This document shows positions 1 to 64,000 of a DNA stretch of 64,000 nucleotides, one piece after another. The translations under genes were made by a program, and so were the position numbers. Every line of letters begins with the position of its first letter. Positions within the stretch are counted from its first letter, which is position 1. The notes under the pieces are model-generated. The model did no database searches, was not told where the DNA came from, and was given only the letters and a program-made list of their open reading frames with translations. Source of the stretch: Variovorax sp. ZS18.2.2 (GTDB lineage: Bacteria; Pseudomonadota; Gammaproteobacteria; Burkholderiales; Burkholderiaceae_C); contig NZ_JANLNM010000002.1 in NCBI RefSeq assembly GCF_024701975.1, positions 62,001 through 126,000 on the forward strand, written 5' to 3'.

Positions 1-295
1 CGGTGAAGCCCGCCACCTCGGCGAAGTTGTCGGTGAACATGGCGCGGTAGATCTCTTCTTTCTCGTGCATCATGGCCTGAGCTTCGTCGTCGGAGAGCTT
101 GCGCTCGAACAGCTCGTGCATGCACTCGACGCCGGTGCGGCCCGTGGTGCGCGCGAGGATGTCGCTCACGTCCAGTTTCAGGCCGTGGCGCGCCACGAAC
201 TCCACCCACGAGCGCGCATGCCAGGGCATGGACTCGATCATGGTGCCGTCCATGTCGAAGATGAAGGCTTCGACCTTGCCGTGCGTCAGAGTCAT
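1..295 (-). CDS. HAD-superfamily hydrolase, N-terminal part (cut by window edge)
   Basis: Only the first 98 codons are visible; the gene runs off the left edge. The N-terminus reads MTLTHGKVEAFIFDMDGTMI. FDMDGT is HAD motif I: the first Asp is the phospho-accepting nucleophile and the second the general acid. The following helical stretch looks like a C1 cap of the beta-phosphoglucomutase/phosphoglycolate phosphatase subfamily, so a small-molecule phosphatase or mutase is likely, but the substrate cannot be read from this fragment. It starts 5 bp downstream of the prfB stop on the same strand and could be co-transcribed with it. Confidence 0.8.
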   Translation of the reverse strand, partial: MTLTHGKVEAFIFDMDGTMIESMPWHARSWVEFVARHGLKLDVSDILARTTGRTGVECMHELFERKLSDDEAQAMMHEKEEIYRAMFTDNFAEVAGFT

Positions 296-300
296 TGGGT

Positions 301-1405
301 TTACACGCCTTGCTTCAGTGAGGCTTCGATGAACACGTCGAGGTCGCCATCGAGCACCTTCTGCGTGGCCGAGACTTCGACGTTGGTGCGCAGGTCCTTG
401 ATGCGGCTGTTGTCCAGCACGTAGCTGCGGATCTGGTGGCCCCAGCCCACGTCGGTCTTGCTGTCTTCCAGCTTTTGCTGCTCTTCCTGGCGCTTGCGCA
501 TCTCGTGGTCGTACAGGCGCGAGCGCAGGCGCTTCCACGCCACGTCGCGGTTGCTGTGCTGGCTTCGGCCGTCCTGGCACTGCACGACGATGCCGGTCGG
601 AATGTGCGTCAGGCGCACGGCCGAGTCGGTCTTGTTGATGTGCTGGCCGCCCGCGCCCGAGGCACGGAAGGTGTCGGTGCGCACGTCGGAAGGGTTGATG
701 TCGATCTCGATCGAATCGTCGATTTCCGGGTACACGAAGATCGATGCGAAGCTGGTGTGGCGGCCGCCCGAGGAGTCGAATGGAGACTTCCGCACCAGGC
801 GGTGCACGCCGGTCTCGGTGCGCAAGAGGCCGAAGGCGTAGTCGCCTTCCACCTTGATGGTCGCGCCCTTGATGCCGGCGGTGTCGCCGGGCGTTTCGTC
901 TTCGATCTGCGTCTTGAAGCCCTTGCGCTCGGCGTACTTCAGGTACTGGCGCAGCAGCATGCTGGCCCAGTCGCAAGCCTCGGTGCCGCCGGCGCCGGCC
1001 TGGATGTCGACAAAGGCGTTGAGCGGGTCAGCCGGGTTGTTGAACATCCGGCGGAATTCGAGCTGCTTGATGTCGGCTTCGAGCGCGGTGGCGTCATCGG
1101 AGATGGACTGCAAGCCGTCCATGTCGCCTTCTTCCTTCGACATCTCGAAGAGCTCGGAGTTGTCCGAAAGGCCGTTGGTGAGCCGGTCGAGCGTGATGAC
1201 CACGTCGTCGAGCGACTTCTTTTCCTTGCCCAGTTCCTGGGCCTTCTTGGGGTCGTTCCAGACGTTCGGGTCTTCGAGCGATGCGTTGACTGTCCTCAGT
1301 CGTTCAGCTTTGGCATCGTAGTCAAAGATACCTCCGTAAATCGACCGTACGGACGCTCAGGTCCGCGAGCATTGCGCCGATTTGGTTGATCTGTTCTGCG
1401 TCCAT
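301..1405 (-). CDS. prfB: Peptide chain release factor 2 (RF2), expressed through a programmed +1 frameshift
   Basis: RF2 recognises UGA and UAA codons and triggers release of the finished peptide on the ribosome. The gene is read in two frames. A 27-codon first segment ([12 protein letters not shown]..., start 1405) ends in an in-frame TGA at 1322-1324, and the remainder continues in the +1 frame to 301. The joined product is 367 residues, close to the 365 of E. coli RF2. The stop-recognition tripeptide SPF lies at about residues 207-209 and the catalytic GGQ at about 252-254. A caller that ignores recoding would report only a 300-residue fragment (301-1203). Confidence 0.97.
1321..1336 (-). 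promoter_or_regulatory. prfB programmed +1 frameshift site
   Basis: Read on the minus strand the site is CGGAGGTATCTTTGAC. It has a Shine-Dalgarno-like GGAGG, then TAT, the slippery CTT codon, the in-frame TGA stop and a C. This is the canonical RF2 autoregulatory arrangement. When RF2 is scarce the ribosome pauses at UGA, re-pairs CUU to UUU and continues in the +1 frame. All expected elements are present at the expected spacing. Confidence 0.96.
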
Positions 1406-1493
1406 GGGGTGTCCTGACTGTGTGAGATTGGTGTTCGGGGTAACCCGGGATTTTCTCACGCTCGGGAACCCCGCCCTGGAGAGCCCCTGTATT

Positions 1494-1605
1494 GCTCCTT
1501 CCCCCTCTGGGGGAAGGCTGGGATGGGGGCAGGCGGCTTCGACGTCGCGACAGTATTCAAGGCCGCGTGCCCCCACCCCAGCTCTCCCCCGGGAGGGGAG
1601 GGAGG
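1494..1605. repeat. REP-like palindromic doublet (two inverted copies)
   Basis: Two GC-rich palindromic units lie in opposite orientation between prfB and the first metQ. The left unit (about 1494-1531) contains a CCCCCTCTGGGGG palindrome followed by AAGGCTGGGATGGGGGC. The right unit (about 1569-1605) is nearly the reverse complement, with a CTCCCCCGGGAGGGGAG palindrome preceded by GCCCCCACCCCAGC. The paired arrangement is typical of REP/BIME-type extragenic repeats. No coding sequence is convincing here. Confidence 0.65.
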
Positions 1606-1611
1606 AAGGCA

Positions 1612-1650
1612 AGAAAAAGCCCCCTGGGCGCGTCGCGCGCACAGGGGGCA
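1612..1650 (-). terminator. Rho-independent terminator of the downstream-facing metQ
   Basis: On the minus strand an 8-bp stem (GCCCCCTG paired with CAGGGGGC, outer arms 1619-1626 and 1642-1649) encloses a GC-rich loop and is followed directly by TTTTTC. It sits just beyond the stop of the minus-strand metQ at 1669. Confidence 0.8.
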
Positions 1651-1668
1651 GGGCAATCTACGCGCCGA

Positions 1669-2481
1669 TCAGAACGCCGGCACCAGCGACCCCTTGAACT
1701 GCGTCTCGATGAAGCTCTTCACCTCCGGCGACTGGTACGCCGCCACGAGACGTTTGGCCCACGGCTTGTCCTTGTCGACACGGCGCACGGCGATCAGGTT
1801 GGCGTAGGGGCTCTTCGGCGATTCCTTGATCACGGCATCCTTGTTGAGCGACAGGCCCGCCTTCTCGGCGTAGTCGTTGTTGATGGAGGCGATGGTCAGG
1901 TCATCGAGCGAGCGCGGCAGCTGGGCCGCGTCGAGCGCCACGAGCTTGAGCTTCTTCGGGTTCGTCACCACGTCCAGCGGCGTGGCGTTGTTGTTCTTCA
2001 CCGCCTCGGGCTTCAGCGTGATGAGCCCGGCCTGTTGCAGCAGCAGCAACGCGCGATTGCCGTTCGACGGATCGTTCTGGATGCCGACCGAGGCGCCGTC
2101 CGGCAACTGGTCGATAGCCTTGATCTTGCGCGAGTAGAAGCCCAGCGGCGCCGTGATGGTCAGGCCCACGGGCACGATGTCGAAGCCGCGCGCCTTGTTC
2201 TGGTTGTCGAGAAAGGGCTGATGCTGGAAGGCGTTGGCGTCCAGGTCGCCCGAGGCCAGCGCCGCATTGGGCAGCTGGTAGTCGTTGAACACGACCACCT
2301 GGATGTTCAGGCCGTCCTTGGCGGCGACCTTCTTGACCACCTCGAAGATCTGCTCGCCGTTGCCGACGGAGACGCCGACCTTGAGCGTGTTCTTGTCTTG
2401 CGCGAAGGCGGTGCCGCCGGCGAAAAGAGCGGTGGCCAGTGCGGCAAGGGCCAGGGTGCGGCGGCGGAAAGTGCTGTGCAT
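1669..2481 (-). CDS. metQ: MetQ/NlpA-family methionine ABC transporter substrate-binding protein
   Basis: Periplasmic binding protein of about 270 residues for a methionine-type (MetNIQ) importer. A signal peptide (RRRTLALAALATALFAGG...AFAQ) leads into the NlpA fold: VFNDYQLPNAAL, DANAFQHQPFL, and the NPKKLKLVALDAAQLPRSL block shared by the family. The ATG at 2481 was chosen; an upstream in-frame TTG at 2499 is less likely. There is no lipobox Cys, so it is probably soluble rather than a lipoprotein as in E. coli MetQ. It is divergent from metNI-metQ at 2719 and may share their transporter. The exact ligand (L- or D-methionine, or another sulfur compound) is not determined. Confidence 0.88.
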   Translation of the reverse strand: MHSTFRRRTLALAALATALFAGGTAFAQDKNTLKVGVSVGNGEQIFEVVKKVAAKDGLNIQVVVFNDYQLPNAALASGDLDANAFQHQPFLDNQNKARGFDIVPVGLTITAPLGFYSRKIKAIDQLPDGASVGIQNDPSNGNRALLLLQQAGLITLKPEAVKNNNATPLDVVTNPKKLKLVALDAAQLPRSLDDLTIASINNDYAEKAGLSLNKDAVIKESPKSPYANLIAVRRVDKDKPWAKRLVAAYQSPEVKSFIETQFKGSLVPAF

Positions 2482-2538
2482 GTTGTTGCGCGAAATCAAA
2501 AAAATGAAGGCGCGAATGTGGCATCGCCCGGCGCATTT

Positions 2539-2638
2539 GGGAACGAACCAATGCGCATATCGATATGGCGTCGGCGGCAGGCGTTTTGAAATGCTTATGC
2601 GTTTTCATGCATAAGCAAGCGCCGATTTGTTCGTTCCC
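2539..2638. promoter_or_regulatory. Nested inverted repeats between divergent metQ and metN
   Basis: The divergent intergenic region carries an outer 10-bp perfect inverted repeat, GGGAACGAAC at 2539-2548 and GTTCGTTCCC at 2629-2638. Inside it is a 9-bp perfect repeat, TGCTTATGC at 2592-2600 and GCATAAGCA at 2609-2617, with an 8-bp spacer. Both look like operator half-sites for a dimeric regulator controlling the methionine-uptake genes. The regulator is unknown. No SAM riboswitch fold could be supported. Confidence 0.5.
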
Positions 2639-2718
2639 TTTTGGGGCGGTTGTTTACATACTCGGCACCTTTTTGCGAACTCCGCGACCGGCTTTCACGC
2701 TGGCTGCGCCTCCTCTCC

Positions 2719-3591
2719 ATGACCAACCATTCGCCTGATACGGCCCGCGGCGACGCGGAGCAGCCGGTCATCCGTCTTCAATCGGTGCAGAAGTCCTTTG
2801 CCCTGCCCAGCGGCGAGGTGTTCGACGCCGTGCAGTCGCTCTCGCTCGACATCCACCAGGGCGACGTGTTCGGCCTGATCGGCAAGAGCGGCGCCGGCAA
2901 GTCGACGCTGCTGCGCCTCATCAACCTGCTGGAGCGGCCCGATGCGGGCAAGGTCTTCGTCGGTGGGCGCGACCTCACCACGCTCTCGCGCCGCGAGCTG
3001 CGCGACACGCGCCAGAACATCGGCATGATCTTCCAGCAGTTCAACCTGCTGCAGAACGCCACGGTGTTCGACAACGTGGCCTTCCCGTTGAAGATCCACG
3101 GCCGCCACTCGAAGGCCGAGATCAACACGCGGGTGCGCGAATGCCTCGACCTCGTGGGCCTTGCCGAGAAGATCGACACCTACCCGGCTCAGCTCTCGGG
3201 CGGCCAGAAGCAGCGCGTGGCCATCGCCCGCGCGCTGGCGCCGCGTCCGCAGGTGCTGCTGTGCGACGAGCCCACCTCGGCGCTCGACACCGAAACTACC
3301 CGCTCGCTGCTCGAGACGCTGCGCGACATCAACCAAAAGATCGGCGTGACCATCGTGATCGTGACGCACGAGCTTTCGGTGGTCGAGGTGCTGTGCCGCA
3401 ACGTGGCCATCCTCGAGAAGGGCCGGCTGGTCGAGCAGTTCGCTGTCGATGCGCCGAGCGAAGAGCGCAAGACGGCCCTCGGCCGCGAGATCGACGAGCT
3501 GGTGCGCCGCCGCGAGCGCGAGGCGCGCCTGCCGGTCGAGCCGCGCCCCGCATCCGCCGCGCGCAACGCACAGGAGGTGGCCTATGTTTGA
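2719..3591 (+). CDS. metN: Methionine ABC transporter ATP-binding protein, short form without NIL domain
   Basis: ATPase of the MetNIQ importer. The ATG at 2719 gives 290 residues; a longer frame from 2641 adds an unlikely N-terminal extension. Walker A GKSGAGKST is at residues 55-63, the signature LSGGQKQR at about 157-164, and Walker B LLCDEPTSALD follows near 180. E. coli MetN (343 aa) carries a C-terminal NIL/ACT-like domain that binds methionine and inhibits transport. Here the protein ends shortly after the ATPase core with a charged tail, so that feedback domain is absent. The stop overlaps the metI start by 8 bp, indicating translational coupling. Confidence 0.92.
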   Translation: MTNHSPDTARGDAEQPVIRLQSVQKSFALPSGEVFDAVQSLSLDIHQGDVFGLIGKSGAGKSTLLRLINLLERPDAGKVFVGGRDLTTLSRRELRDTRQNIGMIFQQFNLLQNATVFDNVAFPLKIHGRHSKAEINTRVRECLDLVGLAEKIDTYPAQLSGGQKQRVAIARALAPRPQVLLCDEPTSALDTETTRSLLETLRDINQKIGVTIVIVTHELSVVEVLCRNVAILEKGRLVEQFAVDAPSEERKTALGREIDELVRRREREARLPVEPRPASAARNAQEVAYV

Positions 3592-4246
3592 GAACATCGC
3601 CCCCATCCTTCCCGAGCTCTGGACCGCCACGGGCCAGACTTTCATGATGCTGGCCATCGGCCTCTCGGCCGCGGTGCTGATCGGCGGGCCGCTGGGCATC
3701 CTGCTGTTCCTGTTGGGGCCGGGTCAGTCGCTGGAGAACAAGCCGGCGTTCCTCATCCTCAACTGGATCGTCAACACGGTCCGCTCCTTCCCTTTCATCA
3801 TCCTGCTGGTGGCGCTGGTGCCGTTCACGCGAATCATCGCGGGCACCTCCATCGGGCCTCTGGCGGCGGCGGTGCCGCTGTCGTTCGCGGCCATTCCGTA
3901 TTTCGCGCGGCTGGTGGACCAGTGCCTGCGCGAAGTGCCGCGCGGCGTGATCGAGGCGGCGCATGCCATGGGCGCCTCGGAGCTGCAGATCGTCTGGCGC
4001 GTGCTGGTGGTGGAGGCGCGCTCGGGCCTGGTGCTCGCGCTCACGGTGCTGGCGGTGAGCTTTCTCTCGTACTCGGCGATTGCCGGCGTGGTGGGCGGCG
4101 GCGGCATCGGCGACCTGGCGATCCGCTACGGCTACTACCGCTTCCAGACCGACGTGATGGTGCTCACCGTGGCGCTGCTCGTGGTGCTGGTACAGATCCT
4201 GCAATTCGTGGGGAACACCACGGCACGCAGGCTGGACAAGCGTTGA
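3584..4246 (+). CDS. metI: Methionine ABC transporter permease
   Basis: Inner-membrane permease of 220 residues, the usual MetI length. The start at 3584 follows a strong AGGAGG ribosome-binding site inside the end of metN. Several hydrophobic segments are evident (for example LAIGLSAAVLIGGPLGILLF). The BPD-transport coupling loop that docks onto the ATPase reads EAAHAMGASELQIVWRVLV, with the conserved EAA...G pattern. It is followed 41 bp later by the second metQ, giving a metN-metI-metQ operon. Confidence 0.93.
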   Translation: MFENIAPILPELWTATGQTFMMLAIGLSAAVLIGGPLGILLFLLGPGQSLENKPAFLILNWIVNTVRSFPFIILLVALVPFTRIIAGTSIGPLAAAVPLSFAAIPYFARLVDQCLREVPRGVIEAAHAMGASELQIVWRVLVVEARSGLVLALTVLAVSFLSYSAIAGVVGGGGIGDLAIRYGYYRFQTDVMVLTVALLVVLVQILQFVGNTTARRLDKR

Positions 4247-4287
4247 TTTCCTTCTTTTCTCCCTTTCTCTTTCCTGTTGCTCATTCC

Positions 4288-5109
4288 ATGAAAACCGCAT
4301 TGCTGCGCCGCTCCGTCCTCGCCGTTTCCCTCGTCGCGCTGTCGTTCGGCGGCCTTTCGCTGGCGCAGGCGCAAGACGCCAAGAAGAACCTCGTGATCGG
4401 CGGTACCGCCGGCTCGAACATCGACCAGCTGAAGGTCGGCATCGTCCCGATCCTCGAGAAGAAGGGCTACAAGGTGAAGCTGGTCGAGTTCAACGACTAC
4501 GTGCAGCCCAACCTGGCGCTCGCCCAGGGTTCGCTCGACGCCAATTTCTTCCAGCATCAGGTCTACCTGAAGAAGTTCTCGGCCGACCAGAAGCTGGACC
4601 TCGCCGAACTGGTGCAGGGCCCGATCGCGCCGCTGGGCGTGTACTCGACCAAGCGCAAGACGCTGGCCGACGTGAAAGAGGGCGACCGCGTCACGTTGCC
4701 GAACGACCCGAGCAACCTGGCGCGCGCGCTGGTGCTGCTGGAGCAGAACAAGCTCATCACCATCAAGGCCGGCGTGGACCCGATCCGTGCGTCCGAAAAA
4801 GACGTGGCCGAGAACCCGAAGAAGCTCAAGTTCATTCCGCTCGAAGCCGCGCAGCTGCCGCGTTCGCTGGGCGACACCGAGTACGCCATCGTCAACGGCA
4901 ACTTCGCGATCTCGTCGGGCCTGAAGCTCAGCGAGGCGGTGGTGCTGGAGAAAACGCCCGACTACTATCTCAATGTGGTCGCAGTGAAGACCGGCGACAA
5001 GAACTCGGCCTGGGCCAAGGACATCGTCGAGGCCTACCACTCGAAGGAATTCAAGACGGTGGTCGACACCAAGTTCCAGGGCTACGCCAAGCCCAGCTTC
5101 CTGCAGTAA
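4288..5109 (+). CDS. metQ: MetQ/NlpA-family substrate-binding protein, operonic copy
   Basis: Second MetQ paralogue, 273 residues, third gene of the metNIQ operon and so the most likely cognate binding protein. The signal peptide is MKTALLRRSVLAVSLVALSF...LAQAQ with no lipobox Cys. Family blocks VEFNDYVQPNLALAQGSLDA, NFFQHQVYLKKF and NPKKLKFIPLEAAQLPRSL are present. It is clearly related to the divergent copy at 1669-2481 and the third copy at 7116-7949 but differs in many positions, suggesting different ligand preference rather than recent duplication. Confidence 0.9.
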   Translation: MKTALLRRSVLAVSLVALSFGGLSLAQAQDAKKNLVIGGTAGSNIDQLKVGIVPILEKKGYKVKLVEFNDYVQPNLALAQGSLDANFFQHQVYLKKFSADQKLDLAELVQGPIAPLGVYSTKRKTLADVKEGDRVTLPNDPSNLARALVLLEQNKLITIKAGVDPIRASEKDVAENPKKLKFIPLEAAQLPRSLGDTEYAIVNGNFAISSGLKLSEAVVLEKTPDYYLNVVAVKTGDKNSAWAKDIVEAYHSKEFKTVVDTKFQGYAKPSFLQ

Positions 5110-5133
5110 TCCAACCTCGACAAAGGACGCCCC

Positions 5134-5487
5134 ATGCCCGTGCTCGCCGTATTCGATGCCCAAGCCAACTGGCGCGACACGCATGTGTGCGACGGATGGA
5201 TCACCGAGCATCTGGCGAAGCAGGGGGTGAGTTGGGGGCGGGGGAAGGCGAAGAAGGGGCAGCGTGCGCTCGATGGGGCGGGGCTGTTCTATCTGCCTAC
5301 GGCTGACGGATATCTGGGCCTGCTGTTCGAAGGGGGCGAGTGGGTTTCCATTCCATCTGGCAAGCTGCATTTCTTCGATGCGGGCGAGGCGGAGTCTTTC
5401 GATGGGCTGCCTGCTGCGCTGCCGCTGTTCGAGGCCTTCGTTGAAGAAGTGCTATCGCTGACGGGGAACGACGCCGACGACGAGTGA
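5134..5487 (+). CDS. Small hypothetical protein, acireductone-dioxygenase (cupin)-like
   Basis: Protein of 117 residues starting 24 bp after metQ. The segment GEWVSIPSGKLHFFDAGE resembles the last beta-strands of acireductone dioxygenase (typically a ...IPAGTxHWFDxG pattern), and the N-terminus (LAVFDAQ...HLAKQGVSW) resembles the start of that family. The usual metal ligands, an HxH...E set before the final His, are not seen, and the protein is well short of the roughly 180-residue enzymes. It may be a diverged or decayed relative of the methionine-salvage enzyme, consistent with its position behind methionine uptake genes. Activity is doubtful and the homology is a visual judgement. Confidence 0.5.
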   Translation: MPVLAVFDAQANWRDTHVCDGWITEHLAKQGVSWGRGKAKKGQRALDGAGLFYLPTADGYLGLLFEGGEWVSIPSGKLHFFDAGEAESFDGLPAALPLFEAFVEEVLSLTGNDADDE

Positions 5488-5512
5488 GCGCCTTTGTTCA
5501 GGGCGTGTGCAC

Positions 5513-5744
5513 AGGCCATCGGGTACTCCCCTCCGCGAATGTCCCCCGGCTTCGCCTCCTCCTTGATTTCGCTGCGGGGAGCACCCGACGCCCTACGCAC
5601 GTGGACGTGCTGTGGGTGTGCGGCCGATCAACGACTGCTCTGAAAACGAGCGTGCCGATGGGGTGCTTTGCGCAGCGAAATCAAGGAGGAGGGGCGAAGC
5701 CCCGGGGGACATTCGCGGAGCAAGGTACCCCATCGGCACGCTCG
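5513..5744. repeat. Inverted pair of MITE-like repeats, one with perfect terminal inverted repeats
   Basis: The 273-bp gap between two convergent genes holds two copies of one element in opposite orientation. The right copy (5647-5744, 98 bp) has perfect 18-bp terminal inverted repeats, CGAGCGTGCCGATGGGGT at 5647-5664 and its complement at 5727-5744. The left copy (about 5513-5590) shares the blocks CTCCGCGAATGTCCCCC and TCCTCCTTGATTTCGCTGCG but lacks intact ends. No open frame within either looks real. Transcription through the pair would form a long hairpin, so it may also serve as a bidirectional terminator. Confidence 0.75.
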
Positions 5745-5760
5745 TCACCCTGAACAACGC

Positions 5761-7119
5761 TCAAGCTGCCAGCCGCTGCGCCACTCGCCCGCCGGGTCGC
5801 GCCAGCCCGAGGTGATCGCGCAGCGTGCGCCCTTCGTACTCGGTGCGGAAGAGCCCCCGCTTCTGCAGGATCGGCACCACACCATCGACGAAGTCCTGCA
5901 GCCCATGTGGCAGCGCATCCGGCATCAGGTTGAAGCCATCTGCGGCACCACCCTTGAACCAGTGCTCGATATCGTCGGCGATCTGCTCCGGCGTCCCCAC
6001 GATCACCCGATGCCCGCCGCCGCCCGCGAGTTCGCGGATCAACTGGCGGACCGTGTAGCCGTGCGTGCGGCCGGCCGCGACCACCGCGTTGAAGAAGGTG
6101 TGGTTGCCGTTGCCATTGCCCGGGAGCGGCAGGTTGTCGGGCAGGCGCTCGTCGAGCTTCAGACGGTCGGGCGTGATGCCCAGCGTGCCGGCGATTCGCG
6201 TGAGGCTGTAGTCCCACGGGATCAGATCGACCAGTTCGTCGCGGCGTCGGCGCGCTTCGGCCTCTGTGCCGCCCACGATGGTGGTGAGGCCGGCGAGCAC
6301 CTTCACCGCATCGGGGCCGCGGCCCAGTTCGGCGGCGCGGGTCTTGAGGGCGCGCGCGTAGGCCAGCGATTCTTCGAAAGACTGGGAGGCCGAGAACACG
6401 GCTTCTGCATGGCGTGACGCAAGCTCGCGCCCATCGGCTGATGCACCCGCCTGCACCAGCACGGGATGCCCCTGCGGCGCACGCGGCAGGTTCAGCGGCC
6501 CCTGCACCGCGAAGTGCTCGCCACGGTGCGCAATCGCATGCACCTTGGTTGGGTCGATGAAGCTGCCGGTGGCCTTGTTGCCGATGAAGGCATCGTCTTC
6601 CCAGCTGTCCCACAGCGCCTTCACGATGTCGGCGAACTCCGAGGCGCGGGCGTAGCGCTTCGTGTGGTCGGGCGTGGTGTCCAGGCCGAAGTTGCGGGCC
6701 GAGGGCAGGTCGGCCGTGGTCACCATGTTCCAGCCCGCGCGGCCGTTGCTCACGTGGTCAAGCGTCGAGAAACGGCGCGCGATGTTGTAGGGCTCGTTGT
6801 AGCTGGTGGAGGCGGTAGCGATGAGGCCGATGTGCGTCGTCGCCGCGGCCACGCAGGCCAGCAGGATGGTTGGTTCCAGCGCGGTGATCGGGCGGAAGTG
6901 GATCTGGTCCACGATGGCCGCGTTGTCCGCGAGGAAGATCGCATCGAGCTTGGCCGCTTCGGCGATCTGCGCGGTGCGGATGTAGTGCTGGATGTCTGCG
7001 AACGCCCACGGGTCGCTCTCCGGCAGCCGCCAGGCCGAAGGCACGAAGCCCGAATGCAGGATGTTGACGTTGAGGTGCAGTTGCCTGCGTGGCGCTGTGC
7101 TGTTGCTGCTATCGCTCAT
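5761..7119 (-). CDS. LLM-class FMN-dependent monooxygenase (NtaA/SnaA/DszA type)
   Basis: Flavin-dependent two-component monooxygenase of 452 residues, luciferase-like TIM-barrel family. Typical blocks are LNVNILHSGFVPSAWRLPE at the N-terminus, AEAAKLDAIFLADN, and NGRAGWNMVTTADLPSARNFG, the family's NGRxxWNxVTS-like segment. The start at 7119 overlaps the stop of the upstream NlpA-like gene by 4 bp (ATGA), so the two are translationally coupled. Pairing with a MetQ-like binding protein suggests oxidation of an imported organosulfur compound (sulfonate, sulfone or methionine-like), but homologues also act on nitrilotriacetate and antibiotics. A flavin reductase partner is not seen nearby. Confidence 0.85.
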   Translation of the reverse strand: MSDSSNSTAPRRQLHLNVNILHSGFVPSAWRLPESDPWAFADIQHYIRTAQIAEAAKLDAIFLADNAAIVDQIHFRPITALEPTILLACVAAATTHIGLIATASTSYNEPYNIARRFSTLDHVSNGRAGWNMVTTADLPSARNFGLDTTPDHTKRYARASEFADIVKALWDSWEDDAFIGNKATGSFIDPTKVHAIAHRGEHFAVQGPLNLPRAPQGHPVLVQAGASADGRELASRHAEAVFSASQSFEESLAYARALKTRAAELGRGPDAVKVLAGLTTIVGGTEAEARRRRDELVDLIPWDYSLTRIAGTLGITPDRLKLDERLPDNLPLPGNGNGNHTFFNAVVAAGRTHGYTVRQLIRELAGGGGHRVIVGTPEQIADDIEHWFKGGAADGFNLMPDALPHGLQDFVDGVVPILQKRGLFRTEYEGRTLRDHLGLARPGGRVAQRLAA

Positions 7120-7949
7120 TGGCTGAAATAGTCCGGCAGCCGGTAGCCCGCCCACACGGGGTTGGCCCTGAAGAACTTCTGGAACTCCGGCGACTGGTAG
7201 GCGGCCACGATGTCTTTCGCGAACTTCGCGTTCTCATTGCTGCGCTTGACGGCCACCACGTTCACGTAGGGCAGCGTCATGTCTTCGAGCTTCAGCGCCT
7301 CGGTGAGCTTCAGGCCCGAGGCCACGGCGAAGTTGCCCTGCACGGCCGCGAGGTCGGCATCGGCCAGCGAGCGCGGAGCCTGCGCTGCATCGAGCGGCAC
7401 GATCTTCAGCCGCTTGGGGTTGTTGACGATGTCGCGCTCCGACACGCTCAGCGGGCTCACGCCCGGCTTCAGCGTCACCCAGCCGACGGCCGCGAGGATG
7501 TTGAGCGCACGCGCCGCATTCACCGGATCGGCGGGCAGCGTGACGGTCGCGCCGTCGGGCACCTTGTCGAGCGACTTGTGGCGCTGCGAGTACAGCCCCA
7601 TCGGTGGCGTCGGCACATGCACCACCGGCACGAGGTCGAAGCCCTGCTGCTTGTTGGTGGCGTTGAGGTACAGCGTGTGCTGGAAGATGTTGGCGTCGAT
7701 CTGCCCGCGCTCCACCGCGTCGTTGGGTTGCACGCCCTGGCTGAACTCGACGTACTTGATGGTGTAGCCCAGCTTCTTGAGCTGCGGCTCGATGCCGTTC
7801 GTGAAGGCATCGCGGTACGGGCCGGGCATGAAGCCCACGCGCAGGTCGTCGGCGTGGGCGGAAACGTGCAGGAGCAGGCTCAGTGCGAGGCCGCCGGACA
7901 GCGGGGCGAGGCGGCGCAGCCACGAGGGCGCGCGCGAAAGGGAAGGCAT
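7116..7949 (-). CDS. MetQ/NlpA-family substrate-binding protein, third paralogue
   Basis: Periplasmic binding protein of 277 residues. The ATG at 7949 has GGAG about 8 bp upstream. The signal peptide is LSGGLALSLLLHVSAHA with no lipobox. Family blocks YVEFSQGVQPNDAVERGQID, NIFQHTLYL and NPKRLKIVPLDAAQAPRSL are present. It is followed by the coupled LLM monooxygenase and has no ATPase or permease of its own here, so it may share metNI at 2719-4246. The genomic pairing, not the sequence, suggests a sulfur-source ligand. Confidence 0.85.
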   Translation of the reverse strand: MPSLSRAPSWLRRLAPLSGGLALSLLLHVSAHADDLRVGFMPGPYRDAFTNGIEPQLKKLGYTIKYVEFSQGVQPNDAVERGQIDANIFQHTLYLNATNKQQGFDLVPVVHVPTPPMGLYSQRHKSLDKVPDGATVTLPADPVNAARALNILAAVGWVTLKPGVSPLSVSERDIVNNPKRLKIVPLDAAQAPRSLADADLAAVQGNFAVASGLKLTEALKLEDMTLPYVNVVAVKRSNENAKFAKDIVAAYQSPEFQKFFRANPVWAGYRLPDYFSQ

Positions 7950-8032
7950 GACGACAACTCCGGGAGACGGCAACAGGAGTCGGGCACTCTAGGCGACGGT
8001 GCATGCCGCGCGAACGAAGATTTGCGCGCTTG

Positions 8033-8054
8033 GATATCCGTTGGCCGGATATCG
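8033..8054. promoter_or_regulatory. Repeated GGATATC operator-like boxes
   Basis: Two GGATATC boxes, at 8033-8039 (itself palindromic, GGATATCC to 8040) and 8048-8054, are spaced 15 bp start to start. They lie between the divergent NlpA-like gene and the Asp/Glu racemase family gene. The spacing of about one and a half helical turns suits a dimeric regulator or promoter overlap. No regulator is identified. Confidence 0.35.
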
Positions 8055-8101
8055 AGGGGTGGCGCGGTGACATCGTTCCGCTCCTTTTGTAGGATGCCCC
8101 C

Positions 8102-8800
8102 ATGACCCAGCACATCGGAATCGTCGGCTGCTCAGCCGAAGGCGCATCGCTTTGCTACCAGACCATTTGCGTGGAGGGCGCGAAACTCCTCGGGCCGCAC
8201 GCGCATCCCGAGGTCTCGATGCACACGCCCTCGCTCTCGGACTACATGGAACACATCCACCGCGACGACTGGCGCGGCGTGGGCGAAGTGATGCTCGCCT
8301 CCGCGCACAAGCTCGCGAAGATCGGCGCGGACTTCCTGGTCTGCCCCGACAACACCATCCACCAGGCGCTTCCGTTCATTGAAGGGCGTTCGCCGCTGCC
8401 CTGGCTGCATATCGCGGAATGCGTCGCGGAGGAGGCGGTGCAGCGCGGATTCCACCGCATCGGCATCACGGGCACGCGCTGGCTGACCGACAGCGAGGTG
8501 TATCCCGAAAAGCTCTCGGCGCGCGGCCTGGCATACGTTCGACCCACCATCGAGGAGCGCGACGAGATCGCGCGAATCATCATGGAGGAGCTGGTCTACG
8601 GCGTCTTCAAGCCCGAGGCCGTGGCGACCTTCCAGCGCGTGATGCAACGCATGAAGGACGAGGAAGGCTGCGACGCGGTGGTGCTCGGCTGCACCGAGAT
8701 TCCGCTGATCATGAGCGACGCGAATTCGCCGTTGCCGACGCTGGACTCGACGCGGCTGCTGGCGCGCGCGGCATTGCGCCGCGCCACGCGGAAAAACTAG
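8102..8800 (+). CDS. Aspartate/glutamate racemase family protein
   Basis: Cofactor-independent racemase-fold protein of 232 residues. The two catalytic-type cysteines lie in the expected contexts: LVCPDNTIH at about residue 81 and GCTEIPLIM near 197. This PLP-independent family includes aspartate and glutamate racemases, maleate isomerase and hydantoin racemase, and the residues seen here do not tell them apart. The gene is divergent from the NlpA-like/LLM pair and convergent with the alpha/beta hydrolase, whose stop it overlaps by 4 bp. Confidence 0.87.
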   Translation: MTQHIGIVGCSAEGASLCYQTICVEGAKLLGPHAHPEVSMHTPSLSDYMEHIHRDDWRGVGEVMLASAHKLAKIGADFLVCPDNTIHQALPFIEGRSPLPWLHIAECVAEEAVQRGFHRIGITGTRWLTDSEVYPEKLSARGLAYVRPTIEERDEIARIIMEELVYGVFKPEAVATFQRVMQRMKDEEGCDAVVLGCTEIPLIMSDANSPLPTLDSTRLLARAALRRATRKN

Positions 8801-9723
8801 GCCAGGAATTCCTCGATCAGCCGCGCCACGCGCTGCGGCTGGTCGTGGTGCAGCATGTGGCCCGCATCGTCCAGCCGCTCGATGCGCACCGAGGGCACGG
8901 ACTTCAGGCGCTCATGGAATTCCTCGAGCGTGTAGCGGCTCTTCCACCAGCCCTGCAGGCTGTCGTCGGCGGCTTCGATCATCAGCGTCGGCGCGGTGAT
9001 GCGCGCGTAGAGCGCGAGGGTTTCATCGACGCGGAAGATGTGCGCATTGACGATCTTGTGCGCCGCCTCGCCGAGGATCTGCCAGCGCGTGCTGCCGTCG
9101 GGCTGAATCTGCCCGGCCGACCAGTGGCTTGCGAGCCAGTCGGCCTTGTCCTGCGTGAGGCGCGGGTTGGTCTTCATGAGGCGGCGGGCCACGCCGTCCA
9201 CGGCCGAGTAGCCCGAGAGCGCCTTCTCGCCGCGGTGCAGGCCCTTGAGCTCGTCGATCCACTGGCCGTAGCGCGCGGGCGCTTCGTCAGGCTTGCGCGC
9301 GGGCATGCCGAAGCCTTCGAGGTTGACGAGGCGGCGAATGCGTGCGGGCCGCACACCCGCGTAGTGCATCGCGACGTTGCCGCCCATGCTGTGGCCGACG
9401 AGGTCGACCGGGCGCGCATCGTCGCCTTCGCCCGCGTAGTGGTCGAGCAGCCATTCGAGGTCGGCGAGGTAGTCGGCCAGCCAGTAGTTGTCGACACCGC
9501 CGCCGTCGGTGAGGCCGAAGCCGCGCCAGTCGGGGGCGATGATGAAGCGGTCTTCGGCCAGCGCATCGACCACGAACTGCCACGAGGCCGCGACGTCCAT
9601 CCATCCGTGCACCAGCACCAGCGGCGGGCGTTCGGCCGAGGGCTGGCCCCAGAGGCGCACGTGGTAGCTGAGGTTGCGCACGGGCACGAATTCGCTGCGC
9701 GAGGGACGGAGGGCTTGGTACAT
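8797..9723 (-). CDS. Alpha/beta hydrolase
   Basis: Alpha/beta-hydrolase fold protein of 308 residues. The oxyanion-loop motif LVHGWMD, the nucleophile elbow VGHSMGG and a C-terminal DAGHMLHHD carrying the catalytic His are visible. There is no signal peptide, so it is probably cytosolic. An esterase, lactonase or C-C hydrolase role is possible and no substrate can be inferred from its neighbours. The start codon at 9723 leaves 134 bp to the divergent aldo/keto reductase. Confidence 0.85.
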   Translation of the reverse strand: MYQALRPSRSEFVPVRNLSYHVRLWGQPSAERPPLVLVHGWMDVAASWQFVVDALAEDRFIIAPDWRGFGLTDGGGVDNYWLADYLADLEWLLDHYAGEGDDARPVDLVGHSMGGNVAMHYAGVRPARIRRLVNLEGFGMPARKPDEAPARYGQWIDELKGLHRGEKALSGYSAVDGVARRLMKTNPRLTQDKADWLASHWSAGQIQPDGSTRWQILGEAAHKIVNAHIFRVDETLALYARITAPTLMIEAADDSLQGWWKSRYTLEEFHERLKSVPSVRIERLDDAGHMLHHDQPQRVARLIEEFLA

Positions 9724-9857
9724 GGGCGTCGATGATAAGGAGCGGGCTGCGTTCGCGCAGTCCGGCAGACGACAGTTGCGGGCAGCTGCGGACAGTGCCG
9801 CTCGGGCTTTGGCCGCGCGGCCAGCGCGTTGCGGGGGAGGGCGGTAGCATCCCGCGC

Positions 9858-10919
9858 ATGAAAAAGATCCAACTCGGTCAGAGCGACCTGCACGTCACCC
9901 CTATCTGCCTCGGCACCATGACTTTCGGCGAGCAGGTCGATGAACCCACCGCCCATGCCATCCTGAGCCGTTCGCTCGAACGCGGCGTCGACTTCATCGA
10001 CACCGCCGAGATGTACTCGGTGCCCACCCGCAAGGAAACCTACAGCGTCACCGAAACCATCATCGGCAACTGGTTCGCCGCCAACCCCGGCGCGCGCCAG
10101 AAGCTCGTGCTGGCCACCAAGGTGGCCGGCCCGCTGCGCAACACGCCCTGGGTGCGCGAAGGCGTGGGCATGACGGCCGCCGACATCGTGGCCTCGTGCG
10201 AGGCGAGCCTGAAGCGCCTGAAGACCGACACCATCGACCTCTACCAGATCCACTGGCCCGAGCGCCACGTGCCGGCCTTCGGCAACATCTACTACGACCC
10301 CGCCAAGGAGGTCACGCAGACCCCGATCCACGAGCAGCTGGAGACCTTCGCCAAGCTGGTGAAGGCCGGCAAGATCCGCGCGATCGGCCTGTCGAACGAA
10401 ACGCCCTATGGCGTGCACGAGTTCGTGCGGCTGGCCGAGCAGCACGACCTGCCGCGCGTGGCGACGGTGCAGAACGTCTACAACCTCGCGAGCCGCGGCG
10501 TGGAGAACGGTTTGGACGAGACGATGCACCGGCTGGGTGTCTCGCTGCTGGCCTATTCACCGCTGGCCTACGGCCTGCTCACCGGCAAGTACGACAAGAG
10601 CGGCATCACCGGACCCGATGCGCCCGAGGAAGCGCGCATCACCCGCTACGAGTCGGTGCGCAAGCTGCGTTGGGGCCGCCCCGACGCGCTGAAGGCCGCG
10701 CGTTTGTACAACCAGCTCGCACGCGACAACGGGCTCACGCCCACGCAGCTCGCGCTGGGCTTCTGCTACACCAAATGGCAGGTGGCGAGCACCATCATCG
10801 GCGTGCGCACGCTGGCGCAGCTCGACGAGGACATCGATGCGTACGGCACCAAGCTGTCGCCAGAAATCCTGGCCGAGATCGACAGGATCCGTTGGGACAT
10901 CCGGGACCCGGCGGCGTGA
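9858..10919 (+). CDS. Aldo/keto reductase (Tas-like)
   Basis: NADPH-dependent carbonyl reductase of 353 residues with the start MKKIQLGQSDLHVTPICLGT. Catalytic residues of the family are present: Asp and Tyr in DTAEMYSV, Lys in LVLATKVAG, and His in YQIHWPE. Length and the N-terminal signature match the Tas/YajO-type subgroup that acts on aldehydes and related carbonyls. The last four bases overlap the GTG start of ybaK, so the two genes form a small operon. Confidence 0.9.
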   Translation: MKKIQLGQSDLHVTPICLGTMTFGEQVDEPTAHAILSRSLERGVDFIDTAEMYSVPTRKETYSVTETIIGNWFAANPGARQKLVLATKVAGPLRNTPWVREGVGMTAADIVASCEASLKRLKTDTIDLYQIHWPERHVPAFGNIYYDPAKEVTQTPIHEQLETFAKLVKAGKIRAIGLSNETPYGVHEFVRLAEQHDLPRVATVQNVYNLASRGVENGLDETMHRLGVSLLAYSPLAYGLLTGKYDKSGITGPDAPEEARITRYESVRKLRWGRPDALKAARLYNQLARDNGLTPTQLALGFCYTKWQVASTIIGVRTLAQLDEDIDAYGTKLSPEILAEIDRIRWDIRDPAA

Positions 10920-11410
10920 GCCACAAGAAGGTCCATGTTTCCGAAACGCCCGCAACGCAACTGCTGCGGGCGAACAAGATCGCCTTCACCGAGCATCCGT
11001 ACGAATACATGGAGCACGGCGGCGCGCAGCGCGGCGCCGAGATGCTCGGGCTCGATCCGTTCACCGTCATCAAGACGCTGGTGATGCAGGACCAGGACGC
11101 GAAGCCGCTGATCGTGCTGATGCACGGCAACCGCACGGTGTCGACCAAGAACCTCGCGCGGCAGATCGGCGCCAAGTCGGTCGAGCCCTGCAAGCCCGAG
11201 GTGGCGCAGCGCCACAGCGGCTACATGGTGGGCGGCACCTCACCCTTCGGCACACGGCGCGAGATGCCGGTCTACGTCGAATCGACCATCCTCGCGCTGC
11301 CGAAGATCACCCTCAACGGCGGTCGGCGCGGCTACCTGATCGGCATCGATCCGCAGGTGTGCGTGGCGCTGCTGGGGGCTGTGCCGGTGGAATGTGCGCT
11401 GGCAGAATAG
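10916..11410 (+). CDS. ybaK: Cys-tRNA(Pro)/Cys-tRNA(Cys) deacylase
   Basis: Aminoacyl-tRNA editing protein of 164 residues that clears Cys mischarged on tRNA(Pro). The GTG start overlaps the preceding TGA (GTGA). YbaK/EbsC-family hallmarks are TPATQLLRANKIAFTEHPY near the N-terminus, the conserved TVIKTLVM segment, and GGTSPFGTRREMPVYVE in the substrate pocket. Length matches E. coli YbaK. Confidence 0.92.
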   Translation: MSHKKVHVSETPATQLLRANKIAFTEHPYEYMEHGGAQRGAEMLGLDPFTVIKTLVMQDQDAKPLIVLMHGNRTVSTKNLARQIGAKSVEPCKPEVAQRHSGYMVGGTSPFGTRREMPVYVESTILALPKITLNGGRRGYLIGIDPQVCVALLGAVPVECALAE

Positions 11411-11418
11411 CCGGCGCC

Positions 11419-12231
11419 ATGACGTCATCGCCCCCTGATTCCCTTCCGCCCCATTGCGCGGCCAACAAAGGCGGCGGGCCGATTTTCAAGGTCGGTTTCG
11501 AGAACGACACGGCGCAGTGGACCGAGGTCTTCGATCTCTCCGCGCTCCTCCTCGAGGCGCTGGCCGCGCGGGGCTTCAAGGCGGTGCTGGAACGTGAGGG
11601 CTGGCTGCTGCTGCCTGAAGAAGGGCTCTGGCTGTGGCCGCAGATCACGAGCTATCACCCCACCGACGATGGCAGCGTGCGCACCTCCACCACCATCGAA
11701 GTGGCGCATGCCAGCCTGCTGCCGGGCGGCACCTTCGAGTACCAGCATTCGTATGGCGATGACATCGCTTCTTCGCTGACCCGGGGCTTCGACCTCTGGG
11801 CGCAAGTCGACCTGGTGGTGTTCAAGGATGCGCTGAGCGACGAGCTGGCCCATTGCACCTCGCTGCAGATGCAATGGGAGCCCAACGAGGGCGTCGGGGA
11901 GGGCCGCGAGCGGCGCGTGCTGTTCGGTCCGGTCGCACACCAGGCCGCGCGAGAAGCGGCCGAGGAAGAAGAGCACCCGTTCTGCCCCTGCTGCCTCTTC
12001 ACCAACACCTGGGACGCCTACAAGCCGCAGATCGAATCGGACGGCGTCTATGGCCTTCGCCTCTATGCCGCGCGCGATGCGCAAGGCCAGGTGCAGGCCG
12101 ACTGCCGCGTGAACGGCGAGGACTGGCCCGCTGGTGCCGAGGCCCTGCGCGCCTATGTGGCGCAGTGGCCCGACCGGGGCTTCGAGTTCCGCAAGCAGTA
12201 CGTTGTGATCCAATCGCCGCCCGAGACCTGA
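11419..12231 (+). CDS. Hypothetical protein, DUF6348-like
   Basis: Protein of 270 residues with no signal peptide or membrane segments. It is acidic, rich in Trp and aromatic residues, and carries a CPCC motif in HPFCPCCLFTNTW near residue 193. The general layout (FEN..QW...LLEALAARGF, WPQI..YHP) resembles the DUF6348 family of unknown function. It begins 8 bp after ybaK and is probably co-transcribed. Confidence 0.75.
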   Translation: MTSSPPDSLPPHCAANKGGGPIFKVGFENDTAQWTEVFDLSALLLEALAARGFKAVLEREGWLLLPEEGLWLWPQITSYHPTDDGSVRTSTTIEVAHASLLPGGTFEYQHSYGDDIASSLTRGFDLWAQVDLVVFKDALSDELAHCTSLQMQWEPNEGVGEGRERRVLFGPVAHQAAREAAEEEEHPFCPCCLFTNTWDAYKPQIESDGVYGLRLYAARDAQGQVQADCRVNGEDWPAGAEALRAYVAQWPDRGFEFRKQYVVIQSPPET

Positions 12232-12288
12232 CAACGGCACGCGCCGTCGTCACCCAAGAAAAACAACCAATCCCCGCGGAGCGCTGCC

Positions 12289-12915
12289 TTGAGTTTTCAC
12301 CTGCCGTCCCTCATCGCCATCGTGGCGTCGTACCTGATCGGCTCGCTGTCGTTCGCGGTCATCGTGAGCAAGTCGCTCGGCATGGCCGATCCGCGCAGCT
12401 ACGGCAGCGGCAACCCCGGCGCGACCAATGTGCTGCGCTCGGGCAACAAGGGCGCGGCGCTGGCCACGCTGGTGCTCGACGCGGTCAAGGGCTGGCTGCC
12501 GGTGTTTTTGATCCGCCACTACGGCGCGCAGTGGGGCCTGGGCGATGGCGTGGCCGCCGTGGCGGGCCTCGCGGCCTTCCTGGGCCACCTGTACCCAGTG
12601 TTCTTCGGCTTCCAGGGCGGCAAGGGCGTGGCCACCGCTGCAGGCGTGCTGGTGGGCATCGCGCCCTGGCTGGGGCTGGCGACCGGCGCCACCTGGCTGA
12701 TCATCGCGGTCTTCTTCCGATACTCGTCGCTGTCGTCCCTGGTGGCGGCCTTCTTTGCGCCGGCCTATTACCTCTTGGGCGGCAACATTGCGTGGCCGCT
12801 CGACCGCACGGTGCTGATTGCGATCATCATCATGAGTCTGCTGCTGATCTGGCGGCACCGCGAAAACATCCGCCGGCTCGCGGCCGGCACGGAGTCGAAA
12901 CTCGGCAGGAAATAG
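12289..12915 (+). CDS. plsY: Glycerol-3-phosphate acyltransferase PlsY
   Basis: Integral membrane enzyme of 208 residues that transfers acyl from acyl-phosphate to glycerol-3-phosphate, the first step of phospholipid synthesis. The start is TTG at 12289, preceded by GGAG. Conserved PlsY loops are [12 protein letters not shown] (residues about 40-51), [18 protein letters not shown], and the C-terminal [13 protein letters not shown]. Five or so hydrophobic segments are visible. Confidence 0.95.
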
Positions 12916-12916
12916 G

Positions 12917-12979
12917 CTCGCCCCCAGGCTGCGGCGCACTGCGTGTCGCCTTCGCCAACCCCCTGCCGGGGGCAACACC
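12917..12979. repeat. Dispersed GC-rich hairpin repeat
   Basis: Noncoding sequence between plsY and the RidA gene begins GCTCGCCCCCAGGCTGCGGC and ends CCCCCTGCCGGGGGCAACAC. Arms GCCCCC (12920-12925) and GGGGGC (12968-12973) can pair. The form matches dispersed intergenic repeats of Comamonadaceae as recalled; copy number cannot be judged from one window. Confidence 0.45.
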
Positions 12980-13042
12980 AGAGGCCCGGCAAAGCCGGTT
13001 CCTCGGTGTTTCACGAACAGAGTTTTGGATGGAAGGAAATTT

Positions 13043-13396
13043 ATGGCTTCAGTGACTCGCTTTCACGTCGGTCCGCGCCTCTCGGAGACGGCCGTGCACA
13101 ACGGCACCATCTACCTCGCTGGCCAGGTGCCCGACGACACCACGCAGGACATCCGCGGCCAGACCGCGCAGGTGCTCGCCATGGTCGACCGCCTGCTCGC
13201 AGAGGCCGGCAGCGACAAGTCGCGCATCCTCATGACGCAGATCTTCCTGGCCGACATCACCGACATCACGGCGATGAACGAGGTATGGGATGCGTGGATT
13301 CCGGCCGGCAACACGCCGCCGCGCGCGACGGTGCAGGCCAAGATGGCCAATGCGGCCTACAAGATCGAGATCGTCGTTACCGCCGCTGCGGCCTGA
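13043..13396 (+). CDS. RidA family protein (Rid/YjgF/UK114)
   Basis: Small 117-residue protein of the Rid family, which hydrolyses reactive enamine/imine intermediates. ATG 13043 was preferred over 13025, following an AAGGAAAT ribosome-binding site. Visible motifs are GTIYLAGQVP and, in the substrate pocket, NTPPRATVQAKM with the conserved Arg that binds the carboxylate. The C-terminus KIEIVVTA is typical. The gene is isolated, convergent with the protease gene. Confidence 0.92.
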   Translation: MASVTRFHVGPRLSETAVHNGTIYLAGQVPDDTTQDIRGQTAQVLAMVDRLLAEAGSDKSRILMTQIFLADITDITAMNEVWDAWIPAGNTPPRATVQAKMANAAYKIEIVVTAAAA

Positions 13397-13399
13397 CGG

Positions 13400-14044
13400 T
13401 CAGTACCGTTTCTCGAGGACCATCTGGTCCGCGTCTCGGCGCATGGAGAAGCGGTTGATGAAGCTGTTGCCGAGCAGCGCGTAGGGCATCGGCTGCTGCG
13501 TGACGATGGCGTCGATGTCGTAGACCTCGACATCGCCCACGCGCACCGACTGCAGCCGCAACCTGTAGCCCTGGGACACGCCATTGGCCGTGCTCATCTG
13601 AACGAGCCGTCCCTTGCTGTAGTCGAGCCCGATGCGCTGGGCGTCGTCGGCCGACAGCGCGATCGTCGTGGCGCCCGTGTCGAGCATGAAAGTGATGGTC
13701 TTGCCGTTGATGGCGCCCTGCGTCATGAAATGGCCGCGGCTGTCGGCCGGCAGCACGATGCGGTTGCCGCCACCGCCTGAACTTCCGCCGCCACCGATGC
13801 TGACAGGCGTGTCCATGCGCAGGTTGACGCGCTTGCCCTCGAGTTCGACCACCGCCTGCTCGGACTGAAGCGACACCAGCTTCACCCCCTGGAAACTCTC
13901 GCCGACCGCCACCGTCTTGGGCGGCGCGCCGTTCACGATCAGGATCGCGCGGCTGCCGATGGTGCCGGTGAGCGTCACCGAACTGGCAGCGTGCGCCGCC
14001 GCCACGGCAGCCAGAAGATGCGCGGCGACGACGAGGGATTTCAT
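13400..14044 (-). CDS. Secreted retropepsin-like aspartic protease
   Basis: Protein of 214 residues with a signal peptide (MKSLVVAAHLLAAVAAAHA), a beta-rich N-terminal region, a short glycine/serine linker (GGGGSSGGGG) and a clan AA retropepsin domain. The active-site motif is MLDTGATTIALS, followed by the C-terminal ALLGNSFINRF flap/strand. It belongs to the bacterial single-domain aspartic protease group, which dimerises for activity. It starts 4 bp after the yajQ stop and is likely co-transcribed. Substrate unknown. Confidence 0.87.
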   Translation of the reverse strand: MKSLVVAAHLLAAVAAAHAASSVTLTGTIGSRAILIVNGAPPKTVAVGESFQGVKLVSLQSEQAVVELEGKRVNLRMDTPVSIGGGGSSGGGGNRIVLPADSRGHFMTQGAINGKTITFMLDTGATTIALSADDAQRIGLDYSKGRLVQMSTANGVSQGYRLRLQSVRVGDVEVYDIDAIVTQQPMPYALLGNSFINRFSMRRDADQMVLEKRY

Positions 14045-14048
14045 GGGA

Positions 14049-14534
14049 TCAGTCGCGGAAGTTGTTGAACGACAGGGGCATGTCCGGCACGTCCTTCTTG
14101 ATCAGCGCCATCGCCGCCTGCAGGTCGTCGCGCTTGGCACCGGTGATGCGCACCGCGTCGCCCTGGATCGCGGCCTGCACCTTGAGCTTGCTGTCCTTGA
14201 CGATGCGGGTGATCTTCTTGGCCTGCTCGCTCTCGATGCCGCTCTTGACCTTGATGACCTGCTTGACCTTGTCGCCGCCCATCTTCTGGACGTCGCCCTT
14301 GTCGAGGAAGCGCACGTCGACGCTGCGCTTGGTGAGCTTGCTGCGAAGGATGTCTTCCACCTGGACGAGCTGGAACTCGGCGTCACCGATCATGGTGATT
14401 TCCTTGTCCTTGAGGTCGACGGCGGCGGCGGTGCCCTTGAAATCGAAGCGCGTCGCGATTTCCTTGGCGGTGTTTTCGACCGCATTCTTCACTTCGGGCA
14501 GATTCGGCTCGCAGACGGTATCGAAAGACGGCAT
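14049..14534 (-). CDS. yajQ: YajQ family nucleotide-binding protein
   Basis: Protein of 161 residues, the usual YajQ length. The start is [20 protein letters not shown], followed by ATRFDFKGT, and the end [14 protein letters not shown] is characteristic. Family members bind tRNA/GTP in E. coli and c-di-GMP in Xanthomonas. The role here is not shown. It is divergent from murB with 43 bp between the starts. Confidence 0.95.
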
Positions 14535-14577
14535 GGGCTCTCCTGAATTCACTTGGGCTGGATGCGACAATTCTCCC

Positions 14578-15630
14578 ATGATCGTGGAGCACAACGTCCC
14601 CCTGCAGCCGTACAACAGTTTCGGCATCGTCGCGCGCGCGCAGCGCCTGGCGCGCATCACGGACGAGGCCGATATCGCCGAGCTCCTGGCCGGCCCGGAC
14701 TGGCAGGGCGCCCCCCGTTTCGTGCTCGGCGGCGGCAGCAACATCGTGCTGACCGGCGACGTCAAGCCGCTGGTGCTCAAGGTGGAAATCAAGGGTCTGC
14801 GGCTGGTCGAAGAGACGCCGCGGGCCTGGATCGTCGAAGCGGGTGCGGGCGAAATCTGGCACAACGCCGTCGAATGGATGGTGCGCAATGGCTATCCCGG
14901 CCTCGAGAACCTGGCGCTGATTCCGGGCACTGTGGGCGGCTCGCCGGTGCAGAACATCGGCGCCTACGGCGTCGAGTTGCAGGACCGCTTCGACTCGCTC
15001 GACGCCATCGACCTGGACACCGGCCGCAGCTTCACGCTCGATGCCGCCCAATGCGCCTTCGGCTACCGCGATTCGGTTTTCAAGCATGTGCGCAGTGGCC
15101 CGAACGACTTCGGCCTCGCGGGCCGGGCGCTCATCACCCGGGTTCGCTTCCGGCTGCCCAAGCCCTGGAAGGCGGTGGTCGGCTACCTCGATCTCGAACG
15201 CAAGATGGAAGAAACCGGCAACTTCACGCCGAGCGCCGTCGACATCTTCGATTGGGTCTGCGCCATCCGCCGCGCCAAGCTGCCCGACTGGCGCGTGCTG
15301 GGCAACGCCGGCAGCTTTTTCAAGAACCCGACGGTCACGCCCGAGCAGTGCGCCGACATCATCGCGCGCGACCCCAAGATCGTTCATTACCCGATGGCCG
15401 ACGGCAGCATCAAGCTCGCGGCCGGCTGGCTCATCGACGCCTGCGGCTGGAAGGGCAAATCGGTCGGCAATGCCGGCGTGTACGAGCGGCAGGCGCTGGT
15501 GCTGGTCAACCGCGGCGGCAGCGAGAACCCGGTGACCGGCGGCGAGGTGATGACGCTGGCCAAGGCCATCCAGACCAGTGTGTACGAGCGCTTCGGCATC
15601 CGGCTGGAGCCCGAGCCGGTGGTGGTCTGA
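14578..15630 (+). CDS. murB: UDP-N-acetylmuramate dehydrogenase
   Basis: FAD enzyme of 350 residues that reduces UDP-GlcNAc-enolpyruvate to UDP-MurNAc in peptidoglycan synthesis. FAD-binding motifs are [11 protein letters not shown] and [17 protein letters not shown]. The catalytic Ser region is NAGSFFKNP, as in the E. coli-type (type I) enzymes. The N-terminal NSFGIVARA block (NTF/NSF in homologues) fits ATG 14578. Confidence 0.96.
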
Positions 15631-15637
15631 CAAAGCG

Positions 15638-16468
15638 ATGGATCTCGACTTCCTGCACCTGAACTATCGCCGGCGCATTGCCGCGCTGGTGTGGGCGCAG
15701 CGAATCGTCATCGTGGCGGGCATCGCCTCGGTCTTTTTGGTGCCAGCGCGCTGGTGGGGATCGGCGCTGCTGTTCATCGCGGCCTTCTGCTTCGCGGCAC
15801 TGCTGAGCCGCATCGAAGTAAGCCTGCGCCGCCAGTTCATCCGTGAGGCGCGGATGCCGCCCTTCCTTGTCGGCAAGCTGCGTGAAGCCCATCCGCAACT
15901 GAGCCGCCGCGATGCCGAACTGGTGCTGCGGGGCCTGCGCCAGTTCTTCATGGCGCACCTGCGCAGCGACCGCAAGTTCGTCGCCATGCCTTCGAAGGTG
16001 GTCGACACCGCCTGGCACGAGTTCATCCTGCACACGCAGGGCTACCAGAACTGGTGCAAGGCAGCCTTCGGCGGCATGCTGCACCACAGCCCGGCTGAGG
16101 TGCTGGGCAAGGACCCCAAGCGCAACGACGGCCTGCGGCGCACCTGGTACTGGGCGTGCAAGGAAGAAAGCATCGATCCGCGCAAGCCGGCTCGCCTGCC
16201 GCTGCTGTTCGCACTGGACATCAAGTTCGCCATTCCCGGCGGCTTCGAGTACGTGCCCGATTGCAAGGCGGTCGATAGGCACGATGGCTCGACCGCGCAA
16301 TGCGGCAGCGAATTCGGCGAGTCCTCGTCGGATGGCGGCAGTTCAGGCGACGGCGATGGTTTCGGCGGCAGCGAATCGAGCAGCGGTGGCGATGGTGGAG
16401 GCGGGGACTCCGGCGGCGGCGACAGCGGTGGAGGTTGCGGAGGGGGCTGCGGCGGAGGCGGCGACTGA
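15638..16468 (+). CDS. Membrane protein with GRDP-like domain and glycine-rich tail
   Basis: Protein of 276 residues beginning 7 bp after murB. Two hydrophobic segments near residues 15-55 (VIVAGIASVFLVPA, ALLFIAAFCFAALL) are followed by a soluble domain with KVVDTAWHEFILHTQGYQNW. That pattern (W-H-x-x-I-L-x-T-x-x-Y) resembles the glycine-rich-domain-protein-like family. The last 65 or so residues are almost entirely Gly/Ser/Asp and end in a cluster of GGGCGGG repeats. The role is unknown; the tail looks like a flexible exposed region. Confidence 0.7.
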   Translation: MDLDFLHLNYRRRIAALVWAQRIVIVAGIASVFLVPARWWGSALLFIAAFCFAALLSRIEVSLRRQFIREARMPPFLVGKLREAHPQLSRRDAELVLRGLRQFFMAHLRSDRKFVAMPSKVVDTAWHEFILHTQGYQNWCKAAFGGMLHHSPAEVLGKDPKRNDGLRRTWYWACKEESIDPRKPARLPLLFALDIKFAIPGGFEYVPDCKAVDRHDGSTAQCGSEFGESSSDGGSSGDGDGFGGSESSSGGDGGGGDSGGGDSGGGCGGGCGGGGD

Positions 16469-16485
16469 TCGACGCGATACGCACA

Positions 16486-16516
16486 CCAAAGAAAAACGGG
16501 CCCATCGGGCCCGTTC
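16486..16516 (-). terminator. Rho-independent terminator of argG
   Basis: On the minus strand ACGGGCCCGATGGGCCCGT forms a tight GC stem (arms at 16496-16503 and 16507-16514) followed by TTTTCTTTGG. It lies about 20 bp after the argG stop. Confidence 0.85.
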
Positions 16517-16536
16517 GTCATTGAAGCGCGTGCAGC

Positions 16537-17898
<1,362 letters not shown>

Positions 17899-18225
17899 TC
17901 AGCCGAAATGGCAGATGTAGCTGTAGGGCTCGCCGGTCACCCGGATCTGGAAGCTGGAGTTGCCCGGCACATTGAACTTCTGGCCTGGGCCGGAGGCGAC
18001 CCATTCGCTGGTGCCTGACAGCAGGTATTCGCAGCTGCCGGCGGTGCCTTCCATGATTTCAGGCGCGCCGGTGTTGAAGGTGAGGGTGGACGGCAGGATC
18101 ACGCCGACCGATTTCTTCGTGCCGTCCGCGAGCGTGAGGCTGTGGCTCACGCACTTGCCGTCGAAATACACATTGGCCTTGGTGGCCACTGCGGCGCTGT
18201 TCAGAGTGTCGGTAGTCGTCGTCAT
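17899..18225 (-). CDS. ppnP: Pyrimidine/purine nucleoside phosphorylase
   Basis: Cupin-fold enzyme (formerly DUF1255) of 108 residues with broad nucleoside phosphorylase activity in E. coli. Recognisable blocks are NVYFDGKCVSHSL, KSVGVILPSTLTFNTGAPEI (the family's ...GVilPgeytFnT.apE), the VASGPGQKFNVPGNSSFQIR core, and the terminus YICHFG. The start at 18225 gives a short Thr-rich leader typical of longer homologues. It reads toward argG, 15 bp away, so both may share a transcript. Confidence 0.93.
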   Translation of the reverse strand: MTTTTDTLNSAAVATKANVYFDGKCVSHSLTLADGTKKSVGVILPSTLTFNTGAPEIMEGTAGSCEYLLSGTSEWVASGPGQKFNVPGNSSFQIRVTGEPYSYICHFG

Positions 18226-18349
18226 TGGGTGGCGCCGGCGCCTGGGGGCTCGGCTAATCGAGGACGCACCGCACCGGCGGCGCACCCGTCAGGGTTGGGA
18301 AAGTCCTCGATTTTAGGGGCTTGGCCGGCCCCTACCCGCTCACACCTTC

Positions 18350-19000
18350 TCAGCGGTGCCAGCCGCCGCGGTAACCGCCATAGCCGCGATAGCCGTAGCC
18401 ACCCCGGTAGCCGCCATAGCCGCGGCCGTAGTAGCCGCCGCCCCAGCCGCGCGAGTAGCCCAGGTTCAGCGAGATGCCGACCGGCGGGTAGACGTAGGGC
18501 TGCGCATACGGGTAGGTGTAGGCGGGCTGCACGTAGACAGGCGGCGCATAGACCGGCGCCGGCTGTGCATAGACCGGCGCGCCCTGCCCGGACACCACCA
18601 CACCGGGTTCCGGCACGACGTTCTCCCACGGGGAGCCGCCGCCCTGTTGGTACTGTTCCTGGTACTGCGGGTCTTGCTGGTACTGCTGCCCGCTGTTGGC
18701 CTCGACCGGGTAGGGCTGCAGCTGCGACTGGGGCTGCACGGGCGCGGTGGTCACGCCGTAGGTACCGGCCTGGATCGCGATGGTCGCGCCCGGCCGGCTG
18801 GTGGTGCGGGTCGTGTACTGGCGGCCCTGGTATTCGTAGGTGACGTTGTAGCTGACGTCGCTGCCGGTCGTTTCGCGGATCGGCGTGGCAGAAATCACCC
18901 GGGCCTGGACCACTTGCTGGGCCTGCACGGCGCTGGCGCCGGTTGCCAGCAGCCCGACCACCGAAAGCCCCGCGAGGGTGCGAAAAACGTGTCTGTTCAT
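18350..19000 (-). CDS. Secreted hypothetical protein with Pro/Tyr- and Gly/Arg-rich tail
   Basis: Protein of 216 residues with a signal peptide (LAGLSVVGLLATGASAVQAQ). The middle section (VVQARVISATPIRE...YNVTYEYQGRQYTTRT) resembles the conserved core of small surface-antigen-like envelope proteins. The second half is low complexity: Gln-rich (QYQQDPQYQEQYQQ), Pro/Tyr repeats (APVYAPPVYVQPAYTYPYAQ), then Gly/Tyr/Arg repeats (YGRGYGGYRGGYGYRGYGGY). It is likely periplasmic or surface associated. Function not recognised. Confidence 0.75.
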   Translation of the reverse strand: MNRHVFRTLAGLSVVGLLATGASAVQAQQVVQARVISATPIRETTGSDVSYNVTYEYQGRQYTTRTTSRPGATIAIQAGTYGVTTAPVQPQSQLQPYPVEANSGQQYQQDPQYQEQYQQGGGSPWENVVPEPGVVVSGQGAPVYAQPAPVYAPPVYVQPAYTYPYAQPYVYPPVGISLNLGYSRGWGGGYYGRGYGGYRGGYGYRGYGGYRGGWHR

Positions 19001-19058
19001 GGTGTTCTCTCCTGCAGATCGCGGTTGGAGGCCGGCCGGCGAGACGGGGTTCCGGGGT

Positions 19059-19412
19059 TTACACGGCGTTCACAGCCCAGGTTTGGGCGTCGAATCCTGT
19101 CGTAACGCCGGTTTTGGCGCCCCAGTTGACCACCGGCCGCTTGATGAGGCTCGGATTGGCCAGCAGTACGGCACGGGCCGAGGCTGCGTCGACCACGCTG
19201 TTCTGGGTGGCTTCGTCGAGCTTGCGCCAGGTGGTGCCGCGGCGATTGACCAGCGCTTCCCAGCCGGGCTTTTTCAGCCATTGGTCGAGTTCGGCTTCGG
19301 GCACGCCCTGTTTCTTGAAATCGTGGAAGGTGTAGGCCACGTCGTGTTCGTCGAGCCAGGCGCGGGCGCGCTTGACGGTGTCGCAGTTCGGGATGCCGTA
19401 TAGGGTTGTCAT
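19059..19412 (-). CDS. ArsC/Spx-family reductase
   Basis: Thioredoxin-fold protein of 117 residues. The N-terminal motif IPNCDTVKRARAWLDEHDV carries a single active Cys, as in the ArsC-like group related to YffB. The C-terminal NPSLIKRPVV is the conserved Arg-containing block. True arsenate reductases have additional Arg residues and an ars operon context, and none is seen here, so a general glutathione/thiol reductase is more likely. Another ATG at 19421 would add three residues. Confidence 0.9.
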   Translation of the reverse strand: MTTLYGIPNCDTVKRARAWLDEHDVAYTFHDFKKQGVPEAELDQWLKKPGWEALVNRRGTTWRKLDEATQNSVVDAASARAVLLANPSLIKRPVVNWGAKTGVTTGFDAQTWAVNAV

Positions 19413-19460
19413 GGCCGCCATGATGCCGCGCCCGGCGGGTCGGCGACAATGCCGGCCTCC

Positions 19461-20756
19461 ATGGAAACCCTTAACGACTGGCTCGCGCGCGCCGAGCAAC
19501 TCCATCCCAAGAACATCGAACTGGGCCTCGAACGCGCCAAGGAGATGGCCGGGCGCCTCGGCCTGAAATTCGGCTGCCCCGTCATCACGGTCGCGGGCAC
19601 CAACGGCAAGGGCTCGACCTGCGCCATGCTCGAGTCGATCCTGACGCATGCGGGCTACCGCACCGCCGTGTTCACGTCACCTCATCTCGTGCGCTTCGAA
19701 GAGCGGCTTCGCCTGAAGGGCGAATCGGTCGATGCTTCCAAACTGATAGCAAGCTTCGAAGTGGTAGAGAAGGTGCGCGGCGACATGCCGCTGACCTACT
19801 TCGAGTTCACCACGCTCGGCATCCTGCACTGCATGATCGAGGAAAAGCCCGACGTGGCGATCCTCGAAGTCGGCCTCGGCGGCCGGCTCGACGCGGTCAA
19901 CATCATCGACGCCGATTGCGCGGTCATCACCAGCATCGACCTGGACCACATGGAATACCTCGGGCCCGACCGCGAAAGCATCGGCTTCGAGAAGGCCGGC
20001 ATCCTGCGCCCGGGCAAGCCCGCCATCGTGAGCGACCCGATGCCGCCGCAGAGCGTGATCGACCATGCGAACGCCATCGGCGCCGACCTCTGGCGCTTCG
20101 GGACCGACTTCAACGTGTCGGGCGACAAGCAGCAGTGGGGCTGGTCGGGGCGCGGCAGGCGCTACAGCGGGCTGGCCTATCCGGCACTGCGTGGCGCCAA
20201 CCAGCTCATCAATGCCGCGGGCGTGCTCGCGGCGCTCGAGGCGCTGCGTCCGCAATTGCCGATCACGGCGCAGGCGGTGCGCAACGGGCTCGCGATGGTC
20301 GAGCTGCCGGGCCGCTTCCAGATCGTGCCGGGCGAGCCCGCGCTGGTGCTCGACGTGGCGCACAACGCGCACGCGGTCGCCGCGCTGGCCGAGAACCTCG
20401 ATGCGATGGGTTTCTTTCCCACGACGCACGGCGTCTTCGGCGTCATGGCCGACAAGGACCTTGCGCCGATCCTCGCGCGCATCGGCCCGCTGATCGACCG
20501 CTGGTACTTCACCGACCTGCCCACGCCGCGCGCCGCCAAGGCGGCCGATCTGCTGGCCGCCTGGCAGGCGCAGAACACCCGCGCCGATGCCTCCGGCAGC
20601 GTGCATGCAGGCCCGATGGATGCGTTGCGCGCAGCCATCGAGCGCGCAGACCCCGCTGATAGAATCGTGGTCTTCGGATCGTTCTTCACCGTAGGTGGCG
20701 TGCTCGAAAACGGCACCCCCCGGCTGCAAGCCAAACACCTGTCGCCGGGCGGCTGA
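19461..20756 (+). CDS. folC: Bifunctional folylpolyglutamate/dihydrofolate synthase
   Basis: ATP-dependent ligase of 431 residues adding glutamate to dihydropteroate and folates. Motifs: P-loop VAGTNGKGST, the family's FTSPHLVRFEER, LEVGLGGRLDAVN, the Asp loop ITSIDLDHMEYLG, and the C-terminal-domain DVAHNAHAV. An upstream ATG at 19449 would add four residues. The gene is divergent from the ArsC-like gene and starts the folC-SPOR-cvpA-purF-metZ run conserved in many beta- and gammaproteobacteria. Confidence 0.95.
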   Translation: METLNDWLARAEQLHPKNIELGLERAKEMAGRLGLKFGCPVITVAGTNGKGSTCAMLESILTHAGYRTAVFTSPHLVRFEERLRLKGESVDASKLIASFEVVEKVRGDMPLTYFEFTTLGILHCMIEEKPDVAILEVGLGGRLDAVNIIDADCAVITSIDLDHMEYLGPDRESIGFEKAGILRPGKPAIVSDPMPPQSVIDHANAIGADLWRFGTDFNVSGDKQQWGWSGRGRRYSGLAYPALRGANQLINAAGVLAALEALRPQLPITAQAVRNGLAMVELPGRFQIVPGEPALVLDVAHNAHAVAALAENLDAMGFFPTTHGVFGVMADKDLAPILARIGPLIDRWYFTDLPTPRAAKAADLLAAWQAQNTRADASGSVHAGPMDALRAAIERADPADRIVVFGSFFTVGGVLENGTPRLQAKHLSPGG

Positions 20757-20816
20757 CCGACAGGTCGCCGCACCACCTGGCATCACCTCGCTGCACTCCT
20801 TCAGGGATCGAACTTC

Positions 20817-21725
20817 ATGGCGTTTTTCAAGTTCCGCACGCGCGGCCCACAAGGCAACGAAGGACGCAACGCCCCGGCGGCCGTCCCCGCGGAAAGTGTC
20901 GAAACCATGCGTCGGCGCGCGCGCCATCGGTTGCTGGGCGCCGCGGTGCTGGTGCTGCTGGGCGTGATCGGATTCCCGCTGCTGTTCGACACCCAACCGC
21001 GCCCCGTGTCGGTCGACATCCCCATCGAGATTCCGGACCGCAACAAGGTCAAGCCGCTGCCCGTGCCTACCGCACCCGCAACGGCGCCTGCAACGAGCAG
21101 CGCACCGGCTGCCCCCGACAACAGTTCGCGCGTGGCGGCCGCCTCGTCGGCCGGCGGCATGATCACCGAGACCGCAGACGGCACCGTGATCGACCCCGGC
21201 AAGCCAGTGACCAGCACGCCGCCCGCCGTCGAGCCCAAACCCAAGCCCGAACCAAAACCCGAGCCGAAGCCCGAGCCGAAGCCCGAGGTGAAGCCAAAGC
21301 CGGAACCCAAGCCTGAAGTCAAGCCGGAACCCAAGCCCAAGCCAGAAGCGAAACCCGAAGCGAAACCGAAGCCGGAGCCCAAGCCCGCCGCCTCGGTGGA
21401 CGACGGTGCCCGCGCCCGCGCGCTGCTCGAAGGCAAGCCCGTGACCACCGCCGCTACCGCAACGCCCAAGCCGGCTGCCGCCGACGACGCTGCGGGCCGC
21501 TTCATCGTGCAGGTCGGCGCCTTCGCCGATGCCGACAAGGCCCGCGAAGTCCGCCAGAAGCTGGAGCGCGCCGGCCTCAAGACCTACGTTCACGTCGCCA
21601 AGACGGCCGATGGCAGCGAGCGCACGCGTGTGCGTGTCGGCCCGTTCGGCTCGCGTGCCGAGGCGGACAAGGCGGCGGAGAAGGTCAAGGGCTTGTCTTT
21701 GCCGGCCGCGATCCTCACGTTGTAA
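20817..21725 (+). CDS. SPOR domain protein, DedD-like
   Basis: Inner-membrane anchored cell-division-type protein of 302 residues. One transmembrane helix (LLGAAVLVLLGVIGFPLLF, residues about 40-58) is followed by a periplasmic linker with tandem Lys-Pro-Glu repeats (KPEPKPEPKPEPKPEVKP pattern, bases about 21234-21390). The C-terminal SPOR domain (FIVQVGAF...VRVGPFGSRAEAD...) binds denuded septal glycan. Position between folC and cvpA matches dedD in other proteobacteria. The KP-repeat linker probably spans the periplasm. Confidence 0.92.
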   Translation: MAFFKFRTRGPQGNEGRNAPAAVPAESVETMRRRARHRLLGAAVLVLLGVIGFPLLFDTQPRPVSVDIPIEIPDRNKVKPLPVPTAPATAPATSSAPAAPDNSSRVAAASSAGGMITETADGTVIDPGKPVTSTPPAVEPKPKPEPKPEPKPEPKPEVKPKPEPKPEVKPEPKPKPEAKPEAKPKPEPKPAASVDDGARARALLEGKPVTTAATATPKPAAADDAAGRFIVQVGAFADADKAREVRQKLERAGLKTYVHVAKTADGSERTRVRVGPFGSRAEADKAAEKVKGLSLPAAILTL

Positions 21726-21743
21726 GCGCAGGCGCCTGCTGCC

Positions 21744-22229
21744 GTGGCCCTGCTCGACTGGATCGCCGTCACGCTCATCGTGGTGTCGATGCTGTTCGGC
21801 CTCATGCGGGGCCTGGTGTTCGAAGTGATTTCGCTGGTGGGTTGGGTGGCTGCTTTTATCGCCGCCCAGTGGCTGGCTTCCGATGTGGCGGCGTGGCTGC
21901 CGTTCGGTGAGCCGCAGGCGACGTGGCGTTATCCACTGGCCTTCGTGCTGGTGTTCGTGGGAGTGGCGTTTGGCGTGGGGCTCATTGCGGCCCTCACGCG
22001 CAAGCTGATCACCGTGGTGGGCCTTCGGCCCGTGGACCGGATTTTGGGAGCTGCCTTCGGTGCGGCGCGGGGCGCAGTGGCCCTGCTCGTGCTGGCAGTC
22101 GTTGTTCATTTGCTGGTGTTGAGCGACAGTGCCTGGTGGCGCGACTCGCTCAGTGCCGGTGTTCTCGATGCGGCATTGCAGGGCCTGAAACCCGCGCTGC
22201 CTGAAAAGTTGGCAAGCTACCTGCCCTGA
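21744..22229 (+). CDS. cvpA: CvpA family membrane protein
   Basis: Inner-membrane protein of 161 residues starting with GTG at 21744. Four hydrophobic segments are visible (for example WIAVTLIVVSMLFGLMRGLV, which includes the family's DW...V...S...G..RG start). CvpA is needed for colicin V production in E. coli and is linked to envelope homeostasis. Its location directly upstream of purF is the conserved arrangement. Confidence 0.92.
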   Translation: MALLDWIAVTLIVVSMLFGLMRGLVFEVISLVGWVAAFIAAQWLASDVAAWLPFGEPQATWRYPLAFVLVFVGVAFGVGLIAALTRKLITVVGLRPVDRILGAAFGAARGAVALLVLAVVVHLLVLSDSAWWRDSLSAGVLDAALQGLKPALPEKLASYLP

Positions 22230-22241
22230 GAGGAATCGTTC

Positions 22242-23744
<1,503 letters not shown>

Positions 23745-23752
23745 GAGCTGAA

Positions 23753-24973
23753 GTGACCGACGAACGAACCCTGCCGCCCGGACTGCACCGCGACACACTC
23801 GCGCTGCGCACCGGGCTGGCGCCCAGCCAGCACGGCGAGCATTCCGAAGCGCTGTTCCTGACCAGCGGCTTCGTGCAGCCCGACGCCGAGACCTCGGCAC
23901 GCCGCTTTGCCGGCACCGAGCAGGGCTTCACCTACTCGCGCACCTCCAACCCGACGGTGGCCAGCTTCGAGCAGCGGCTCGCCGCGCTCGAAGGCACCGA
24001 GGCCGCCATCGGCGCATCGACCGGCATGGGCGCGATCCTCATGATGTGCATGGGCCTGCTCAAGGCCGGTGACCATGTGATCTGCTCGCGCTCGGTGTTC
24101 GGCTCCACGCTGAACCTGTTCGGCAAGGAGTTCGCCAAGTTCGGCGTCGAGACCACCTTCGTCTCGCAGACCGACGTGGCCGAATGGCGCACGGCGATGA
24201 AGCCCAACACCAAATTGCTGTTCGCCGAGACGCCGACCAATCCGCTGACGGAAGTCTGCGACATCCAGGCGCTCGCCGACCTGGCCCATGGTGCCGGTGC
24301 GCTGCTCGCGGTCGACAACTGCTTCTGCACGCCTGCGCTGCAGCGGCCGGTCGAACTGGGCGCCGACCTCATCATCCATTCGGGCACCAAGTACCTCGAC
24401 GGCCAGGGCCGCGTGATGGCCGGTGCGATCTGCGGTCCGTCGAAGCTCATCGTCGATGTGTTCGGCCCGATCGTGCGCACCGCCGGCATGGCGCTGTCGC
24501 CGTTCAATGCATGGGTCGTGCTCAAGGGCATGGAAACGCTCGGCATCCGGATGAAGGCGCAGTGCGCGAATGCGCTGGCCGTGGCGCAATGGCTCGAGCA
24601 GCAGCCCGGCATCGCGCGCGTCTACTACCCCGGTCTTGCTTCGCATGGACAGCATGAGCTCGCGATGCGCCAGCAGTCGGGGCAGGGCGGGGCGGTCGTG
24701 TCGTTCGACGTGGTCGGCGACACGCCCGAAGCGGCGCGCGCCAACGCCTTCCATGTGATCAACAGCACGCGCGTGGTGAGCATCGCCACCAACCTGGGCG
24801 ACACCAAGACCATCATCACGCACCCCGGCACGACCTCGCACGGCCGCCTGACTGAAGTGCAGCGCCAGGCGGCAGGCATCAGCCAGGGCTTGATCCGCCT
24901 CGCGGTCGGCCTCGAGTACATCGACGACATCACGGCCGACCTTTCGCGCGGCCTGAGCACCCTGAATTCCTGA
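23753..24973 (+). CDS. metZ: O-succinylhomoserine sulfhydrylase
   Basis: PLP enzyme of 406 residues making homocysteine from O-succinylhomoserine and sulfide. GTG 23753 was chosen; GTG 23741 in the same frame overlaps the purF stop and is an alternative. The PLP-binding Lys lies in [13 protein letters not shown] (residue about 212), and the Cys/Met metabolism fold motifs [10 protein letters not shown] and [12 protein letters not shown] are present. It follows purF closely, as in Pseudomonas purF-metZ. Confidence 0.94.
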
Positions 24974-24983
24974 ATCGAGTTTC

Positions 24984-26372
24984 ATGACCGGCAAAGTTCG
25001 CACCCGCATCGCTCCGTCTCCCACCGGCTTCCTTCACCTGGGCACGGCCCGCACCGCGCTCTATTCGTGGGCCTATGCGCGCCACCATGGCGGCGAGTTC
25101 GTGCTGCGCATCGAGGACACCGACGTGGCCCGCTCCACGCAGGACTCGACCGACCAGATCCTCGCCTCGATGCACTGGCTCGGCCTCGATTACGACGAAG
25201 GCCCGATCTACCAGATGCAGCGCCTGGAGCGCTACCGCGAAGTCATCGCGCAGATGCTCGCGGCCGGCACCGCCTACCACTGCTACTGCACGCCCGCCGA
25301 GCTCGACGAGATGCGCGAAGCACAACGCGCGCGTGGCGAGAAGACGCTGTACGACCGCCGCTGGCGCCCCGAGCCGGGCAAGGTGCTGCCGCCTGTACCC
25401 GAAGGCGTGCCGCCGGTGGTGCGCTTCTGCAATCCGCCCGAAGGCGACGTGACGTGGAACGACCTCGTCAAGGGCGAGATCACCATCAACAACCGCGAGA
25501 TCGACGACCTCATCATCCTGCGGCCCGACGGTGTGCCCACCTACAACTTCGCGGTGGTGGTCGACGACTGGGACATGAACATCACGCACGTGTTCCGCGG
25601 CGACGAGCACATCAACAACACGCCGTGGCAGATCAACATCTTCCGCGCGCTCGGCGCACCGCTGCCCCAGTTCAGCCATGTGCCGGTGATCCTGGGTGAC
25701 GACGGGCAGAAGCTCTCGAAGCGCCGCGGCGCGGTGAGCGTCACCGCCTATGAGGAGAACGGCTACCTGCCCGAGGCGATGCTGAACTACCTCGCACGCC
25801 TGGGCTGGAGCCATGGTGACGACGAGCTCTTCACGCGCGAGCAGATGGTGAGCTGGTTCGACGGTTCGCACCTCTCCAAGAGCCCCGCGCAATGGGATGC
25901 GGCGAAGCTCGCGTGGGTCAACGCGCAATACATCAAGGCGAAGGCCGATGTGGAACTCGCACCGCTCGTGGCCACGCAACTGGAGAAGCGCGGCATCGAA
26001 GCTGATGATCGGCTCGTCGCCATCTGCGCACTCTTCAAGGATCGCTGTGAAACCACGGTCGCACTTGCCGACTGGGCCGCTGCCTTCTACGCGGACGTGA
26101 CGCCGAGCGAAGCCGATCGCGCGCAGCACATCACCGATGCAGTGAAGCCCGTCATCGCGACGCTGGCCGAGAAGCTCGCGGACGTGACGTGGGAAAAAGT
26201 TTCGATCGCTGCGGCCATCAAGGAAGTTCTGGCCGCGCATTCGGTGAAAATGCCTGTGCTGGCGATGCCGGTTCGCGTCCTCGTGATGGGAACACCGCAG
26301 ACGCCATCCCTCGATTCGGTGCTCGCCATCTTTTCTCGCGAAAAAGTTGTTGAGCGTTTGAAAAGGGCCTGA
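24984..26372 (+). CDS. gltX: Glutamyl-tRNA synthetase
   Basis: Class I aminoacyl-tRNA synthetase of 462 residues. The HIGH-type motif appears in [20 protein letters not shown] (HLGT) and the KMSKS motif as [10 protein letters not shown]. Length and the C-terminal anticodon-binding region fit a discriminating or non-discriminating GluRS. It lies immediately upstream of a tRNA cluster that includes tRNA-Glu, the substrate of this enzyme. Confidence 0.97.
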
Positions 26373-26388
26373 TTTTTCGGTCTATAAT
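26358..26388 (+). promoter_or_regulatory. Candidate sigma-70 promoter for the tRNA cluster
   Basis: A perfect TATAAT -10 box lies at 26383-26388 with a TTGAAA -35-like box at 26358-26363 (spacer 19 bp, a little long). The -35 overlaps the 3' end of gltX. The first mature tRNA base is at 26445, about 50 bp past the expected start point. Confidence 0.6.
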
Positions 26389-26444
26389 TTGAGGCTCGAC
26401 ACCGACACAGGGTAATTCTGAAAAGAAGAGCCTGAAAGTCAAAT

Positions 26445-26520
<76 letters not shown>

Positions 26521-26574
26521 TCAAAGTGTCGAGAAGAAGACAAGTGCTGATCGCAGCACGGTTCCTAAGGTTTT

Positions 26575-26650
26575 GACCCTATCGTCTAGAGGCCTAGGAC
26601 ACCACCCTTTCACGGTGGCTACCGGGGTTCGAATCCCCGTAGGGTCGCCA
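26575..26650 (+). tRNA. tRNA-Glu (TTC)
   Basis: A 76-nt cloverleaf. The acceptor GACCCTA pairs with TAGGGTC, the anticodon arm is CCACC-CTTTCAC-GGTGG with anticodon TTC, the T-arm has GGTTCGAATCC, and CCA is encoded. It lies near its synthetase gene gltX. Confidence 0.97.
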
Positions 26651-26719
26651 GTTTCATGCAAGTGAAGCAGGCACGAGTTGTCAACACTCGGCTCCGCAAG
26701 GAGTGAACGTTGTCTACCA

Positions 26720-26796
26720 GGAGTGGTAGTTCAGTTGGTTAGAATACCGGCCTGTCACGCCGGGGGTCGCGGGTTCGAGTCCCGTCCACTCCGCCA
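26720..26796 (+). tRNA. tRNA-Asp (GTC)
   Basis: A 77-nt cloverleaf. The acceptor GGAGTGG pairs with CCACTCC, the anticodon arm is CCGGC-CTGTCAC-GCCGG with anticodon GTC, the T-arm has GGGTTCGAGTCCC, and CCA is encoded. Confidence 0.97.
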
Positions 26797-26802
26797 GTCA
26801 GA

Positions 26803-26837
26803 AGCCCCTGCAATTCAACGAGTTGCAGGGGCTTTTC
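26803..26837 (+). terminator. Rho-independent terminator of the tRNA cluster
   Basis: A perfect 11-bp stem, AGCCCCTGCAA (26803-26813) with TTGCAGGGGCT (26823-26833), encloses a 9-nt loop and is followed by TTTT. It begins 7 bp after tRNA-Asp. Confidence 0.92.
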
Positions 26838-26991
26838 ACTTTCTGGCCCGCTTCGATGCTGTGCAGTCCTCGCAGCCATGGCTGCACGAAGTCGCGAGCT
26901 TCTTGATCGAAATCCAAGGGGCGGGCGAGCAAGGGCTCGATGGGCTGCTGCGATACTCTCGCCTTCCGAAATCACTACAAAGACGCCTCAC

Positions 26992-27834
26992 ATGCAGATC
27001 GACTGGTTCACCTCGGTAGACGGTGCCATGCAAAGGTTTGACGAGTTGCGCGGTCAAGCGCAGATGGCACAGGAGATCGCCTACCGCGAGAAGAAGATCC
27101 AGGGCTGGTGCCCTGCCTGTCGCCGCGAAACAAACATGCACCTGGTCGAAACACCAGATGGCGGATGGACCAATCTTCGAGAGGCGCTCTTTTGCGAGTG
27201 CGGCCTCAATTCCCGGATGCGCATGATCATGGGCGTGGTCGAGAAGTACCCTCCGACGGGACGCTTCCTCATGTTCGAGCGGGTCACGCCCCTCTTTGTT
27301 CGCATGCAGGAGCGCTATCCCTTCGTCGAAGGCTGCGAGTACTTCGGCGACGATGTTCAGCCTGGAGAGATCCGCCAGACCCATGGGATCGACGTTCGCC
27401 ACGAGAACATGCTCGAGCTTTCATACCCGGCTCGCACCTTCCAATATCTATTCCATGGGGACGTGCTTGAGCACGTTCCGGATATGCAGGTGGCGCTGCG
27501 CGAGTGCTATCGGGTTCTCGAGCCCGGTGGAACGCTTCTGTTCACTTGCCCTGTGTTCAACTTCCGCAAGCACAACGTGCGCGCAGTGGTCGAGAACGGC
27601 GCGCTCCGGCACATCCAGGAACCCGCGTATCACGGAAACCCGATGGACCCGAACGGGGCATTGGTCTTCGCGGAGCCCGGCCTCGAACTGCTGGACGACC
27701 TGCGCCGCGCAGGTTTCGCCACCGCTGAACTCGGGCTGGCGTTCAATCCAGCCCAAGGCATCCTGCGCGATGGCAATCCCTACGACGACTACAACATGTG
27801 GCCGATCATCTTCAAGGCCACGCGCCGGCGCTGA
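26992..27834 (+). CDS. SAM-dependent methyltransferase with N-terminal zinc-ribbon-like segment
   Basis: Protein of 280 residues from ATG 26992. The N-terminal part has paired Cys motifs WCPACRRE and FCECGLNSR, separated by about 35 residues, consistent with a small zinc site. The C-terminal part is a methyltransferase-11-type domain with HGDVLEHVPDMQVALRE and RVLEPGGTLLFTCP, the class I post-motif II/III pattern. Similar proteins occur in polysaccharide and specialised-metabolism loci, so the substrate may be a sugar or lipid. It lies just downstream of the tRNA cluster and beside a PhyH-type dioxygenase on the opposite strand; no cluster partner is evident. Confidence 0.8.
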   Translation: MQIDWFTSVDGAMQRFDELRGQAQMAQEIAYREKKIQGWCPACRRETNMHLVETPDGGWTNLREALFCECGLNSRMRMIMGVVEKYPPTGRFLMFERVTPLFVRMQERYPFVEGCEYFGDDVQPGEIRQTHGIDVRHENMLELSYPARTFQYLFHGDVLEHVPDMQVALRECYRVLEPGGTLLFTCPVFNFRKHNVRAVVENGALRHIQEPAYHGNPMDPNGALVFAEPGLELLDDLRRAGFATAELGLAFNPAQGILRDGNPYDDYNMWPIIFKATRRR

Positions 27835-27846
27835 ACTGCGCCAGGT

Positions 27847-28866
27847 TCAGCCGAACAGCCGGCGCCAGAACGAGGTCGGCCTGTTCGCCGCCTCGCCGAT
27901 CTTGATCTCTGGAGGCGGCACGTTGAAGTCCGCGACGGCGAACGACTCCTTGTGGTCGAAGTCGACCCTGTCGTGAATCACGCGATAGGCGCCAGCGGCC
28001 TTTTCGTACTGCCACGGCGCATCGATCGGCGCATCGCCGCGCGGGTTGAAAAACCTGTCCTGGTGGTAGACAGGAGCGCCAACGGGCGTCGTGTGCATGA
28101 CCAGGCTGAAGCGGCTCTTGGTCATGTCGGCGATGGGGCCGCCACCATGCGGCAGCTGCGGATGCCAGATGATCGTGTCACCCGCATTCACATAGAGCGA
28201 CTCCAGTTCGAGGCCGGCATCCTTGCACTGCTGATCGACTTGGCCTTGATATTCCATCCAGAGGTCGTTCGACATCGATGGAATGTTCTCCAGCGAACCA
28301 AAGAGCCGCATCGCGATGCTTTCGCGATCGCGTTCGGGGAGCTTGTGGCCGCCGCGATAGACCTGCAGCGCGCCGTTCGCCGGCGTCGAATCTTCCAGGG
28401 CCGTCCACACACCGAAATAGAAGTACTCCGGCCGGGTTGCGAATAGCGGGGTGTCGCGATGCGGGGGCTGGGCCGAGCCGCGCTCATAGAAGAGCGACGT
28501 GTACAGGCAAGGCGTTGCGTCCCAGAGGGCTTGCTGCACGCGGTAGGCCAGCCGGTTGGACGAGAACAGCTCGAACAGCTCGGGCATTGCAATGTGCAGA
28601 TTGACGATCCGGGGGTAGTGGCCGTCCTTGTCCAGGAATTTCTGGAACTTGTCGGGATTTGCGTCGGCGAAAAGCCGGAAGCGTGCGATCAACTGCTCGC
28701 AGCGCTCTTGGCCGATGCCGCCTCGGATGATGGCGAAACCGTTGTCGATCATGCTCTGTGCATGCGGTCGGATGTCGGCTTCGAGAGACGCGAGCTTTGC
28801 CGGAATTCTTGATTCATCCATGAACCACGGCGTGGCTTGGGACTTGACTGCGTTCTCGATGTGCAT
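27847..28866 (-). CDS. Phytanoyl-CoA dioxygenase (PhyH) family protein
   Basis: Fe(II)/2-oxoglutarate dioxygenase fold of 339 residues. The facial triad is visible: His136 and Asp138 in PPHRDTP and His240 in LPHGGGP, with a downstream Arg in KSRFSLVM likely binding 2-oxoglutarate. The family hydroxylates diverse small molecules, lipids and natural products. It is convergent with the methyltransferase and not obviously part of any pathway in this window. Confidence 0.82.
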   Translation of the reverse strand: MHIENAVKSQATPWFMDESRIPAKLASLEADIRPHAQSMIDNGFAIIRGGIGQERCEQLIARFRLFADANPDKFQKFLDKDGHYPRIVNLHIAMPELFELFSSNRLAYRVQQALWDATPCLYTSLFYERGSAQPPHRDTPLFATRPEYFYFGVWTALEDSTPANGALQVYRGGHKLPERDRESIAMRLFGSLENIPSMSNDLWMEYQGQVDQQCKDAGLELESLYVNAGDTIIWHPQLPHGGGPIADMTKSRFSLVMHTTPVGAPVYHQDRFFNPRGDAPIDAPWQYEKAAGAYRVIHDRVDFDHKESFAVADFNVPPPEIKIGEAANRPTSFWRRLFG

Positions 28867-29217
28867 AGTTGGTTGGCTCTCTGATTGCTGTAGGAGGGAG
28901 TATGCCGTGCGAGATGCCCCCTTTCTACTTAGTCAAAACCAGCATCGACGGCATCGCATTCGCAAGGTCGCTCAGCGTCCATTGGCCCCGATCCAATGGG
29001 TTCGAAGCAGTCGATCAGCCTCGCGGCACCATGGCAAGCCCTTCTCCAAAATAGAAGTCAATGGCGTTATTTTTCTGCAGCGCAGGGTCGTTTCCCTTTG
29101 AAACCCTGCTGGAAGACCTTCTGATAATTGCAAGACAAAGTACGTGCCAACCCCCATCTGGTGGCACGCCACCTGCTTCTAGACTTGCCCGCGAAACAGT
29201 CTTGAAGCAGGTATTCG
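28867..29217. other. Noncoding region upstream of the dehydrogenase/ABC operon
   Basis: No convincing gene. It holds the divergent promoters of the PhyH gene and the 29218 operon, a 7-bp inverted repeat CCATTGG/CCAATGG (28979-28985, 28993-28999), and a strong inverted repeat close to the operon start, listed separately. The region is less GC-rich than its neighbours. Confidence 0.6.
29171..29212 (+). promoter_or_regulatory. Inverted repeat overlapping the leader and RBS of the catabolic operon
   Basis: A 15-bp inverted repeat with one mismatch, ACCTGCTTCTAGACT (29171-29185) and AGTCTTGAAGCAGGT (29198-29212), has a 12-bp spacer. The right arm ends 5 bp before ATG 29218 and contains the only purine-rich Shine-Dalgarno-like sequence (AGCAGG). 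As RNA it could hide the ribosome-binding site; as DNA it could be an operator. Confidence 0.55.
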
Positions 29218-30300
29218 ATGCAACAAAGAAAACACAGAATCGCCGTCATCCCGGGTGACGGTATCGGGGTCGAGGTGGTGCCCGAGGGCCTTCGCGTGCT
29301 CGACGCCGTGAGTCGCAAGTTCGGCATCGAATTCAGCTTCGATCACTTCGACTGGGGCTCCGACCACTACGTGCGCCACGGCCTCATGATGCCGGCCGAC
29401 TGGGACGACCGGCTCAAGGGCCACGACGCCATCTACTTCGGCGCTGTCGGCGCGCCCGACAAGGTGCCCGACCACATCGCCGTGTGGGGCCTCCTGATCA
29501 AGATCCGCCGCGAGTTCGACCAGTACGTGAACCTGCGCCCCGTGCGCCTGATGCCCGGCGTGCCCGGGCCGCTCGCGCATCGCAAGCCCGGCGACATCGA
29601 CTTTCTCGTCGTGCGCGAAAACACCGAAGGCGAATACACCTCCGTCGGCGGACGCCTGTTCGAAGGCACGCCGCGCGAAATGGCGATCCAGGAGGCCGTG
29701 TTCACGCGCCACGGCGTCGACCGCATCCTCAAGTACGCCTACGAGCTCGCGAGCAAGCGCCCGCGCAAGAACCTCGTGGCGGCGACCAAGTCGAACGGCA
29801 TCTCGATCACCATGCCGTACTGGGACGAGCGCCTGGCCGAGATGGCCAAGCGCCATCCCGACATCGCCACGAGCAAGTACCACATCGACATCCTGTGCGC
29901 GCACTTCGTGCAGCACCCCGACTGGTTCGACGTGGTCGTGGCCTCCAACCTCTTCGGCGACATCCTGTCCGACCTGGGTCCGGCGTGCACCGGCACCATC
30001 GGCATCGCACCATCGGCCAACCTGAATCCCGAGCGCGCGTTCCCGTCGCTGTTCGAGCCGGTGCACGGTTCGGCACCGGACATCGCGGGCAAGGGCATCG
30101 CCAATCCGATCGGCCAGATCTGGTCGGCCGCGCTGATGCTCGACCACTTGGGCAACGGCGACCCTGTGTATGCGCAGGCTTCGGCGGCCGTGCTCGCTGC
30201 CATCGAGACCGTGCTGAGCGAAGGTCCGCGCACGCGCGACATGGGCGGCACGGCGAACACGGTCGACGTGGGTCGCGCCATCGCCAGTTGCATCGGATGA
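29218..30300 (+). CDS. Tartrate/D-malate-type NAD-dependent decarboxylating dehydrogenase
   Basis: Member of the isocitrate/isopropylmalate dehydrogenase family, 360 residues. The NAD-fold start is IAVIPGDGIGVEVVPEG. The metal-binding Asp residues lie in VVASNLFGDILSDLG, and FEPVHGSAPDIAGKGIANP is the conserved C-terminal block. The sequence DKVPDHIAVWGLLIKIRREF and PVRLMPGV are typical of tartrate dehydrogenase/D-malate dehydrogenase rather than LeuB. It is the first gene of a long co-directional run with a peptide-type ABC importer, amidase and aldehyde dehydrogenase, so the true substrate may be a related beta-hydroxyacid. A regulatory inverted repeat precedes it. Confidence 0.85.
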   Translation: MQQRKHRIAVIPGDGIGVEVVPEGLRVLDAVSRKFGIEFSFDHFDWGSDHYVRHGLMMPADWDDRLKGHDAIYFGAVGAPDKVPDHIAVWGLLIKIRREFDQYVNLRPVRLMPGVPGPLAHRKPGDIDFLVVRENTEGEYTSVGGRLFEGTPREMAIQEAVFTRHGVDRILKYAYELASKRPRKNLVAATKSNGISITMPYWDERLAEMAKRHPDIATSKYHIDILCAHFVQHPDWFDVVVASNLFGDILSDLGPACTGTIGIAPSANLNPERAFPSLFEPVHGSAPDIAGKGIANPIGQIWSAALMLDHLGNGDPVYAQASAAVLAAIETVLSEGPRTRDMGGTANTVDVGRAIASCIG

Positions 30301-30335
30301 CAGCCCGGCTCCGCACGAAGCACCGAGACCGATAG

Positions 30336-31286
30336 ATGGGCCTCTTCCTGCTCAAGCGCCTGGCAACGCTGGTCGGCACGCTGATCGGCGCGTCGGTCAT
30401 CGTGTTCCTGGTCCTGGAGATCCTGCCCGGCAACGCCGCGCAGATGCTCATGGGCCCCGACGCATCGCCCGATGCGGTGGCCGCGCTCGCCACCAAGCTG
30501 GGTCTCGACCAGCCCGCATGGACGCGCTACTGGCACTGGATCGGCGGCATCCTCACCGGCAACCTGGGCGACAGCTACGCCTACGGCTCACCGGTGCTCG
30601 ACCTGATCCTCGAGCGCCTCGCGCTCACCGTGCCGCTGGCCGTGCTCGCGATGACGCTCACCACCGTGCTCGCGCTCGTCGTCGGCGTGACTGCCGCGGC
30701 GCGCCACAACAAGATGGGCGACGTGGGCCTGATGGGCATGACGCAGGTGGGCATCGCGATTCCGAATTTCTGGTTCGCGATTCTCTTGATCCTGGTGTTC
30801 TCGGTGAAGCTGCAGTGGTTCTCCGCGGGCGGCTTCGACGGATGGGGCGAGGGCGTGCTGGGCGGCATGAAATCGCTGCTGCTGCCGGCGCTGTCTCTCG
30901 CGGTGGTGCAGGCCGCGATCCTTGCGCGCATTACGCGTTCGGCCGTGCTCGAAGTGATGCGCGAGGACTTCGTGCGCACCGCGCGCGCCAAGGGCGTGTC
31001 GCAACGCGCTGTGCTGTGGCTGCACGTGCTGCGCAACGCGATGATTCCCGTCATCACCGTGATGGGCATGCAGTTCTCCGAACTGCTCGCGGGCACGATC
31101 GTGATCGAGAACGTGTTCTACCTGCCCGGCCTCGGCCGGCTGATCTTCCAGGCCATCAGCAACCGCGACCTGGTCGTCGTGCGCAACTGCGTGATGCTGC
31201 TCGCGGCGCTTGTCGTCATCGTGAACTTCGTGGTCGACGTGCTCTATGCCGTGATCGACCCGCGCATCAAGGCGAGCGACATATGA
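30336..31286 (+). CDS. ABC transporter permease, DppB/OppB type
   Basis: Inner-membrane permease of 316 residues. The start MGLFLLKRLATLVGTLIGAS and the N-terminal LEILPGNAA segment are typical of peptide/nickel-type permeases. The coupling loop RTARAKGVSQRAVLWLHVLR contains the EAA-like ARAKG pattern. It overlaps the next permease by 4 bp (ATGA). Transport specificity cannot be read from the permease alone. Confidence 0.92.
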   Translation: MGLFLLKRLATLVGTLIGASVIVFLVLEILPGNAAQMLMGPDASPDAVAALATKLGLDQPAWTRYWHWIGGILTGNLGDSYAYGSPVLDLILERLALTVPLAVLAMTLTTVLALVVGVTAAARHNKMGDVGLMGMTQVGIAIPNFWFAILLILVFSVKLQWFSAGGFDGWGEGVLGGMKSLLLPALSLAVVQAAILARITRSAVLEVMREDFVRTARAKGVSQRAVLWLHVLRNAMIPVITVMGMQFSELLAGTIVIENVFYLPGLGRLIFQAISNRDLVVVRNCVMLLAALVVIVNFVVDVLYAVIDPRIKASDI

Positions 31287-32167
31287 ACACCATCGCCGCT
31301 CCTGCGGTTCCCAGCGCAGCTGCACTCACCGTGCCAGGATTCTGGCGCCGCGCACGGCACCATCGCAGCTTCGTCATCGGTGCCGTCCTTGCGCTGCTGC
31401 TGCTCCTGGCCGCGCTCGTGTCGTTCGTGTGGACCCCGTGGTCGCCCTACGAGATGGACATGGCCAGCAAGATGCAGGCGCCCTCGGCCGCGCACTGGCT
31501 CGGCACCGACGCCTTCGGGCGCGACGTGGCTTCGCTGTTGCTGGTGGGGGCACGCGCTTCCATCCTCGTGGGCGTGATCGCCGTGGGCATCGGCCTCGTG
31601 GTCGGCACCGCGCTCGGCCTGCTGGCTGCAGCACGACGCGGATGGGTCGAAGAGGCGATCATGCGTTTCGCCGACTTCTCGCTGGCGTTCCCGGCGATCC
31701 TCTCGGCCATCATGATGACCGCGGTGTTCGGCGCCGGCATCGTCAACGCGATCGTCGCGATCGGCATCTACAACATCCCCACCTTCGCACGCATCACGCG
31801 CGCCTCGGCCAATGCGATCTGGTCACGCGAGTACATCGCCGCCGCGCGGGCCTGCGGCAAGGGCTCGTTCTCGATCACGATGCAGCATGTGCTGCCGAAC
31901 ATCTCGGCCGTGCTGATCGTGCAGATCACCATCCGCTTCGCGATCGCGATTCTTGCCGAAGCGGCGCTCTCGTACCTCGGCCTCGGCACGCAGCCGCCGC
32001 AGCCTTCGTGGGGCCGCATGCTCAGCGAAGCGCAGACGCTCATGTTCCAGCAGCCGCTGCTGGCGGTGTTCCCCGGCATGGCAATCGCGCTGGCGGTGCT
32101 GGGCCTCAACCTGCTCGGCGACGGTTTGCGCGACCTGCTCGACCCGCGCCTTGCACGAGCCCGCTGA
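31283..32167 (+). CDS. ABC transporter permease, DppC/OppC type
   Basis: Second inner-membrane permease of the importer, 294 residues, starting at the ATGA overlap with the preceding gene. Typical OppC features are the N-terminal transmembrane segment (SFVIGAVLALLLLLAALVSF), HWLGTDAFGRDVASLL, the coupling loop ARACGKGSFSITMQHVLPN, and the C-terminal LGLNLLGDGLRDLLDPR. Confidence 0.93.
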   Translation: MNTIAAPAVPSAAALTVPGFWRRARHHRSFVIGAVLALLLLLAALVSFVWTPWSPYEMDMASKMQAPSAAHWLGTDAFGRDVASLLLVGARASILVGVIAVGIGLVVGTALGLLAAARRGWVEEAIMRFADFSLAFPAILSAIMMTAVFGAGIVNAIVAIGIYNIPTFARITRASANAIWSREYIAAARACGKGSFSITMQHVLPNISAVLIVQITIRFAIAILAEAALSYLGLGTQPPQPSWGRMLSEAQTLMFQQPLLAVFPGMAIALAVLGLNLLGDGLRDLLDPRLARAR

Positions 32168-32170
32168 ACC

Positions 32171-33160
32171 ATGCCCCTTCTCGAAGTCAACGACCTCCAC
32201 ATCGGCCTGCAGACCCAGCGCGGCCCGGCCGAAGCGGTTCGCGGAATTTCCTTCTCGCTCGAGCGCGGCGAAACGCTGGGCATCGTGGGCGAGTCGGGCT
32301 GCGGCAAGTCGATTACCGTGATGTCGCTCATGGGGCTTCTGCCCTCGACCGCGAAGGTCAGCGGCAGCATCCGGCTGGACGGGCAGGAGCTCGTCGGACT
32401 GCCCGAAAAGGCGATGTGCCAGATCCGCGGCAACCGCATCGGCATGATCTTCCAGGAGCCAATGACGGCGCTGAACCCGGTGCACACCATCGCACGCCAG
32501 GTCGGCGAGCCGCTGCGGCTGCATCGCGGGCTCTCCAAGGCCGAGGCGCGAAAGGAGGCGCTGGGCCTGCTGGAGCGCGTGGGCATTCCCGATGCCGCCT
32601 CTCGGCTCGATGCGTACCCGCACCAGTTCTCGGGCGGGCAGCGCCAGCGCATCGGTATCGCGATGGCGCTCGCCTGCGGCCCCGACCTGCTGATTGCCGA
32701 CGAGCCCACCACCGCGCTCGACGTGACCATCCAGAAGCAGGTGCTGGACCTGATCCAGAGCCTGGTCGCCGAGATGGGCATGGCGCTGATCCTGATCTCG
32801 CACGACCTCGGCGTGATTGCCAACAGCGTGCAGCGCATGCTCGTGATGTATGGCGGCAGCATGGTCGAGAGCGGCCCGACCCAGGCCGTGTTCGCCGAGC
32901 GTGCGCATCCCTACACGCGGGGACTGTTCGCGGCGCGGCCGGTGCTCGGTGCACCGCGCACCGGCCGGCTGGCCACCATCCGCGGCAGCGTGCCAGAGTT
33001 GGTGGACTTGCCGCGAGGCTGCGCCTTTGCAGGGCGTTGCAGCTTCACGGCCGATGTTTGCTACACCACGAAGCCACCGCTGGCCGTGAAGCCGAGCGGC
33101 CATGCCGTGCGCTGCCTGCGTCTCGAAGACATCGCCGCGCAAAGCGCTGTTGCTGCATGA
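32171..33160 (+). CDS. ABC transporter ATP-binding protein, DppD/OppD type
   Basis: ATPase of 329 residues. Walker A is GESGCGKS near residue 40, the signature FSGGQRQRIGIAMALA, and Walker B LLIADEPTTALD. The C-terminal OppD/DppD extension with LPRGCAFAGRCSFTADVCY carries the cysteines that ligate an iron-sulfur or structural site in this family. The stop overlaps the next ATPase start by 4 bp. Confidence 0.93.
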   Translation: MPLLEVNDLHIGLQTQRGPAEAVRGISFSLERGETLGIVGESGCGKSITVMSLMGLLPSTAKVSGSIRLDGQELVGLPEKAMCQIRGNRIGMIFQEPMTALNPVHTIARQVGEPLRLHRGLSKAEARKEALGLLERVGIPDAASRLDAYPHQFSGGQRQRIGIAMALACGPDLLIADEPTTALDVTIQKQVLDLIQSLVAEMGMALILISHDLGVIANSVQRMLVMYGGSMVESGPTQAVFAERAHPYTRGLFAARPVLGAPRTGRLATIRGSVPELVDLPRGCAFAGRCSFTADVCYTTKPPLAVKPSGHAVRCLRLEDIAAQSAVAA

Positions 33161-33969
33161 GCCAGTCCGCCAAAGCCCAACCGCTGCTGCAGGTGACCGA
33201 CCTCGTGCGGCACTACGACCTGCCGCGCGAAAAACTCTTCGCACCGCCGCCGACTGTCAAGGCACTCAACGGCGTGAGCTTCAAGGTCGAAGCCGGCCGC
33301 AGCCTCGGCATCGTCGGCGAATCGGGCTCGGGAAAGTCGACCATTGCGCGTCTCGTGATGGCGCTCGACACGCCCACCTCTGGCAGCGTGAAGTTGCTCG
33401 GGCGTGATCTGCACACGTTGCCCAGGAGTGAACTGCGCACCGCACGCCGCGATTTTCAGATGGTCTTTCAAGACCCGTACGGCTCGCTCGATCCGCGCCA
33501 GACCGTCGCACGCATCGTCGCGGAGCCGCTCGAGGCCTTGGCCGAAGCATCGCGAAAAGAACAACGCGAACGCGCCGCTGAATCGCTCGCCGCAGTCGGC
33601 TTGCGCACCACCGACATGGACAAGTACCCGCACGAGTTCTCGGGCGGGCAAAGACAACGCATCGCCATCGCACGCGCGCTCATCACGCGCCCCAAACTCA
33701 TCGTCGCCGACGAGCCCGTCAGCGCGCTCGACGTGTCGGTGCAGGCGCAGGTGCTCAACCTCATGCAGGACCTGCAGCAGCAGTTCGGCATCAGCTACCT
33801 GCTCATCAGCCACGACCTCGCTGTGGTCAACCACCTGTGCGACGACGTCGCCGTGGTCTTCAAGGGCCAGATCGTGGAGCAGGGCGCGCCGGGCCACCTG
33901 TTCCGCCACGCGCAGCACCCCTACACGCGGACGCTGCTGTCCGCCGTTTTGCAGACGCCCGCGGCCTGA
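33157..33969 (+). CDS. ABC transporter ATP-binding protein, DppF/OppF type
   Basis: Second ATPase of the importer, 270 residues. Walker A is GESGSGKST, the Q-loop region QMVFQDPYGSLDPRQ is typical of the DppF branch, the signature is FSGGQRQRIAIARALI, and Walker B IVADEPVSALDVSVQAQ. It lacks most of the Cys-rich C-terminal extension of the DppD partner. The permease-permease-ATPase-ATPase order followed by the binding protein makes the importer complete. Confidence 0.93.
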   Translation: MSQSAKAQPLLQVTDLVRHYDLPREKLFAPPPTVKALNGVSFKVEAGRSLGIVGESGSGKSTIARLVMALDTPTSGSVKLLGRDLHTLPRSELRTARRDFQMVFQDPYGSLDPRQTVARIVAEPLEALAEASRKEQRERAAESLAAVGLRTTDMDKYPHEFSGGQRQRIAIARALITRPKLIVADEPVSALDVSVQAQVLNLMQDLQQQFGISYLLISHDLAVVNHLCDDVAVVFKGQIVEQGAPGHLFRHAQHPYTRTLLSAVLQTPAA

Positions 33970-34008
33970 GCCGCTCGGGTCATCCCCTTACTTCTGGAGA
34001 GATATCGA

Positions 34009-35502
34009 ATGTTGAAGCGACGCACCCTCATGGGCACCGCCATGGCCGCGGCGATCCCGGGCGCCTTTCTCCCGCTCGCGCAAGCGCAGACGGGCAAGAA
34101 CACGTTGAACATCGGCATGCCGCTGGAACCGCCAGGCCTGGACCCGACGGCCGGTGCCGCGTCGGCCATTGCCGAGATCACGCAATACAACATCTTCGAG
34201 ACGCTCACCAAAGTCAACGCCGATGGTTCGGTCACGCCGATGCTCGCCGAGAGCTGGTCATCGTCGCCCGACATGAAGACCTTCGTCTTCAAGCTGCGCA
34301 AGGGCGTGCGCTTCGAGAACGGGCAGCCCTTCAACGCCGGCACGGTCAAGTTCTCGTTCGACCGCGCAGGCGGCGCCAAGAGCACGAACAAGGACAAGCG
34401 CTTCTTCAGCGAGATCGGCACCGTGGTGCTCGACGAGTACACGGTGGGCGTCAACAGTACGCTGTCGAACCCCGACCTGCCGTTCATGCTCGGGCAGTCC
34501 ACGGCCTGCATCGTCGAGCCCAAGAGCGCCGAGACCAATGCGACCGCGCCTGTCGGCACCGGTCCCTACAAGCTCGCCGCCTGGCAGCGCGGCGCCTCGT
34601 GCACGTTGGTGAAGTCGCCGACCTACCGCGACCCGGGCCTCGCGAAGATCGAGAAATTCGTTTTCCGCTTCATGTCCGACACCGCCGCGCAGACCGCGGC
34701 GCTGATGGCCAACGACATCGACATCTTCCCGCGCGCGGGTACCCGCTCGGTCGCGCAGTTCAAGGGCAACCCGCGCTTCCAGGTGCTGGAGGTGGGCACG
34801 CGCGGCAAGGTGATCCTCACCATCAACAACCGCAAGAAGCCGCTCGACGACGTGCGCGTGCGCCGCGCGATCCTGGCGGCGCTGGACCGCAACACGATCA
34901 TCCAGGGCGCGGCGGATGGCTTCGGCAAGCCCATCGGCAGCCACTACGCGATGGGCGCGCCGGGCTTCATCGACACGACCGCGATGAACCCCTACGACAT
35001 CGAGAAGGCCAAGCGCCTGCTCGCCGAAGCCGGTGTGAAGACACCGCTCGAACTGCGCCTCACGCTGCCGCCGCCTTCGTACGCACGGCAGGGCGGCGAG
35101 ATGATCGCCGCGCAGCTGGCACAGATCGGCATCAACGTGAAGTTCCAGAACGTCGAGTGGGCGCAATGGCTCAGCGGCACCTTCGGCGGCGCCCACGACT
35201 TCGACCTGACGATGGTCGCGCATGTGGAGCCCTTCGACCTGGTGAAGTACACCGAGCCCGACTACTACTGGGGCTACGACTCGAAGAAGTTCCGCGACAT
35301 GTTCGTCGCGATCCAGAACGAAGAGAACAAGAAACGCCGGGCCGACCTGCTGGCCGAAGCGCAGAAGCAACTGGCGACCGACGCGGTCAACGGCTTTCTT
35401 TACCAGGCGGTGTTTCCCACCATCGCGCGCAAGGAGGTCAAGGGCCTGTGGGCCAGCATGCCGATCGTGGTGAACGATCTCGCCGCCATCTCCTGGAGCT
35501 GA
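34009..35502 (+). CDS. ABC transporter substrate-binding protein, family 5 (peptide/nickel type)
   Basis: Periplasmic binding protein of 497 residues. The leader MLKRRTLMGTAMAAAIPGAF has a paired arginine and could be Tat- or Sec-type; cleavage is likely after AQAQ. Family 5 features include GMPLEPPGLDPTAGAA, LAESWSSSPDMKTFVFKLRK and RRAILAALDRNTIIQGA. It is the receptor of the four upstream ABC genes. Such proteins bind di/oligopeptides, opines, glutathione or nickel chelates; the downstream amidase suggests an amide-containing ligand. Confidence 0.92.
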   Translation: MLKRRTLMGTAMAAAIPGAFLPLAQAQTGKNTLNIGMPLEPPGLDPTAGAASAIAEITQYNIFETLTKVNADGSVTPMLAESWSSSPDMKTFVFKLRKGVRFENGQPFNAGTVKFSFDRAGGAKSTNKDKRFFSEIGTVVLDEYTVGVNSTLSNPDLPFMLGQSTACIVEPKSAETNATAPVGTGPYKLAAWQRGASCTLVKSPTYRDPGLAKIEKFVFRFMSDTAAQTAALMANDIDIFPRAGTRSVAQFKGNPRFQVLEVGTRGKVILTINNRKKPLDDVRVRRAILAALDRNTIIQGAADGFGKPIGSHYAMGAPGFIDTTAMNPYDIEKAKRLLAEAGVKTPLELRLTLPPPSYARQGGEMIAAQLAQIGINVKFQNVEWAQWLSGTFGGAHDFDLTMVAHVEPFDLVKYTEPDYYWGYDSKKFRDMFVAIQNEENKKRRADLLAEAQKQLATDAVNGFLYQAVFPTIARKEVKGLWASMPIVVNDLAAISWS

Positions 35503-35506
35503 TGCC

Positions 35507-36907
35507 ATGACCAAGCCCCTGCATTCCCTCAGCGCAGCCGAACTCGGCGCGGCCTACCGCAGCAAGGAACTCTCGCCGGTCGAGGTGGTGCGCGCGGTCA
35601 ACGAGCGCATCGCGGCGCTGGAGCCGAAGCTGCACGCGACCTGGCTCTTCCGTCCCGAGCTTGCGCTGGAGCAGGCCCGCGCCTCTGAAGCGCGCTGGCG
35701 GGCCGGCACACCGCGCGGTGCGCTCGACGGCGTGCCCGTGACGATCAAGGACAACCTCGCGACCGCCGGCGATCCGATGCCGCTGGGCACCGCGGCCTAC
35801 GACCTCGTGCCCGTCGTGGACGATTCGCCGCCGGCGGCCCGTCTGAAGCAAGACGGCACCGTGCTCGTCGCCAAGACCACGATGCCCGACGTCGGCATGC
35901 TGTCGTCCGGCCTCTCGACCTTTCATGAACTCTCGCGCAACCCGTGGGACCTGTCGCGCACGCCCGGCGGCTCCAGCGCGGGGGCAGGCGCGGCCGCCGC
36001 CGCGGGCTATGGTCCGCTGCATGCGGGCACCGACATCGGCGGCTCGCTGCGCCTGCCCGCAAGCTGGTGCGGCATCTTCACGCTCAAGCCCAGCTTCGGC
36101 CGCATCCCGCTGAGCACGCCTTACATGGGTCGCTGCGCCGGGCCGATGACGCGCACGGTGGAAGACGCCGCGCTGATGATGCAGTCCGTCGCCCAGCCCG
36201 ACAGCCGCGACTATTCCGAACTGCCACCGCCCGTCATCGACTGGCTGGCCTTCGACGTGGATGCGTCCTTCCTCGCCGGCAAGCGCGTGGGCCTCTTGAT
36301 GGACGCGGGCTGCGGCCTGCCGCTCGATCCGCAGATCCGCGACGCGGTGCTCGCTGCCGCGAAGAAGATCGAAGCGGCCGGCGCCCACGTCGAGGAGATG
36401 AAGCCCTTCATGACCCCGAAGATGCTGCAGGGCATGGACCACTTCTGGCGCATGCGCTCGCTCGGCGACCTGCGCGCCATGGCGCCCGAGCGCCGCGCGA
36501 AGATGCTGCCCTACATCGATGCCTGGGCCGAGAGCGCGGCCGGCTTCTCGGGCGAGCACATCTTCGACGCCTACAGCCAGTTCGTCGCCACGCGTGCCGC
36601 CACCATCGCGGCGACCGTGGGCTTCGATTTCGTGATCTCGCCGGTGTCGCCCAACATGCCCGCGCCCGCGGAACATGCCTCGCCGACGAACGATCCGCTG
36701 CGCTCGCTGGAGCACATCGGCTTCACGGTGCCCTACAACATGTCGGAGCAGCCGGCGTCGTCGGTCAACTGCGGTTATTCGGATGCGGGCCTGCCCATCG
36801 GGCTGCAGGTCGCGGGCCGGCGCTTCGACGACCTGGGCGTGCTGCAGTTCAGCCGCGCCTTCGAGCTGATCCGCGATGCGCAGAAGCCCTGGCCCGAACT
36901 TCAGTGA
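35507..36907 (+). CDS. Amidase (amidase-signature family)
   Basis: Amidase-signature hydrolase of 466 residues with a Ser-cisSer-Lys triad: Lys at about residue 81 in VTIKDNLATAG, the cis-Ser in TPGGSSAGAGAAAAAG, and the nucleophile Ser in GTDIGGSLRLPA. It starts 4 bp after the binding-protein stop, so import and hydrolysis are likely coupled. Substrate unknown; it is not GatA by context. Confidence 0.92.
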   Translation: MTKPLHSLSAAELGAAYRSKELSPVEVVRAVNERIAALEPKLHATWLFRPELALEQARASEARWRAGTPRGALDGVPVTIKDNLATAGDPMPLGTAAYDLVPVVDDSPPAARLKQDGTVLVAKTTMPDVGMLSSGLSTFHELSRNPWDLSRTPGGSSAGAGAAAAAGYGPLHAGTDIGGSLRLPASWCGIFTLKPSFGRIPLSTPYMGRCAGPMTRTVEDAALMMQSVAQPDSRDYSELPPPVIDWLAFDVDASFLAGKRVGLLMDAGCGLPLDPQIRDAVLAAAKKIEAAGAHVEEMKPFMTPKMLQGMDHFWRMRSLGDLRAMAPERRAKMLPYIDAWAESAAGFSGEHIFDAYSQFVATRAATIAATVGFDFVISPVSPNMPAPAEHASPTNDPLRSLEHIGFTVPYNMSEQPASSVNCGYSDAGLPIGLQVAGRRFDDLGVLQFSRAFELIRDAQKPWPELQ

Positions 36908-36932
36908 TCCGCCTGCCAAGAGGAGACAAGAA

Positions 36933-38381
36933 ATGACAGCAACCCATTACATCGACGGCGGCCGCGTGGCCTCGCTCGGCACCGAAACCATCGCCGTGAT
37001 CGACCCGAGCGACGGACAGCGCTTCGGCGAGATCGCACGCGGCAATGCGGCGGATGTGGACGCCGCAGTCCGCGCCGCACGCAAGGCCATGGGCGAGAAC
37101 TTCGACGGCCCCTGGGGTGCGATGACCGCGCTCGAACGCGGCCGCCTGCTGGCCAGGCTCGGCGCCGCAGTGATGCAGCACCACGAGGAACTCGCCCAGC
37201 TCGAAGCGCGCGACACCGGCAAGGCGCTGCGCGTGGCGCGCAATGACGCGACCGCGCTCGCGCGCTACTTCGAGTACTACGCCGGCGCTTGCGACAAGCT
37301 GCACGGCGACACGCTGCCCTACGAGCGCGGCTACACGGTGCTGACGGTGCGCATGCCGCACGGCGTGACCGGGCACATCATTCCCTGGAACTACCCGATG
37401 CAGATCGCGGGCCGCAGCGTGGGTGCTTCGCTTGCGGCTGGCAACGCCTGTGTGGTCAAGCCGGCCGAGGACGCGAGCCTCTCGCTGCTGCGCCTGGCGG
37501 AGATCGCGACCGAGGTGGGCTTTCCCGCCGGCGCGCTGAATGTGGTGACGGGCTACGGCAGGGAGGCGGGCGCGGCGTTGTGCGCGCATCCGGGCATCGA
37601 CCACATCTCGTTCACCGGTTCGACTGTCACAGGACGCAGCGTCGGCCTCGCGGCGGCCGAGCGGCATTGCCCCGTCACGCTGGAGTTGGGCGGCAAATCA
37701 CCGCAGCTCGTGTTCGCCGATGCCGACCTCGATGCGGCCGTGCCCGTGCTGCTCAACGCGATCATCCAGAACGCCGGCCAGACCTGTTCGGCGGGCAGTC
37801 GCGTGCTGGTCGAGCAATCGGTGTACGAAGAAGTCGTGAAGCGACTGGCCGAGCGCTTCTCGGCCGTGCTCTCGGGTCCGCCTGCCGACGATCTGGACAT
37901 GGGTCCGCTGATCAACGAAAAGCAGTTCCGCCAGGTGCGCGACATGGTCGCGACCGCCGAGGCGAATGGCGTGAAGGTGGCGGCGCGCGGCACGGTGTCT
38001 TCGAACGCGTCTGCAAATGGTTACTACCAGGAAGCTGTGTTGTTCCGCGATGTGCCCGCGGACAGCGAGCTTGCGCAGCGCGAAGTCTTCGGCCCCGTGC
38101 TGGCCGTGATGCCCTTCGCCGACGAGGCCGAGGCGATCAGGCTCGCGAACGGCACCGACTTCGGCCTGGTGGCCGGCGTCTGGACCCGCGACGGCGCACG
38201 GCAGCTGCGCGTGGCGAACAAGCTGCACTGCGGTCAGGTCTTCATCAACAACTACGGTGCGGCGGGCGGCGTGGAATTGCCCTTCGGCGGCGTCAAGTCG
38301 AGTGGCTTCGGCCGCGAGAAGGGTTTCGAAGCCCTGCTAGGCTTCACGACCCTCAAGACCATCGCCATCAAGCACGGGTGA
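36933..38381 (+). CDS. NAD(P)-dependent aldehyde dehydrogenase
   Basis: Aldehyde dehydrogenase of 482 residues. ATG 36933 follows an AGGAGA ribosome-binding site. The catalytic Cys is in NAGQTCSAGSRVLVE, the general-base Glu in VTLELGGKSPQ, and the cofactor motif FTGSTVTGRSVG is present. The closest-looking branch covers betaine-aldehyde, gamma-aminobutyraldehyde and semialdehyde dehydrogenases. In this operon it could oxidise an aldehyde formed after amide hydrolysis. Confidence 0.93.
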   Translation: MTATHYIDGGRVASLGTETIAVIDPSDGQRFGEIARGNAADVDAAVRAARKAMGENFDGPWGAMTALERGRLLARLGAAVMQHHEELAQLEARDTGKALRVARNDATALARYFEYYAGACDKLHGDTLPYERGYTVLTVRMPHGVTGHIIPWNYPMQIAGRSVGASLAAGNACVVKPAEDASLSLLRLAEIATEVGFPAGALNVVTGYGREAGAALCAHPGIDHISFTGSTVTGRSVGLAAAERHCPVTLELGGKSPQLVFADADLDAAVPVLLNAIIQNAGQTCSAGSRVLVEQSVYEEVVKRLAERFSAVLSGPPADDLDMGPLINEKQFRQVRDMVATAEANGVKVAARGTVSSNASANGYYQEAVLFRDVPADSELAQREVFGPVLAVMPFADEAEAIRLANGTDFGLVAGVWTRDGARQLRVANKLHCGQVFINNYGAAGGVELPFGGVKSSGFGREKGFEALLGFTTLKTIAIKHG

Positions 38382-38385
38382 ACCC

Positions 38386-39294
38386 ATGAACACGAACACA
38401 CAAGAAGCACAAGAGCCCCGCCGCGTCGGCCTGGTCGGCGTCGGCCTGATGGGCAGCGGCATTGCGCAGAACATCGTCAAGCACGGCCACCGGCTGACCA
38501 TCCTCGACCACCCCGGCAACCAGCCCGTCGGCGCGCTGCTCGCGGCCGGCGCCACGGCGGTGTCGGACGTGACGGCACTGGCTGCGGAGGTCGATGTGCT
38601 GATCCTCTGCGTCACCGGCACGCCGCAGGTCGAGGCCGTGATGCTCGGCAAGGATGGAAAGGGGGGCGCGCTCGCCAGCCTGCGCCCCGGCACCGTGGTG
38701 ATCGATTGCTCGACCGCCGTGCCCGACTCCACGACCAAGGTCGCGCAAGCCGTGCAGGCCAAGGGCGGCAAGTTCCTCGACGCGCCGATGACGCGCACCG
38801 CCAAGGAAGCCGCCGAAGGCCGGCTCAACCTGCTGGTGGGCGGCGACGCCGAGGTGCTGGCCTCGTGCCTGCCGCTCCTGCGCTGCTTTGCCGAGAACAT
38901 CACGCATGTGGGCGGCATCGGTGCGGGCCATGCGATGAAGCTGCTGCATAACTTCGTGTCGCTCGGCACCGTCGCGCTGCTGTGCGAAGCGGCCGCCTGC
39001 GCGGAGCGCGCCGGCGTGGCGCCCGATGTGTTCGTCGATGTGCTGGCCAAGGGCGGTGGCAACGGTGTGGCGCTGGAACGCGTCAAGCCCAAGCTCCTGA
39101 CCGGCAGCACCGACTCGCTGAAGTTCTCGATGGCCAATGCCAAGAAGGACCTGGGCTACTACAACGACATGGCGCAGCAATCGTCGGCCAGCCACGGCAT
39201 CGCGCAGGCCGTCGAGACGCTGTTGACCTACGGCATCGACACCTTCGGCCCCGACCGCATGGTGCTCGACCTGGTGGAAGCGCTGAAGAAGTAA
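38386..39294 (+). CDS. Beta-hydroxyacid dehydrogenase (3-hydroxyisobutyrate dehydrogenase-like)
   Basis: Protein of 302 residues. The Rossmann motif is VGLVGVGLMGSGIAQNIVKH, the substrate-binding DAPMTRTAKEAAEGRLN replaces the usual DAPVSGG-type block, and the catalytic Lys is in GAGHAMKLLHNF. The atypical substrate loop means the acid oxidised or reduced may differ from 3-hydroxyisobutyrate or tartronate semialdehyde. It is the last gene of the operon, 4 bp after the aldehyde dehydrogenase stop. Confidence 0.88.
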   Translation: MNTNTQEAQEPRRVGLVGVGLMGSGIAQNIVKHGHRLTILDHPGNQPVGALLAAGATAVSDVTALAAEVDVLILCVTGTPQVEAVMLGKDGKGGALASLRPGTVVIDCSTAVPDSTTKVAQAVQAKGGKFLDAPMTRTAKEAAEGRLNLLVGGDAEVLASCLPLLRCFAENITHVGGIGAGHAMKLLHNFVSLGTVALLCEAAACAERAGVAPDVFVDVLAKGGGNGVALERVKPKLLTGSTDSLKFSMANAKKDLGYYNDMAQQSSASHGIAQAVETLLTYGIDTFGPDRMVLDLVEALKK

Positions 39295-39320
39295 GGCGCT
39301 GCGCCTCGCCTCACCTGCCG

Positions 39321-40208
39321 CTACGGCACGTAGCGCGAGAGCAAATGATCGACCAGGCGGCGCTGCGGAAACGTCAGCGTCTCCTGCCGCGTGCAGAGGT
39401 ACATGCGGCGCGACGCCCACGCGTCGGAAAGGTTCAAAAAGCGCAGGCCCATTTCCTTGCGGTAGGTGGCCGCCGCGCCCTCGGGCAGGATGCCCACGCC
39501 CATGCCGGCCTCGATCATCCGGCACACCGCCTCGAAGCTCTTGACCTTCACGCGCAGGCGCAGCACCTTGCGCGCGGCGACCGCCGCATCCTCGATGGTG
39601 CGGGCGATGGCCGAGTCGTTCTCCAGGCCCACGAAATCGAAGTCGAGCAGCTCCGCGAACGACACCTCGCGATTGCGGTACGGGTGCTTGCGGTGGACGA
39701 TGGCCACCAGCCTGTCCATGCGGTACGGAATGAAGTTGAGCGTGGTGTCTGCGGTGTCGCCGGTGATCACGCCGACGTCGGCCTGCCGGTCGCGGATCGC
39801 CTGCACGATCCACACGCTGCGGTGCTCCTCCACATCGACGCGGATCTCCGGGTAGCTGCGGCGGAAGCTCGCCACGTCGTCGGGCAGGAACTGCCCCATG
39901 GCCGAGGCATTGGCCTGCAGTCGCACGCGGCCGGTCGCGCCCTGCGCGTAGTCCGAGAGATCGGCGCGCATGCGGTCGACGTCGCGCAGGATCAGCCGCG
40001 CATGGATGGCCAGCGACTCGCCTGCGCCAGTCACGGTCACGCCCTTGGAGGTGCGCTGGAAGAGCGGCACGCCGAACTCGGTCTCGAGGATGCGGATGCG
40101 GCGGCTCGCGGCCGACAGCACCATGTGGTGCTCCTCGGCGGCCTTCGACAGGCTGCCGGATTCGAGGGCGCTCAGGAAGAGCGCGAGGGAGTCGAGGTCG
40201 GGCCGCAT
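39321..40208 (-). CDS. LysR family transcriptional regulator
   Basis: Regulator of 295 residues with an N-terminal winged HTH (residues about 1-62, SLSKAAEEHHMVLSAASRRI, then LETEFGVPLFQRTSKGV) and an effector-binding domain. It is convergent with the catabolic operon and lies 8 bp downstream of the FAH-family gene on the same strand, so it may control that gene, the operon, or both. The effector is probably a small carboxylic acid, as is usual for such loci, but this is inference. Confidence 0.9.
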   Translation of the reverse strand: MRPDLDSLALFLSALESGSLSKAAEEHHMVLSAASRRIRILETEFGVPLFQRTSKGVTVTGAGESLAIHARLILRDVDRMRADLSDYAQGATGRVRLQANASAMGQFLPDDVASFRRSYPEIRVDVEEHRSVWIVQAIRDRQADVGVITGDTADTTLNFIPYRMDRLVAIVHRKHPYRNREVSFAELLDFDFVGLENDSAIARTIEDAAVAARKVLRLRVKVKSFEAVCRMIEAGMGVGILPEGAAATYRKEMGLRFLNLSDAWASRRMYLCTRQETLTFPQRRLVDHLLSRYVP

Positions 40209-40216
40209 CGGTCCGT

Positions 40217-41011
40217 TCAGCGCAGGGTGATTGCCAGCGAATCGAACGGCGCTTCGAACTCGGCACGCCAGGTTTCGCCGGGCACGATGGGCCAGGCGTC
40301 GGTCCATGTGCCGGTGGTGATCACGTCGCCGGGTTGCAGCGTCGGCGCACCCGGGCAGTTCTGCAGCTCCTGCACGAAATGGCGGAGCGCATGCAGCGGG
40401 CCGTCGAGCACGTTGACGCTGGTGCCTTCGTCGATGGCCGCATCGCCCTTGAACAGTCTGAGGCGGGTGGCCGCCAGCTTGTCGTCGAGCTCGGCGCCCG
40501 TATTCGCGAACTTGCGAACGGGCGTTTCGCGGCCGACCAGCAGGCGTGCATGCAGCGCGCCATCGGCCACGGTTTCCGCGGCGGTGAATTTCCAGTCGCA
40601 GTGAGACTGCACGATCTCGAAGCCCGGTGCCAGCCACTCGACGCAGCCGAAGACCTGCTCCAGCGTTGCATCGCGCGGTGGGGTCGCGGCGATGCCGAAG
40701 ACGATCTCAGGCTCGATCCGGGGCTGGACGGTTCCGGCGAGGTCCACGGTTCCATGTCCGTCGCAGCGCGTGAGCGTCGTGTTCCATACCGGACCCCAGA
40801 TCGGCCCGAACACGCCGTAGCGCTGCCAGATCGTGCGGTTGGTGAAGCCGATCTTGTAGCCGACCGGGCGCTCGCCGCGTTCCAGCCGCAGGGCACGCAG
40901 CGCGAGCGCGTCCTGGTAGGCGGCGGCAACGTCGGTGCGGCCGAGGGTGGAGCGGTCCGCAGGCCACAACGCGGCCTTGTCGTAGTGGGCGAGTACGGCT
41001 TCGGGGGTCAT
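40217..41011 (-). CDS. FAH-family protein, 2-keto-4-pentenoate hydratase-like
   Basis: Protein of 264 residues in the fumarylacetoacetase superfamily, 2-oxopent-4-enoate hydratase/4-oxalocrotonate decarboxylase branch. Visible motifs are GYKIGFTNRTIW, the metal-binding RIEPEIVFGIA (E-x-E pattern), and the C-terminal LQPGDVITTGTWTDA. It starts the FAH-LysR pair. With the facing operon it suggests breakdown of a keto-acid, but no ring-cleavage enzyme is present here. Confidence 0.85.
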   Translation of the reverse strand: MTPEAVLAHYDKAALWPADRSTLGRTDVAAAYQDALALRALRLERGERPVGYKIGFTNRTIWQRYGVFGPIWGPVWNTTLTRCDGHGTVDLAGTVQPRIEPEIVFGIAATPPRDATLEQVFGCVEWLAPGFEIVQSHCDWKFTAAETVADGALHARLLVGRETPVRKFANTGAELDDKLAATRLRLFKGDAAIDEGTSVNVLDGPLHALRHFVQELQNCPGAPTLQPGDVITTGTWTDAWPIVPGETWRAEFEAPFDSLAITLR

Positions 41012-41080
41012 CGAATCAGTCTACATGCGACGGGGCGGCGGTCACAGCCGTGTCACGTTGCGCGTGGCACGCTCGCGGCC

Positions 41081-41548
41081 TTGGAACCACAACGCCGTCT
41101 TCACCTGCGACCCTTCCTCATCGCATTGGCGGTTGCCTGCCTGATGGCGTTGGCCGTTGCATGGCATCTCACGGCAAATACCAGGTCAGCGGAAGGCCCG
41201 CCGCTCGAGATCCGCTGGCACGGCAACGGCATCATCCTGCAGGGCACGGTGAGGGACGTGGCCACGCAGCGCGCGCTGGCCGAGGGCGCTGCCGCACGGC
41301 TCGGTGGCGAGGCCGACCAGGTGGTGGACTGGCTCGACATCGTGCCCTCCGCGCTGCCGGTGGCGGACGCCGCAGCGCTCGCTGAACTCATCCGCCTCGG
41401 ACAGGAAGGCTGGCACCTGCAGCGGCGGGCGAAAGACGGATGGCTGGCTGTGCAGTCGCTCACCGACGAGCGCAGCGCCAGGGCTCGCGCTCTGCTGCGC
41501 ACCGCATTCGGTCCAGAGGTTTCGATCGAACTGGTAGCGCTGCCCTGA
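41081..41548 (+). CDS. Membrane-anchored protein with BON-like segment
   Basis: Hypothetical protein of 155 residues, probably starting at TTG 41081 (no ATG is suitably placed; the next Met is inside the membrane segment). A single N-terminal hydrophobic segment (FLIALAVACLMALAVAWHL) is followed by a periplasmic part. The segment NGIILQGTVRDVATQRALAE resembles a BON-type beta-alpha unit, as found in OmpA/OOP-family envelope proteins. No further function can be assigned. Confidence 0.6.
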   Translation: MEPQRRLHLRPFLIALAVACLMALAVAWHLTANTRSAEGPPLEIRWHGNGIILQGTVRDVATQRALAEGAAARLGGEADQVVDWLDIVPSALPVADAAALAELIRLGQEGWHLQRRAKDGWLAVQSLTDERSARARALLRTAFGPEVSIELVALP

Positions 41549-41633
41549 GCCCCCGCGCGGGCAAGGGATGGTCACGCCGCCGTCATGTCGCGTGGCCAGC
41601 ATGCGCTGCATTCCAATATGGAGGAGAAGATCC

Positions 41634-43457
41634 ATGCATGCATCGCTGAAACATCTCGCGCTGGCGGGTGTCGTCCTGGCCACCTTGTCCGCTTGCGGCG
41701 GCAGTGGCAGTTCGGGCAATTTCTTTCCCTTTCTCCCGCCGGCGCCCCCGCCCGCACCGGCGCCTCCCCCCGCGCCCGGCAGCATCGACGTGAAGCTCAT
41801 CGCCTTCAACGACCTGCACGGCAACCTCGAGCCGCCCAAGCTCTCGATCACCGCACCCGCCACCGGTGGCGGCACGGTGCCGGTGCCCGCCGGCGGCGCG
41901 GCCTACTTGGCTTCGGCCGTTGCATCGCTCAAGGCGAAGAACGAGAACAACGCGGTGGTGTCGGCCGGCGACATGATCGGCGCCTCGCCGCTGGTGTCGG
42001 CGCTGTTCCTCGACGAGTCGACCATCGAGGCCGTGAACGCGATGAAGATCGACTTCAACGCCGTCGGCAACCACGAATTCGACAAGGGCCAGACCGAACT
42101 GCTGCGCATGAAGAACGGCGGCTGCGCAAAGAACACCGCGCTCGAACCCTGCCGCGTGAACAAGGCCTTCCCGGGCGCGAACTTCGGCTTTCTCGCGGCC
42201 AACACGGTGAAGACCGACGGCAACACGCTGTTCCCCGCGACCGGCATGAAGAGCTTCACCAAGGACGGCGCCACGGTGAAGGTCGCCTTCATCGGCATGA
42301 CGCTGAAGGGCACGCCCAACATCGTGACGCCCGCCGGCGTTGCGGGCCTGAGCTTCAAGGACGAAGCCGACACGGCGAATGCGCTGATCCCGCAACTGAA
42401 GGCACAGGGCGCGGACGCCATCGTCGTGGTGATCCACGAAGGCGGCACCACCACCGTCGGCTACAACGACAAGAGTTGCGCCGGCCTGAGCGGCGACATC
42501 CTGCCGATCCTGAACAAGCTCGATACGGCAGTCGACGTGGTGATCTCGGGTCACACGCACCGCTCGTACGTCTGCGACTACGGCAAGACCAATCCGGCCA
42601 AGCCTTTCCTGCTGACGAGCGCGGGCCAGTACGGCACGCTGCTGACCGACATCAATCTCACCATCGACACCCGCACCCGCAAGGTGACGGCCAAGGCGGC
42701 CGACAACGTGATCGTGCAGGGCGAGGCCTACACCAGCGGCGCCAACACCATCGCGCTGACCGACCAGTACCCCGTGTTCGGCAAGAACCAGGAGGTGGCC
42801 GCGCTCATCAGCCAGTACCTCGCGATCGCCGGGCCGCTGGTGCAGCGCGTGGTGGGCTCGCTCACGACCACCGCGACGCGCGCGCAGGTGGAACCATCGA
42901 AGGAAAGCGTGCTCGGCAACCTGATCGCCGACGCGCAGCTCGCCGCGACCAGCCCGGCTGGCAAGGGCGCCGCGCAGATCGCCTTCATGAACCCGGGCGG
43001 CGTGCGCGCCGACCTCGCGCCCGCGCCCGGCGGCAACGTGACCTACGGCCAGATCTTCGCGGTGCAGCCCTTCGGCAACAGCCTGGTAGTGAAGACGATG
43101 ACGGGCGCGCAGATCAAGGCGGTGCTCGAGCAGCAGTTCAACAGCGGCTCCAACACCGTAGCCGCGCCGAAGGTGCTGCTGCCCTCGCGCGGCCTGACCT
43201 ACGCGTTCAGCGCTTCGGCGCCCGGCGGCTCGCGCATCAGCAACATGGCGCTCAATGGCACGGCCATCGATCCGGCGGCGAACTACCGCGTCACGATGAA
43301 CAGCTTCCTGGCCACCGGCGGCGACAACTTCACCGTGTTCAACCAGGGCACCGACGTGCTCGGCGGCGATCAGGACGTGGACGCGCTGGAGGCCTACATC
43401 AAGGCGAACAGCCCGCTCGCGCCGCCGGCGACCGACCGCATCACGGTCGTTCCCTGA
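41634..43457 (+). CDS. Periplasmic 5'-nucleotidase/metallophosphoesterase lipoprotein
   Basis: Protein of 607 residues. The start MHASLKHLALAGVVLATLSA leads to lipobox Cys21, followed by a Pro-rich linker. The calcineurin-like N-terminal domain has metal-binding motifs IAFNDLHGNLEP, VVSAGDMIGASP, VGNHEFDKG and VISGHTHRSY. The C-terminal 5'-nucleotidase domain binds the nucleoside (FMNPGGVRADL, VQPFGNSLV, FLATGGDNF). It probably releases phosphate and nucleosides from extracellular nucleotides. The end overlaps the convergent DUF418-like gene by 17 bp. Confidence 0.92.
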   Translation: MHASLKHLALAGVVLATLSACGGSGSSGNFFPFLPPAPPPAPAPPPAPGSIDVKLIAFNDLHGNLEPPKLSITAPATGGGTVPVPAGGAAYLASAVASLKAKNENNAVVSAGDMIGASPLVSALFLDESTIEAVNAMKIDFNAVGNHEFDKGQTELLRMKNGGCAKNTALEPCRVNKAFPGANFGFLAANTVKTDGNTLFPATGMKSFTKDGATVKVAFIGMTLKGTPNIVTPAGVAGLSFKDEADTANALIPQLKAQGADAIVVVIHEGGTTTVGYNDKSCAGLSGDILPILNKLDTAVDVVISGHTHRSYVCDYGKTNPAKPFLLTSAGQYGTLLTDINLTIDTRTRKVTAKAADNVIVQGEAYTSGANTIALTDQYPVFGKNQEVAALISQYLAIAGPLVQRVVGSLTTTATRAQVEPSKESVLGNLIADAQLAATSPAGKGAAQIAFMNPGGVRADLAPAPGGNVTYGQIFAVQPFGNSLVVKTMTGAQIKAVLEQQFNSGSNTVAAPKVLLPSRGLTYAFSASAPGGSRISNMALNGTAIDPAANYRVTMNSFLATGGDNFTVFNQGTDVLGGDQDVDALEAYIKANSPLAPPATDRITVVP

Positions 43458-44172
43458 GCAGAGACGGCCTCGGTCGATCGATTCGTTGAGGTAGCCCCTT
43501 GGCGCGTCGGGGATCGGGGCCTGCGGTGTGGCGTCGCATGGGCTGCGGCTTGCCCGAGACCAGGCTGTGGCACAACCATTCGGCGGGACCCGCGTTGTAG
43601 CGCGCCAGCCACCAGCAACTGGAGGCCGCCTGCAGCGCGAAGATCGCGATGCCGAAGACCACGAGGCTCACAGGATCGAGGTGGAGGCCGGTGCCGTGCA
43701 GGATGCACAGAGTGAGCAGCGCTTGCGCGAGGCCGTTCGTCAGCGCCATCCGGCCAGCGGGCGCCAGCTTCAGCAGCCAGCGTCGCCATGAGGCTCGCTG
43801 GAACAGGAGAACGAAGGCGGCCGCGAAGAACGCGCCTTGCGCGAGCAGCGCGACATCGCGCAGCGTAGGGGCAATGGACGCACCGACCACGGCGATCAGG
43901 TTCACGGCAAAACCCGCGTACAGGAGGCGTTGCCAGAAGCGGCGATGCGCCACCGATTCGCGCAGCACGGCGGCGTGGCCGGTCCACAAGCTCGCGACCA
44001 TCAGCACCAGCAGGCCGGCCACCGCATGGCCGGGGAGGAGACCGAGCAGGTGGACCATCAGCACGCCGAACAGGCCGAAGCCGCGCAATGCGTCAGGCAG
44101 TGAAAGGCGGGCAATGAGAGGGCCAATGCGCACCGGCGGCAAAGGCAACGTACGGACAGTCTCGGAGGTCAT
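43441..44172 (-). CDS. DUF418-like membrane protein, unusually short
   Basis: Polytopic membrane protein of 243 residues. The N-terminal RLSLPDALRGFGLFGVLMVH matches the DUF418/YeiB-type start (LDALRGFALLGI...N), and the late segment WWLARYNAGPAEWLCHS matches the family's F..GPLEWLWR block. Full-length members have roughly 350-400 residues. Here the central membrane region seems to be missing, joining the first helix to the C-terminal third without a stop or frameshift. The tail after the GPAEW block is Arg/Pro-rich. It may be a degraded but still open copy. Confidence 0.6.
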   Translation of the reverse strand: MTSETVRTLPLPPVRIGPLIARLSLPDALRGFGLFGVLMVHLLGLLPGHAVAGLLVLMVASLWTGHAAVLRESVAHRRFWQRLLYAGFAVNLIAVVGASIAPTLRDVALLAQGAFFAAAFVLLFQRASWRRWLLKLAPAGRMALTNGLAQALLTLCILHGTGLHLDPVSLVVFGIAIFALQAASSCWWLARYNAGPAEWLCHSLVSGKPQPMRRHTAGPDPRRAKGLPQRIDRPRPSLLRERP

Positions 44173-44451
44173 CGAAGTACGTGTGGGTTGTGGTGGGTTC
44201 CGCTGCGATGCTATGAATCAGCATTGCCCCAACATTGCGTTTCCTCCATCGATGCTGCGGTGCAAAACCGGGTTCCAGAACCCCGCTTTCGCCCGTCGCC
44301 AACGCCAGCGCAGGCACGCGGCCTGACTTCGCGTAGGCGGGATTCCCACGTCGGATTTCTCGTGTTTTGGCGGCCGTAGCATGGCTCGATCTGCCGCTGC
44401 AGGCAGAGAGCTTTCCTGCCGATCCATGTTCTTTTTGCAAAGGAATCCATC

Positions 44452-45036
44452 ATGAGCACCATGAACCTCCGCACGCTCGCGCTCTCGTCCGTCGTTGCAG
44501 CGTGCAGCCTTGCCTTCGTCGGATGCACCACGACGCGCCCGCAGGACCAGGGCAGCAGCGCAACCTCGCGCACGTCGATCGATGCACAGGTCGATGCCTC
44601 GCTGTCCAAGCTGTACGACTCGGTGAAGGGATCGCGCGAACTGGTCTCCAAGTCGAGCGGCGTGCTGGTGTTCCCGGCCGTGGTCGGGGCCAGCCTGGGC
44701 GTCGGCGCCGAATACGGACGCGGCGCATTGCGCGTGAATGGCCGCACGCAGTCGTACTACAGCACCACCGCAGGCTCGGTGGGCTTCCAGGCCGGCGCGC
44801 AGTCGAAGGCCGTGATCTACCTGTTCACCACGCAGGCGGCGCTCGACAAATTCCGCAGCAGCAAGGGCTGGACGGCCGGCGCCGACGCCACGGTGGCGCT
44901 TGCCACCATCGGCGCCAACGGCAGCATCGATACCAACACGATCCGGCAGCCCGTGGTGGGCTTCGTGCTGACCAACGTGGGGTTGGAAGCGGGCGTCTCG
45001 CTGTCGGGCGCGAAGATCACCGAGATCCAGCTGTAA
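44452..45036 (+). CDS. SYLF-domain lipoprotein (YSC84-like)
   Basis: Lipoprotein of 194 residues with lipobox AFVGC (Cys25). The SYLF domain is marked by SKSSGVLVFPAVVGASLGVG, the GRGALRVNGRTQSYYS block and the C-terminal TNVGLEAGVSLSGAKITEI. Bacterial members are periplasmic lipid-binding-type proteins. It is preceded by a plausible AAAGGA ribosome-binding site and faces the ParB-like gene convergently. Confidence 0.9.
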   Translation: MSTMNLRTLALSSVVAACSLAFVGCTTTRPQDQGSSATSRTSIDAQVDASLSKLYDSVKGSRELVSKSSGVLVFPAVVGASLGVGAEYGRGALRVNGRTQSYYSTTAGSVGFQAGAQSKAVIYLFTTQAALDKFRSSKGWTAGADATVALATIGANGSIDTNTIRQPVVGFVLTNVGLEAGVSLSGAKITEIQL

Positions 45037-45069
45037 GACGGGCGCTGGCGCGGGGCCTGCGCCCCGCCG

Positions 45070-45915
45070 TCAATCGGCCAGTTGCGCCGCCAGTTGCGCC
45101 TGCAGATCGGCGACCTGTCTGCGCAGGGCGTCGTTCTCGCGCGTGAGTTCGGCCACGCGTTGCTCTAGTGCTTCGACCGCATCGGGCTTGGCCGCCTGAT
45201 CGTCCGATGTGGACTCGGGCGATTCTTCGCGCGGCTTGCGCTTGGCTTCGCGCACGCGCTTGGCGGCCTGCTTGAGTTCGTCCTTGCCCGCATTTGCGGC
45301 AGTGACTTGTTCTTCGGCGGGCAGGCTGGCCACGGCTGCGGCGGTGTTGATCGAGATCACCCCCGATTTCACCGCAGCGACCAGTTCGGGCGCAGCTTGC
45401 TTCTGGATCTTTTCGATCATCACGACCTGGCTGCTGCTCAGGCGCGCGGCCTTGGCGATGGATTCGCGGCTGTTCAGCGGCGCGGGCGGCGGCAGGGCGT
45501 TGGCGTTGTCGGCGGAGGATTCGCCGGCGGGCGTGTCGACATCGAAAGGCGGGTCGTCAGATGACGGGGTTTCCGACAGCGCGCGGGAGCGCTGATCGTC
45601 GACGATGACTTTCTTTCGAAGCGCCAGCACGCCGCGCTGGTAGTCCGAGATGCTGCGCCGGCCGAGGTGCTGATCGATCATCCAGAGGTGCACATCCTCG
45701 ATCGCCTTGAAGCGCGTGTTCTGCACCGTCTGGAACGGCAGGCCGTGCTTCTGGCAGATGCCGTAGCGGTTGTGGCCATCCACCAGCACCTCGCCCCACA
45801 GCACGAGCGCATCGCGGCAGCCCTCGGTGAGGATGCTGCGTTCCAGCGCCGCGTATTCCTCCGGAGACATGGGATCGATATAGGCTTTGAGTTCTTCGTT
45901 GACGACGATGTTCAT
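45070..45915 (-). CDS. ParB N-terminal-like protein with C-terminal coiled coil
   Basis: Protein of 281 residues. The N-terminal segment (SPEEYAALERSILTEGCRDAL, split at 20 here as SPEEYAALERSILTEGCR, then LVDGHNRYGIC) is a ParB/Srx-type nuclease/CTPase-like fold with the conserved DGHxR motif. A middle HTH-like region (SRESIAKAARLSSSQVVMIE) and a C-terminal heptad region (ALEQRVAELTRENDALRRQV) follow. No partner ParA is present, so chromosome segregation is unlikely. Its ATG overlaps the stop of the upstream phosphopantetheinyl transferase by 4 bp. Confidence 0.75.
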   Translation of the reverse strand: MNIVVNEELKAYIDPMSPEEYAALERSILTEGCRDALVLWGEVLVDGHNRYGICQKHGLPFQTVQNTRFKAIEDVHLWMIDQHLGRRSISDYQRGVLALRKKVIVDDQRSRALSETPSSDDPPFDVDTPAGESSADNANALPPPAPLNSRESIAKAARLSSSQVVMIEKIQKQAAPELVAAVKSGVISINTAAAVASLPAEEQVTAANAGKDELKQAAKRVREAKRKPREESPESTSDDQAAKPDAVEALEQRVAELTRENDALRRQVADLQAQLAAQLAD

Positions 45916-46721
45916 GAGGGAGGGATCGGGGAAAGGGGCGGAATTCTAGATGCGCGCGTCGGGCGGACTTCCACCACGCGCTCCCATTGCAGCGGCGCCG
46001 TCTCGTGGCACACGATTCGCGCGTCGACGGAGGTGCAGACGGCCACCATGTGGTCGGGCGTGGGCTGCAGTTGCTGGAAGTGCCATGCGGCGTTGCCATG
46101 CGGATCGGCGAGCGCGAACCCGACGTCGCCGGGGTTGTCCAGCGCAAAAGCGAAACTGTCGAGCGGTATCTGCAAGCCCATGCCGCGCGCCTTGATGTAG
46201 CTCTCCTTCAAGGTCCACAGCTCGAAGAAGCGATGCGGCTGCGAGGCGGCCGGCAATGCGCCGAGCGACCTGGCCTCGGCCGGTGCGAAGAAGTGATCGA
46301 CGGCGTCGAGCACGGCGGGGCGGCGGATGTTCTCGACGTCGACACCCAGCTCGATGTCGCGGGCAATCGCCAGCACGATGAGGCCGGCGGTGTGGCTCAG
46401 GTTGAAGTCCAGGCCGCGTGTTTCTTCAATGGCCGAGCCGTCATCGATGCGGGGACGGCCGAAGGTGCCGCTGGCGAAGCGCCAGTGGTGCGGATCGACC
46501 GGTGCATAGCGCGAGAGGATCGTGCGCACCAGCACCCGGGTCAGCAGGTAGCGATGCCGGTCGCGTGCGAAGTGGAAACGATCTTTCTGTTGCAGCTCCT
46601 GCGGTGTCAACAGTGCGCGATATGAAGCGTCGAGCGCGGGATCGCCGGACTCGCCATGGGGGCAGAACCAGAGATGGATGTCGCCCGCAGGCAAAGGGAG
46701 AAGGGGGGCAGCGCGATGCAT
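45912..46721 (-). CDS. Sfp-type 4'-phosphopantetheinyl transferase
   Basis: Activates carrier domains by transferring phosphopantetheine from CoA to their Ser; 269 residues from ATG 46721. Diagnostic motifs are GVDVE (residues 126-130, Mg-binding) and WTLKESYIKARG (169-180), in the order and spacing of Sfp/EntD-type enzymes. It lies 300 bp from the divergent sigma factor that heads the NRPS/PKS locus and is the obvious partner for the five or more carrier domains visible there. The long upstream in-frame extension to 46877 is unlikely to be translated. Confidence 0.93.
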   Translation of the reverse strand: MHRAAPLLPLPAGDIHLWFCPHGESGDPALDASYRALLTPQELQQKDRFHFARDRHRYLLTRVLVRTILSRYAPVDPHHWRFASGTFGRPRIDDGSAIEETRGLDFNLSHTAGLIVLAIARDIELGVDVENIRRPAVLDAVDHFFAPAEARSLGALPAASQPHRFFELWTLKESYIKARGMGLQIPLDSFAFALDNPGDVGFALADPHGNAAWHFQQLQPTPDHMVAVCTSVDARIVCHETAPLQWERVVEVRPTRASRIPPLSPIPPS

Positions 46722-46842
46722 GGTGGGCAGCAGCGCTGCGTCGCAATCTTGTTTTTTCAAATGGTTGCACGAAGCGAAGTCGGCTATTATCGCGACCCCC
46801 TGTGCCGGGTTCCGCGTTCTCTCGCGGATCGCTCGGTCACCT

Positions 46843-46864
46843 GATCCGCCGCGGCGGATTTTCT
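46843..46864 (+). terminator. Orphan Rho-independent terminator-like hairpin
   Basis: ATCCGCCGCGGCGGAT (46844-46859) is a perfect palindrome that extends into TTTTC on the plus strand. No plus-strand gene precedes it; the gene upstream reads away. It could end a short transcript such as a leader or small RNA, or be part of an attenuator. Confidence 0.5.
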
Positions 46865-46935
46865 CGGGGCTCCTCATGTCGTTTGTTTGAGTGTCGATCC
46901 GGAAGGGTCATGGAAATGCCTCAAAATCCGTCTAT

Positions 46936-46958
46936 AAATAGCAATGATTCTTATTTCG
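46936..46958. promoter_or_regulatory. Fur-box-like site upstream of the ECF sigma gene
   Basis: The core AATGATTCTTATT (46943-46955), read on the other strand, is AATAAGAATCATT, close to the AATGAGAATCATT form common in Fur boxes. A TATAAA -10-like element at 46933-46938 abuts it, so a bound repressor would block the promoter. Iron control of a siderophore sigma factor is the expected arrangement; binding itself is inferred. Confidence 0.5.
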
Positions 46959-47038
46959 ATTTGTGCATCGAAAGTAGTAAATCGGACCTGCGGCCCGTCT
47001 CGGCTCGCTCACTGGAACTGGAGGAAGAGGTGTTGAAC

Positions 47039-47578
47039 ATGCCGTTGCCGCATTCGTCCGAGCCTTCGCTCGCAGAGGTTTTCATTGCCCATCGGGCGCA
47101 GCTCTGGCGGGTCGCCCGGAAGATCGTCAACACGGCGGACCTGGCCGACGACGTCGTGCAGGACGCTTACCTGAAGATCGCCGACGGCCCCTGCGTCCGC
47201 CAGGCCGACCGCCCCATCGGCTACTGCTGCCAGGTGGTGCGCAACATGGCGCTGGACTACTGCCGCCGCCACCGCGTCGAGGCCAGCTATCGCACCTTCG
47301 ATGTGGACGTGGAACTGCTCGATATGCCGACAACCGCTTCGACGCCCGACCGCATGATGTGCGAACGCCAGGTGATCACCGCCATCGACAAGGTTCTGGC
47401 CGGCCTCTCGCCCCGCACGCGGTTGGTGTTCGAGCTCTACCGTCTCGAAGGCCTCACGCAGCGCGAGATCGCGACGCGCCTGGGCTGCGCGCTGGGTCTC
47501 GTAAACGGACTGATCGCCGAGGCCGGCAACGCGATCAAGTCGTGCGGCCACCTGCTGCTCGAGAGCGATACACACTAG
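47039..47578 (+). CDS. ECF sigma factor, PvdS/iron-starvation type
   Basis: RNA polymerase sigma factor of 179 residues from ATG 47039, preceded by AGGTG at good spacing. Region 2 contains ADDVVQDAYLKIADGP and the core-binding YCCQVVRNMALDYCRRH; region 4 contains LSPRTRLVFELYRLEGLTQR and EIATRLGCALGLVNGLI. The short N-terminus and overall length match PvdS-like sigma factors (PvdS has 187). A longer start at 46910 would place the Fur-like site inside the gene. It most likely directs transcription of the siderophore-type locus that follows. Confidence 0.87.
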   Translation: MPLPHSSEPSLAEVFIAHRAQLWRVARKIVNTADLADDVVQDAYLKIADGPCVRQADRPIGYCCQVVRNMALDYCRRHRVEASYRTFDVDVELLDMPTTASTPDRMMCERQVITAIDKVLAGLSPRTRLVFELYRLEGLTQREIATRLGCALGLVNGLIAEAGNAIKSCGHLLLESDTH

Positions 47579-47699
47579 CTGCGGCTTCTACGCAGCGGGA
47601 TCGCGCCCGTTTCCCGCGAGAATGCGCGCTGGACCGGCCGGGTCCGTTCAACAGTGACGACAGCCCCGGCCTCGGCGGACAACGCGAACAGCTTCACGA

Positions 47700-47948
47700 A
47701 TGACACAGGAAACGGGCGATCCCATCTGGAATACCGCGTGGGACTGGGTGCAGCGCGAGCACGACAGCGAAAGCTTCGACGAAGCCGCGCGCGCCGAAAT
47801 GATGGCCTGGCTCCTCGCAGAGCCCGCACACCGCCGGGCTTATGACAAGGCCGCCCAACTCTGGCTCCTCGCGGGTTTCGTTCCGCCGGTCAACGACTTC
47901 GGCGACGACCTGCCGGACGACGACGCCGAGCCTCGCGCCGGCAAGTAA
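47700..47948 (+). CDS. Stand-alone DUF4880 (FecR N-terminal) domain protein
   Basis: Protein of 82 residues. The sequence TAWDWVQREHDSESFDEAAR, then WLLAEPAHRRAYDKAAQLWL, is the DUF4880 domain that begins FecR/PupR-type anti-sigma factors and contacts the sigma factor. The transmembrane segment and periplasmic sensor domain of FecR are absent; the protein ends in an acidic tail. Directly behind the sigma gene, it could act as a soluble sigma modulator or be a leftover of a truncated fecR. Confidence 0.75.
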   Translation: MTQETGDPIWNTAWDWVQREHDSESFDEAARAEMMAWLLAEPAHRRAYDKAAQLWLLAGFVPPVNDFGDDLPDDDAEPRAGK

Positions 47949-48032
47949 AAAAACGCATCCAGCGTGAACGCGCCCTCTGCGCGCGTTTAGGCACCGGCGC
48001 GCCTGCGGCGCTCGCCGTACCGCCGTGAAAAA

Positions 48033-48057
48033 TGAACAGATCGACCTCTGAAGCGTC
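48033..48057 (+). promoter_or_regulatory. Weak candidate promoter for the ECF sigma factor, upstream of mbtH
   Basis: TGAAC (48033-48037), 16 bp, then CGTC (48054-48057), follows the layout of PvdS-type promoters (TAAAT, 16-17 bp, CGT) but the upstream box matches poorly. The spacing and the position about 90 bp before mbtH are the only support. Confidence 0.2.
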
Positions 48058-48144
48058 CTCTTGGCAGGGGCGCCGAGATTCCGTCCGGTCCGCGACCGGC
48101 TGCGGTGCGCTCCTTTCTCTGTTCAATCACACAAGGATGCACCG

Positions 48145-48396
48145 ATGTCGACGAGCTGTTTTGACCGCGAAGACGAGGCCTTCATCGTTCTGGTCAATCA
48201 CGAAGACCAGTACTCCATCTGGCCCCACTGGAAAGCCGTTCCCGGCGGATGGACTGCCGTCGAAGGCGTCCGGGGCGACAAGAAGACCGTCCTCGCCTAT
48301 GTAGAGAGCCACTGGACCGACATGCGGCCCAAGTCGCTGCGCGAGTGGATGCAGCAACAGGCGGACGCACCGGCCACGGAAACCGCGGCAGGTTGA
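48145..48396 (+). CDS. MbtH family protein
   Basis: Small chaperone/activator of NRPS adenylation domains, 83 residues. The family signature is intact: [19 protein letters not shown], then [15 protein letters not shown]. The start ATG 48145 follows AAGGATG. Its presence heading the biosynthetic genes indicates that at least one A domain needs it. The stop codon shares one base with the thioesterase start (TGATG). Confidence 0.95.
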
Positions 48397-49153
48397 TGAG
48401 CGCTCAGGCGCCCCTGGCGCTGCTGTGCCTGCCGTGTGCGGGCGCGAGCGCCTCCATGTACCTGCGGTGGCGGCGTCTCGTGCCGTCGTGGGTTCGCATC
48501 GTGCCGGTGGAATTGCCGGGGCGCGGCGCGCGCATGGGCGAAGCCTTCGTCGAAGACTTCGATGCGCTGGTCGCGCGGATCTGCACCGAGCAGGCCGAGG
48601 CGATGCGCGGCGACTTCGCGCTCTTCGGCCACAGCATGGGCGCGTTGCTCGCACATGGTGTGACCCGCCGGCTTCAGTCCTTGTATCGGCCGCTGCCGCG
48701 CGCGCTGCTGGTGTCCGGCTCTGCGGCGCCTTCCCGGCGCGATCCTGAACGTTTCGACGGCGGCGAAGACGACGCGTCGCTCATTGCCGAGCTGCGCAAG
48801 CAGGGCGGCACGCCCGAGGAGGTGTTCGCGAGCGAAGAGCTCATGCGCATCACCCTCGACACGTTGCGTGCCGATCGCCGCGTCTGCCGCAGCCACGTCC
48901 ACGTCGGCGGTGGAGCACCGCTGCCGTTGCCCGTTCATGCCTTCGCAGGACGCCAGGACGACATCGAGGCGCTGGCCATGGCGGCCTGGTCGAAAGAGAC
49001 CGGCGGCACCTTCACGCTCGACTGGTTCGAGGGCGGCCATTTCTTTCTCCGACAGCACGAGACCGCATTTCTCGCGGCGCTCGCACGGCGTCTGCCGACG
49101 CCTCTACATCAGGCGCACTTTCACGCGCCCCTTCAAGCGCATCAAGGCCAGAT

Positions 49154-49157
<4 letters not shown>
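48396..49157 (+). CDS. Type II thioesterase (GrsT-like)
   Basis: External editing thioesterase of 253 residues that frees misloaded carrier domains in NRPS/PKS lines. Motifs: LLCLPCAGASAS at the N-terminus, the nucleophile elbow FGHSMGALLAHG (Ser80), and the catalytic-His segment FEGGHFFL. The gene is coupled to mbtH upstream and overlaps the first synthetase by 4 bp (ATGA), so all three are translated together. Confidence 0.93.
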
Positions 49158-54453
<5,296 letters not shown>

Positions 54454-54454
<1 letters not shown>

Positions 54455-57400
54455 TGACCACCGCCTTCAACGAATCCGCCGAACCCACCGGTCTCGAGAT
54501 TGCCATCGTCGGCCTGTCCGGGCGCTTCCCGGGCGCCGACGATGTGGACGCCTTCTGGCGCAACATCCAGGGCGGCGTGGAGTCGGTGTCGCGCTTCACC
54601 GATGCGCAGTTGCGCGAACGCGGCGTGCCGCAGAGCCTGCTGGACGATCCCGACTACGTGAAGGCCGGCGTGATGTTCGAAGGCTTCGACCAGTTCGATC
54701 CCGGCTTCTTCGGCTACACGCCCCGCGAGGCGGAGAACCTCGATCCGCAGCAGCGCATCTTTCTCGAATGCGCCTCGGCGGCGCTCGAACATGCCGGCTG
54801 CGATCCCGAGCGCTGGCCGGGCAAGGTCGGCGTGTATGCGGGCGAGGGCGCCAACGTCTACCTGATCCGCAACCTGCTGCCGTCCTTCGGCCTCGGCGCA
54901 CACACGGGCATTGCCGACCTGCTCGGCCTCATGAGCGGCAACTCCGGCGGTTCGCTGTGCACGCGCGTTGCCTACAAGCTCAACTTGCGCGGCCCCGCCG
55001 TGAGCGTGCAGACCGCCTGCTCCACGTCGCTCACCGCCGTTCACACAGCCTGCCAGGCGCTCCTGAGCCACGACTGCGACATGGCCCTGGCCGGCGGCGT
55101 GTGGCTCAACCTGTTGCAAGAGGGCGGCTACCGCTACCAGGCCGGCGCGATCCTCTCGCCCGATGGCCATTGCCGCGCCTTCGACGCCGATGCCGCCGGC
55201 ACGGTGATCGGCAGCGGCGCCGGCGTCGTCGCGCTCAAGCGCCTGGACGAAGCGCTGCGCGACGGCGACACCATCCACGCGGTCATCAAGGGCACCGCGG
55301 CCAACAACGACGGCTCCGCCAAGGTCGGCTTCACCGCGCCCAGCATCGACGGGCAGGCCGAAGTGATCCGCGCGGCGCAACTGATCGCAGGCGTCTCGGC
55401 CGACACCATCGGCTACATCGAGACGCATGGCACCGGCACCACGCTGGGCGATCCGATCGAGATCGCGGCGCTCACGCAGGCCTTCCGCGCCGACACCGAG
55501 CGGCGCGGCTTCTGCGCGGTCGGTTCGGTCAAGACCAACATCGGCCACCTCGATGCGGCGGCCGGCGTGGCGGGGCTCATCAAGGCCACGATGGCGCTCA
55601 AACACGGCGTGCTGCCACCCAGCCTGCATTTCACGAAGCCCAACCCGCAGATCGATTTCGCGAGCAGCCCGTTCTATGTGAATGCGCAGCGCCAGCCCTG
55701 GCCCGTAGGCCGTACGCCGCGTCGCGCGGGCGTGAGTTCGTTCGGCATCGGCGGGACCAATGTGCACGTGGTGCTCGAAGAGGCGCCGGTGGCCCGTCCG
55801 TCCGCACAAGCAAATGCACCGGCTTGGCAGGTCTTGCCGCTCTCCGCCCGCAACACCGACGCCTTGCAGCAAGCCGCGCAACGGCTGGCCAGCCATCTCG
55901 AAGAAGCAGGCTCTGGCACATCGCTCGTCGATGTCGCGCAGACGCTGCAGACCGGCCGGCGCGCGCTGGCGGTTCGCGGCGCGGTCGTTGCCGACGGGTC
56001 GGCAACCGCCGTCGAGGCGCTGCGTGCGCCCGAAAGCGACTTCGACCAGGCGAGCGGCATCCCCGCGTCGGCACCCGAGGTCGCGTTCCTCTTCCCGGGC
56101 GGCGGCACGCAGCACGCGAACATGGGGCTCGCGCTCTACCGCGACCATCCGGTCTTCCGCGAGGAGATCGATCGCTGCTGCGCCGCGCTGCGCGAGGTGA
56201 TGGGCATGGACCTGCGGCAGCTGCTCTATCCGGCCGCCGGTGGCGAAGCCGCGGCCGACGAGCAGCTCGGCCGCATCGAATACACGCAGCCGCTGCTGTT
56301 CATCGTCGAGTACGCGATGGCGCGCCTGTGGATGTCGCGCGGCGTGCAGCCCGCCGTGATGCTGGGCCACAGCCTGGGCGAGTACGTTGCCGCGTGCCTG
56401 GCCGGCGTGTTCAGCCTGGAAGACGCGCTGCGCATCGTGGCCACGCGCGGCCGGCTGATGCAGTCGATGTCGCCGGGCGCGATGACCGCCATCGCCCTGT
56501 CCGAAGCCGAACTCGCGCCTTTCCTGGCCACCGGCTGCGACATCGCGGCGATCAACGGCGAGCAACTGTGCGTGCTCGCCGGGCCGATGGCGGCCATCGA
56601 GGCGGCCGAGCAGCAGCTCTTCGCGCGCGGCCTGATGCCGCGCCGCCTGCTGGTCTCGATCGCCTCCCATTCGGCGATGACCGAGTCCATCGTGGCCGAG
56701 CTGCAGCAGGTGGTCGCTTCGGTGCCGCGGTCTGCGCCCCGCATTCCCTTCATCTCCAACGTCACCGGCAAGCCCATCACGGCGCAGCAGGCGATCGATC
56801 CGGCCTACTGGGGCCAGCACCTGCGCGGCACGGTGCGCTTCGCGGACGGCGTGGCGGAACTGCTGCGCGTCGAGGGCCGCGTGCTGCTGGAAGTCGGTCC
56901 CGGCGAGACGCTGGCCGGCCTCGCGCGCCAGCATCCGCTGGCCGATTCGGCGGCGGCCGTCCTGTCGAGCCAGGCCCATCCGCAGAAGCAGGCGCAGAAC
57001 GAACGCCAGATGGCGAGCGTGATCGGCCAGCTCTGGTGCGCGGGCGTCGATATCGATTGGGCCGCGTGCCATCCCGGACGGCAAACCCGCCGGGTGCCGC
57101 TGCCGACCTACCCGTTCCAGCGCCGCTCCTATTGGACGGACATGCCCGACGCGGGCAGCGAAGTGGCGACCTCGTCCATGCAGAAGCCGGGCGACGCATT
57201 CCATGTGCCGGTCTGGCAGCGCACGGAGCCTGCGAGTACGCCAGCAGCCCCCGCACCGGCCGACGGCTGCACGCTGGTGTTCGCGGAGACGAGCGGCTTG
57301 ACCGACGCATTGATTCGCCAACTGCAGGCCGAAGCGCCCGCGCACCCGGTGGTTCGCGTGGCGCCGGGCAGCGGCTTTGCCGAAACGGGAGCGCGCCAGT

Positions 57401-59070
57401 TCACGGTACGCCCGGGCGAGCGTGCGGATCACGAAGAGCTTTTGCGCAAGGTGCAGGCCGAATCCGGGTCGGTCGCGAAGGTCTATCACCTGTGGAGCGT
57501 GGACGGCCAGCCGTCGTCTTCGTCGTCTTTGCCGCAATCGGAGGACGTGCTCGAGCGCGGCTACTTCAGCCTGCTGGCGCTGATTCAGGCCATCGACAGC
57601 ACCTCCGGCGGACGCGCGCGCAAGCTCTCGATCGAAGTCGTCGCGAACCAGATCGAAGATGTCTCCGGCCTTGAACCGCTGTGCCCCGAGAAGGCGACGC
57701 TGTTCAGCCTCTGCAAGGTGATCGCGCAGGAGTATCCGCACATCGCTTGCCGCGTGACTGACATCGTCTTGCCCGTGCCGGGCAGCGCCGCCGAATCGTG
57801 GCTCGCAAGACAACTCGCCGCACCGGCACAGGCGCCGAACGACGAAACGCTCGTGGCCTATCGCGGCCCGCATCGCTGGGTCAAGACCTATGCGCCGCTG
57901 CCGTCCGGCGCCGCGCCGCAGCAGCGCCTGCGTTCCAAGGGCGTGTACCTGATCACCGGCGGTCTCGGTGGCGTGGGGCTCGCGGTCGCACGGCACCTGG
58001 CCGAGTCGTGGCAGGCACGGCTGGTGCTGCTGGGGCGCACACCGCTGCCCGAACGCAGCCAGTGGGAAGCCCTCGTCGCGGACGAAGCGCAACCCCAGGC
58101 GCTGCGGACCATGCTCGTGCAACTGATCGAACTCGAAAACCTGGGCGGCGAAGTGCTCGTCGTCGCGGCCAACGTGGCCGATGCAGCCTCGATGCAAGCC
58201 GCCGCCGCAGAGGCCCGCGCCCGCTTCGGCATGGTGCAAGGCGTCGTGCACGCGGCCGGCCACGCGAACAGCGGAATGATCGCGACCCGCCCCCGCGCCG
58301 CCATCGACGAAGTCTTCGCACCCAAACTGCAGGGCACCCGCTTCCTGCTCGACGCGCTGCGTGACGAGCCGCTCGATTTCGTGCTGCTGTGTTCGTCGAT
58401 CTCCAGCATGGCCGGCGGCCTCGGCATGAGCGACTACGCCGCCGCAAACGCCTACCTCGACGCGCTGGCCGCGCTGTGGCAACGCAGTGCGACGTACCCC
58501 GTCATCTCGGTCAACTGGGACGCCTGGCGCGACCTCGGCATGGCGGCTGGCCGCGTGCTGCCCGAGGGCATCGGCATGGACGGCCCCGAGGGCGCGCGGG
58601 CGGTGGAGCGCATCGTCAACGGCCCGGCGTTCGCGCAGGTCGTGATCTCCACCACCGACCTGAACCAGCGGCTCGGCGAGCTGGACAACGGCATGCTCGA
58701 CCTGCTGGAGACCGGCCCGGTCGCGAAGAAGAAGCGCCGCGAACATCCGCGCCCCGCGCTGGCTACGCCTTTCGTCGCGCCGGAAGGCGAGCTGGAGAAC
58801 GTGCTCGCGGGCATCTGGCAGGACATGCTGGGCATCGCCAGCGTTGGCATCGACGACAACCTGTTCGAGCTGGGCGGCGATTCGCTGCTCGCGATCCAGA
58901 TTCTGGCCCGTGCACGCAAGGCCTACGAGGTCGAGCTGCATCCGGCCGCCTTTTTCAAGGCACCCACCATTCGCGACCTTGCGATCCTGGTCGAGACCCG
59001 GTTGATCGAGGAAATCGAGGCCGATGTTCCGGCCGATGCCGAGCCCGATCGCTCGCCCGCAACCGTCTGA
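54454..59070 (+). CDS. Type I polyketide synthase module: KS-AT-KR-ACP
   Basis: One-module PKS of 1538 residues. The start ATG shares one base with the preceding TGA. The ketosynthase (about 12-440) has catalytic Cys in VQTACSTSLT (about 189) and the His motifs ETHGTGT and NIGHLDAAAG. The acyltransferase (about 545-850) has GHSLGEY (Ser about 640) and IASHS at the specificity position. The ketoreductase (about 1165-1350) has TGGLGGVG and catalytic Tyr in DYAAANAYLD. The ACP Ser is in LFELGGDSLLAIQ (about 1475). No dehydratase or enoylreductase is present, so the unit added should keep a beta-hydroxyl. It extends the acyl-aminoacyl chain by two carbons. Confidence 0.94.
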
Positions 59071-59077
59071 AAAATCC

Positions 59078-64000
<4,923 letters not shown>

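Follow-up and report, generated by a model that had tools for sequence, protein, structure and literature searches.

A dispersed hairpin repeat of Variovorax as a candidate cargo-free member of a family of insertion cassettes with exchangeable, often defence-related cargo

Integron attC sites are single-strand hairpins recognised by their structure, and the exchangeable cassettes to which they belong may hold defence genes. A mobile insertion cassette (MIC) is a larger unit that has the same ends as a short one and carries passenger genes and no transposase. Both MITEs and MICs are described, in PMC3129680, as objects that a cognate transposase can activate in trans. For REP palindromes, PMC2817692 states that two inverted REPs invariably flank the genes of REP-associated tyrosine transposases (RAYTs). 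In Pseudomonas aeruginosa, core defence hotspots are, according to PMC10250203, chromosomal sites rich in defence systems.

Here, we studied a pair of hairpin arms in a 64,000-nt stretch of the Variovorax sp. ZS18.2.2 genome, all of which was analysed and is called the window below. We propose, with a probability of roughly 0.55, that the pair is the minimal, cargo-free member of a MITE/MIC family, in which the hairpin ends would be read by a putative enzyme and cargo would be exchanged via a leader and a trailer. As with MITEs and MICs, a short non-coding unit with inverted ends exists beside bigger, passenger-carrying units that have the same ends and no recognised transposase. The family differs from them in three respects: long folded arms form the ends and show paired change and a strand bias, the passenger genes are exchanged at fixed sites beside a conserved leader and a 90-aa ORF, and neither a parent IS nor a target-site duplication was found at the sites read. 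The open-licence literature searched held no description of this element.

A sequence-only reading had placed a MITE-like element at window positions 5513–5744. That stretch is real, but the repeated unit is some 30 nt longer and asymmetric. Judging from the matches of dispersed copies, it measures ~258–264 bp, starting at ~5494–5497 and ending at 5754–5757; at its full extent (5494–5757, ends read from the sequence, no strand assigned) the element is small (264 bp), non-coding, multi-copy and bounded by inverted 10-bp repeats. The left terminal repeat, TTGTTCAGGG (5494–5503, plus strand; ~TTCRGGGCG in other copies), pairs with the right one, CCCTGAACAA (5748–5757, plus strand). The left arm is an L-type hairpin on the minus strand (approximately 5505–5600), whose purine-rich minus strand is the better folder. 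Its conserved core, which contains the inner mini-hairpin GGCGAAGCC, lies at 5534–5571 on the same strand (core-pattern match G000:C22:67534-67571). A spacer (5601–5646, no strand) separates it from the right arm, an R-type hairpin of 98 nt on the plus strand (5647–5744) with its core and inner mini-hairpin GGGGCGAAGCCCC at 5676–5717, also plus (G000:C22:67676-67717). The right copy had been read as a unit with exact ends, and indeed its 18-bp inverted repeat (5647–5664 and 5727–5744) is perfect. The left copy is inverted, as had been claimed, in that it carries the core in inverse orientation, but it is not a degenerate version of the right one, since it has another type of outer stem. The element is polar, with one L-type arm, one R-type arm and a core common to both.

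The 251 nt spanning both arms fold into a single long hairpin (−159.6 kcal/mol, z −11.2, RNA parameters), and each arm also folds separately (DNA parameters). Both lie in a 273-nt gap between two convergent neighbours outside the element, namely a 117-aa ORF without a Pfam match upstream (5134–5487, plus strand) and a luciferase-like monooxygenase gene downstream (PF00296; 5761–7155, minus strand, 3′ end at 5761). Folding and gene map thus agree with the suggestion that the two copies form a long hairpin between convergent genes. Elsewhere in the window, we noted by eye ABC-transporter-like ORFs, including two similar MetQ-like binding proteins (2641–5109 and 7116–7973), and long diverged direct repeats of the modular NRPS/PKS-gene type (51000–64000). 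The MetQ-like ORFs are oppositely oriented around the element, with an inverted similarity of 71% between 4765–4949 and 7285–7469.

In the sequence-only reading, a single copy in all related genomes was named as the outcome that would speak against a MITE. The genome-wide search revealed the opposite, a multi-copy element with about 15 loci in its own genome. A 243-nt query gave 58 matches there at E ≤ 10 (7.23 Mb searched), and 15 separate loci could be aligned, 14 with E ≤ 1e-5 and three consisting of end fragments only. A strict core pattern matched 17 times and the reversed control pattern not once, which excludes chance as the source of the cores. Across the genus, cores were present in 46 of 61 genomes (own genome included), with 1–135 in each, and absent from the other 15, while the reversed control was without a match in all 61.

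A class-wide sample revealed the element in only 3 of 369 genomes, its own included. Scanning of named genomes yielded at least 118 stretches with the element (loci of up to 8 kb each), and their titles, 80 among the matches listed, are mostly those of Variovorax. Further genera among the matches listed are Rhodoferax, Ramlibacter, Hydrogenophaga, Pseudorhodoferax, Polaromonas and Xylophilus, besides unclassified Comamonadaceae and betaproteobacteria. The matches listed also include one case each in records of Thermomonas, Luteimonas and Stagnimonas, of which two are metagenome bins. Three Variovorax records of a plasmid collection carry arms, a phage collection searched for them yielded none, and in IMG/VR they occur on one contig (L429), whose ORFs, by eye, look like those of ordinary bacterial metabolism. 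From this spread, we infer that the arms are mobile.

Each arm is built from a variable outer stem, CGAAATNAAGGRGGAG, the inner mini-hairpin, CGGRGGACATTCG and the other side of the outer stem. In 251 distinct arms, Watson–Crick pairing reached 0.83–0.95 at stem positions 6–9, 16, 19 and 23–26, as compared to 0.36–0.53 when the two sides were drawn from different arms, a shuffle that ignores the kinship of the copies. Over these 251 related arms, the stems keep pairing while their sequence changes. Of the remaining stem positions, 11 and 17 pair chiefly by wobble, 20 is frequently mispaired (G.G in 66 of 251 arms) and the others are near-invariant; two mismatches are conserved, A.G in 234 and G.A in 231 of the 251.

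On the purine-rich strand, G.T wobbles outnumber A.C by 564 cells to 43, and by 269 to 43 when positions 11 and 17, the two commonest, are excluded. An excess of this kind is irrelevant to a duplex, and therefore the purine-rich strand appears to be the folding one. The window's own arms behave likewise, with −39.6 and −29.5 kcal/mol for the purine strand versus −34 and −22.3 kcal/mol for the other. The folded form of the purine-rich strand would be single-stranded DNA.

The inner hairpin occurs as 62 distinct sequences in 232 arms. A C(GNA)G triloop, a loop exceptionally stable in DNA, caps 188 of the 232, and a GNRA tetraloop none; because just 23 of the 62 distinct sequences carry C(GNA)G, the figure of 188 partly mirrors shared descent. 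Together, loop type and strand bias point to single-stranded DNA over RNA. An RNA element was considered and set aside in view of these loops, of an Rfam search of the element, whose 6 matches (to five miRNA families and an lncRNA exon) all fell well short of the gathering score, and of the lack of a clear strand preference among single arms in tandem gaps (13 on the same strand, 8 on the opposite one). The last of these fits DNA, and an RNA nature of the element is still conceivable. At the internal-loop positions GGyGG/GGzGG, 200 arms carry A,G (187), G,A (9), C,G (2), A,A (1) or G,G (1), where many of the arms were collected by a scan that required G at z and the copies are related, so that linkage by descent is possible. 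The two positions switch jointly (A,G or G,A), which is suggestive of a purine–purine contact or a two-layer quadruplex.

Paired, strand-biased palindromes raise the question of the enzyme, which the sequence-only reading had sought in a transposase elsewhere. If the element were of the REP/BIME type and moved by a RAYT (Y1), one would expect much of what we observe: like the REPs of PMC2817692, the arms form inverted palindrome pairs, lie between genes in high copy number and keep the palindrome under sequence change. They also have a preferred folding strand, and Y1_Tnp genes occur both in the element's own genome and in 57 of the 60 others searched. However, none of 58 Y1 loci has the core motif GGRGGACATT in its fetched flanks, the sole short-motif case being L195, with AAGGRGGAG 53 nt from the Y1 gene. 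Each genome has one Y1 copy (two partial matches in G056) whether it contains 0 or 135 cores, and for G035 (99% complete), which contains 9 cores, the Y1_Tnp search gave no match. The arms, which do not sit beside a Y1 gene and also bound multi-kb cargo, measure ~100 nt compared with roughly 20–40 nt for the REPs tabulated in PMC2817692, and their core is unlike the REPs given there, mostly headed by GTAG or GTGG. With a single gene copy per genome and no full core in the flanks of the 58 loci, we rejected mobilisation by Y1/RAYT as very unlikely, and for this enzyme the idea of a transposase elsewhere found no support.

The own Y1_Tnp gene (L166, G000:C3:56483-56818) and its relatives (L175–L232) are single-copy in almost every genus genome searched, and by this distribution the gene looks like a domesticated transposase. 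Within the genus, the Y1 proteins are 61–98% identical to the own one (25% in G072), and a comparison of the latter with the 118 named loci recovered one relative (L054), ~5 kb from a core. Core-rich genomes tend towards better Pfam E-values for Y1_Tnp, a trend that we read as phylogeny.

To follow the element at its own site, the window locus was searched in 45 genomes, 41 of which matched somewhere and 17 of which had both flanks readable. Eight of the 17 relatives have the full pair. In three of the others there is one arm alone, in five there are other dispersed repeats and in G016 a terminator-like sequence, i.e., the element is replaced or reduced in 9 of 17. At the L006 site, three relatives retain deletion remnants and five more distant ones are without a trace, being too diverged to define an insertion point. 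Neither a target-site duplication nor a clean empty site was found at the orthologous sites read or at the L006 site. The sequence-only reading had proposed to check empty sites in related strains; what appeared were replaced sites, remnants or diverged sites. Its label of MITE-like is borne out by the form of the element (non-coding, multi-copy, with inverted ends).

The repeats that replace the element are of more than one kind. Orthologues of 5488–5760 in G039 (L242), G038 (L247) and G048 (L248) hold another dispersed inverted repeat, GCCCCCACCCC..CCCTCCCCCGG, with two or more units each in L242 and L247, and those in G033 (L240) and G014 (L245) a third palindromic repeat, CTTCGACAAGCTCAG..CGAACGG. 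In the window itself, at ~1492–1600, a probably spurious ORF start, LLPPLGEGWDGGRR, resembles a translated CCCCCACCCC-type repeat, and a family copy may lie there.

The short terminal repeats TTCRGGGCG/CGCCCYGAA and the dispersed unit of 258–264 bp would also suit a standard DDE-type MITE with a parent IS that lies elsewhere or has been lost. A DDE transposase, however, does not need a strand-biased paired structure, the sites read displayed no target-site duplication, and no IS with these ends came up in an unsystematic look. We consider such an origin unlikely.

The position of the arms relative to genes bears on another explanation. In the 118 named loci, we counted 123 elements (58 pairs, all ordered minus, plus, and 65 single arms, some of which are ends of loaded cassettes, as in L131, L080, L133 and L045). 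After 29 of the 123 had been dropped as too near locus ends, an in-house codon-usage gene caller placed 94: 35 in convergent gaps, 54 in tandem gaps, 4 in divergent gaps and 1 within a called gene. The 276 other gaps of at least 60 nt used for comparison were 19 convergent, 168 tandem and 89 divergent. Among the 93 intergenic elements, convergent gaps are preferred (Fisher p 2e-11) and divergent gaps avoided (p 5e-9). In the tandem cases, the element follows the upstream stop codon by a median of 52 nt, and the stop is nearer than the next start in 37 of 54. This placement after gene ends fits terminator-like use or mere tolerance.

The sequence-only reading had allowed for terminator function, and the statistics of placement are on its side. 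A bidirectional terminator or mRNA 3′-end protector, spread by recombination and without mobility of its own, would account for the convergent, tandem and divergent counts and for the distance from the stop in tandem cases, and what G016 has at the orthologous site looks like a classical intrinsic terminator. Intrinsic terminators consist of a G+C-rich hairpin followed by a T run, yet no T run follows the window's arms. Furthermore, 15 of 61 genus genomes manage without a core, arms enclose several kilobases of cargo, and selection may simply act against insertion elsewhere. An element that is nothing but a terminator therefore seems doubtful to us.

We now return to the preferred reading, a cassette family, and to its loaded relatives. 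In the first such cases, the arms lay 3 kb (G049), 5.5 kb (G060) and 3 kb (named locus L131) apart, and the DNA between them had 56–58% GC in surroundings of 66–68%. In general, the larger relatives have 2–9 kb of lower-GC cargo in place of the spacer, and their arms are unchanged in type and polarity. The cargo is preceded by a conserved leader and a 90-aa ORF without a Pfam or NCBIfam match, relatives of which occur in 20 of 60 genomes at identities down to ~36%.

For this small ORF, we took the best-scoring 40 places together with L263, L283 and L131, 43 regions in all. A minus arm lies upstream in 24 of them, at 314–372 nt from the ORF in 23, and in three further named loci the distance is 349–362 nt. 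A plus arm downstream completes the structure in 16 of the 24 (that of L327 is weak, 15.4 bits); as L131 and L334 are the same in sequence, this leaves 15 independent two-armed regions. These 16 regions have the makeup of MICs: the same ends, passenger genes and no transposase in the proteins scanned.

The left arm of loaded cassettes is R in 19 of 20 typed cases and the right arm L in all 13 typed. Cargo-free pairs are RL (33) or LR (26), which are the two orientations, or RR (13), never LL; 'R' denotes any arm without the L motif, which makes RR a catch-all class. The polarity is the same in both forms, and the cargo, with leader, small ORF and trailer, occupies the position of the spacer. 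Homology at the left end takes in the arm, the leader (~350 nt) and the ORF, and the eight right ends inspected have a common trailer of ~100 nt. A loaded cassette would thus read R-arm, ~350-nt leader, 90-aa ORF, variable cargo, ~100-nt trailer, L-arm. In contrast to integron attC sites, the arms stand at both ends in inverse orientation and are dispersed singly, and no integrase or array was recognised among the proteins scanned.

The other 19 of the 43 regions have no upstream arm, so the leader and ORF exist armless too, which speaks against a simple cassette picture. Armless regions in which a leader of ~300 nt precedes the ORF are L335–L337, L347–L349, L351–L355, L357, L359, L360 and L362–L366. 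Leader and ORF may together form an expression module of their own, with a wider occurrence. In the plasmid collection, the small ORF was found in one Variovorax record, and the viral contigs searched for it yielded none.

Cargo was compared at sites shared by several genomes. In front of dctQ (by ORF reading, a TRAP transporter gene), a right arm was found in 12 of 30 genomes, besides a single weak remnant, and in G032 the arm stands alone, without cargo. At this site, L283, L131, L339, L346 and L356 have homologous outer flanks and right ends and non-homologous cargo (blastn pieces of at least 250 nt; the pair L339–L356 is absent from the comparison list). Flanks are likewise shared within two further groups, L328, L330, L333, L338 and L340 on the one hand and L341, L342, L344, L350 and L361 on the other. 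Conversely, L342 and L358 share a 2.2-kb piece of cargo that is 97% identical and have left flanks that do not match; a right arm was looked for in L342 and not found, and the comparison with L358 covers the left flank alone. Because cargo differs at the dctQ site and is shared by L342 and L358, it would appear to change between fixed ends and also to appear at different places. Homologous recombination of the ordinary kind, with the arms immobile, could also account for exchange at fixed sites.

A PADLOC search of 26 cargo proteins gave five matches reaching 1e-100, from three cargos, as compared to none among 40 random genes of the 118 named loci, where generic regulator/ATPase models reached 9e-90 and 1e-26. 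The strong matches to curated models are PD-Lambda-5 in L283 (A 2e-164, B 1.6e-117), Lamassu in L350 (LmuA 1.8e-227, LmuB 2.4e-211) and Gabija in L356 (GajB 6.8e-239, with an adjoining protein that has AAA and OLD-TOPRIM domains). Weaker ones were obtained for an OLD-like protein in L131/L334 (Old, 2.7e-26) and, in L339, for a caspase-type protein with a STAND-type neighbour (PDC-S65, 3e-44). The cargo of L263 has a TIR domain, recognised by Pfam TIR_2 only.

Other cargos gave different results. No defence match was obtained among the proteins tested from L329, L346 and L327, nor for the one protein each scanned with PADLOC from L358, L338 and L361. The L330 cargo has a GntR/aminotransferase gene, and the same ORF is found by sequence in L333 and L358. 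By these matches, predicted defence cargo is frequent, not universal: it accounts for 6 of 14 distinct cargos, the remaining 8 being unmatched or partly scanned (among them L345, which had no cargo protein in the PADLOC scan). The cargo proteins scanned, which are part of the cargo ORFs, include no recognised transposase or recombinase. The sites resemble the core defence hotspots of P. aeruginosa, as PMC10250203 presents them, in being chromosomal and rich in defence systems. What sets them apart from those hotspots is the dispersed hairpin repeat at the cargo boundaries, which is also present cargo-free.

In the cassette family that we favour, the purine-rich strand would fold as single-stranded DNA and mark the ends of the element for a candidate enzyme acting in trans, and recombination between leader and trailer, both of them conserved, would exchange the cargo. 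The hairpin pair would be tolerated after genes, where it may be harmless or may end transcripts. More tentatively, one could imagine a class of defence-carrying mobile elements, whose cassettes would be bounded by single-stranded DNA hairpins with a conserved, purine-rich internal loop and a stable C(GNA)G cap. A putative host or phage enzyme would recognise these by shape, and the cargo-free hairpin pairs would be leftovers.

MITEs, MICs and defence hotspots are known kinds of objects; their combination, with structured and strand-biased ends, looks new. It touches on the open question of how defence systems without visible mobility genes enter and leave chromosomal hotspots. The family offers a sequence-defined boundary for defence cassettes, with cargo-free copies in the same genomes, and these copies make exchange and transposition directly testable. 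The strand-biased structure, which preserves pairing, points to a putative protein that reads the arms.
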